Assembly (NCBI GenBank): GCA_902796555.1
Contig: CADBPR010000071.1
Span: 1 to 35,584 of the forward strand
Origin: an uncultured Bacteroidia bacterium
Lineage (GTDB): Bacteria > Bacteroidota > Bacteroidia > Bacteroidales > UBA932
Reading direction: 5' to 3'
DNA: 35,584 nucleotides
Part shown: piece by piece, positions 1 through 35,584 of the stretch
Layout: each line of letters opens with the position of its first letter
Position numbering within the stretch: the first letter of the stretch is position 1
Translations under genes and position numbers: made by a program
Notes under the pieces: generated by a model
Told to the model about the DNA's origin: nothing
Databases searched by the model: none
What the model saw: only the letters and a program-made list of their open reading frames with translations

Positions 1-231
1 AGCTTCTGCCTGACCTTTGACTCCACCTCCGTCGAGGTTGGCCTTCACGTCAAACTGACCTGCGGTACCGGTGACCTCGAAAGGCTGGTTGGCAATGTAA
101 ACGAGCGAATCATCCGAGAAATACTCGGTCAAATCGCGGCCATTCACAGTAAATTTGCCGGTTCCGGCTGCCACATAAACACGAGCCACAGCTGCTTTAC
201 GTCTTCCAAGGGCGTTGACTGTTTTTTCCAT
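1..231 (-). CDS. rpsI: 30S ribosomal protein S9 (uS9), N-terminal part
   Basis: Small-subunit ribosomal protein whose C-terminal tail reaches the P-site tRNA. The visible 77 codons begin MEKTVNALGRRKAAVARVYV, the standard S9 start, with the LGRRKxAxARV motif and the following GTGKFTVNGRDLTEYF segment. The C-terminal part, including the basic tail, lies beyond base 1. The start is the ATG complementary to 229-231, 9 nt downstream of the rplM stop, so it is translated from the rplM transcript; rplM-rpsI is a near-universal bacterial pair. Identity is clear from the sequence; no oddities in the part seen. Confidence 0.96.
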   Translation of the reverse strand, partial: MEKTVNALGRRKAAVARVYVAAGTGKFTVNGRDLTEYFSDDSLVYIANQPFEVTGTAGQFDVKANLDGGGVKGQAEA

Positions 232-240
232 TTGCTCTGT

Positions 241-693
241 TTAAATTTCGTTTAACTTGATTTCTCTGGGTTGCTGTGCCTGGTGCTTGTGCTCCGGACC
301 TGCATAAACATACAGATTGTTGATGAGCTTGTCACCAAGACGCGTTTTAGGAAGCATTCCGCGAACGGACTTGCGGATGAGTTCAGCAGGGCGTTTGTGC
401 AGAATCTCGGCCGGCGTCGTAAAGCGCTGTCCACCCGGATAGCCGGTGTAGCGCGTATAGACGCGGTCGGTCATCTTCTTCCCGGAGAGGGATACCTTCT
501 CGGCGTTGACGACGATGACATTGTCACCGCAGTCCACGTGCGGGGTGAATCCCGGTTTGTTCTTGCCGCGGAGGACAAGCGCAATCCTGGAAGCAAGACG
601 GCCCAATGCAAGATCCGTTGCATCAATGACGACCCACTCCTTCTTTACAGTTGCCGCGTTGAGCGATACTGTTTTGTAGCTTTGTGTGTCCAC
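241..693 (-). CDS. rplM: 50S ribosomal protein L13 (uL13)
   Basis: Early-assembling large-subunit protein. The 150-residue product carries the L13 hallmarks: KEWVVIDATDLALGRLAS, RGKNKPGFTPHVDCGDNVIV, the YTRYTGYPGGQR segment, and the C-terminal GDKLINNLYVYAGPEHKHQAQ. I chose the GTG at 691-693, reading VDTQSYKTVSLN, because homologues start with a matching MDTxSYKT. An in-frame ATG at 765 would add 24 unrelated residues and lies upstream of a near-perfect -7 promoter box (754-761), so it would not even be transcribed. First gene of the rplM-rpsI operon, reading to the left. Confidence 0.95.
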   Translation of the reverse strand: MDTQSYKTVSLNAATVKKEWVVIDATDLALGRLASRIALVLRGKNKPGFTPHVDCGDNVIVVNAEKVSLSGKKMTDRVYTRYTGYPGGQRFTTPAEILHKRPAELIRKSVRGMLPKTRLGDKLINNLYVYAGPEHKHQAQQPREIKLNEI

Positions 694-753
694 TGTCTTG
701 ATCTTTAATGGTTTATAATAACATGTTGCATTCCCTACACAAAATAGGGACCG

Positions 754-785
754 CAAATGTAGCAATTTTTTCCGAGACTGCCAAA
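754..785 (-). promoter_or_regulatory. Promoter of rplM-rpsI
   Basis: On the minus strand, -33 TTTG (782-785), a 20-nt spacer and -7 TACATTTG (754-761): an exact fit to the Bacteroidota TTTG/TAnnTTTG promoter. Transcription should begin near 748-750, which places a small hairpin CCCTA-N7-TAGGG (733-749) at the very 5' end of the mRNA. Confidence 0.8.
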
Positions 786-810
786 TAATAGGGGTAAAAA
801 CAGGTTTTCG

Positions 811-918
811 GCGTTCGTACGGATTGTCGGCGCGATGCCCGACTGGACACCGGCCACCAAGGACGGCGCGCCCATCCCCGTCACCTATACCCTGCCCGTC
901 GTCTTCCGGCTGAACTGA
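811..918 (+). pseudogene. Remnant of a TonB C-terminal domain
   Basis: In the frame ending at the TGA 916-918 the sequence reads ...VRIVGAMPDWTPATKDG, then APIPVTYTLPVVFRLN and stop. This matches the end of TonB-family energy-transducer proteins, which finish with V-x-x-MPxWxPGxxxGxPVxVxYTLPVxFxL. Upstream of about 811 the homology is lost and runs into the rplM promoter, so the periplasmic linker, membrane anchor and most of the TonB_C domain are missing. What remains is about 35 codons with no plausible start. I read it as the relic of a deleted tonB-like gene. Recognition rests on motif recall, not on an alignment. Confidence 0.6.
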
Positions 919-940
919 TCAGGCAACCTTCTTGCACACG

Positions 941-973
941 CCCGGCCGCATCTGAAAAGGATTCTCGGCCGGG
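941..973 (+). terminator. GC-rich hairpin after the TonB remnant
   Basis: CCCGGCCG (941-948) and CGGCCGGG (966-973) form a perfect 8-bp stem with a 17-nt loop, followed by the T-rich TTGTGGTTTTC. It sits 22 nt past the remnant's stop codon, where a terminator of the lost gene would be, and directly abuts the pfkA -33 element. Without a clean U run, termination efficiency is uncertain. Confidence 0.45.
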
Positions 974-1006
974 TTGTGGTTTTCTGCGGACTTTTTACTA
1001 ACTTTG
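974..1006 (+). promoter_or_regulatory. Promoter of pfkA-lpxK
   Basis: -7 TAACTTTG at 999-1006 with TTGT at 974-977, spacer 21 nt. The pfkA ATG (1027) lies 20 nt downstream, which excludes an upstream in-frame start at 976. Confidence 0.65.
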
Positions 1007-1026
1007 GGCCCGCAAACAAATACACT

Positions 1027-2013
1027 ATGAGGGAAATCAAAACCATCGCCATGCTTACCTCGGGCGGAGACGCCCCGGGCATGAACGCCTGCATCCGGGC
1101 CATCACCCGGAGCGCCATTTACAACAAGATGAAAGTCATCGCCGTGTACCGCGGCTACGAAGGCCTGATTAACGAAGAATTCAAGGAGTTTACGTCTTCG
1201 AGCGTCAGCAATACCATCCAGCGCGGCGGCACCATCCTGAAAACGGCCCGCAGCGAAGCGTTCATGACCCCGGAAGGCCGGAAAAAGGCCTATGAGAACA
1301 TGCTCAAGCATCACATTGACGCCCTCATCGTCATCGGCGGAAACGGTTCCTTGACCGGCGCCCAGCTCTTCGCCCGGGAATATGACATCCCGATTATCGG
1401 CCTGCCCGGCACCATCGACAACGACCTCTACGGCACCGACCACACAATCGGTTACGATACGGCCCTGAACACCATCGTCGAATGCGTGGACAAAATCCGC
1501 GACACCGCCAACTCGCATGACCGCATCTTCTTCATCGAAGTGATGGGACGCGACGCCGGGTTCCTGGCCCAGAACAGCGCCATCGCTTCCGGCGCCGAGG
1601 CCGCCATCATCCCCGAAGACAAAACCGACGTGGACCAGCTGGCCGAATTCATCGGCCGCGGCATGCGCAAAAGCAAAAACAGTTCCATCGTGCTGGTGTC
1701 CGAAGCCCAGAAAAACGGCCTCGGCGGCGCCATGTACTATGCCGAACGCGTCCGCAAGGAATATCCGCAGTACGACGTGCGCGTCACCATCCTGGGTCAC
1801 CTCCAGCGCGGCGGCACCCCGAGCGCCTATGACCGCATCCTGGCCAGCCGGCTGGGCTATGCCAGCATCGAGGCCCTGCTCGAAGGCCAGCGCAACGTCA
1901 TGGTGGGCATCCAGAACGATGAAATCGTCTATGTTCCCATCCAGCGGGCTGTCAAAATGGACAAGCCCATCAACAAGGAACTGATCAACGTGCTCTCCGT
2001 CCTGTCCCTGTAG
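1027..2013 (+). CDS. pfkA: 6-phosphofructokinase, PfkA family
   Basis: Phosphorylates fructose 6-phosphate to fructose 1,6-bisphosphate, the committed step of glycolysis, in the cytoplasm. The 328-residue product has the N-terminal [11 protein letters not shown] loop (11-21), the catalytic PGTIDND motif (D131, D133), the MGRDAGF segment and the fructose-6-phosphate-binding GHLQRGG. The nucleotide loop reads GGNGS (104-108): the residue that separates ATP enzymes (Gly) from PPi enzymes (Asp) is Gly, arguing for ATP, but the preceding Asp of the E. coli GGDGS is Asn here. The start at 1027 is used because the upstream in-frame alternative precedes the -7 box. The stop TAG is immediately followed by the lpxK ATG, so the two are co-transcribed. 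Confidence 0.95.
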
Positions 2014-3156
2014 ATGATTCTCGACGCGATTCTCCTGTTCCCCTACTGGCTGTCCCTCAAGGTCCGCCACGCCCTCTTCGATGCCGGTATCCTCAAGGTA
2101 CACCGCAGCGAAGTCCCCACCATCTGTATCGGCAACCTGGCCGTCGGCGGCACCGGCAAGACCCCGCACACGGAAATGATTCTGGACCTGCTCCAGAACA
2201 GCGCCCAATGGGGCAACAGCCAGCTGGCGGTGCTCTCGCGCGGATATAAGCGCAAAAGCCGGGGCTTCCAGCAGGTCATGCGGGACGGAACGGCCTCCCA
2301 ATACGGGGACGAACCCCTCCAGATCAAGAAAAAATTCCCCGCCGTAACGGTGGCGGTGGACAAGGACCGGATTGAAGGCTGCCGCTTCCTCTGCCATCCC
2401 GACGCGCTGCAGACGGACAAAAAGGCCCGCAAATGCCTGAACAAAGACCTTCCGAAGGCCGACCTGATTGTCCTCGACGACGCCCTGCAATACCGCAAGC
2501 TCCTGGCGGACATCAACATCGTTCTGACAGACTGGAGCCGTCCGCTGTCCAAAGACGCCCTGATGCCCTTGGGCCGGCTTCGCGACCTTCCCCAGCGGCT
2601 GAAGACGGCGGACATTGTCATCGTCACCAAATGCCCGGCCTACATGGAAGACTGGGAACGGATGGAATGGGCCGCGTCACTGGGCATCCGCAATTTCAAT
2701 CCGGAGCGCTGCGAAGGCCTGTTCCGGGGCGGGAAACCGGTGAAACTGTTCTTCACCCAGATTGTCTATTGCCCGATGCAGCCGGTCTTTGAAAACGGCG
2801 ACGCGCACTATATCTATTCCAAGAAACTGGTCCTGTTCTCCGGCATCGCGAAAGACACGCCCCTGCGCCGCTACCTGAGCGACCGGTACCAGGTCGTCAA
2901 GAAGTTCCGCTTCCCCGACCACCATGCCTACACCGGTGCGGACATCCGCACGCTGGATGCGGCCGCCCGGCAATGGCCCACGGCCGTCATCGCGACAACG
3001 GAAAAAGACAGCCAGCGCATCCTGGACTGCAAAGGCGTCCCGGAGAGTCTGCAGCACCGCATGTTCCAGGTACCCATCGAAACAGCCTTCCTGACCGAAC
3101 GGGAAAAGGCCTGCTTCTCCGACACCCTCCTGAGCCTGCTCCAGCAGAACCGTTAG
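2014..3156 (+). CDS. lpxK: Tetraacyldisaccharide 4'-kinase (lipid A synthesis)
   Basis: Adds the 4'-phosphate to the tetraacyl disaccharide precursor of lipid A at the inner face of the inner membrane, so the organism makes lipopolysaccharide. The 380-residue product starts with a hydrophobic segment (MILDAILLFPYWLSL) and has a Walker A loop GNLAVGGTGKTP (40-51) typical of LpxK. VLDDALQYRKL occupies the place of the family DDxFQHR motif, with Tyr instead of His. FPDHHAYT near residue 300 carries the conserved His pair. Its ATG abuts the pfkA stop with no gap. Its stop overlaps the convergent DAHP synthase gene by 4 nt (3153-3156), leaving no space for a terminator. Confidence 0.93.
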   Translation: MILDAILLFPYWLSLKVRHALFDAGILKVHRSEVPTICIGNLAVGGTGKTPHTEMILDLLQNSAQWGNSQLAVLSRGYKRKSRGFQQVMRDGTASQYGDEPLQIKKKFPAVTVAVDKDRIEGCRFLCHPDALQTDKKARKCLNKDLPKADLIVLDDALQYRKLLADINIVLTDWSRPLSKDALMPLGRLRDLPQRLKTADIVIVTKCPAYMEDWERMEWAASLGIRNFNPERCEGLFRGGKPVKLFFTQIVYCPMQPVFENGDAHYIYSKKLVLFSGIAKDTPLRRYLSDRYQVVKKFRFPDHHAYTGADIRTLDAAARQWPTAVIATTEKDSQRILDCKGVPESLQHRMFQVPIETAFLTEREKACFSDTLLSLLQQNR

Positions 3157-4244
3157 CTCTCCAGAATCTCGTTCTGCGTCTGGACGGAAGCCTCGTGAAT
3201 GGCATTGAACACAGCCGTCACAAACTTCTCGGACAGGCCGAATTCCGCCCCTTTGCTGACCATTTCGGCCAGCAGGCTGTCCCAGCGGGAAGTCTGCACG
3301 ATGGCGATGTTATGGTCCTTTTTATACTGCCCGATTTTGCGGCTGATTTCCTGCCGCGACTTCAGCATATACAGCAGATTCTCGTCCAGGATGTCAATCT
3401 GGGCACGCAGCTGGTGAATGCCGCTCTTGTAATCCTCGTCTGACGAGTCTTTCTCGCGCACCAGCAAGGAGGCGAGCATTTCGCCCAGCACCTTGGGCTC
3501 CAGCTGCTGCTTGGCATCGCTGAGGGCACAGGAAGGGAAGCAGTGCGACTCAATCATCAGACCCTCGAAACCCAGGTCCAGCGAGCGCTGTGAAAGCTCT
3601 TTGATGAATTTCCGGTCACCGCCCATGTGGCTCGGGTCGGCAAAGAAAGGCAGGTCGGGATAGCGGGTGCGCAATTCAACGGCCAGCTGCCAGCCGGGCG
3701 CGTTGCGGTAAGCTATCTTCTCCGAAGTGGAGAACCCGCGGTGAATCACGCCGAGCTTGCGGATTCCGGCCCGGTTCAGCCGCTCCAGGGCTCCGATCCA
3801 CAGGTCGATATCCGGATTGACCGGGTTTTTCACCAGCACCGGAATGTCTGTATCTTTCAGCGCATCAGCGATTTCCTGCATCAGGAAAGGGTTGGCCGTC
3901 GTACGGGCGCCCACCCAGACCATATCCACGCCGAATTTGATACACTCATAGACATGCTTCTCACTGGCCACCTCGGTACATACCTTCAGGCCGTACGCTT
4001 TCTGCACCTTCCGGAGCCATTTCAGGCCCTCGGTCCCGACACCTTCAAAGCTGCCGGGGTGGGTGCGCGGTTTCCAGATGCCCGCACGGAAAACGTGGAT
4101 ACCTTCGTCTGCGAGACCTTTGGCGGTCTCCATCACCTGCTGCTCGGTCTCGGCGCTGCAGGGGCCCGCGATGACCATCGGCCGCGGAAGGGTGAAAAAG
4201 CCCCATTCTGTGACCGGGACCAGGTCCAATGTCTTTGCCATCAT
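3153..4244 (-). CDS. Bifunctional DAHP synthase / chorismate mutase (type II)
   Basis: Catalyses both the first step of the shikimate pathway (PEP + erythrose 4-phosphate to DAHP) and chorismate to prephenate. Residues 1-265 form a type I-beta DAHP synthase barrel: AGPCSAE (26-32), FRAGIWKPRT (52-61), WVGART (110-115), VLVKNPVNPD (136-145), GVIHRGFS (165-172) and DPSHMGGDR (203-211). Residues 270-360 form an AroQ-type mutase helix bundle with LRAQIDILDENLLYMLKSR (279-297). This fusion is common in Bacteroidota. It is the last gene of the aromatic operon; its ATG shares one base with the tyrA stop (TAATG), implying translational coupling. Having the mutase beside prephenate dehydratase and dehydrogenase channels carbon to Phe and Tyr. 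Confidence 0.95.
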   Translation of the reverse strand: MMAKTLDLVPVTEWGFFTLPRPMVIAGPCSAETEQQVMETAKGLADEGIHVFRAGIWKPRTHPGSFEGVGTEGLKWLRKVQKAYGLKVCTEVASEKHVYECIKFGVDMVWVGARTTANPFLMQEIADALKDTDIPVLVKNPVNPDIDLWIGALERLNRAGIRKLGVIHRGFSTSEKIAYRNAPGWQLAVELRTRYPDLPFFADPSHMGGDRKFIKELSQRSLDLGFEGLMIESHCFPSCALSDAKQQLEPKVLGEMLASLLVREKDSSDEDYKSGIHQLRAQIDILDENLLYMLKSRQEISRKIGQYKKDHNIAIVQTSRWDSLLAEMVSKGAEFGLSEKFVTAVFNAIHEASVQTQNEILES

Positions 4245-5098
4245 TATCGTAATATTTTTTTAATCCGGTTGGCTTCGTGGATGAGCGATTCGATGCGGTC
4301 CTGGTCGCCGGCAGCGATGGCCTCTCGAAAATCTTTCATCTTATCGATATATGTATCAATTACTTGCAGGACATTATCCCGGTTCTGCGTCAGAATCGGC
4401 ACCCACATTTCGGCGTTGCTCTTGGCCAGCCGGACGGTAGAAGAAAAACCGCCGGAAGCCAGGTCGAAGATGTGTTTTTCGTCCCGCTCCTTGTCCAGCA
4501 CGGTCAGCGCCAGGGCAAAGGAAGTGACATGCGAAATATGCGACACATAGGCCGTATGGACATCGTGGTTGTCGGCATTCATATAGGTCGGACGCATATT
4601 CAGCACATCGTACAGCTGCTCCACCGTCCGCAGGGCCTTGTCGGAGGATTCTTCGGCATTGGCGAAAATGCAGGCGCGGCCGTCGAACAGGTTCGGCATG
4701 GCCGCCCACGGGCCGGAATACTCCGTACCGGCCATCGGGTGGGTGGCGACGTATTGCTCCCGGCAGGGGTGGTAGTGGACGCTGCGTACAATCCGGCTTT
4801 TGGTCGAACAGGTATCGATGACGATCTTATCCCCCGCACCGGCCGCCTGGAAACGGTCCAGGATATCCGGCAGCATCTTGACGGCCGTCCCCACCGGCAC
4901 GGCTATCACGACGATGTCGCTCCGGCTGATGCAGTCTTCATATGAGACCAGTTCATCGGCCAGCCCCATTTTCTCCGCGGCCGCCGCATGCACCGGGTCG
5001 GCTTCCACGCCCAGCACCGTCCGGGCGAAACCCCGTCGCTTCAGGTCGATGGCCATCGAGCCGCCGATCAGGCCCAATCCAATGACTCCCAGTATCAT
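4244..5098 (-). CDS. tyrA: Prephenate dehydrogenase
   Basis: Oxidatively decarboxylates prephenate to 4-hydroxyphenylpyruvate with NAD(P), the tyrosine branch. The 284-residue product begins with the Rossmann fingerprint GVIGLGLIGGSMA (4-16), followed by VEADP at the end of strand beta-2. The TyrA motifs IDTCSTKS, THPMAGTEYSG and SHISHVTSFALA follow, the last with the conserved catalytic-site His residues. There is no fused mutase or ACT domain; the mutase is supplied by the next gene. Its start overlaps the aminotransferase stop by 4 nt (ATGA) and its stop shares one base with the next ATG. Expression should follow the leader attenuator at 7134-7260. Confidence 0.94.
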   Translation of the reverse strand: MILGVIGLGLIGGSMAIDLKRRGFARTVLGVEADPVHAAAAEKMGLADELVSYEDCISRSDIVVIAVPVGTAVKMLPDILDRFQAAGAGDKIVIDTCSTKSRIVRSVHYHPCREQYVATHPMAGTEYSGPWAAMPNLFDGRACIFANAEESSDKALRTVEQLYDVLNMRPTYMNADNHDVHTAYVSHISHVTSFALALTVLDKERDEKHIFDLASGGFSSTVRLAKSNAEMWVPILTQNRDNVLQVIDTYIDKMKDFREAIAAGDQDRIESLIHEANRIKKILR

Positions 5099-6294
5099 AA
5101 GGCTTTCACTTTTCGGATGGCCGCCTCCAACTGTTCCACCGGGGCGCAGAGGGAAGCGCGGATATAATCCTGACCGTTCCGGCCGAAGACCATGCCGGGC
5201 GTCACGAAGACGCCGGCCTCATACAACAGTTTGTCGGAAACCTGCTCGCCGAGGGTCTTGGCCGAATCGCCGCTGAGGAAGCGGTTGTCCTCAGACACCC
5301 GGCCCCAGACGAAGAGTCCCTGGGAATGGGGGTTATATGCAACACCCAGCAGGTCAAACAGTTCACACACTTTTACCAGCCGTTCCCGATAGGCCGCATT
5401 GAGCTGCGCAAACCAGTCGGGTCCCTGCTGCAGAGCCTTGATGGCGGCCAGCTGCAGCGGACGGAACATGCCCGAATCCATCTGGCTCTTGACCTTCAGC
5501 ACTTCGGCGATGTAGTCCTTGTCTCCGCAGACCATACCGATACGCCATCCGGACATATTGTGGGCCTTGCTGAGGGAATTCAGTTCCAGGCAGCAGCTGC
5601 GGGCGCCGGGCACGGACAGAATGGACACCGGGTGGTCATTGAGGATAAAACTATATGGATTATCGTTGACAATCAGAATGTTATGCTTATTGCCAAAGGC
5701 CACGAGCCGGGCATAGGTATCCGGATGCGCCGGTGCGCCGGTGGGCATATTGGGGTAATTGACCCACATCAGCTTGACCCCCCGCAGGTCCATGGCCTCC
5801 AACGCGTCGAAGTCCGGCTGCCAGCCGTTTTCCGCCCGCAGGTCGTAGGTACACATCTCGGCACCGACCAGGCGGGAGGCGGAGGTATAGGTCGGATAGC
5901 CCGGGTCGGGGACCAGAACCTTGTCGCCCGGATTCACAAACGCCATGGAAATCAAGAGAATACCCTCTTTTGACCCCATCAGCGGCTGGATTTCCGAAGC
6001 CGGGTCGATGGAAACCCCGTAATAACGCGCATACCAATCGGAGAAGGCACTGCGCAGTTCAGGCAAGCCCCTGTAATTCTGGTATTTATGGCTATCCGGC
6101 AGCAAGGCGGTTTCGCGCAGGGTCTCAACGGCGGCCGCCGGCGGCATCCGGTCCGGAGCACCGATGCCCAGGTTGATGACGGGGTCTTCACCGCGGGCCA
6201 CACGCTCGGCGCTCAACCGGGCGATTTCGGGATTTTTGACAGAGAAGTAATAAGGCCGGACGCTTTGGGTCCGGATGGCGGGTTGTATTATCAT
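5095..6294 (-). CDS. PLP-dependent class I aminotransferase, probably aromatic
   Basis: Fold-type I aminotransferase of 399 residues. Visible features are the N-terminal INLGIGAPD (40-48), YQNYRGLPELR (71-81), the GSKEGILL cofactor loop (107-114), NYPNMPTG (179-186), NDNPYSFI (210-217) and the PLP lysine in NSLSKAHNMSGWRIG (K243). By sequence alone it falls among LL-DAP/aspartate-type aminotransferases. Its place between prephenate dehydratase and prephenate dehydrogenase suggests that it transaminates phenylpyruvate and 4-hydroxyphenylpyruvate to Phe and Tyr; this substrate choice is inference. It starts 5 nt after the pheA stop and overlaps tyrA by 4 nt. Confidence 0.88.
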   Translation of the reverse strand: MIIQPAIRTQSVRPYYFSVKNPEIARLSAERVARGEDPVINLGIGAPDRMPPAAAVETLRETALLPDSHKYQNYRGLPELRSAFSDWYARYYGVSIDPASEIQPLMGSKEGILLISMAFVNPGDKVLVPDPGYPTYTSASRLVGAEMCTYDLRAENGWQPDFDALEAMDLRGVKLMWVNYPNMPTGAPAHPDTYARLVAFGNKHNILIVNDNPYSFILNDHPVSILSVPGARSCCLELNSLSKAHNMSGWRIGMVCGDKDYIAEVLKVKSQMDSGMFRPLQLAAIKALQQGPDWFAQLNAAYRERLVKVCELFDLLGVAYNPHSQGLFVWGRVSEDNRFLSGDSAKTLGEQVSDKLLYEAGVFVTPGMVFGRNGQDYIRASLCAPVEQLEAAIRKVKAL

Positions 6295-6299
6295 AATGA

Positions 6300-7118
6300 C
6301 TAAATTTCAGATGGATATTCTCCCAGTACGGTCAAATCCTCAATCAAAGGACGCACCGCCGAGAGCGCCTGGGTAAAGCGCGGATAATCGTCAAATTTGA
6401 TGTCGGCATAAAAGAAATACTGCCATTCCCGACCCGGAATCGGAAGGGACTGGATACGAGTGAGGTTCATGTCATAAAAGGACAGGATGGTAAGGATATG
6501 GGCCAACGAACCGGGTTTGTGCGGCAAGGTAAAGCAAAGCGAGGCCTTCGTGCGCTGCGCCTCGGGAACGTCGATAGCGTCGTCCAAAATTAGGAAACGG
6601 GTAAAATTCTGTTTATACGTCTCGATACTCGTCCGCAAAATTTCCAGTCCATAGCGTTCAGCCGCGACGACGGAACCGACGGCGCCGACGCCCCGAAGCC
6701 CTTCCCGGGCTACTTCCGCCGCACTCTTTGCCGTATCTTCGGACTCGACCATCTTGATCCAGGGACATTCTTTTTCGAAAAACGCACGGGTCTGATTGAT
6801 GGCCATATAGTGGGTACGGACCTCCCGGATATCTTCCAGCCGCTGCCCCGGAAGGGCCATCAGATTCTGGTGAATGGGCAGGTACACCTCGCCTTTGATA
6901 CGGACCGGATGCTGGCGGAGCAGGTCGAAATTGGGAATCAGACCACCGGAGATGGTGTTTTCAATGGCCATGACCACGGCATCAGCGGCACCGCCCTCCA
7001 GGGCCTGGAATTCTTCGGCGAAGGTGGCGCATTCCACGATGTCAGCCTGCCCGTAGAAACGCCGGGCCGCCTCCTCATGGAAGCAACCGGAAAATCCTTG
7101 TATGGCTACTCGTGTCAT
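6300..7118 (-). CDS. pheA: Prephenate dehydratase with ACT domain
   Basis: Converts prephenate to phenylpyruvate, the phenylalanine branch. The 272-residue product starts MTRVAIQGFSGCFHEEAA and has ENTISGG (53-59) and the catalytic NFTRFLIL in the PDT domain. A C-terminal ACT domain holds KPGSLAHIL and NLTRIQSLPIPGREWQYFFY. The phenylalanine-binding ESRP motif of classical enzymes is replaced by IQSLP, so feedback may be altered. An in-frame start at 7232 is rejected: it would translate through the attenuator terminator. The ATG at 7116-7118 lies 15 nt past the terminator's U run. First structural gene of pheA-aminotransferase-tyrA-DAHPS/CM. No fused chorismate mutase. Confidence 0.94.
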   Translation of the reverse strand: MTRVAIQGFSGCFHEEAARRFYGQADIVECATFAEEFQALEGGAADAVVMAIENTISGGLIPNFDLLRQHPVRIKGEVYLPIHQNLMALPGQRLEDIREVRTHYMAINQTRAFFEKECPWIKMVESEDTAKSAAEVAREGLRGVGAVGSVVAAERYGLEILRTSIETYKQNFTRFLILDDAIDVPEAQRTKASLCFTLPHKPGSLAHILTILSFYDMNLTRIQSLPIPGREWQYFFYADIKFDDYPRFTQALSAVRPLIEDLTVLGEYPSEI

Positions 7119-7133
7119 ATTCGTTCGTTTGAT

Positions 7134-7164
7134 AAAAAAAAGCCGCCCGAAACATCCGGACGGC
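7134..7164 (-). terminator. Attenuator terminator (region 3:4) of the aromatic operon
   Basis: Minus-strand hairpin GCCGTCCG (7164-7157), 7-nt loop, CGGGCGGC (7149-7142): 8 bp with one G.U pair, followed at once by eight T (7141-7134). This is a textbook intrinsic terminator, and it lies between the leader peptide and pheA rather than after a gene. Its 5' arm overlaps the antiterminator partner at 7161-7154. Confidence 0.88.
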
Positions 7165-7217
7165 CTATATACACCTATACACGCAATGCCCGGACTTTTA
7201 CCGTTTCTGATAAAAGT
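7154..7217 (-). promoter_or_regulatory. Alternative RNA structures of the aromatic attenuator (regions 1:2 and 2:3)
   Basis: Three mutually exclusive pairings can be drawn. 1:2 is ACUUUUAUC (7217-7209) with GGUAAAAGU (7202-7194), 9 bp with a 6-nt loop; its 3' half contains the leader stop codon and its 5' half lies in the last Tyr-Phe-Tyr codons. 2:3 (antiterminator) is GUCCGGGC (7195-7188) with GUCCGGAU (7161-7154), 8 bp including two G.U pairs. 3:4 is the terminator. A ribosome stalled on Y14/Y15 would cover region 1 and free region 2 to form 2:3. A ribosome reaching the stop codon would cover region 2 and allow 3:4. Pairings were found by eye; energies were not computed. Confidence 0.8.
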
Positions 7218-7260
7218 AGTAATCAAAGCCAAAAGCGTAGTATCGAGCGTTCTTTCTCAT
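7198..7260 (-). CDS. Aromatic operon leader peptide (8 Tyr/Phe of 20)
   Basis: A 20-codon ORF reading MRKNARYYAFGFDYYFYQKR then TAA. Five Tyr (7, 8, 14, 15, 17) and three Phe (10, 12, 16) make 40% of the peptide, and four of them are consecutive (YYFY). It lies immediately upstream of the attenuator structures and of the pheA operon that makes exactly these two amino acids, so its job is almost certainly to sense charged tRNA-Tyr and tRNA-Phe by ribosome stalling, as in enterobacterial pheA and trp leaders. The ATG is only 8 nt from the -7 box, so the transcript would begin within a few bases of the start codon. The peptide itself is unlikely to have another function. Confidence 0.88.
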   Translation of the reverse strand: MRKNARYYAFGFDYYFYQKR

Positions 7261-7268
7261 AGCAGTTA

Positions 7269-7276
7269 CAAAGATA
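7269..7276 (-). promoter_or_regulatory. -7 promoter element of the aromatic operon
   Basis: TATCTTTG on the minus strand, a perfect TAnnTTTG. No TTG is seen at the expected -33 position (about 7297-7300), so the upstream element is weak. The predicted start of transcription near 7265 gives a 5' UTR of about 5 nt before the leader peptide ATG at 7260. Confidence 0.6.
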
Positions 7277-7318
7277 AGGAAAAATCCGTAACGTTGTACC
7301 CCGGCGGGAAAATAATTG

Positions 7319-8551
7319 CTAACGAATCGTCCCTATGAAAACAACTGCGCCCGTCTCCTCGTGTGTAATAACGAAGAGAAAAGGATGGTCAGCCCTAAAT
7401 TCAATAGCGTCAACAGGCTCTGCTGTTTCTACCAAAGAAGCAGCACTGGCAGCCGCGGCTTCAGTTCCATTCTCATTAACCTCTATCTCTGCTTTCTGGA
7501 ACATTTCGTTAACCACAATACCCATGTCCGACATTCTTGAAAAGTCCGCACCGGGTCTAAATATGGACGAGATTCCAAGCGTAGGAAGGATATCCCGAAA
7601 ATCAGTTTTAGAGGAAACTTTAAACTTTGGAAGACTGATGGCAACACTGGCAACCTTTTCCGCTTTCACTTGACGTGTCCAGGAATCATTGCTCAGTTCA
7701 TTTAACAGGGTATTCAAATCGTTCCCTTCAGCAGGCAAAAGAATACGCATGGCATATCCGCCTCTGTAAGGGAGGCACACGGATTGGGCCATATTCGTTC
7801 TGGCATATGCGAAACTTTCAACAGCCTGCATAGTAGGGACGAGACGCTTGCCTGTATCACCATAAAAATCACTTGTAGTCGTATACTCTGGCAGGAAGGG
7901 AGTTTCCCATAGCCCTTTGAAATAAAGAGCATTAACAACATATGCAAACGCTTGCGGATCCAACCTTTCCAGCATTTTGGGAATGAACGATTCCGTTTGG
8001 TCCGACACCCAGCCATTGATATAATCCAGCGTATTTTCAGCGTCAGAGAAGTCCAGATTGACTACCAACGATTCATAGTGCTCCCGGGCCCGCTTGATAT
8101 AAGTGTCCAATAATTGATACTGATTATCAACTACTACGGCATTCGCAACCCTAAAAGACACTTCCTTAGATTGGGAAGCAATCGCCTCCATGTCAAGACA
8201 AAACTGGTCTAATTTATCAGATGTCGCATCTTTTATACCAATAGCCTGATAGATTTCTTCTATTGTCTTTCCAGCCGTCCCACTGGCCAGCATACCAAGT
8301 AAAAATGTTCCGCTCATCGGAGAATATACGAAACTTTCCCCTGTTTTGGCCAGTTGCTTTCTTGCTAACGAAAAGCCATACTGATTGCATGACGCCAGAA
8401 TATCTTCCTGGGACTTGGTTAAAACGGGAGCAGTCTCATATCTCAGCATCTCATAATTCTTCCAAGTTTCAGTAATCGGAGTATCATTCTTTGCAGGCTG
8501 ACAAGACACCAAAACCCCTGTGATTAAGGTGGCAAATACGTACTTTTTCAT
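7319..8551 (-). CDS. Serpin-family protease inhibitor, lipoprotein
   Basis: A 410-residue serpin with an N-terminal lipoprotein signal (MKKYVFATLITGVLVSC, lipid Cys17), so probably anchored in the envelope. Serpin features: NALYFKGLWETPF (207-219), the C-terminal HPFLFVITH (389-397) and an inhibitory hinge. The hinge ENGTEAAAASAA (360-371) has Gly at P15, Thr at P14 and small residues P12-P6, which is expected of inhibitory and not merely structural serpins. Counting 17 residues from E360 puts P1 at Thr376 and P1' at Ala377, with Glu at P2. It begins 5 nt after a C10 cysteine protease gene and must be co-expressed with it. The region is AT-richer than its neighbours. The target protease is unknown; the adjacent C10 enzyme is a candidate by context. 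Confidence 0.93.
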   Translation of the reverse strand: MKKYVFATLITGVLVSCQPAKNDTPITETWKNYEMLRYETAPVLTKSQEDILASCNQYGFSLARKQLAKTGESFVYSPMSGTFLLGMLASGTAGKTIEEIYQAIGIKDATSDKLDQFCLDMEAIASQSKEVSFRVANAVVVDNQYQLLDTYIKRAREHYESLVVNLDFSDAENTLDYINGWVSDQTESFIPKMLERLDPQAFAYVVNALYFKGLWETPFLPEYTTTSDFYGDTGKRLVPTMQAVESFAYARTNMAQSVCLPYRGGYAMRILLPAEGNDLNTLLNELSNDSWTRQVKAEKVASVAISLPKFKVSSKTDFRDILPTLGISSIFRPGADFSRMSDMGIVVNEMFQKAEIEVNENGTEAAAASAASLVETAEPVDAIEFRADHPFLFVITHEETGAVVFIGTIR

Positions 8552-8556
8552 AATGA

Positions 8557-9849
8557 TTATTTTTTACATTGGAACTGGAAATTATAAACTAAATAATTAA
8601 TAGAGCTATAGGAGTTTCCACCGACATACCATGTACTATCCATATTATACCATATCGTGCTACCTCCGCTGGCATCGCCTGTTCCGTTCCACCCCCAATT
8701 AACTGCAACATAATCCGTTACAGTAGTGGTTCTTTCCGGTTGTGCATTGTCCGAATTTCCCGCCTCCGATGAAAGAGGATACGCATCGAGGACAGCCGTT
8801 TCTCTTCGGAACCCGTCTATTACAACTGCATGTCCAATCAAGCCCGCACCTACCGGCATCTGTCTGTTCATAATCTGATTATATAAGATGGTTTTGAATT
8901 GACTACTGGTGTATGTTTTTTGACTTGAAATACCAAAATTTGAATCAAAAACTTGAGTTGTCTTATATAGGGCAGAGGATGTTCCAGTTGTCATATAATG
9001 TGCTTGAAATAGGTATCCTAACCGAACCATTAAAGCCGAAACATATGTGGCGCTCCCTGTCCCTGATTGTGTCAATCGCATTTGAGACCAGATATTCTGC
9101 ATGCTAGATTGGGTATAAAAGATATCGGACAGGCCCAGCACCAAATAAGAGGCCCCATCCGGGATATATGAGTCCGACGCACTGAAATACCCGTAGGTCT
9201 TAGCGGGCTGACCTATTTTGAAATGAAGATAGTATAACAACTGAGCAGCTGCAACCATAACACATCCTGTACGACAATGGGTAGTCATGTTAGAATCTGT
9301 GTAAGGAGCATAAATATTCCATGGTGAGCTTTGTCCCCATTTTGTTACAAGTAGATGATCTTGCTCTTCCACAGTTACTGAACGCAGTTCTTCACGGGCG
9401 TTCTGACTGTCATTATAAGATACAGAAGAATCTCCATCCAACGACCTCAAGGATTTAATGTTACGCGCCATTGAAGTAAGATAATCAGACTCTGCCTCAT
9501 TGAAATACAAATCCTGTATGCTAATTGAGCCGGATAAGCATTTCATCAGTACTTTCGGAGTCCTTTTATCTGCAGAAAGCAATTCCCAGCCTTCGTCATA
9601 ATTAATCAGATAAAAAACTGTATCTGATTCAAAGATAAAAGGCTCTATTGTTACTTTATCAAGAGCCTTAGTTAGTTCATATCCTTTGTAGACCTGAAGA
9701 TATTGACGCAAACCATCTCTAGTAACGCGGAATGAACAATCATCAGTATCTTTGTCAAATAATTGAGAATCAGCCTTTTCGTTAATGGACATCTTTGAAC
9801 ATGCAAAGGCTGCCAGAAGCACGACAAATGTCAGAAAAATCTTTTTCAT
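8557..9849 (-). CDS. C10-family (streptopain-like) cysteine protease, lipoprotein
   Basis: Papain-fold cysteine protease of 430 residues, exported as a zymogen. The signal MKKIFLTFVVLLAAFAC ends at a probable lipid-modified Cys17. Residues 18-165 have the size and position of a Spi-type inhibitory prodomain. The catalytic domain carries the nucleophile in CRTGCVMVAAAQLL (Cys196), the general base in IGHAVVIDGFR (His340) and the VNWGWNG segment (383-389) that lines the active site in streptopain. All key residues are present, so it should be active after propeptide removal. It is the first gene of a two-gene unit with a serpin, under a good promoter at 9891-9922. Base composition is lower in GC than in the flanking biosynthetic genes, consistent with acquisition. 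Confidence 0.93.
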   Translation of the reverse strand: MKKIFLTFVVLLAAFACSKMSINEKADSQLFDKDTDDCSFRVTRDGLRQYLQVYKGYELTKALDKVTIEPFIFESDTVFYLINYDEGWELLSADKRTPKVLMKCLSGSISIQDLYFNEAESDYLTSMARNIKSLRSLDGDSSVSYNDSQNAREELRSVTVEEQDHLLVTKWGQSSPWNIYAPYTDSNMTTHCRTGCVMVAAAQLLYYLHFKIGQPAKTYGYFSASDSYIPDGASYLVLGLSDIFYTQSSMQNIWSQMRLTQSGTGSATYVSALMVRLGYLFQAHYMTTGTSSALYKTTQVFDSNFGISSQKTYTSSQFKTILYNQIMNRQMPVGAGLIGHAVVIDGFRRETAVLDAYPLSSEAGNSDNAQPERTTTVTDYVAVNWGWNGTGDASGGSTIWYNMDSTWYVGGNSYSSINYLVYNFQFQCKK

Positions 9850-9890
9850 ATATATTTATATTAGTTTTAGCGTGTTTCAGTAGTTACCAA

Positions 9891-9922
9891 CAAAGTTATA
9901 CAGTTTTCTGATTATAAACAAA
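9891..9922 (-). promoter_or_regulatory. Promoter of the C10 protease-serpin unit
   Basis: Minus strand: -33 TTTG (9919-9922), 20-nt spacer, -7 TAACTTTG (9891-9898). Exact Bacteroidota consensus; 5' UTR of roughly 35-40 nt to the ATG at 9849. Confidence 0.75.
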
Positions 9923-9941
9923 TGAAAATAACAATAATTGC

Positions 9942-9949
9942 TAACTTTG
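9942..9949 (+). promoter_or_regulatory. -7 promoter element of dusB
   Basis: TAACTTTG, 9 nt upstream of the dusB ATG (9959). No clear -33 TTG. Divergent to the protease promoter, whose -33 box lies about 20 bp away. Confidence 0.5.
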
Positions 9950-9958
9950 CCATTTGAA

Positions 9959-10993
9959 ATGATAATCGGAAACATAGACTTGGGACAGCGACCGGTGGTG
10001 CTGGCGCCGATGGAGGACGTTACCGACGCGTCCTTCCGGATATTGTGCCGCGAATCCGGTGCCGCCATGGTCTACACGGAATTCATCTCGTCGGACGGCC
10101 TGATTCGGGATGCCGCTAAAGCCATCGCCAAGATGCGGACGCTGGAAGAAGAAGCCCCCGTCGCCATCCAGATTTACGGAAACATTCCAGAGGCCATGGT
10201 GGACGCTGCCCGCATGGCGGACCGGGCAGCAGAACTGGCCGGTGGCCACGGAGCCGACATCATCGACATCAATTTCGGCTGTCCGGTCAACAAAATCGCA
10301 GGCCGGGGAGCCGGCAGCGGCATGATGCGCGAACCAGACAAAATGGTGGCCATCACCCGGGCCGTCGTCGACGCCGTCGGTAAGCCGGTTACGGTGAAGA
10401 CCCGTCTGGGTTGGGATGACAACAGCAAGATTATCGTAGAACTGGCTGAACGCTTGCAAGATGCCGGCATCCAGGCGCTTACCATCCATGGGCGGACCCG
10501 CTGCCAGATGTATCGCGGCGAAGCGGACTGGTCCCTCATCGGGGCCGTCAAGGCCAATCCGCGCATGCATATCCCGATTATCGGAAACGGCGATATTACG
10601 AGCGCCGTTCGGGCCCGCGAAGCCTTTGACCGCTACGGCGTGGACGGCATCATGGTCGGACGGGCCTCGTTCGGCCACCCTTGGATTTTCCGGGAAATCC
10701 GGCATTTCCTGGACACCGGCGAACAGTTGCCTCCCCTGTCTGTTCCGGAACGCGTAACCCTGGCCAAACGCCACCTGCAGCTATCCCTGGACTTGAAAGG
10801 TCCGGTACGCGGCATTTTCGAAATGCGCCGCCACCTGAGCTGCTATTTCAAAGGACTGCCGGACTTTAAAGAGACCCGTATCCGCCTGGTCACCTCCACC
10901 GACCCGGATGAAATCCGCGCCACCCTCGACTACATTGCGGACCGCTGGGGCGATACGCCCCTGACTGAAACAGCCACCGTTTACGGGGTGTAG
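9959..10993 (+). CDS. dusB: tRNA-dihydrouridine synthase, DusB-like
   Basis: FMN-dependent reduction of uridines in the tRNA D-loop. The 344-residue product shows VVLAPMEDVTDASFR (13-27), the DINFGCPVNKI motif with catalytic Cys108, VTVKTRLGWDD, the FMN/RNA-contacting LTIHGRTR and the phosphate-binding GNGDI and GVDGIMVGRASFGHPW. The length and the C-terminal helical domain fit DusB rather than DusA or DusC, but subtype is not certain. The start at 9959 is used: the earlier in-frame TTG at 9938 precedes the -7 box. The stop lies 1 nt from the stop of the convergent glycosyltransferase. Confidence 0.92.
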   Translation: MIIGNIDLGQRPVVLAPMEDVTDASFRILCRESGAAMVYTEFISSDGLIRDAAKAIAKMRTLEEEAPVAIQIYGNIPEAMVDAARMADRAAELAGGHGADIIDINFGCPVNKIAGRGAGSGMMREPDKMVAITRAVVDAVGKPVTVKTRLGWDDNSKIIVELAERLQDAGIQALTIHGRTRCQMYRGEADWSLIGAVKANPRMHIPIIGNGDITSAVRAREAFDRYGVDGIMVGRASFGHPWIFREIRHFLDTGEQLPPLSVPERVTLAKRHLQLSLDLKGPVRGIFEMRRHLSCYFKGLPDFKETRIRLVTSTDPDEIRATLDYIADRWGDTPLTETATVYGV

Positions 10994-10994
10994 G

Positions 10995-12251
10995 CTATTT
11001 CGAACGGCCGGGCTGCAGAACCGGCGCATTCTCCTGGGGAATATTCATCTGCCTGTACAAGTCATAGCCTACATATACGTCCAGCGCCAGCAGCACGGCC
11101 GCCAGGAAAGGGAACGGCAACACGTAAGCCCCCACCAGGAAAGGCATATACGTTATCAGCGAAATGAGGATATAACACACGGCGACCCACGTTTTTTCGG
11201 GCCGCTGCAGGGCATAGACGATGACCAGCATATCCACCAGATAGCCATAACGTTCATGCATATGCGGCAGCGTATAGAGTGCCAGGGAAACGGAGAACAG
11301 CGCCAGCGTCACGATAAAGGTATCCGTTATTTTGAAACGTTTGCTTGCAACATACCAGGCCAGGGTTCCCAGCAGCATAATCGCCAGCGGCACACCGAAC
11401 TGCCCCACTTCTTGCATATGGTGCTTGTGCTTCATGGTCTCGTCCAGGAACTCGTACAGATTCGGGAATTTGAGCGTACCCCAAGGGTAGATGCCGGCCT
11501 GGCCGAAATAGACCGAAATCAGCTGGCTCAACGGCCGTCCGGCAATCATGGCCGGGATATGCAGCACCACGAACATCAGCGGAATCAGCAGCAGGTGCCA
11601 GATGTTGACCGTCTTGTTTTTCAGCCACAGAATAACCACCAGCGGCAGGATGAACACCGTCTGCACCTTGAAAGAAAAGGCGACGCCCAGCAGCAGGAAA
11701 CAGGCCGCGCTGTTGTCTTTGAACAGGAAATACAGGGCCAGCAGAATGAAAGAGACATAAATCATGTCACACTGGCACCACCAGGCGCTGTTGAGGATGA
11801 CGGTAGGACAGAGCAGTACGCAGGCCATGCCCAGGATGCCTTTACGGGTGCTTCCCGTGAGCTGATGCACCAGCAGGAACATACAGAAAGCGCCGAAGTA
11901 GTCGAAAACGACCGACACGGTCTTCAAGGCATAGAGGCTGTTGCTGAAACCCGACACCAGGCACATCAGGTACATGTAGGGCGACGTATAATTGGAAATT
12001 TCCACGCCCAGGGATGTAAATGCGCCCATCTGCTGGATTTTCTGCATCCAGCGGGACAGGAATCCCTTGTAATCACCGGATTGCAGCGGATAGAGGTACC
12101 ACCGGGCCGCGAATGCAAAGAGACATAGGACGATGACGAAACAAAGGTCCAGCACCGTGAATTGAATCTTGCCGACAGAGAGGGTCTTCCCGAGGAAGGT
12201 ATCGATTTTGCGCACAGATGCTGCTGGCGCTTTCTGGTTTTTTGCTGCCAT
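10995..12251 (-). CDS. GT-C-type multi-membrane glycosyltransferase
   Basis: An integral membrane protein of 418 residues with about ten hydrophobic segments, beginning after a basic cytoplasmic stretch (residues 1-30). The first outer loop, after RWYLYPLQSGDY, carries acidic residues where GT-C enzymes hold their catalytic base. The pattern LNSAWWCQCDMIYVSFILLALY resembles PIG-V/Gpi18-type and related polyprenol-phosphate mannosyltransferases. I infer transfer of a sugar from a lipid-linked donor to an extracytoplasmic acceptor; sugar and acceptor are not readable from the sequence. Monocistronic, with its own promoter (12269-12299), convergent with dusB. Confidence 0.78.
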   Translation of the reverse strand: MAAKNQKAPAASVRKIDTFLGKTLSVGKIQFTVLDLCFVIVLCLFAFAARWYLYPLQSGDYKGFLSRWMQKIQQMGAFTSLGVEISNYTSPYMYLMCLVSGFSNSLYALKTVSVVFDYFGAFCMFLLVHQLTGSTRKGILGMACVLLCPTVILNSAWWCQCDMIYVSFILLALYFLFKDNSAACFLLLGVAFSFKVQTVFILPLVVILWLKNKTVNIWHLLLIPLMFVVLHIPAMIAGRPLSQLISVYFGQAGIYPWGTLKFPNLYEFLDETMKHKHHMQEVGQFGVPLAIMLLGTLAWYVASKRFKITDTFIVTLALFSVSLALYTLPHMHERYGYLVDMLVIVYALQRPEKTWVAVCYILISLITYMPFLVGAYVLPFPFLAAVLLALDVYVGYDLYRQMNIPQENAPVLQPGRSK

Positions 12252-12268
12252 AATTCCGAAGGTTTACG

Positions 12269-12299
12269 CAAATATACGGTATTAATCGCTATCGGACAA
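12269..12299 (-). promoter_or_regulatory. Promoter of the GT-C glycosyltransferase gene
   Basis: Minus strand: -33 TTG (12297-12299), 20-nt spacer, -7 TATATTTG (12269-12276); 17 nt upstream of the ATG at 12251. Confidence 0.7.
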
Positions 12300-12322
12300 G
12301 GTATTCTGCGGTTTTTCGCGAA

Positions 12323-12354
12323 GAGGCCGGCCCGAACGGCTTCGGACCGGCCTC
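12323..12354 (-). terminator. Hairpin downstream of trpB2
   Basis: GAGGCCGG (12323-12330) and CCGGCCTC (12347-12354) form an 8-bp perfect stem, continued after one mismatch by CCGAA/TTCGG around a CGGC tetraloop. It lies about 22 nt past the trpB2 stop codon and upstream of the next promoter, as expected of a terminator, but the minus-strand sequence after it (TTCGCGAAAAACC) has no U run. It may act as an RNA 3'-end stabiliser or a Rho-assisted terminator. Confidence 0.5.
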
Positions 12355-12376
12355 TAAGGAAATCCAGGACGGAATC

Positions 12377-13741
12377 TTATTGATTCAGCGAATCGGCGCT
12401 CTGGCGGAACTTGGCCAGCTCCTCGTCGCTGATGTGGAAGTCCACGATGCTTCCGCCGAAGTACTGGTCGTAGGCGCTCATATCCACGAAGCCATGGCCG
12501 GAAAGGTTGAACAGAATCACCTTCTCCTCGCCGGTCTCCTTGCACTTGAGGGCCTCGCGGATGGTGGCTGCGATGGCATGGCAGCTTTCCGGAGCAGGGA
12601 TGATGCCTTCCGTACGGGCAAAAAGGACACCGGACTTGAAGGACTCTGTCTGCTCGATATCGACCGCCTCCATCAGCCCGTCTTTCATCAGCTGGGACAG
12701 AATCACGCCCGCACCATGATAACGGAGACCGCCGGCATGGATGCTGGCCGGTTTGAAGGTATGGCCGAGCGTATACATCGGCAGCAGCGGGGTCATGCCG
12801 GCCTCGTCGCCGAAGTCGTACTCGAATACGCCGCGGGTCAGTTTCGGGCAGGAAGCGGGTTCAGCAGCAATGAAACGGGTCTTCTTGCCTTCCCGGATAT
12901 TGTGGCGCATGAACGGATAGGCGATACCGCTGAAGTTGGAACCGCCGCCGAAGCAGCCGATGACCACATCGGGATACTCGCCGGCCATCGCCATCTGCTT
13001 TTCAGCCTCGAGTCCGATAACGGTCTGGTGCAGGCACACATGGTTCAGCACGGAGCCGAGGGCATACTTGCAGTTCGGGGTGGAAACGGCCAGTTCGATG
13101 GCTTCCGAGATGGCGCAGCCCAGGGATCCGTTGTCATTGGGATTCTTCGTGATGATATCCTTGCCGGCACGGGTGGACATGGACGGAGACGGGGTAATGG
13201 TAGCCCCGAAGGTGTTCATGATGGACCTGCGGTAAGGCTTCTGGTTGTAGCTGATTTTGACCATATACACCGCACATTCGATACCGAATTTCTTGCAGGC
13301 GTAGGACAGGGCGCCGCCCCACTGGCCGGCACCGGTCTCGGTGGTGATATTGGTGATACCCTGCTTCTTGGCATAGTAGGCCTGGGCCAGGGCGGAATTC
13401 AATTTGTGGGAACCGGCCGGGGATACACTCTCGTTCTTGAAATAGATGTGGGCCGGGGTACCGAGGGCCTTCTCCAGGTCATAGGCACGTACGAGCGGGG
13501 TGCAACGGTAGGAAGCATAAGCCTCGCGAACCTCCTCGGGGATGGGAATCCATTCGTCCGTGACATTGAGTTCCTGGTTGGCACATTCCTCACAGAAGAT
13601 GGGATAGAGGTCCTGTGCGGTCAGCGGTTCACGGGTGGCCGGATTGAGGATGGGGAGCGGTTTGTTGGGCATGACTGCCTGCATGTTGAACCATGCCTGG
13701 GGAATTTCGCTCTCGGGGAGCATGAATTTCTTCTGTTTCAT
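12377..13741 (-). CDS. trpB: Tryptophan synthase beta chain-like protein, TrpB2 type
   Basis: PLP enzyme that condenses indole with serine to tryptophan. At 454 residues, and with an extended N-terminus (PxxWFNMQAVMP...NPATREPL...DEWIPIPEEVREAY), it is of the TrpB2 class, which usually lacks tight TrpA coupling. Motifs: PLP Lys113 in SPAGSHKLNSA, catalytic Glu135 in TETGAGQWG, and the phosphate-binding GCFGGGSNFSG. No other trp gene is nearby, so it may serve as an indole-salvage enzyme or as the sole beta chain. Transcription passes through a leader peptide with three Trp codons and an attenuator (13769-13900), which supports a genuine role in Trp supply. Confidence 0.94.
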   Translation of the reverse strand: MKQKKFMLPESEIPQAWFNMQAVMPNKPLPILNPATREPLTAQDLYPIFCEECANQELNVTDEWIPIPEEVREAYASYRCTPLVRAYDLEKALGTPAHIYFKNESVSPAGSHKLNSALAQAYYAKKQGITNITTETGAGQWGGALSYACKKFGIECAVYMVKISYNQKPYRRSIMNTFGATITPSPSMSTRAGKDIITKNPNDNGSLGCAISEAIELAVSTPNCKYALGSVLNHVCLHQTVIGLEAEKQMAMAGEYPDVVIGCFGGGSNFSGIAYPFMRHNIREGKKTRFIAAEPASCPKLTRGVFEYDFGDEAGMTPLLPMYTLGHTFKPASIHAGGLRYHGAGVILSQLMKDGLMEAVDIEQTESFKSGVLFARTEGIIPAPESCHAIAATIREALKCKETGEEKVILFNLSGHGFVDMSAYDQYFGGSIVDFHISDEELAKFRQSADSLNQ

Positions 13742-13768
13742 AACTGCTATTTGATAAATTGATTATTC

Positions 13769-13806
13769 AAAAAAAACAGGTGACGCGCTGTAAGCGAATC
13801 ACCTGT
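13769..13806 (-). terminator. Attenuator terminator of trpB2 (region 3:4)
   Basis: Minus strand ACAGGTGA (13806-13799) pairs perfectly with TCACCTGT (13783-13776); inside, CGCT and AGCG can extend the hairpin around a UAC loop. Seven further T follow (13775-13769). It stands between the Trp-rich leader ORF and trpB2, so it is an attenuator and not the end of a gene. Confidence 0.85.
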
Positions 13807-13860
13807 ATATCTTGCCTGCAAAATACTACAACGGGATGCCTTACAGCTTGGGACTATAAG
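13787..13860 (-). promoter_or_regulatory. Alternative RNA structures of the trp attenuator (1:2 and 2:3)
   Basis: 1:2 is CUUAUAG (13860-13854) with CUGUAAG (13846-13840), 7 bp with a 7-nt loop; the 3' half contains the leader stop codon. 2:3 is GCUGUAAG (13847-13840) with CUUACAGC (13794-13787), 8 perfect Watson-Crick pairs, the partner lying in the upper stem and loop of the terminator hairpin. A ribosome held at the Trp codons (13865-13873) would mask region 1 and free region 2. The 2:3 pairing breaks the upper terminator stem but does not directly use the lower 8-bp stem, so exclusion would need strain or a blocked pseudoknot. Energies not computed. Confidence 0.7.
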
Positions 13861-13900
13861 TGCACCACCACCAGAAGTTATTTGCATTCATCTTTTTCAT
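13841..13900 (-). CDS. trpL: trp leader peptide with three tandem Trp codons
   Basis: A 19-codon ORF reading MKKMNANNFWWWCTYSPKL then TAA. Three consecutive TGG codons in a 19-residue peptide, followed by a 1:2 hairpin over the stop codon and a U-run terminator, are the hallmarks of a ribosome-stalling trp leader. The gene controlled is trpB2, 99 nt downstream. The ATG is 8 nt from the -7 box, mirroring the aromatic leader at 7198-7260. Confidence 0.88.
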   Translation of the reverse strand: MKKMNANNFWWWCTYSPKL

Positions 13901-13908
13901 TGCAGAAG

Positions 13909-13939
13909 CAAAGTTGGAAAATTCTCATGAAACAAACAA
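13909..13939 (-). promoter_or_regulatory. Promoter of the trpL-trpB2 unit
   Basis: Minus strand: TTG (13937-13939), 20-nt spacer, CAACTTTG (13909-13916), one mismatch to TAnnTTTG. Transcription would start near 13905, about 5 nt before the leader ATG. The -33 box lies just beyond the sdhC stop codon (13957-13959). Confidence 0.55.
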
Positions 13940-13956
13940 GCGCTTTTCGCATTTTT

Positions 13957-14700
13957 TTACTTCATGGCCGCAATTTGGTCCAAAAGAGGCTGTACGTACT
14001 GGGCGGAAGCCGTCGTGCAGTGCGCCTCGATGTAACCGTTGACAGCCACACAGGCGAAGCCCAGGCAAATCAGCGTGGAGAAGATGATACCGATTACCTT
14101 GAGCCGCTTGAGCCAAATCTGGTTGTTCCAACCGATGCTCTGGAACATGGACCAGAAGCCATGGTTGAGGTGGAGCCAGAGGGCAACGAACCAAAGCAGG
14201 TAGACGCAGAGGAAGACCGGGCTCTGGAAGGTCTTGAGAATCAACAGATACGGATTCCATGCTTCTTCACTGATGAATTCCTGCAGCTGCATTTTGGCCC
14301 AGAAGTGGGTCAGGTGGAAAAACAGCAGGCCCAGGATGACCAGGCCGAGGACCACCATGTTGCGGGAGCTCCAGGAGTCAGCTTTGCTCTTGCTGCCGGA
14401 TTCGTAGCGTTTGATGCCGCCGCGGGCCTTGAGGTTCACGACGGTCAGATAGATACCGTAAAGGATATGAATCAAAAATCCGAGGGCCAGCACCGGCACC
14501 ATGATTGTCACGACGGGCAGGGCCATGAAGTCGCAGCCGAGCTGGAACAGGCCGTCAGGAGCGCCGAAAGTTCCTTTGAACGAATCAATGACCGAGAAGA
14601 AATTGATGGTCATATGAAGCATCAGGAAAATAATCAGGAACGCACCGCTGATGCTCTGGATGAATTTGCGGCCGATGGAAGATGTAAAAAAGTTTGCCAT
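13957..14700 (-). CDS. sdhC: Succinate dehydrogenase/fumarate reductase cytochrome b subunit
   Basis: Membrane anchor of complex II (cytochrome b558 type), passing electrons between the quinone pool and the FAD/Fe-S subunits. The 247-residue protein has five hydrophobic segments and the family pattern: SSIGRKFIQSISGAFL at the N-terminus, LMLHMTINFF, FLIHILYGIYLTV, FFHLTHFWAKMQ and WLHLNHGFWSMFQSIGWNN, with His residues in the membrane segments that fit haem ligands. It has its own promoter. In Bacteroidota the genes for the flavoprotein and iron-sulfur subunits normally follow directly; here the next gene downstream is the trp leader and trpB2, so this copy is separated from its partners. The reading frame itself looks intact. 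Confidence 0.93.
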   Translation of the reverse strand: MANFFTSSIGRKFIQSISGAFLIIFLMLHMTINFFSVIDSFKGTFGAPDGLFQLGCDFMALPVVTIMVPVLALGFLIHILYGIYLTVVNLKARGGIKRYESGSKSKADSWSSRNMVVLGLVILGLLFFHLTHFWAKMQLQEFISEEAWNPYLLILKTFQSPVFLCVYLLWFVALWLHLNHGFWSMFQSIGWNNQIWLKRLKVIGIIFSTLICLGFACVAVNGYIEAHCTTASAQYVQPLLDQIAAMK

Positions 14701-14727
14701 ATGGTCTTTTTAAAAGTTTTCAGAAGA

Positions 14728-14735
14728 CAAATATA
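14728..14735 (-). promoter_or_regulatory. -7 promoter element of sdhC
   Basis: TATATTTG on the minus strand, 27 nt upstream of the sdhC ATG (14700). No clear TTG at the expected -33 position. Confidence 0.6.
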
Positions 14736-14743
14736 CGCGGATT

Positions 14744-14775
14744 TTTGCAAGTTTCATAATATTTCACGAAATTTG
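14744..14775 (+). promoter_or_regulatory. Promoter of pyrH-frr-tcdA
   Basis: -33 TTTG (14744-14747), 20-nt spacer, -7 GAAATTTG (14768-14775), one mismatch to TAnnTTTG. The pyrH ATG follows at 14803. It overlaps the upstream region of the divergent sdhC promoter. Confidence 0.55.
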
Positions 14776-14802
14776 TTGACGAATTGCATCAAAGAAGAGT
14801 CT

Positions 14803-15507
14803 ATGTACAAGCGCGTTTTGTTGAAATTGAGCGGCGAAAGCCTGGGCGGCCCGCAGGGCAAAGGCCTGGATACGGCCAGTTTGCAGGCCTATGCCGAAGA
14901 AATTGCCGCAGCGGCCAAGGCCGGTCTGCAGATAGCCATCGTCAATGGCGGCGGGAATATTTTCCGGGGCCTCCAGGGCGTCGGAAAAGGATTTGACCGG
15001 GTGGACGGAGACAAGATGGGCATGCTGGCCACCGTTATCAATTCGCTCGCACTGTCTATGTTTATCAAAGACCAAGGTGTTGATGCGCAGGTGTTTACGG
15101 CTACCCCGATGGAACCGGTCGCCAAGTATTACATGCGCGACGATGCCGTGAAGGTGCTGGAGCGCGGCGGTGTCGCCCTCATTTCCGGAGGTACCGGCAA
15201 TCCCTTCTTCACCACCGATTCCGGTGCGGCACTCCGTGCCCTGGAAATCGGTGCGGACGCTTTGCTGAAAGGCACCCGCGTGGACGGCGTGTATACGGCC
15301 GACCCGGAAAAGGACCCGACGGCCGTAAAATACGATGAGCTGACCTTTGACGAGGCCCTCAGCCGTCATCTGCGCGTGATGGACCAGACGGCCTTCGCCC
15401 TCTGCTCGGACGGCGACATGCCCGTCATCGTATTCGACATGAATGCCAAAGGCAACCTGACCCGCCTGCTTGAGGGTAAGAAGGTGGGCACCCTCGTACA
15501 TAAATAA
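14803..15507 (+). CDS. pyrH: Uridylate kinase (UMP kinase)
   Basis: Phosphorylates UMP to UDP in pyrimidine biosynthesis; a hexameric amino-acid-kinase-fold enzyme. The 234-residue product begins MYKRVLLKLSGESLGG, with the family KLSGESL phosphate loop, then IVNGGGNIFRG, the UMP-binding region with DGDKMGMLATVINSLAL, GGTGNPFFTTDSGAALRA and DGVYTADPEKDP. An open frame runs upstream to 13759, but that part is antisense to sdhC and has no PyrH homology; the ATG at 14803 gives the canonical N-terminus. Followed 14 nt later by frr, a widely conserved neighbour. Confidence 0.96.
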   Translation: MYKRVLLKLSGESLGGPQGKGLDTASLQAYAEEIAAAAKAGLQIAIVNGGGNIFRGLQGVGKGFDRVDGDKMGMLATVINSLALSMFIKDQGVDAQVFTATPMEPVAKYYMRDDAVKVLERGGVALISGGTGNPFFTTDSGAALRALEIGADALLKGTRVDGVYTADPEKDPTAVKYDELTFDEALSRHLRVMDQTAFALCSDGDMPVIVFDMNAKGNLTRLLEGKKVGTLVHK

Positions 15508-15521
15508 TAAACAATAAGACT

Positions 15522-16091
15522 ATGTTACCCGAGAATGCCAAAAACATCGTAACCGCCATCGATAAAAAGATGAAAGATGCGGTCGCCTTCCTGGAGGAAG
15601 ACCTGAAGACCTATCGCGTAGGCAAGGCCAATCCGTCCATTTTCAACGGTGTGACCGTGGATTATTACGGCACGCAGACACCTCTCGCACAGGTCGCTTC
15701 CATCACCACGCCGGATGCCAAGACCCTGGCCATCCAGCCCTGGGAGCGCAACCTGATTTCCAAGATTGAAAAGGCCATCCTGGATGCCAACCTGGGATTC
15801 ACCCCGTCCAACAACGGCGAAATCATCCGTTGCATGGTGCCCGCCCTCACCGAGGAGCGCCGCAAGGAACTGATCAAGCGCGCGAAAGCCGCCGGCGAGA
15901 ACACCAAGGTCATCGTCCGCAACGCCCGCCGCGACGGTGTGGAGCAGCTCAAAAAGGCCCAGAAGGCAGGTGAGCTGACCGAAGACGCCCAGAAAGAAGG
16001 CGAGGACGAAATCCAGAAAGTCACCGACAAGAACATCAAGGAAGTCGATGCCGTCATCGCCGCCAAGGAAAAGGATATCCTGACGGTCTGA
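15522..16091 (+). CDS. frr: Ribosome recycling factor
   Basis: Splits post-termination ribosomes together with EF-G. The 189-residue length matches the family. Typical segments are LRxxRVGKANPSIFNGVTVDYYG-like sequence at 30-50 (here DLKTYRVGKANPSIFNG), QPWERNLISKIEKAI, GFTPSNNGEIIRCMVPALTEERRKEL and the C-terminal NARRDGVEQLKKA, followed by a charged helix. The second gene of pyrH-frr-tcdA; the next start codon is 1 nt after its stop. Confidence 0.97.
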   Translation: MLPENAKNIVTAIDKKMKDAVAFLEEDLKTYRVGKANPSIFNGVTVDYYGTQTPLAQVASITTPDAKTLAIQPWERNLISKIEKAILDANLGFTPSNNGEIIRCMVPALTEERRKELIKRAKAAGENTKVIVRNARRDGVEQLKKAQKAGELTEDAQKEGEDEIQKVTDKNIKEVDAVIAAKEKDILTV

Positions 16092-16092
16092 C

Positions 16093-16893
16093 GTGGCTGC
16101 TCCTGACATACACGCCCGTACCCGGCTGCTGCTGGGCCAGGACGTATTCCATCGGCTCCGCTCCGCGAAGATTATCCTCTTCGGCGTGGGCGGAGTCGGC
16201 AGTTGGTGCGCCGAGGGGCTGGTCCGATCCGGGGTAGAAGACCTCACCCTGGTGGATTCGGACCGGATAGCGCCCAGCAATGTCAACCGGCAGCTGATGG
16301 CCACGGTGGACACAATCGGGCAGGTGAAGGTGGATGCGTTGAAGGAGCACCTGCTCCGCATCAACCCGGACGCCCGCATCACCGCCCGCCAGGAACTGTA
16401 TTCCCGCGAAACCGCCGGCGCCTTCGACCTGGACGCCTACGATTATGTCATCGACTGTATCGATGCGCTCAAGGACAAAATCGCCCTGATTCTTCACGCA
16501 TCCGCATCGCGGGCCACCTTCTTTTCCTCGATGGGCGCCGCCCTCAAGGTGGACCCCACCCAGGTGCGGGTGGCGGAGTTTTTCTCCGTGCGGGGCTGTC
16601 CGCTGGGGTCCATGCTCCGCAAGCGCATCCGCCAGGGCGGCGTACTGCCCGCTAAACCCTTCCTCTGCGTCTACAGCGAAGAGGTTCTGCCCAACCGCGG
16701 CAGCGGCGTTAACGGCGGAGTGCCGGCGGGAACCGGTAGCAGCTGTGACGTGACGGGCGGGGACCAGACCGCGGAAACCGACCCGGGACACGGCAAAAAC
16801 GCCCTCAACGGCTCCATCGCCCCCATTACCGCCCTCTTCGGCTTCACCCTCTCCGGCCTGGTCATCCGCGACATCTACCGCCGCTCCGTCTGA
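16093..16893 (+). CDS. tcdA: tRNA threonylcarbamoyladenosine dehydratase (ThiF/E1-like)
   Basis: ATP-dependent cyclisation of t6A37 in tRNA to ct6A. The 266-residue protein has the E1-like nucleotide loop IILFGVGGVGSWCAEGLVRSG-type sequence (residues 27-47; glycines 31, 33, 34, 36), LVDSD (53-57), SNVNRQ (62-67) and DYVIDCIDALKDK, which favour TcdA over MoeB or ThiF; no partner sulfur carrier gene is near. The start is a GTG at 16093, one base after the frr stop, and is the only initiator that keeps the N-terminal RTRLLLGQD segment typical of the family. The stretch of about 40 residues after NRGSGVNGG is Gly/Thr-rich and poorly conserved. Confidence 0.88.
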   Translation: MAAPDIHARTRLLLGQDVFHRLRSAKIILFGVGGVGSWCAEGLVRSGVEDLTLVDSDRIAPSNVNRQLMATVDTIGQVKVDALKEHLLRINPDARITARQELYSRETAGAFDLDAYDYVIDCIDALKDKIALILHASASRATFFSSMGAALKVDPTQVRVAEFFSVRGCPLGSMLRKRIRQGGVLPAKPFLCVYSEEVLPNRGSGVNGGVPAGTGSSCDVTGGDQTAETDPGHGKNALNGSIAPITALFGFTLSGLVIRDIYRRSV

Positions 16894-16997
16894 AGCCCGC
16901 CTGCCACTCTCCCGGCCACAAGTGCTGTAAAAAGCCCGATTCCGGGACACTTCCGGCGTTTTCAGCGAAAAGGGTGCGAAGTAATCCGTTTTTTTAC

Positions 16998-17005
16998 TAT
17001 CTTTG
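16998..17005 (+). promoter_or_regulatory. -7 promoter element of the YtxH-holin unit
   Basis: TATCTTTG, 30 nt upstream of the ATG at 17036. No TTG at the expected -33 position. The rest of the intergenic stretch 16894-16997 shows no convincing terminator. Confidence 0.6.
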
Positions 17006-17035
17006 AAACCGTTGAATCTTAAAAAACCTTGCAAT

Positions 17036-17377
17036 ATGAAAGCAGAATCATTCCTTTCTTTCCTGGCCGGAGCCGCAGCTGGCACCGTGCTCGGTATTCT
17101 TTTCGCGCCCGCACCGGGCAATGAGACCCGCGAAAAACTCAAGAAGGCCGCAGAAGAAGGTTACGATGAGGCCAAAGACATCGCCGGTGACGTAGCCCAT
17201 GACGTCCATGTCCGTGCGCGTTATGCCCGCCGCGAGATGAACGCGTTGAAGAAGACCGTGTCCGAACAGGCCGGCAGCCTGAAGGACGATGTCAAGAGCA
17301 AGATTCTCGAGCAGCTGGACAAACTGGAAAAGGCCCTTTCTGCGGGCGAGGAAGAAACGGTGGACGAACAGGCCTGA
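17036..17377 (+). CDS. YtxH domain-containing small membrane protein
   Basis: A 113-residue protein with one N-terminal membrane segment, FLSFLAGAAAGTVLGILFAP (about 6-25), followed by the YtxH-type APxxGxETREKLKKAAEEG and a long charged, probably helical tail (DAKDIAGDV-like repeats, then LKDDVKSKILEQLDKLEKAL). Such proteins are associated with envelope stress in other bacteria, but no molecular role is established. The ATG at 17036 follows the -7 box; an earlier in-frame TTG overlaps that box. Two nucleotides separate it from the next gene. Confidence 0.85.
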   Translation: MKAESFLSFLAGAAAGTVLGILFAPAPGNETREKLKKAAEEGYDEAKDIAGDVAHDVHVRARYARREMNALKKTVSEQAGSLKDDVKSKILEQLDKLEKALSAGEEETVDEQA

Positions 17378-17379
17378 GG

Positions 17380-17739
17380 ATGGACCCGTATCTGAAACCC
17401 GTCGAGCACCTGGCCGGGGATGCCAAGGCTTACGTGGATCTGAAGACAGATGAGCTGAAGCTCACGACGACCAAGGGACTGTCCGTCGCCTTGAATCATC
17501 TGCTGTCCATGATTCTGATTCTGTTCACGCTTTCCATTGTCCTGCTCGCCCTGGCCTTCGGCTGCATCCTGCTGTTGGGACAATGGCTGGACAGCTATGC
17601 GGCCGGAGCCTTTATCGTGAGCGGGGTGTTCCTGCTGGTCACCCTCGTGCTTTTCCTGCTACGGAAGAAGCTGTTTGTCAATGGATTCGTGAAAATGTTC
17701 ACCGGATTATTCTTTGAGAAAGATGCGAAAGATGAATAA
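17380..17739 (+). CDS. Holin-like (phage_holin_3_6/DUF1469-type) membrane protein
   Basis: A 119-residue protein with an amphipathic N-terminus (HLAGDAKAYVDLKTDELKL), two membrane segments (about 37-66 and 74-94) separated by GQWLDSYAAG, and a short basic tail. This architecture is that of the chromosomal putative-holin superfamily III proteins found next to YtxH genes in Bacteroidota. Nothing else phage-like is nearby, so a lysis role is unlikely. I read it as a housekeeping envelope protein of unknown function. Confidence 0.8.
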   Translation: MDPYLKPVEHLAGDAKAYVDLKTDELKLTTTKGLSVALNHLLSMILILFTLSIVLLALAFGCILLLGQWLDSYAAGAFIVSGVFLLVTLVLFLLRKKLFVNGFVKMFTGLFFEKDAKDE

Positions 17740-17965
17740 CATCCGCAACCTCCAGGAGCTGGAGGAGGCCCGTCTGGAAATCCGCAAGCGGCTGCAAGAA
17801 CGGGAACAGACCCTTCAACTGGACCTGTCCCGTGTCAAGGATATGGCCCAGCCGATGAATCTTTTCGCCCTCGGGCTGCATGCCGTTTCGCCGGCCGAAA
17901 CCCCGCTGGACCAGGTGGCGTTGTCGCTCGTCCGCCGGCTGAAGGCCCGGATCAGCAAACTCTGA
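17732..17965 (+). CDS. Small coiled-coil protein of unknown function
   Basis: A 77-residue protein starting MNNIRNLQELEEARLEIRKR, with a highly charged helical first half likely to form a coiled coil, then a PMNLFALG segment and a basic C-terminus. It overlaps the holin-like gene by 8 nt. Two other in-frame ATGs at 17714 and 17723, lying in a short repeat GATGCGAAA, are possible starts; 17732 was chosen because it gives the smallest overlap. Third gene of the YtxH-holin-like unit, a recurrent trio in Bacteroidota. Its partners suggest a membrane-associated role, but the function is not known. Confidence 0.72.
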   Translation: MNNIRNLQELEEARLEIRKRLQEREQTLQLDLSRVKDMAQPMNLFALGLHAVSPAETPLDQVALSLVRRLKARISKL

Positions 17966-17973
17966 GAACGGGT

Positions 17974-18462
17974 TTAAATGTACACAATGATGTAATAGAG
18001 CATCAGGCCGGCGGCAATCAGTTTGATGCCGGTGGTAAAAAGGAAGCCCAGGAAGGCGCCGAAAGCGGATTTCAAAGACGCTGTGGCGCCTTTTTCAGCA
18101 ATAAAGAATTCCGCCACGAAGGCACCCAGCAGGGACCCCAGGATGATGCCCAGGGGCGGCACAATCAGGCCGACGAACAGCCCGATCATCGCACCCCAGC
18201 CGGCATACTTGCTGCCACCGGTAAACTTGGTGAACCAAATCGGGATGACATAGTCCAGCACGGTCACCAGGGTGGTGATGCCCAGCCAGACGAACAGCAG
18301 GGTCAGGGACAGCGGCTCACCGGCCGGGTTGGTTCCGCCGAAGAAATACATCAGCAACAGCCCCAGCCAGCTCAACGGCGGGCCGGGCAAGGCCGGCGCG
18401 ACACTCCCGATGATGCCGAGCACACCGAGAATGACGGCGACCACAACAAAGAACGTATTCAT
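17974..18462 (-). CDS. DUF456 family membrane protein
   Basis: A 162-residue, very hydrophobic protein with the DUF456 pattern: an N-terminal segment ending GSVAPALPGPPLSWLGLLL, then TVLDYVIPIWFTKFTGGSKYAGWGAMIG, then GLIVPPLGIILGSLLGAFVAEF. About four to five membrane spans. Function unknown in the family. Last gene of ahcY-nhaA-pepP-DUF456, overlapping the pepP stop by 4 nt. Its stop lies 8 nt from the stop of the convergent small coiled-coil gene. Confidence 0.85.
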   Translation of the reverse strand: MNTFFVVVAVILGVLGIIGSVAPALPGPPLSWLGLLLMYFFGGTNPAGEPLSLTLLFVWLGITTLVTVLDYVIPIWFTKFTGGSKYAGWGAMIGLFVGLIVPPLGIILGSLLGAFVAEFFIAEKGATASLKSAFGAFLGFLFTTGIKLIAAGLMLYYIIVYI

Positions 18463-19850
18463 CGTTTTGCCATAGCGGTTTCGACCTCGTCCGGACTGGC
18501 GGGCAGACGCTGCGGGCCCAGCCGGCGGGCGCCGTCCGGGGTAATCAACAGGTCATCCTCGATGCGGATGCCGCCGAAGTCATAGTAAGAAGCCAGTTTG
18601 GAGAAATTGACAAAGCCGCGGCCCGTGCCTTCTTCCTTCCACTTCTCAATCAGGGCCGGAATAAAATAGATACCGGGTTCATCCGTAATCACATGGCCGG
18701 GAACCAGGCGGCGTGCCATCCGCAGGCTGCCCAGGCCCAACTGCCGGGAACGGGTCTGGTCCGGGTCGTAGCCCACCAGGTCCTCGCCCAGGTCTTCCAT
18801 ATCATGAACGTCCAGGCCCATGTTGTGGCCCAGTCCGTGCGGCTGGAACAGGCCGGCGATGCCTTCGGCCACCATCGTGTCCAAGTCGCCGTGGACCAGG
18901 CCCAGGGCGGACAGGCCTTCCAGCATCTTGCGCGCCGTGGCCAGATGAACTTCGCGATAGGTGATACCCGGGCGGGCCAGGTTGAAAGCCAGCTCGTTGC
19001 AGTCGTAAACAATCTGATAAACCTCACGCTGCTTCCGGGTATAAGTGCCGGAGGTCGGATAGGTGCGGGTAAAATCGGAGGCGTAATGGAGATTGCTCTC
19101 GGCGCCGGCGTCGATTACCATTAGTTTTCCGGGCTCTATCACCTTGTCATGCAGGTGGTTATGAAGGGTCTCGCCATGCTGGGTGAGGATGGTCGGGAAG
19201 GACACGCCCCAGCCCTTGGACAGGGTGACGCCTTCCATTTTTCCGACGATTTCCTGCTCGATGATACCGGGACGGATGCTGTCGCGGGCCACACTGTGCA
19301 TCTCATAACCCAGGGCGCAGGCGTCGTCGATGGCGGCGATTTCAATCTCCTCCTTGACCAGGCGCATCGAAACAATGGCCCGGGTCAGCGGCAGCGACGG
19401 AGCTGTGCAGGAGCCCAGCATCTCTTTGAGCCGCATCTGGTTGAAATAGCGGGAAGGATTGATATAGTGGACCGTGCGGCCAGCTGCGACAGCCGCTTTG
19501 ACAGCCCGGTCGACATCAGCATACGGTGCACTGGCCGCCACCCCGACCGATTCGGCCTTGGAACGGACCGTCGGCTGAGGACCCATCCAGATGATGTCCC
19601 CGATTTCCACATCGTCCGCATACACGGTTTCCGTACCGGCATCCAGGTCCAGGATGGCGGCGTACATCGGGTCGTCCAAACCGAAATAATACAGCCAGGT
19701 ACTGTCCTGACGCCATTTGTAACAATTGTCCTTGTACTGGGCCGGGGCCTCGGCGTTGCCGAGGAAAAGAACGATGCCGCGGCAGCCTTCCGCTGCCAGT
19801 TTTTCGCGCAGGGTTTCCCGCCTGCGGATATAGACTTCTTTCGAAAACAT
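18459..19850 (-). CDS. pepP: Xaa-Pro aminopeptidase (aminopeptidase P, M24B)
   Basis: Di-metal peptidase that removes the N-terminal residue before proline. The 463-residue protein has an N-terminal AMP_N domain (YKWRQDSTWLYYFGLDDP) and a pita-bread catalytic domain with all ligands: VIDAGAE and SDFTRTYP (two Asp), GLGHNMGLDVHD (His), DEPGIYF (Glu) and RIEDDLL (Glu). No signal peptide, so cytoplasmic. An in-frame ATG at 19916 would run into nhaA; the start at 19850 gives the standard MFSKEVYIRRRETL and lies 8 nt after the nhaA stop. Confidence 0.93.
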   Translation of the reverse strand: MFSKEVYIRRRETLREKLAAEGCRGIVLFLGNAEAPAQYKDNCYKWRQDSTWLYYFGLDDPMYAAILDLDAGTETVYADDVEIGDIIWMGPQPTVRSKAESVGVAASAPYADVDRAVKAAVAAGRTVHYINPSRYFNQMRLKEMLGSCTAPSLPLTRAIVSMRLVKEEIEIAAIDDACALGYEMHSVARDSIRPGIIEQEIVGKMEGVTLSKGWGVSFPTILTQHGETLHNHLHDKVIEPGKLMVIDAGAESNLHYASDFTRTYPTSGTYTRKQREVYQIVYDCNELAFNLARPGITYREVHLATARKMLEGLSALGLVHGDLDTMVAEGIAGLFQPHGLGHNMGLDVHDMEDLGEDLVGYDPDQTRSRQLGLGSLRMARRLVPGHVITDEPGIYFIPALIEKWKEEGTGRGFVNFSKLASYYDFGGIRIEDDLLITPDGARRLGPQRLPASPDEVETAMAKR

Positions 19851-19858
19851 AGTGGAAT

Positions 19859-21259
19859 CTAAGACTGTTTCTTGTTTACAAGGGTTATCAATATGCTGCC
19901 GAAGATACCGGAACACAGGGACCCCAGCAGAACGGCAATTTTACCCATATCGCGAAGCTGGGCCGTCAGGGCGGGCAGTTGGTCGCCAAAGGAAAGGGTG
20001 TCCACGAAAATGGACATGGTAAAGCCGATACCGCCCAGGCAGGCCACAGCGAAGAGCATCGGCCAGGAAGCCTTGTCCGGCATGGCCCCGACCTTCGTCT
20101 TGATGGCCAGGAAACTGGCCAGGGTGATGCCGATGGGTTTGCCAATCAGCAGGCCGAGGAAGACACCCATGCTGACGCTGCCGACCTGGGGCACATACTG
20201 GAAAACGTTGAAATAGGACGGGTCCGTAATTTCCACGCCGGCGTTCGCCAGGGCGAAGAGGGGCATGATGACGAAGTTGACCCAGGGGCTGAGCGCGTGT
20301 TCCTGGGCATAGCTCATGCTGATGAGGTTGCGGGACGTCTCACTCAGTTTGCGCAGGACATGGCGCTGCGGACCGTTGGGGAAACCGCCCGGCTCCTCGA
20401 TGCTGTCGTACTCCTCCAACTTGTGGCGGTAGTAGTCGCGTTTGTGATAATAATACTCGCGGGTATAACGGGGCTTGGCCGGAATCAGGAAGGCCATCAC
20501 CACGCCGGCCATGGTGGCATGGATACCGGCATAGTAGAAGAGCACCCAGAGCACGATGGAGGGCAGGATATAGGCAATCGGCCGTTTCTCGTGCAGTTTG
20601 TTCATCAGGGAAATGAGGATGATGACCAGCAGGGCGCCCAGCAGGAGGGTGACATTGATGGTCCCGCCATAGAACAGGGCGACCACCAGGATGGCAATCA
20701 GGTCATCCGCGATGGCCAGGGCCGTCAGGAACACCTTCAGGGAGACGGGAACCCGGTCTCCCAGGATGGAGAGGATGCCCACGGCGAAGGCGATGTCGGT
20801 GGCGGTCGGAATGCCCCAGCCGGATGCCGCGGCCGTACCGTGGTTGACCAGGGTATAAATCAAAGCCGGAACGACCACGCCGCCGAATGCCGCGATGACC
20901 GGCAGAATGGCCTTTTTGGGGCTGCTGAGCTCACCGAAGGCCACTTCGCGCTTGATTTCCAGGCCGACGGTGAAGAAGAAAATCACCATCAGGATATCGT
21001 TGATGAATTTCTCCACGGTCATATCCCGGGGGAAGGTAATGCCGCCGCCGTCCGGCGTGGTCACCGTAAAGGCCAGGCTGGTCTCCAGGATTTCATGGTA
21101 GGCTTCCTTGGTCCAGGGCAGGTTGGCCAGCAGCATGGCGACGGCCACGCAGACCAGCAGAATCACCCCCTGGGCCCAGGGTTGTTTGCGGAATTTTTTG
21201 CCGCTGTGTTCGATATGGACCACACTTTTGGTCCAGGCATAAACAGGAATGATTTTCAT
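19859..21259 (-). CDS. nhaA: Na+/H+ antiporter NhaA
   Basis: Inner-membrane sodium/proton exchanger for pH and Na+ homeostasis. The 466-residue protein keeps the core of the family: FFFTVGLEIKRE, GWGIPTATDIAF with Asp155, and ALAIADDLIAI with the essential pair Asp185-Asp186. It is longer than the E. coli protein because of a charged cytoplasmic insert after FLIPAKPRYTRE (about residues 265-320, rich in Tyr, Lys and Arg), as seen in other Bacteroidota versions. It starts 3 nt after the ahcY stop, so it depends on the ahcY promoter. Confidence 0.94.
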   Translation of the reverse strand: MKIIPVYAWTKSVVHIEHSGKKFRKQPWAQGVILLVCVAVAMLLANLPWTKEAYHEILETSLAFTVTTPDGGGITFPRDMTVEKFINDILMVIFFFTVGLEIKREVAFGELSSPKKAILPVIAAFGGVVVPALIYTLVNHGTAAASGWGIPTATDIAFAVGILSILGDRVPVSLKVFLTALAIADDLIAILVVALFYGGTINVTLLLGALLVIILISLMNKLHEKRPIAYILPSIVLWVLFYYAGIHATMAGVVMAFLIPAKPRYTREYYYHKRDYYRHKLEEYDSIEEPGGFPNGPQRHVLRKLSETSRNLISMSYAQEHALSPWVNFVIMPLFALANAGVEITDPSYFNVFQYVPQVGSVSMGVFLGLLIGKPIGITLASFLAIKTKVGAMPDKASWPMLFAVACLGGIGFTMSIFVDTLSFGDQLPALTAQLRDMGKIAVLLGSLCSGIFGSILITLVNKKQS

Positions 21260-21262
21260 ACG

Positions 21263-22513
21263 CTACGCTCCATACAGATAACGGTACTGCTGCGGGGTCA
21301 GACGGTCGATGGAGACCCCCCAATCGGCCAGTTTCCGCTCGGCGACTTCCCGGTCAATCTCTTCCGGGACATTCAACAGCATGGCACCCGGACCTGTCTG
21401 CAGGGTGCCGCGGTGTTCGGTAAGCCAGCGGGCGCTCAGCGCCTGGATGGCAAAGGACATGTCCATGATTTCGGCAGGGTGGCCGTCACCTGCCGCCAGG
21501 TTCACCAGACGTCCTTCGGCGATGACATAGACCGTCCGGCCGTTCGCCAGGGTATAGGCCCGGATATTCTGGCGGGCCACCCGGTCGGAAACCGCCATTT
21601 GAGCCAGCGCGGCCACATTCACTTCCACGTCGAAATGGCCAGCGTTGCAGCAGATGGCGCCGTCTTTCATCCGCAGGAAATGCGCCGGTCCGATGACGTC
21701 GGCACAGCCGGTGACCGTGACGAAGATATCGCCTTCGGCAGCCGCCTCTTCCATGGTCTGCACCCGGAACCCGTCCATGACGGCCTCCAGCGCCCGTACC
21801 GGGTCGATTTCCGTGACGATGACCCGGGCTCCCAGACCCTTCGCCCGCATGGCGACGCCTTTTCCGCACCAGCCGTAGCCGGCTACGACCACGGTCTTCC
21901 CGGCCACAATCAGGTTGGTCGTGCGGTTGATGCCGTCCCAGACGGACTGGCCGGTACCGTAGCGGTTGTCGAAGAAATGCTTGCAGGCCGCATCGTTCAC
22001 CAGCATCATCGGGAACTGCAGGGCCCCGGCGCGGTCCATCGCCCGGAGGCGCAGGATGCCGGTCGTCGTCTCTTCGCATCCGCCTATCACATTGGGAATC
22101 AGTTCTTTGTATTCCGAATGAATCATGTGGACCAGGTCGCCCCCGTCGTCGATAATCAGATGGGGCGCCGCTTCGATGACCCGGCGGATGCCGCGTTCAT
22201 ACTCCTCGGGACTGGCGCCATGCAGGGCGAACACATGCATGCCCTGATGGTCCAGTGCGGCGGCCACGTCGTCCTGGGTGGACAAGGGGTTGCTGCCGGT
22301 CACGTACATTTCGGCTCCGCCCCGGGCCAGCACTTCGCACAGATGGGCGGTCTTGGCCTCCAGATGGACGGAAAGGGCAATCCGCAGTCCCGCGAAAGGA
22401 CGGGTACGGGCAAATTCTTCTTCCAGCCCCGCGAGCAGGGGCATATGGTGGCGGACCCAGTCTATTTTGAGTTCTCCGCTCTCCCACAAACGGCTGTCTT
22501 TGATTTCTGACAT
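21263..22513 (-). CDS. ahcY: Adenosylhomocysteinase
   Basis: Hydrolyses S-adenosylhomocysteine to adenosine and homocysteine, relieving product inhibition of methyltransferases. The 416-residue NAD enzyme shows SVHLEAKTAHL, the substrate-domain GCEETTTGILRLRAM, NDAACKHFFDNRYGTGQS, the Rossmann loop VVVAGYGWCGKGVA and the C-terminal LTPQQYRYLYG. The ATG at 22513 (MSEIKDSRLW) is the family start; an open extension to 22750 is antisense to fabG. First gene of ahcY-nhaA-pepP-DUF456. No SAH or SAM riboswitch is apparent in the 70-nt upstream region. Confidence 0.95.
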   Translation of the reverse strand: MSEIKDSRLWESGELKIDWVRHHMPLLAGLEEEFARTRPFAGLRIALSVHLEAKTAHLCEVLARGGAEMYVTGSNPLSTQDDVAAALDHQGMHVFALHGASPEEYERGIRRVIEAAPHLIIDDGGDLVHMIHSEYKELIPNVIGGCEETTTGILRLRAMDRAGALQFPMMLVNDAACKHFFDNRYGTGQSVWDGINRTTNLIVAGKTVVVAGYGWCGKGVAMRAKGLGARVIVTEIDPVRALEAVMDGFRVQTMEEAAAEGDIFVTVTGCADVIGPAHFLRMKDGAICCNAGHFDVEVNVAALAQMAVSDRVARQNIRAYTLANGRTVYVIAEGRLVNLAAGDGHPAEIMDMSFAIQALSARWLTEHRGTLQTGPGAMLLNVPEEIDREVAERKLADWGVSIDRLTPQQYRYLYGA

Positions 22514-22529
22514 TTTTTCTCGTTTATCA

Positions 22530-22561
22530 TTTGCAAAGATAACCAATTCAAGGTAAATTTG
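22530..22561 (+). promoter_or_regulatory. Promoter of fabG-comF
   Basis: -33 TTTG (22530-22533), exactly 20-nt spacer, -7 TAAATTTG (22554-22561), then the ATG at 22584. One of the best consensus promoters in the window. It is interleaved with the divergent ahcY promoter. Confidence 0.82.
22534..22541 (-). promoter_or_regulatory. -7 promoter element of the ahcY operon
   Basis: TATCTTTG on the minus strand, 20 nt upstream of the ahcY ATG (22513). It directly abuts the -33 TTTG of the fabG promoter, so the two polymerase footprints must overlap. Confidence 0.68.
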
Positions 22562-22583
22562 CGAATAAAATAAACGGAAAGCT

Positions 22584-23321
22584 ATGGGACTTTTGGACGG
22601 AAAAGTAGCGCTGATTACCGGCGCATCAAGAGGAATCGGCAAGGCCATCGCCCTGCAATATGCCGCCGAAGGCGCGGACATCGCCTTTACCGACCTGGTT
22701 GTCAATGCGGATACGGTGGCGGCCATCGAAGCCCTGGGCCACCGGGTCAAGGCCTATGTGTCGGATGCATCTTCGTTTGACGCCGCCCACGCGGTGGTGG
22801 AACAGATTCTGGCGGATTTCGGCCGGATAGACATCCTGGTGAACAACGCCGGCATCACGCGGGATACCCTGATGCTGCGGATGACCGAGCAGCAATGGGA
22901 CGACGTGCTGAATATCAACCTCAAATCGGCCTTCAATTTCACCCACGCGGTCACGCCGGTCATGGCACGCCAGCGCGGCGGCAGCATCATCAACTTGTCC
23001 TCCGTCGTGGGCGAGGCCGGAAATGCCGGACAATGCAATTATTCCGCTTCCAAGGCCGGCCTGATCGGGCTGGCGAAGTCTATCGCCAAAGAAATGGGGC
23101 CGCGCGGCATCCGGGCCAACTGCATCGCGCCTGGCTTCATCCTGTCGGATATGACGGCGGCCATGCCGGAGGAGGTCCGCGCCGCCTGGATCAAGACCAT
23201 TCCGCTCCGCCGGGGCGGTACGGTGGAGGAGGTCGCCAAGGTGGCGCTCTTCCTGGCCAGCGACCTGGCGTCCTATGTGAGCGGACAGGTCATCAACGTC
23301 TGCGGAGGCATGGCCTGCTGA
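22584..23321 (+). CDS. fabG: 3-oxoacyl-ACP reductase-like SDR
   Basis: NADPH-dependent beta-ketoacyl-ACP reductase of the fatty acid elongation cycle. The 245-residue SDR carries TGASRGIG (12-19), DILVNNAGITRD (83-94), catalytic Ser140 in INLSSVVG, and Tyr153/Lys157 in YSASKAG, and ends GQVINVCGGM, the usual FabG terminus. General SDRs share these motifs, but the NNAGITRD and C-terminal signatures make FabG the best call. No other fab genes adjoin. Its TGA overlaps the comF ATG (TGATG). Confidence 0.92.
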   Translation: MGLLDGKVALITGASRGIGKAIALQYAAEGADIAFTDLVVNADTVAAIEALGHRVKAYVSDASSFDAAHAVVEQILADFGRIDILVNNAGITRDTLMLRMTEQQWDDVLNINLKSAFNFTHAVTPVMARQRGGSIINLSSVVGEAGNAGQCNYSASKAGLIGLAKSIAKEMGPRGIRANCIAPGFILSDMTAAMPEEVRAAWIKTIPLRRGGTVEEVAKVALFLASDLASYVSGQVINVCGGMAC

Positions 23322-24043
23322 TGGGCCTCTCCCTCCGGGCGAGGGAAATCATCACGGCAACGGGGGATTTGTTTCTGCCGCGCACCTGTCTGGTCTGCGG
23401 CAGGAGTCTGCTGCGCAAGGAACGCCACCTGTGCATCTGGTGCCGGGAAGACCTGCCGCGCACCTGGCAGTGGACCTTGCCGCGCAATGCGATGGCCGAC
23501 CGGTTCAATGCCCTGATTCAGAGAAATTTATCAGAATACGAGCCCTATTCCCGGGCGGCGGCTTTGTTTTTCTACCAGGGGGGCTACCGCCAAATCCCCC
23601 AGGCGGTCAAATACCGGCACAACCGCCAGGCCGGACAGGATTTCGGCCGGGAGCTGGGACGGCTGCTGGCCGGTTCTCCCCTGTTTGCCGACGTGGATGC
23701 CGTCCTCCCGGTCCCCCTGCACCCGCTGCGCCGCTGGCGACGGGGCTACAACCAGGCCGAAATCATCGCCCGGGCGGTAGCGGCGGAAATGGGCGTTCCC
23801 TGCCTGAACCGGATTCTGCGGCGCCGGCGGCGCACCCGTACGCAGACCCGGCTCCACGGAGCGGAAAAAGCGGCCAACGTGCAGGGAGCCTTTTCCGCCC
23901 GTCCCCTTCCGGCCCGCCATATCCTGTTGATTGACGACGTGTTTACGACCGGAGCCACGCTGGCCGCCTGTCATTCTGCCCTGCGCAAAGTGACCCGCGC
24001 CCGCATCAGCGCCGCCACTTTGGCCTTTGTCGGAAGTGTATGA
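23321..24043 (+). CDS. comF: ComF family phosphoribosyltransferase-like protein
   Basis: A 240-residue ComF/GntX-type protein. The N-terminal region has a four-Cys ribbon, CLVCG...CIWC (about 23-45), and the C-terminal half has the PRPP-loop motif ILLIDDVFTTGAT together with the family segments YHNRQAGQDFGRELG, VLPVPLHPLRRWRRGYNQAE and RTRTQTRLHGAEKAANVQGAF. ComF helps single-stranded DNA uptake in some competent bacteria, but many carriers are not known to be competent and the enzymatic role is unsettled. Translationally coupled to fabG by a 1-nt stop/start overlap. The open frame reaching back to 22895 is only the shifted frame inside fabG. Confidence 0.88.
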   Translation: MGLSLRAREIITATGDLFLPRTCLVCGRSLLRKERHLCIWCREDLPRTWQWTLPRNAMADRFNALIQRNLSEYEPYSRAAALFFYQGGYRQIPQAVKYRHNRQAGQDFGRELGRLLAGSPLFADVDAVLPVPLHPLRRWRRGYNQAEIIARAVAAEMGVPCLNRILRRRRRTRTQTRLHGAEKAANVQGAFSARPLPARHILLIDDVFTTGATLAACHSALRKVTRARISAATLAFVGSV

Positions 24044-24059
24044 AATATTGGGGGAAAGA

Positions 24060-24091
24060 TTTGGCGAATCCGGCAGAAATCGCTATTTTTA
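24060..24091 (+). promoter_or_regulatory. Putative promoter of the GH36 gene
   Basis: TTTG (24060-24063), 20-nt spacer, TATTTTTA (24084-24091), which differs from TAnnTTTG only at the last base. ATG at 24119. Confidence 0.45.
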
Positions 24092-24118
24092 TCGAATCCA
24101 GACCTTTATCAGATTACT

Positions 24119-25948
24119 ATGAAACGTATCTCCATCATCTTGCTGGCCTTGTGGGCTGCCTCCGGCCTGAGCGCTGCCGGAAAAGACCGGATCATCTCCA
24201 CCCGCGCGGCAGGGAATGTCACCTTGCACTGCGATGCGCCGGGAACATGGTCCTTCCTGACAGACCTGCAGGACCGGGACGGAAAAGAAATCCTGACCGT
24301 TTCGCTGCAGACGGAGACGCCCGCAATACCGCCGCAGTTCTCGCTTTCGTTCTCCGTCCCGCAGCAGGATATCCACCATCTGTGGACCGTCAACGGCTCC
24401 GCACGCTTTGCCATCCAGCCCGACTGGGCGGCCGGCGCGCGCACCAACCTGGCAGTCGGCATGCCCCTGTATGCCTTTTTCAACGACAACAGCACCAACC
24501 GGCTGGTCGTTGCCTGTGATGAAGTATTCCGGGACGTGCAGGCCGTCATGGGACTGCGGGAAGAAGGGTGTCGGATTGTCGGGAAACTGACCTTTTTCAC
24601 CGTCAAAGAAGCCCCGGCCAGCCGGTATCGGGTAAGCATCTGCCTGGACAGCCGGGATGTATTCTGGTCCGAGAGCATCCGGGAAGCAGCTTTGTGGATG
24701 GGTGAATCCGCCGGCTGTACCCCTTGCCGGGTGCCCGATGCCGCCTACGAGCCGCTGTACTCCAGCTGGTACCAGTTCCACCAGCAGGTGGAGCAGCAGG
24801 CCATCGAGGAGGAGTGCCGCCAGGCGGCCGGGCTGGGCATGAAGACGTTGATTGTGGACGACGGCTGGCAGACGGACGACAACAACCGGGGATATGCCTT
24901 CTGCGGGGACTGGAAGGTGTCCCGCAACCGTTTCCCGGACTTCCCCGCCCATGTGAAACGGGTCCGCGAAATGGGCATCCGGTACATGCTGTGGTACAGC
25001 GTTCCCTTCATCGGGGAAGAGAGCGACAATTTCGAACGATTCCAAGGGAAATATCTCTACCACAATGCCGGCCTGCGGGCGTCGGTGCTGGACCCGCGCT
25101 TCCCGGATGTGCGCAAATTCTTGATTGACACCTATGTACAGGCCGCGAAGGAATGGGGGCTGGACGGATTTAAACTGGATTTCATCGACAGTTTCACCTG
25201 GTTCGGAGACGATCCGGCCCTGCGCGAGGGCTTCGGCAGCCGCGACATCCGGACCGTACCGGCAGCCGTGGATGCCCTGATGACCGGTATCCGGGACGCC
25301 CTGCAGGCCATCCGGCCGGACATGCTGATTGAATTCCGCCAGTCCTATGTCGGACCGGCCATCGCCCGCTACGGCAACATGTTCCGCGTGGGCGACTGCC
25401 CGGGAGACCATCAGCAGAACCGAATCGGCATCTGCAACCTGCGGCTCGGAGCGCCGGGGGTCGCCGTCCATGCGGACATGATAGAATGGAATCCGGAAGA
25501 ATCGCCCGAGCAGGCCGCGCGGACCATCCTGTCCGCCATGTTCGGGGTCATCCAGTATTCGGTCATGCTCCGGGAGATTCCCCAGGCCCACCGGGACCTC
25601 ATCCGGCATTGGCTGAACTTTTCACAGCAGCACAAAGAGGCGCTGCTCAAAGGCTATTTCAAGCCGTATCATCCGGAAGCAGGTTACCCGGTCATCGAGG
25701 CCGGAAATGCCGAAGAGGCGATTCTGGGCATCTATCAGGACAATGTCATGGCCCGGGTTCCGGAAGGCGGAAAGCCCGTATACGTCTTGAATGCGAGCGG
25801 CAGTGACCATGTGCTCCTGAACCTGCCGGCCCGCCCCGGTAAGGTGGAAGCCTATGATTTGTACGGCCGGCCGGTGAAGGCCCCGCGTCTGGCGAAAGGA
25901 CTCAACGAGGCCGCCGTTCCCTGCGGCGGATACCTGGTCCTGCGCTGA
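24119..25948 (+). CDS. Secreted alpha-galactosidase-like glycoside hydrolase, GH36
   Basis: A 609-residue retaining glycosidase with a signal peptide (MKRISIILLALWAASGLSAA, cleavage near residue 20), so periplasmic. Order: N-terminal beta domain (25-200), then a TIM barrel with LIVDDGWQTDD (244-254), the nucleophile Asp354 in GFKLDFIDS, and the acid/base Asp426 in FRVGDCPGD. A C-terminal beta domain ends the protein (GKVEAYDLYGRPVK...GGYLVLR). These are GH36/clan D features; raffinose-type or galactomannan side-chain alpha-galactosides are likely substrates, but alpha-N-acetylgalactosaminidase activity cannot be excluded. It stands alone, with no SusC/SusD pair or regulator in the window. Confidence 0.86.
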   Translation: MKRISIILLALWAASGLSAAGKDRIISTRAAGNVTLHCDAPGTWSFLTDLQDRDGKEILTVSLQTETPAIPPQFSLSFSVPQQDIHHLWTVNGSARFAIQPDWAAGARTNLAVGMPLYAFFNDNSTNRLVVACDEVFRDVQAVMGLREEGCRIVGKLTFFTVKEAPASRYRVSICLDSRDVFWSESIREAALWMGESAGCTPCRVPDAAYEPLYSSWYQFHQQVEQQAIEEECRQAAGLGMKTLIVDDGWQTDDNNRGYAFCGDWKVSRNRFPDFPAHVKRVREMGIRYMLWYSVPFIGEESDNFERFQGKYLYHNAGLRASVLDPRFPDVRKFLIDTYVQAAKEWGLDGFKLDFIDSFTWFGDDPALREGFGSRDIRTVPAAVDALMTGIRDALQAIRPDMLIEFRQSYVGPAIARYGNMFRVGDCPGDHQQNRIGICNLRLGAPGVAVHADMIEWNPEESPEQAARTILSAMFGVIQYSVMLREIPQAHRDLIRHWLNFSQQHKEALLKGYFKPYHPEAGYPVIEAGNAEEAILGIYQDNVMARVPEGGKPVYVLNASGSDHVLLNLPARPGKVEAYDLYGRPVKAPRLAKGLNEAAVPCGGYLVLR

Positions 25949-26040
25949 CGGCCGTTGCCCGGCGTATCGATGCCCTGGCGTCGCTGAAAGGAGCCTGATG
26001 GCACCTCCCGGAAGGATACAAACGAAAGATTTTCCGGATA

Positions 26041-26070
26041 TTGCGATATAGCATTAATTTTGTATCTTTG
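26041..26070 (+). promoter_or_regulatory. Promoter of the S41 protease-recO unit
   Basis: TTG (26041-26043), 19-nt spacer, TATCTTTG (26063-26070); ATG at 26095. An open frame starting at the TTG itself is therefore not a real start. Confidence 0.72.
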
Positions 26071-26094
26071 TTGTTTCGCTGTAGAAACAGAGAT

Positions 26095-27708
26095 ATGAAA
26101 AAGAGAACAATAATCGTTGCCGTCCTGGCCCTCATCGGGGCTGTTACGGCATCCGGACAGTCGAAAGATTTCAAACTGGGTCAGTGGGTCGAAATCAACA
26201 ATGCCATCCTCAAGGAGCTCAGCCGTTCCTATGTGGACACGCTGCCGCTCCATCGGATGCAGCTGCGCGGCATCGACGCCATGCTTTCCGAACTGGACCC
26301 GTATACGGTCTATATTCCCGAAGAGGAGAATGAGGACCTGCAACTGATGATTGCCAAAACGTACGGCGGCATCGGAGCGATTATCTACAAGCCTGATACG
26401 GACGGCTATGTCACCATCGACGAGCCGTACCAGGACTCTCCGGCGGTCCGTGCCGGCATCCAGGCCGGAGACAGAATCACCGAAATTGACGGTGTGTCGG
26501 TCCGGGGGCTGGACACCAAAACCTGCAGCGACAGGATGAAAGGAAAACCCGGTACGACCGTGAAATTCAAGATTTTAAAGGTCCGGACCGGCGAGGAGAA
26601 GGAAGTGACCGTCACCCGGCAGCGCATCCATCTGCCCGACGTGGAATATGCCGGAATGCTCAATGACAGCACCGGTTATATCCTGCAGACCGGATTTACC
26701 GAAAACGTCTCCGGGGACGTCCGTGCCGCCTTTAACCGGCTCAAAAAACAGGGGATGAAACGCCTGGTCTATGACCTGCGCGGAAACGGCGGCGGACTGT
26801 TGCAGGAAGCCGTGCAGATTGTATCCCTCTTTGTGCCGAAGGGCTCCCTGGTCGTATCGTCCAAGGGCGCTTCCTCTCCGGCGCAGGAAATGCGCACGAT
26901 GCTGGACCCCGTCGACCTGGACATCCCCATCATCGTGCTGGTGGACGGCGCCTCCGCCTCTGCCTCCGAAATCGTGTCCGGCGCCCTGCAGGATATGGAC
27001 AGGGCCACCATCATGGGCCGCCGTACCTACGGCAAGGGCCTGGTGCAGAGCATCCGCCCGCTGCCGTATAACGGACAAATCAAGGTAACCACCGCCAAAT
27101 ACTACACCCCCAGCGGCCGCTGCGTACAGGCCATCGATTATGCCCACCGGAACGAAGACGGCAGTGTCGGACATATTCCCGATTCCCTGACCAAAGCCTT
27201 CAAGACCGCCCACGGCCGGACGGTCCGGGACGGTGGCGGCATCACCCCCGACGTGGAACTGCCGCTGACCGAATACAGCCGGCTCATCTATTCCCTGGTC
27301 GTCAACGGCATCATCAAGGAATACACCCTGAAATTCTTGTCGGAGCATCCGTCCATCCCGCCGGTGGAGGACTTCCATTTCACTGAATATGAAGACTTTG
27401 TACAGTTCGCAAAAGGGAAGGAATTCGACTACCGCTCCTCTGCGAAGACCCTGTTCGACCAGATGCGGGCGGAACTCGTAAAAGACGGCGTCGCCGAGGC
27501 GATGACCGCCGAACTGGACGCCCTGGACAAAGCCATCAATATGGACAAGGAGCAGTTCCTCCGGCTGAAAAAAGACGAAATCCTGCCCTGGATTGAGGAG
27601 GAAATCGCCGTCCGTTATTATTTCCAGGAAGCCGGCATCCGGATCCGTCTGCGCTATGACAAACAGCTGCAGGAGGCCCTGACCCGCCCCTTGATTGCGC
27701 TCCGATGA
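26095..27708 (+). CDS. S41 C-terminal processing peptidase (Ctp-like) with PDZ domain
   Basis: Periplasmic serine/lysine protease of 537 residues. Signal peptide MKKRTIIVAVLALIGAVTASGQ (cleavage near 20-22). A PDZ domain spans about 82-165 with the carboxylate-binding loop YGGIGAII. The peptidase core includes YDLRGNGGGLLQEAV (226-240), the nucleophile Ser289 within DGASASASEI, and the general base Lys314 in RRTYGKGLVQ, the usual 25 residues later. A C-terminal region of about 150 residues follows. Substrates are unknown; relatives trim or degrade envelope proteins. The stop overlaps the recO start by 4 nt. Confidence 0.92.
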   Translation: MKKRTIIVAVLALIGAVTASGQSKDFKLGQWVEINNAILKELSRSYVDTLPLHRMQLRGIDAMLSELDPYTVYIPEEENEDLQLMIAKTYGGIGAIIYKPDTDGYVTIDEPYQDSPAVRAGIQAGDRITEIDGVSVRGLDTKTCSDRMKGKPGTTVKFKILKVRTGEEKEVTVTRQRIHLPDVEYAGMLNDSTGYILQTGFTENVSGDVRAAFNRLKKQGMKRLVYDLRGNGGGLLQEAVQIVSLFVPKGSLVVSSKGASSPAQEMRTMLDPVDLDIPIIVLVDGASASASEIVSGALQDMDRATIMGRRTYGKGLVQSIRPLPYNGQIKVTTAKYYTPSGRCVQAIDYAHRNEDGSVGHIPDSLTKAFKTAHGRTVRDGGGITPDVELPLTEYSRLIYSLVVNGIIKEYTLKFLSEHPSIPPVEDFHFTEYEDFVQFAKGKEFDYRSSAKTLFDQMRAELVKDGVAEAMTAELDALDKAINMDKEQFLRLKKDEILPWIEEEIAVRYYFQEAGIRIRLRYDKQLQEALTRPLIALR

Positions 27709-28367
27709 AGAACGCCACCCAGCTGATTGTCCTGAGCCACACGCGTTTCGGGGAAAGCTCCATCGTTCTGCATACCTTGAGCCAGGCCTATGGGCGACGG
27801 AGTTTCCTGGTACGGGTCGGAAAAAAGACCAGGATGGCGCTTTTCCTGCCCCTGAACCTGCTCGAAGCCACGGTGGTGGAAAACCCCAAGGCGACCCTCT
27901 GGACAGCCCACGGGTTCCGCTCCTGCCACCCCTTGAGCGGCATCCGCAACAACCTGTATAAGAATACGATGACCCTCTTCCTCAGCGAAGTGCTGTTCCG
28001 CGTGATCAAAGACGGAGCCCGGGAAGAAGGCCTCTTCGACTGGTGCCAGCGGCAGATTCTGACCCTGGATGCCCTGGAGAGCGATTTCAGCAATTTCCAC
28101 CTGCTGTTCCTGCTGGACCTGTGCAGTGCCCTGGGCTTTTCGCCGTCCTTTGAGGATATGCTGCCTTTCGCCGGCAAACATGCCGCGGCGCTGCGGGGGC
28201 TCATGGACGCGTCCTTCTCCGAGGCCTTGCTGCTGCCCCTCTCCGGGGATGTCCGTAACGGCATCTGCGAAGACATTCTCCGTTACCTGGAGTTCCATAC
28301 GGAATCGGCCGTCAACGTCCGGTCCCTTGCGGTTCTGCGAGAAATCTATGACGAATCCCTATGCTAG
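27705..28367 (+). CDS. recO: DNA repair protein RecO
   Basis: RecF-pathway mediator that anneals single strands and helps load RecA. The 220-residue protein has the N-terminal OB fold (QLIVLSHTRFGESSIVLHTLSQAYGR then SFLVRVGKKTR), the central LFLSEVLFRVIKDGAREEGLFDW helix motif and an all-helical remainder with LLFLLDLCSALGFSPSF. There is no four-Cys zinc site, as in other Bacteroidota RecO proteins. The ATGA overlap with the S41 gene indicates one operon. Confidence 0.9.
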   Translation: MKNATQLIVLSHTRFGESSIVLHTLSQAYGRRSFLVRVGKKTRMALFLPLNLLEATVVENPKATLWTAHGFRSCHPLSGIRNNLYKNTMTLFLSEVLFRVIKDGAREEGLFDWCQRQILTLDALESDFSNFHLLFLLDLCSALGFSPSFEDMLPFAGKHAAALRGLMDASFSEALLLPLSGDVRNGICEDILRYLEFHTESAVNVRSLAVLREIYDESLC

Positions 28368-28469
28368 CCGCCCTGCTCATAGACCTCCTTTTACTGGCTT
28401 TCAGGTAGGATTATCATCTTTTTCGGGGGATTTCCGCCAGCCGATGAATACGTATTTTTTGAAAATGCT

Positions 28470-28477
28470 TATATTTG
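28470..28477 (+). promoter_or_regulatory. -7 promoter element of the GH3-HAD unit
   Basis: TATATTTG, 21 nt upstream of the ATG at 28499. No good -33 TTG at the right distance. The remaining recO-to-promoter stretch (28368-28469) shows only a short hydrophobic micro-ORF, described under findings. Confidence 0.6.
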
Positions 28478-28498
28478 CATGTTACTAAACCGAAACAC

Positions 28499-30193
28499 AT
28501 GAATGTGAAGAGCATGCTGTTGGCAAACAGCCTTCTCAGCGTCGCCGGCGGATATGAGACCATTCGTCTGAATCACGCCCTGAAGCATCCGCGCCAAAGT
28601 GCAGAAAAGACCTTGCGTTCCGTTTTGCGCTATGCCGAGAATACGGTATACGGAAAGGAGCACGATTTTTCATATATACAAGAAGCGCAGGACGATACAG
28701 AACTGTACCGTCGTTTCCGGGAGAAAGTCCCTGCCAACACCTACGAAGACCTGCGTCCCTACGTGGAACGCCAGAAACACGGTGAACCCGGCGTATTGAT
28801 TCCGGGCCGTCCCGTCATGTACGCCACGACTTCCGGCACGACATCCGAGCCCAAATGGATTCCCATTTCCACCAAATACCTGCGGGATATCTATGGGAAG
28901 ATGACCCGCGTCTGGCTTTACAATTCCATTCAACAGCGGCCGAAAGCATTTTCCGGCAAGATTCTGGCCGTGGTCGGAAAACTGATTGAAGGCTACGCTC
29001 CGGACGGCACCATTTTCGGTTCCGTCTCCGGCGTGACCCGCATCGACTGCCCGCCTTTCATCAAGGCCCTCTTCTCCAACCCAACCTGCGTCTATAACAT
29101 CGAAGATTACAACGCCCGTTACTACGTGCTGATGCGGATGGCCATCGAGACGGATGTCACCATGGTGGGAACCCCCAACCCGTCCACGATTCAGGAACTG
29201 CTCGCCAATGCGGAAAAATTCTTCGACGACTATATCGCAGACATCGAAGCCGGCACAATCTCCGACAAGTTCGAGGTGAGTGCAGATATCCGCAAGGAAC
29301 TCGCTCCGATGCTGCATCCCAATCCCGGGCGCGCGGCGCAGCTGCGGGCGCTCAAGGAGCAGTACGGACATCCCCTGCCGCGGCACTATTGGCCCAACCT
29401 CCAGATTCTGAGCACCTGGAAATGCGGCAATACCGCTGTCTATATCGACAAATTCAAGGAGATTTTCCCGGAAAACATCTTCCACCAGGAGCTGGGCTAT
29501 TTCAGTTCCGAGTGCCGCTTCGGCGTGGTATTGGACGATACGATTGACACCCAGCTGTTCCCCCATTTCCATTTCTACGAATTCATCGAAGAGGCGGAAA
29601 TCGGCAAGCCCAATCCCCATTTCCTCCTGCCCCATGAGCTGGTGCCCGGCAAGCGTTACTGTCCCTTCGTGACCACGTTCTCCGGCCTGTACCGCTACAA
29701 CATGAACGACCTGGTGGAAGCCGGGCCCGTCCGTTTCGCCACCCCGACGGTACACATGGTCCAGAAAGTGAACGGCATCGTGTCCATTACGGGCGAGAAA
29801 CTGGCTGAGAGTCAGTTCATTAAAGCCGTCCAGGAAGCCGAGCGCGAGACGGGACTGAAGACCCGTTTCTTCGTGGGTTTCGCCGACCTGAAGACCCTGG
29901 GATACCAGTTCTATTACGAGTTCATCAATCCCTCCGCCGTCAGCGAGGAGAAGATGCAGGAGTTCAATGCCCGCGTGGACGCCATCCTGCAGAAGCACAA
30001 CGTGGAATACGAAAGCAAGCGCTCGTCCCACCGGCTCAGCATGCCGGTCGCCCACCGGCTGGTGACCAACGCTTTCCGCCAGTTCAAACGCGAATGCCTC
30101 AAGGAAGGCTACCGCGACGGCCAGTTCAAGATGCTCCTCCTGCTCCAGGACGAGTACCGGCACGAGAAGTTCAAACGCCTGATCAAGGAGTGA
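28499..30193 (+). CDS. GH3 auxin-responsive-promoter family acyl-amido synthetase-like protein
   Basis: A 564-residue member of the GH3 branch of acyl-adenylating enzymes, which in plants join acyl acids such as auxin or jasmonate to amino acids. Visible: the ATP-loop ATTSGTTSEPKWIPIS (about 109-124), the VGTPNPSTIQELL region, the YFSSECRFG segment typical of the family's second ATP motif, and SGLYRYNMNDLV near the hinge. Bacterial members are widespread in Bacteroidota, with unknown substrates; acyl adenylation followed by amide formation is inferred. The ATG at 28499 is taken because an earlier in-frame codon overlaps the -7 box. Its last codons overlap the GTG start of the HAD gene (GTGA). 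Confidence 0.86.
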   Translation: MNVKSMLLANSLLSVAGGYETIRLNHALKHPRQSAEKTLRSVLRYAENTVYGKEHDFSYIQEAQDDTELYRRFREKVPANTYEDLRPYVERQKHGEPGVLIPGRPVMYATTSGTTSEPKWIPISTKYLRDIYGKMTRVWLYNSIQQRPKAFSGKILAVVGKLIEGYAPDGTIFGSVSGVTRIDCPPFIKALFSNPTCVYNIEDYNARYYVLMRMAIETDVTMVGTPNPSTIQELLANAEKFFDDYIADIEAGTISDKFEVSADIRKELAPMLHPNPGRAAQLRALKEQYGHPLPRHYWPNLQILSTWKCGNTAVYIDKFKEIFPENIFHQELGYFSSECRFGVVLDDTIDTQLFPHFHFYEFIEEAEIGKPNPHFLLPHELVPGKRYCPFVTTFSGLYRYNMNDLVEAGPVRFATPTVHMVQKVNGIVSITGEKLAESQFIKAVQEAERETGLKTRFFVGFADLKTLGYQFYYEFINPSAVSEEKMQEFNARVDAILQKHNVEYESKRSSHRLSMPVAHRLVTNAFRQFKRECLKEGYRDGQFKMLLLLQDEYRHEKFKRLIKE

Positions 30194-30807
30194 ACCACCG
30201 GGCCGTCATATTCGACCTGGACGGAACCCTCTATGATAAAACCCGTCTGCCGCTGCGTGTCGTGGCGGCGGATACGGTGCACCTGCCCTGGCTGCGGGCC
30301 GACCGATGCGCCCGTAAAGACCTGATGGGCAAAGATTTCGGTTCAGAAGAAGCCTTCTATGACGCCCTTTTCCGCCAGATGCGGACGCACCTGCTTTTCC
30401 CCGCAGGGGAGGAGCGGTTGCGGGCCTGGTTCCGCGACACCTACATGCCGGTGACGGCCCGGGTGCTGCGCCGGCACTACCGGCTGCGCCCCTGGGTGCG
30501 CGAGACCTTTGCCCGGCTGCGGGCGGAAGGGGTCAGGACAGCGGTATTTTCCGATTACAGCGCCGTCCCCGAAAAACTGGAGGCCCTGGGCTTTGACGCC
30601 GCCTGGGCCGATATCATCGCTGACGCACCCTCGCTGGGCGGGCTCAAGCCCAGCCCGGCATCCTTCCTGCGCCTGACCCGGCTCCTGGATGTCCCCCCGC
30701 AGGCATGCCTGATGGTGGGGGACAGAGACGATACCGACGGCGCCGGAGCCCGGGCCGTCGGAATGGATTTTCTGCAGATAACAGGGCCGGGGGCCCCGCT
30801 GATCTGA
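30190..30807 (+). CDS. HAD-superfamily hydrolase
   Basis: A 205-residue haloacid dehalogenase-type phosphatase. All four motifs are seen: I, VIFDLDGTLYD (Asp9, Asp11); II, VFSDYS; III, the Lys of GGLKPSP; IV, GDRDDTDGAGA. A helical cap between motifs I and II, PLRVVAADTVHLP...FGSEEAFYDAL, suggests subclass I. The start is a GTG that overlaps the GH3 stop by 4 nt (GTGA) and gives VNHRAVIFDLDGT, the proper distance to motif I; an upstream ATG at 30094 reads only the shifted frame of the GH3 gene. Substrate unknown. The stop directly abuts the stop of the convergent acyltransferase gene. Confidence 0.86.
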   Translation: MNHRAVIFDLDGTLYDKTRLPLRVVAADTVHLPWLRADRCARKDLMGKDFGSEEAFYDALFRQMRTHLLFPAGEERLRAWFRDTYMPVTARVLRRHYRLRPWVRETFARLRAEGVRTAVFSDYSAVPEKLEALGFDAAWADIIADAPSLGGLKPSPASFLRLTRLLDVPPQACLMVGDRDDTDGAGARAVGMDFLQITGPGAPLI

Positions 30808-31659
30808 TTACGCTTCGTCAGCCGGTACGGCCGGCCAGGGATTCTCCACGATACCGGCCATTTCTTCCATGCGGCGGTGCGCTTCGGCCCGCAGCCGTTC
30901 CACCTCCACTTTGCGGGGATTCGTCTTGTCGATAAAAATCGGTTCGCCGACGTGAATGGTCAGGCAAGGGGTCTTTTTCGGTCCGAAGAGCCGGTAGAGG
31001 CCCTTGCGCTCGCGGTAGGTAATCACCAGCGGCACAAGCGGAGCGCCGAAACGCCAAGCCATGGTAAATGCGCCTTTCCGGAAGGGACGGATGGGCTGAT
31101 ACCAGTTCCAACGCACCGCTTCCGGGAATACGAGGATGCTTTCGCCGCGCTTATGAAAGGTGTCGAAGGCTTCATTGAACCCCCTCACACCCGACGTTTC
31201 TTCCGGAATCGGCACGCCGCCCATCGCACGCAGGAACCAGCTCATGCTGCCGTTGAAATGCTTGGCATACATCGGGACGTGGATGCGCCGGAAGGGCAGG
31301 ACGGCATGGTTGGCCATCAGCGCGTCCGAGAAAAAGACATGGTTGCACACGACCACCATTCCGCCGGACAGTTCTTTTTTCCAGCGTTTGAGCCGCTCCC
31401 GGCCTTCAATCTTCAGCCCGAGGAACAGGCGGTTGACGAAAGGCGTGACCAGCAGCCATTTAACGACGAATCCGCCGATTTGGTTGAGTTTATATTCAAA
31501 TGACTTATCCAGGTATGGATAGGTGTCGTCAAAGTGATAGCGGCCCTGCTGCGAGTCTTCCTGTTCGACATGGACCAGGCGCTCGAAAGGGTCGTCCGGG
31601 TAGCGGATTCCCATGTCGGGAACCAGCACGCCGGGTCGGTTGATAGCTTGTTTTGTCAT
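30808..31659 (-). CDS. PlsC-like 1-acyl-glycerol-3-phosphate acyltransferase family protein
   Basis: A 283-residue lysophospholipid-type acyltransferase. Motif I is NHVFFSDAL (His107, Asp112 in the HX4D arrangement), motif II lies around PMYAKHFNGSMSWFLRAMGGVPI, motif III is FPEAVRW (178-184, Ala in place of the usual Gly) and motif IV VPLVITYRE. An N-terminal extension of about 55 residues precedes the hydrophobic segment VVKWLLVTPFVNRLFL. It begins 6 nt after the patatin/Omp85 gene, so the two are co-transcribed; a role in phospholipid or lipid A-related acyl transfer is inferred. Specific substrate not readable. Confidence 0.86.
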   Translation of the reverse strand: MTKQAINRPGVLVPDMGIRYPDDPFERLVHVEQEDSQQGRYHFDDTYPYLDKSFEYKLNQIGGFVVKWLLVTPFVNRLFLGLKIEGRERLKRWKKELSGGMVVVCNHVFFSDALMANHAVLPFRRIHVPMYAKHFNGSMSWFLRAMGGVPIPEETSGVRGFNEAFDTFHKRGESILVFPEAVRWNWYQPIRPFRKGAFTMAWRFGAPLVPLVITYRERKGLYRLFGPKKTPCLTIHVGEPIFIDKTNPRKVEVERLRAEAHRRMEEMAGIVENPWPAVPADEA

Positions 31660-31665
31660 ATCGTA

Positions 31666-34095
31666 TCAGAATACAAATCCCATGGAGAAGGCGGCGCCGA
31701 AGCGTTTGTGGCTGGCCCAATGGACGCCGAGTCGCAGCGGGCCGACAGGCGTTTTGCGGGCATAATCCAGACCGACGCCCCAGGTGGTCGGATGGATAAA
31801 GTCCTGGAAGGTATCCCCGGGCAGGAAAGGTGCATTGTGGACCGACGCAATTTTCGCGATGAGGAAGTTCTTGTAGTTTATGTTGAAACGGACTTCCATC
31901 TGCGGGCTCACCGTCAGGCCGTCGTAGCGGCGCGGAATGGTGGAAAAGCCGAAATAGGGGATATGGTTCTCCATATACCGTTCGGCAATGGTGCCGCCGA
32001 CAATGGCGCCATGCATGAAATTGATGGTGTCATCGGTGCCGCTCGTATAGGTGGCATACACGGCGGGAACCAGCGTGAAGCGTCCGAAGCTCACCGCAGC
32101 GGAAAGGCTGCCGCTGCCGGAGAAATACGGCTTGATATAGCCCTCAATCGGGTTGTCGTCCGCATCGAGTCCCTGGTAGATGGAATAACCTCTGAACACA
32201 TAGCGGCCCCGCACGTTGAACCGGACACCTTTCGACGGGAAGTACCCGTCGTCGAAGGTATCGGCCCGGAACGTGGCGAAGGCGGAGAACCAGCGGCTCT
32301 TCCAGTCCCATCCGGTCCAATGGACTTCATCGTCGATATAGTTTTCATACGGTTCCATCTCGGCGGAAACACCCAGCCGGAAGGTACCGAAAGTCGTGCG
32401 CGAGTCCTCGATAAACAGGTCTCCTCCGAGGTTAAAGGCATTGAAAACAGCCTCCTGGTTTTTGTAATTCGTGCGGAAATTGTTGTAGCGTCCCTTGATG
32501 CCGGCCCCGACAATCGGCCAGTCGGACAGCGGGCGATAGGAGCCTTCTACGCTGAGCATCGCATTGCTGCCGATTTTCAGTTCCGTCTCCATCCGCCAGC
32601 CGCTGAGCCGGCGCGTGCCCAGACCCAGGTGGGCATACGCGTAGACGAGTTCCTCGTTGTCCAGGTGGACACCGGCGCCCAGCTCATGAATCTGGCCCTT
32701 CTGGCAATCGAACACCAGGGAATAGGGCTCCTCGCTGCCCATCAGCTGATAAGTAACCGACTCGAAGGCGCGGGTCCCGTAGATTTTGGCCATGATGGCT
32801 TCAATCTCGGCCTTGTCGTAGTAGTTGTCTCCGTGGAGGAAACTCCGGTTCAGGATGTACTGTTCTTCCGCCGTCGTCAGCCCTTTGAAACGGATATCGC
32901 CCACCTGCACCGCCGTGTGGGTGAGGTCGGTGGCGGTATGGCGGCGCACCGGCACACCCTTGCCCCGGACCCGGGCCGCGATGGCTTCGAGTTCGTCGCG
33001 GTGCTTTTTGGCTTCTTCATAGCCCAGTTCGATGATGTTGGATACGCTCTCGTCATCGAAAGACAGCATGGTATAGCCCTTCAGCTCATGAAGCATGTGC
33101 ACGTCCACATTCCGGCGGGCCGCCTTGCCGGCTTCGGAGGACATCATCATGATATTCTGGAACACCAGGCCGCCCAGGGTATTGAGTTCTTCCAGGTCGC
33201 GCAGGATGGGCATTTCCGATCCGATGACGATATCGGCGCCCATGGCCCGGGCCACGTCCACCGGGAAGTTGTTGCGGGTGCCGCCGTCCGACAGGACCAT
33301 GTCACCAATCCGCACCGGGCGGAAGTAGAAGGCGATGGCCATCGTGGAGCGCATGGCGTCCACCAGGTGGCCGGACGTCCAGTTCTTGGAAGTCATCTGG
33401 TTCATCTCCGCTGCTACGCAGTAGTATGGAACCGGGAGCCGGGTGAAGGCGATGGAATCCTGATAACCTACGGAAACGGAACTCAGCAGGTTGCGGACAT
33501 TGTACCCGAACAGGAACCCGTCCGGAAGACTGGAACTGAATTTGGCGAAGGCCTCCTCCTGCATATCACCGGATTTGGCATCGACCCGTCCCATGGCATG
33601 TTCCACCTCGCGGATGCGGGCGATTTTCTTCCGGGCATCCGCCTTGTCGTAGTGGAACGGAATGTTCAGCGCATAACGTTCCTTGTTTTTACGGGTCCGG
33701 TAGGTCATGTAGCTGTCCGGCACTTTGTCGGACATCATGACGCTCCAGTTGATGGACCGGACCAGCGAGTCCATATAGGGCTGGGAATAGCCCAGGGCAT
33801 ACAGGCCGCCAATCAGACCGCCCATGCTGGTGCCGCCGACCAGGTCGACGGGAATGCCCAGTTCTTCGAGATATTTCAGGACGCCGATATGGGCCATGCC
33901 GCGGGCGCCGCCACCGCCCAGAACCAGGGCGACGGTCGGCCGGTACTGTCGGATTGAGTCCATCCGCGCGCGCACGGCGGCAAAGGCGATGGAATCACCT
34001 TGGGGGTCATTACTGATAACCAGCGGAATATCAGGTTTCTGCGCAAAGGCCGGGGCAGCCAGCAAAAGGAAAAGGAACAGGTGAAATCTTTTCAT
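31666..34095 (-). CDS. Patatin-like phospholipase fused to an Omp85-type outer-membrane barrel
   Basis: An 809-residue outer-membrane protein. Signal peptide [19 protein letters not shown]; patatin domain about 50-330 with the oxyanion loop GGGGARG (60-66), nucleophile Ser90 in GGTSMGG and the catalytic Asp270 in [10 protein letters not shown]; then a POTRA-like segment (about 375-450: [18 protein letters not shown]...[24 protein letters not shown]) and a C-terminal 16-strand-type barrel ending in AAFSMGFVF, with the terminal Phe of a beta-signal. The domain order resembles bacterial PlpD-type type Vd autotransporters, but these Bacteroidota forms may keep the lipase attached. The start is the ATG at 34095; an ATG at 34110 is an alternative. 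First gene of a two-gene unit with the acyltransferase. Confidence 0.92.
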
Positions 34096-34122
34096 GCGTT
34101 CTACATGCATAGTCAATATCGG

Positions 34123-34130
34123 CAAATTTA
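34123..34130 (-). promoter_or_regulatory. -7 promoter element of the patatin-acyltransferase unit
   Basis: TAAATTTG on the minus strand, 27 nt upstream of the ATG at 34095. The -33 region would fall at about 34151-34154 (CTTT), inside the divergent symporter promoter. Confidence 0.65.
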
Positions 34131-34141
34131 AGAAAAAATCG

Positions 34142-34149
34142 TATCTTTG
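34142..34149 (+). promoter_or_regulatory. -7 promoter element of the symporter gene
   Basis: TATCTTTG, 27 nt upstream of the ATG at 34177, only 11 bp from the opposing -7 box. It overlaps a 6-bp inverted repeat ATCTTT-GT-AAAGAT (34143-34156), a possible operator. Confidence 0.65.
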
Positions 34150-34176
34150 TAAAGATAGACCCATAATTAATTCGCA

Positions 34177-35352
34177 ATGAAAAGAATCAAATTGCCGCTG
34201 CTGGCCAAAATTCTGATTGCCATCCTTCTCGGCGTTCTGGTCGGGCAGTTCGCCCCGGTGGCCGTGGTCCGTGCCATGAATACCTTTGACGGCATTTTCG
34301 ACCAGCTGCTCCGTTTCTTCATTCCGCTGATTATCGTCGGTCTCGTGACGCCCGCCATCGCCGAAGTGGGCGACCGGGCCGGGAAGATGCTGCTCATCGC
34401 CGTCGCCCTGGCCTATGTTTTCACGGTCCTGTCCGGGCTGTTTGCCTATGGGTTCAGCACCGCCTTGTTCCCCTCCCTCATCGAACCGGGCGGCCTGGCT
34501 GCCCTGGAGACGGCCGACAATGCGTTCGCCCCGTATTTCTCCCTCAACATCCCGCCGCTGGCCGACGTGATGACGGTGCTGGTCCTTTCTTTCCTGCTGG
34601 GTATCGGCATCGCCACCACCCACGCCTCCATCCTGCGCAAGGGATTCGAAGAGATGAAGACCATCATCGTGCGCAGCATCGAGAAAATCATCATCCCGAT
34701 ACTGCCTTTCTATATTTTCGGTCTGTTCCTGGATATGACGGCGGCCGGCAAAGTGGCTCCCGTGCTGAAATCCTTCCTGCTGATTGTGGTGATTATCTTC
34801 GCGATGACCTGGGTCCTGCTTCTGCTGCAGTATCTGGTGGCCGCTCTGGTGGCCCGTCGCAATCCGTTCAAGATGCTCGCCGGCATGCTGCCCGCTTATG
34901 TGACCGCCCTGGGCACCTCTTCTTCGGCCGCCACCATCCCGGTGACGCTGAAATGTGTGGAAAAAAACGGCGTCAGCAGCTCCGTGGGAGGATTTGTCGT
35001 GCCGCTGTGCGCCACCATCCACCTTTCCGGCAGTACGCTGAAAATCACTTCCTGCGCCATCGCTCTGATGCTTATGCTGGGCATGCCCTTTGACTTCATG
35101 ACCCTGCTGGGGTTCATCATGATGCTGGGCGTGACGATGGTGGCTGCTCCGGGCGTTCCCGGCGGCGCCATCATGGCGGCCCTGGGTATCCTGGGCAGCA
35201 TTCTGGGCTTTGATGCCCAGGCACAGGCGATGATGATTACGCTCTATATCGCCATGGATTCCTTCGGCACGGCCTGCAATGTGACCGGCGACGGCGCCAT
35301 CGCCCTCATCATGGACCGGATTTACCGTTCCGGCGAGGCTCCGCAGGCGTAA
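34177..35352 (+). CDS. DAACS-family (GltP/SstT-like) cation symporter
   Basis: An inner-membrane secondary transporter of 391 residues with eight spans and two re-entrant loops: HP1 with [10 protein letters not shown] (246-255) and HP2 with [12 protein letters not shown] (323-334). The TM8 motif NVTGD is at 368-372. Asp361 stands where the family binds the substrate amino group, seven residues before the Asn. The position of the arginine that pairs with acidic side chains (three residues later) is Gly364, and the TM7 NMDGT motif is replaced by HLSGS. It is therefore unlikely to carry glutamate or C4-dicarboxylates; a neutral amino acid, coupled to Na+ or H+, is the better guess. Monocistronic. 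Confidence 0.86.
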
Positions 35353-35437
35353 CGTCCGGACGGCTACCTATGTCGTTAATTGTCTTGTCAAAGTCGTGAG
35401 TGATACTCATAAGTTGAACACATTCGGTGGTCAACTT
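35353..35437 (+). other. Intergenic region with two inverted repeats after the symporter gene
   Basis: CGTCCGGACG (35353-35362) is a perfect palindrome directly after the symporter stop. AAGTTGA (35411-35417) and TCAACTT (35431-35437) form a 7-bp stem that continues after one mismatch as CAC/GTG around an ATTCG loop. Neither is followed by a U run. They may be 3'-end structures or binding sites; nothing else is visible up to the next promoter. Confidence 0.4.
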
Positions 35438-35452
35438 CCGTTATAGTACGGA

Positions 35453-35483
35453 TTGGATTCCAATATACTAGGTGCGATTTTTG
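35453..35483 (+). promoter_or_regulatory. Putative promoter of the terminal lipoprotein gene
   Basis: TTG (35453-35455), 20-nt spacer, GATTTTTG (35476-35483), one mismatch to TAnnTTTG; ATG at 35498. Confidence 0.4.
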
Positions 35484-35497
35484 CAAGTCTATTCTTT

Positions 35498-35584
35498 ATG
35501 AAGTCTTTACAAATCATCATCTTTCAGGCTCTACTGCTCCTTCTGATTGCTTGCGGTCAGAGTCGACCTCGTGTAATTCAGCAA
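35498..35584 (+). CDS. N-terminus of a lipoprotein, cut by the window end
   Basis: Twenty-nine codons beginning MKSLQIIIFQALLLLLIACG: a lipoprotein signal peptide with a lipobox-like IAC ending at Cys19, then GQSRPRVIQQ. The frame is still open at the last base. The downstream part is not in the window, so the family cannot be named. Base composition drops in GC after the symporter gene, which may mark the start of a different, accessory region. Confidence 0.6.
   Translation, partial: MKSLQIIIFQALLLLLIACGQSRPRVIQQ

Follow-up and report, generated by a model that had tools for sequence, protein, structure and literature searches.

Features of the pheA Locus

The window, the whole 35,584-nt stretch of DNA that was analysed, comes from an uncultured Bacteroidia bacterium. 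Its minus strand carries pheA, an aminotransferase gene, tyrA and a gene for DAHP synthase/chorismate mutase. A short region upstream of pheA contains a promoter-like box, a small leader ORF rich in aromatic codons, and RNA segments that can pair in alternative ways (Table 1). A ribosome-mediated attenuator sensing Tyr and Phe had been proposed here in an earlier sequence-only reading, and all of its elements were present in the sequence at the proposed positions. The four-gene order was retained in 34 of 35 leader loci, window included, and the four genes are presumably co-transcribed. Farther upstream, a serpin gene (7319-8551, minus strand) adjoins a C10-family cysteine peptidase gene (8557-9849, minus strand); the two are possibly an inhibitor-protease pair.

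Table 1. Positions of the predicted attenuator elements and operon genes in the window
Feature	Position	Strand	Basis or remark
-7 box TATCTTTG, Bacteroidetes-type promoter	7276-7269	-	sequence; motif centred at -7 (PMC7366714, cited section)
Leader peptide ORF MRKNARYYAFGFDYYFYQKR, 20 codons	7260-7198	-	ATG 7260; stop TAA 7200-7198
Longer 1:2 structure, leader ORF with segment 2 and following stretch	7172-7249	-	weak in window, stronger in relatives
9-bp hairpin (P1a) around stop codon, ACUUUUAUC with GGUAAAAGU	7217-7209 / 7202-7194	-	fold
Segment 2, GUCCGGGC (also given as GTCCGGGC)	7195-7188	-	pairs with segment 3
Antiterminator hairpin 2:3 with AU-rich extension	7155-7195	-	-19.2 kcal/mol, z -3.4
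Segment 3, GUCCGGAU (also given as GTCCGGAT)	7161-7154	-	overlaps terminator 5' arm
Intrinsic terminator 3:4 with eight-U run	7134-7166	-	-18.4 kcal/mol, z -4.6
Eight T after terminator	7141-7134	-	sequence
pheA, prephenate dehydratase	6300-7118	-	Pfam PF00800; start at 7118
Class I/II aminotransferase	5095-6294	-	Pfam PF00155
tyrA, prephenate dehydrogenase	4244-5098	-	Pfam PF02153, PF20463; NCBIfam NF006307 over cut-off
DAHP synthase / chorismate mutase	3153-4244	-	Pfam PF00793, PF01817

The promoter is a match to the -7 motif only, because no -33 element was obvious by eye upstream of the box. Transcription is predicted from this box to start at about 7265-7266, and eight bases separate the box from the leader ATG. 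No Shine-Dalgarno sequence was seen for the leader ORF of the window. The leader contains five Tyr and three Phe codons. At least eight such codons among 20 would be expected with P ~4e-4, when the Phe/Tyr frequency in the pheA genes of the leader loci is taken as background.

The energy of the antiterminator hairpin was equalled by 2 of 200 shuffles and that of the terminator by none of 200. For the longer 1:2 structure of the window, z was -0.7, which is not significant. The 8-bp antiterminator of the sequence-only reading was confirmed. Its 8-bp terminator with eight U was found as a core (7164-7157 with 7149-7142), which the minimum-energy fold extends to 12 bp (7166-7155 with 7151-7140). 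The 9-bp hairpin had been read as the 1:2 structure, and the three pairings as mutually exclusive. The hairpin does exist, with the leader stop codon in its 3' half, and its 5-pair core was paired in 97.6% of cells among 34 distinct sequences. It overlaps the antiterminator by only 2 nt, and both are present in the minimum-energy fold of 7264-7154; therefore it is not the competitor of segment 2, and mutual exclusion of the three pairings does not hold. The hairpin was rejected in the role of an exclusive 1:2 stem, and the candidate competitor, a larger 1:2 structure, is weak in the window. RNAalifold on the genus leader alignment predicted only the 9-bp hairpin and the terminator; the longer 1:2 structure was instead tested by swapping strands between sequences.

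Conservation in Close Relatives

A protein scan gave 436 confirmed relatives, and the best 80 of the 436 pheA loci were kept, almost all from Bacteroidales or Bacteroidia. A homologous leader ORF was readable in 34 of the 80. In one additional locus (L021) the leader was cut by a contig end and still matched the covariance model; no recognisable leader was found in 45. The set of 35 genus leaders includes the window; it derives from 35 rule-based candidates, of which L009 was dropped as a chance ORF, and L020 was added. The ORFs of L013 and L015, the start codons of L004 and L039 and the terminator of L007 were set by hand. The leader frame of L013 is shifted near its end and passes through segment 2 to a later stop.

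Of the 648 residues in the 35 leaders, 142 are Tyr and 138 are Phe, and none is Trp. Each has at least three Tyr and at least one Phe, and the typical form is M..RFSAYGYFYFYFQKR. In the structure-annotated alignment of the genus, 95.8% of cells were paired and 42 cells were changed on both sides. Shuffling gave a mean of 12.4 such cells, and sliding the partner by one to three columns gave at most 13. Counting the pairs that show a change on both sides (7) discriminates less well, as a count of 8 occurs in one slid version.

Strands were swapped between genus sequences less than 65% alike, with permutations over all 35 sequences that ignore relatedness. The mean energy of the 1:2 structure was -17.4 kcal/mol for cognate and -12.5 kcal/mol for swapped strands, and that of the terminator -17.8 and -12.9 kcal/mol; none of 5000 permutations reached the cognate mean in either case. 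The 2:3 core of the antiterminator showed no covariation beyond chance within the genus (946 of 5000 permutations), because its CCGG hardly varies there. For the AU-rich extension of the antiterminator, cognate strands were better than swapped ones (5 of 5000 permutations).

Distribution in the Family, Order and Class

The covariance model gave matches in 48 of 299 family genomes, three of which (G133, G152, G214) rest on false places alone. The weaker places were read in 20 of 21 cases, one in G223 being left out. Thirteen lay upstream of pheA and one upstream of an aminotransferase-tyrA pair; the other six, whose stretches match none of the four operon proteins, were taken as false. The pheA products at the 13 places were 42-49% identical to that of the window. 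By eye, segment 2 is typically GGCGGGAG and segment 3 CTCCTGCC; the segment sequences at these places are new, and the predicted 2:3 and 3:4 pairings are kept. The place upstream of the aminotransferase-tyrA pair (L120, turned to match strand) has an aromatic leader, MRLFNAFGFYYYFFYSKRGGSVIV, and a terminator, with the covariance match at 1615, the aminotransferase match at 1820 and no pheA match in the stretch. In three family loci (L113, L117, L118) the leader ORF crosses segment 2 and stops just beyond it, like most leaders of the order and class.

In the order, 119 genomes were searched and 52 had a pheA match; in the phylum, 118 were searched and 102 had one. Upstream regions were taken from all 50 order-level matches outside the genus of the window and from 30 of 101 phylum-level matches, nearly all top-ranked. 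Among these 80 regions, 78 were long enough (L155 and L173 were left out). Under a loose rule, an aromatic leader ORF was found in 62 of 78 regions, against 181 of 1560 Markov shuffles and 6 of 78 reverse strands. The strict rule called for an ATG, 12-35 codons, at least six and 30% Phe/Tyr codons, and then a terminator before pheA. It was passed by 54 of 78 regions, 1 of 780 dinucleotide shuffles and none of 78 reverse strands; its ORF part alone was passed by 19 of 780 dinucleotide shuffles. No leader was found under this rule in 24 regions. By kinship, passes amounted to 36 of 48 in the order, 16 of 21 in the same class and 2 of 9 in other classes of the phylum. As far as sampled, the leader-terminator element appears common in the class and rarer outside it. 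One region upstream of pheA (L192) contains the Flavo-1 RNA motif at 452-529 (78.6 bits).

The search for antiterminators was started downstream of the last aromatic codon of the cluster. At p<=0.05, segment 2 paired with the terminator 5' arm better than shuffles did in 43 of 54 leaders of the order/class and in 21 of 35 of the genus; the window had p 0.046. Earlier versions of the search gave 25 and 32 of 54 in the order/class and 8 of 35 in the genus; the counts were lower because trailing aromatic codons or a late stop cut off segment 2. Strands were also swapped over 58 sequences of all levels, the four genus representatives among them hand-picked. Cognate and swapped means were -12.9 and -8.5 kcal/mol for 2:3 and -16.0 and -8.1 kcal/mol for 3:4, with 0 of 5000 permutations in both. 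Taken singly, the cognate strand ranked in the best 5% of swapped ones in 20 of 58 sequences for 2:3 and 44 of 58 for 3:4; the window ranked at 0.053 and 0.009. The 2-3-4 core differs between lineages while both alternative pairings, as predicted from sequence, persist.

The sequence-only reading had named conservation of the leader ORF and stems in relatives as the check on its proposal. Both were found in close relatives and in the 54 more distant regions, though many related loci have no leader. The aromatic codons are conserved and the stems covary, and this conservation is regarded as decisive evidence that the elements exceed chance. A ribosome-mediated transcription attenuator upstream of pheA is predicted with very high confidence.

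Proposed Mechanism and Ribosome Position

Transcription would start just upstream of the 20-codon leader ORF. A shortage of Phe-tRNA or Tyr-tRNA would stall the ribosome on a clustered aromatic codon; F12, Y14, Y15, F16 and Y17 are best placed for this. The stalled ribosome would leave segment 2 free, and 2:3 pairing would form before segment 4 is made. RNA polymerase would then continue into the four genes. When both tRNAs are charged, the ribosome at the stop codon would cover segment 2 and the 3:4 terminator would form. This mechanism as a whole is highly likely to be the best explanation, at a confidence slightly below that for the attenuator itself.

The spacing was investigated in rows with an antiterminator at p<=0.1 (30 of 35 genus, 46 of 54 order/class). 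The median gap from the last clustered aromatic codon to segment 2 was 14 nt in the genus and 9.5 nt in the order/class; in the window, segment 2 begins 14 nt past the last Tyr codon. The front edge of a ribosome waiting on the last aromatic codon lies approximately where segment 2 begins. The stop codon lay beyond the start of segment 2 in 37 of 46 order/class rows and at or before it in 9, and the terminating ribosome should cover segment 2 for either position.

The RNA ahead of a ribosome placed on each codon was folded, with the ribosome edge at 12 nt. In the window, the probability of the terminator was 0.02-0.03 at F12, Y14, Y15, F16 and Y17, about 0.5-0.7 at Y7, Y8 and F10, and 0.81 at the stop codon. 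The sequence and the model of the window fit the freeing of segment 2 on stalling and its covering at the stop codon. At equilibrium, just 3 of the 35 genus and 13 of the 54 order/class leaders switched cleanly; edges of 9 and 15 nt gave 2-3 and 11-13. Such switches were few because the complete terminator usually pairs more strongly than its alternative.

The RNA was also cut before segment 4, which mimics a polymerase just past segment 3. The probability of the antiterminator was then 0.97 in the genus and 0.98 in the order/class on aromatic codons, compared with 0.65 and 0.31 at the stop codon; the window gave 1.00 and 0.51. The difference exceeded 0.3 in 14 of 35 genus and 46 of 54 order/class leaders, and none was reversed by more than 0.3. 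Strict limits were passed by only 4 of 35 and 39 of 54. Should the model hold, switching would depend on which RNA segments are made first, as it does in classical attenuators.

When the leader was left untranslated, the modelled probability of the terminator was 0.30 in the window, against a genus mean of 0.84 (33 of 35 above 0.6). A 1:2 structure hiding segment 2 in untranslated RNA is supported in the genus by strand swap and model, and it is not significant in the window. The untranslated leader of the window is predicted to read through more than those of its relatives.

Amino Acids Presumably Sensed

All 35 genus leaders, and 53 of the 54 order/class leaders, contain both Phe and Tyr codons. 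The codon pattern fits joint sensing by an operon that makes both amino acids, although it is not proof. Sensing of both Tyr and Phe is considered fairly probable, and a shortage of either would then be sufficient. Alternatively, the same attenuator may in practice sense only Phe or only Tyr, with the other codons arising from RNA pairing or from the easy exchange of TTT and TAT in a U-rich leader. A precedent exists in Corynebacterium glutamicum, whose AroR leader contains Phe-Tyr-Phe and responds to limitation of Phe only, Tyr availability having no effect (PMC11802643). The leader nucleotides here also pair with RNA downstream, and codon choice is therefore not free. In addition, TTT is favoured far more in the 35 genus leaders (82:56) than in the pheA genes of the same loci (89:424); this preference could aid stalling or keep the RNA unpaired. 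Against single sensing, both codons occur within the last six cluster positions in 32 of 35 genus and 52 of 54 order/class leaders, the operon makes both products, and in the model both Tyr and Phe codons of the window stand at effective stall positions. Single sensing is rated rather unlikely.

Trp codons in the leaders were compared with the capacity for Trp synthesis: a Trp codon was present in 17 of 54 order/class leaders, 16 of 46 with TrpC and 1 of 8 without it (p 0.41). The genome assembly of the window (83% complete) gave no match to HisG, chorismate-binding (trpE-type) enzymes or TrpC, and a single HMGL-like match. The absence of HisG and trpE-type matches left no his or trp attenuator within the genome for comparison. 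TrpC was missing from 22 of the 26 leader-bearing genus genomes searched, including that of the window. In a genome that lacks tryptophan synthesis, most of the flow through the operon's DAHP synthase would likely end in Phe and Tyr, and control of the enzyme by these two would be sensible. A TrpB-like (trpB_rel) enzyme is encoded at 12377-13741 (minus strand) in this genome, in which TrpC and chorismate-binding enzymes were not detected; it may use salvaged indole.

Other Explanations and Known Systems

A constitutive terminator next to a chance ORF or an independent small-protein ORF, with no regulation, would resemble L016 and L034, in which, by eye, a promoter-like box is still followed by a terminator-like stem and no leader ORF is present. 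Such an arrangement is extremely improbable: ORF and terminator occur jointly in 54 of 78 regions and in just 1 of 780 shuffles, and antiterminators were found beyond chance in both sets of leaders. Control by a T-box, an amino acid riboswitch, an RNA-binding protein or another trans-acting factor instead of the ribosome is hardly more probable. The 1:2 structure of the genus is large and its own strands fit better than swapped ones, as those of an aptamer could; against this, the aromatic codons and their spacing to segment 2 would be left unexplained. No Rfam family reached its gathering score in the window, and no T-box was among the 13 matches up to E 10 at 7090-7330. The best sub-threshold match, MicF (27.8 bits, cut-off 79), was taken as chance and rejected as an identity. 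The Phe_leader family RF01859 scored 14.0 bits (E 7.7), below its cut-off of 55, and the attenuator of the window is not a member.

The predicted ribosome-mediated attenuator shows these features of the trpL/pheL type: a leader ORF rich in codons for the end products, a terminator before the first gene, an antiterminator that uses the terminator 5' arm, and a spacing suited to freeing or covering segment 2. The exception is the 1:2 structure, which is supported in the genus and not significant in the window. In pheL-pheA of Escherichia coli, the position of the ribosome decides between terminator and antiterminator. That system (RF01859) likewise has a leader peptide upstream of pheA, and charging of Phe-tRNA sets its expression (PMC11802643, as described in the cited section). 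Its leader is for Phe only, while the window has Tyr and Phe codons and a four-gene operon with tyrA and DAHP synthase. The aroR-aroF system of C. glutamicum also has Phe and Tyr leader codons and controls a DAHP synthase (PMC11802643); it belongs to another phylum, only Phe limitation acts, and it is likened to the window through the description of its leader in that section.

The closest case concerns the same gene and phylum. A conserved structured 5' element upstream of pheA, and strong clues for leader-peptide attenuation of amino acid operons, have been described in Flavobacterium psychrophilum and the Flavobacteriaceae (PMC9723704); the cited section gives no leader sequence or mechanism for the element. 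The element of the window was resolved here to ORF, segments and spacing and followed through the order and class. Leader-like short ORFs in long 5' UTRs are mentioned in general terms for B. thetaiotaomicron (PMC7366714, cited section). Within the part of the open-access literature surveyed, with subscription papers mostly outside it, nothing closer than the Flavobacteriaceae pheA element was found. The sequence-only reading had called a dual Tyr/Phe leader in Bacteroidales no textbook example. The novelty is smaller than that implied, given the Flavobacteriaceae report, and the switch extends far more widely than one genome. Ribosome-mediated attenuation is a known mechanism, and this predicted instance is well supported and widespread. 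The switch is probably a real example in which ribosomes gauge the supply of Phe and Tyr and stop or allow transcription. Its distribution points to attenuation by ribosomes as an ancient, frequent means by which Bacteroidia control the synthesis of aromatic amino acids.

Predicted Translation Start and Probable Loss of the Attenuator

The leader ATG follows the -7 box after a gap of 7-9 nt in 17 of the 35 genus leaders, 16-24 nt in 17 and 62 nt in one. In the order/class, a -7-type box was found within 90 nt in 38 of 54 leaders, and only two of these had the 8-nt gap. With the Bacteroidetes promoter motif centred at -7 (PMC7366714), the 17 short-gap genus leaders would have a 5' UTR of about 5 nt, and near-leaderless initiation is predicted for them. 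In the sections cited, only about 3.7% of 5' UTRs are given as shorter than 10 nt in B. thetaiotaomicron (PMC7366714), and 5.5% of mRNAs as leaderless in F. psychrophilum, a species whose initiation is described as not depending on Shine-Dalgarno signals (PMC9723704). The translation start signals of Bacteroidia differ from those of E. coli, and the attenuator offers a defined, testable system for transcription-translation coupling without Shine-Dalgarno sequences.

In a subset of loci, frr, identified as ribosome recycling factor, lies upstream of pheA. There the two genes are 164-451 nt apart in all 29 loci with the leader, and -4 to 101 nt apart in all 32 that lack it. On a quick pheA tree of 81 sequences, presence and absence of the leader required 12 changes, and well-supported branches forced at least three. 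Given the occurrence of the leader across the wider group, losses by deletion likely account for most of the changes, the deleted stretch lying between frr and pheA. Sister species that lack the attenuator offer natural controls.

A more general picture can be put forward tentatively, at somewhat less than even confidence. A class-wide attenuator of Bacteroidia would read Phe and Tyr supply jointly, from translation starts not reliant on Shine-Dalgarno sequences. For half of the leaders in the genus of the window, only some 5 nt would separate the leader ORF from the predicted 5' end, and the ribosome would have to load on the tip of the nascent RNA. The pairing core would have been rewritten wholesale between lineages with its logic kept, and repeated deletion would often have left pheA directly behind frr.

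In L016 and L034, the box and the terminator-like stem, followed by a T run, lie just upstream of pheA; they are perhaps the remains of a deleted attenuator. In the attenuator-free L003 (82% PheA identity), a promoter-like box, TATTTTTG, was seen by eye 8 nt before the pheA start, a spacing that resembles that between the box and the leader ORF in the window.
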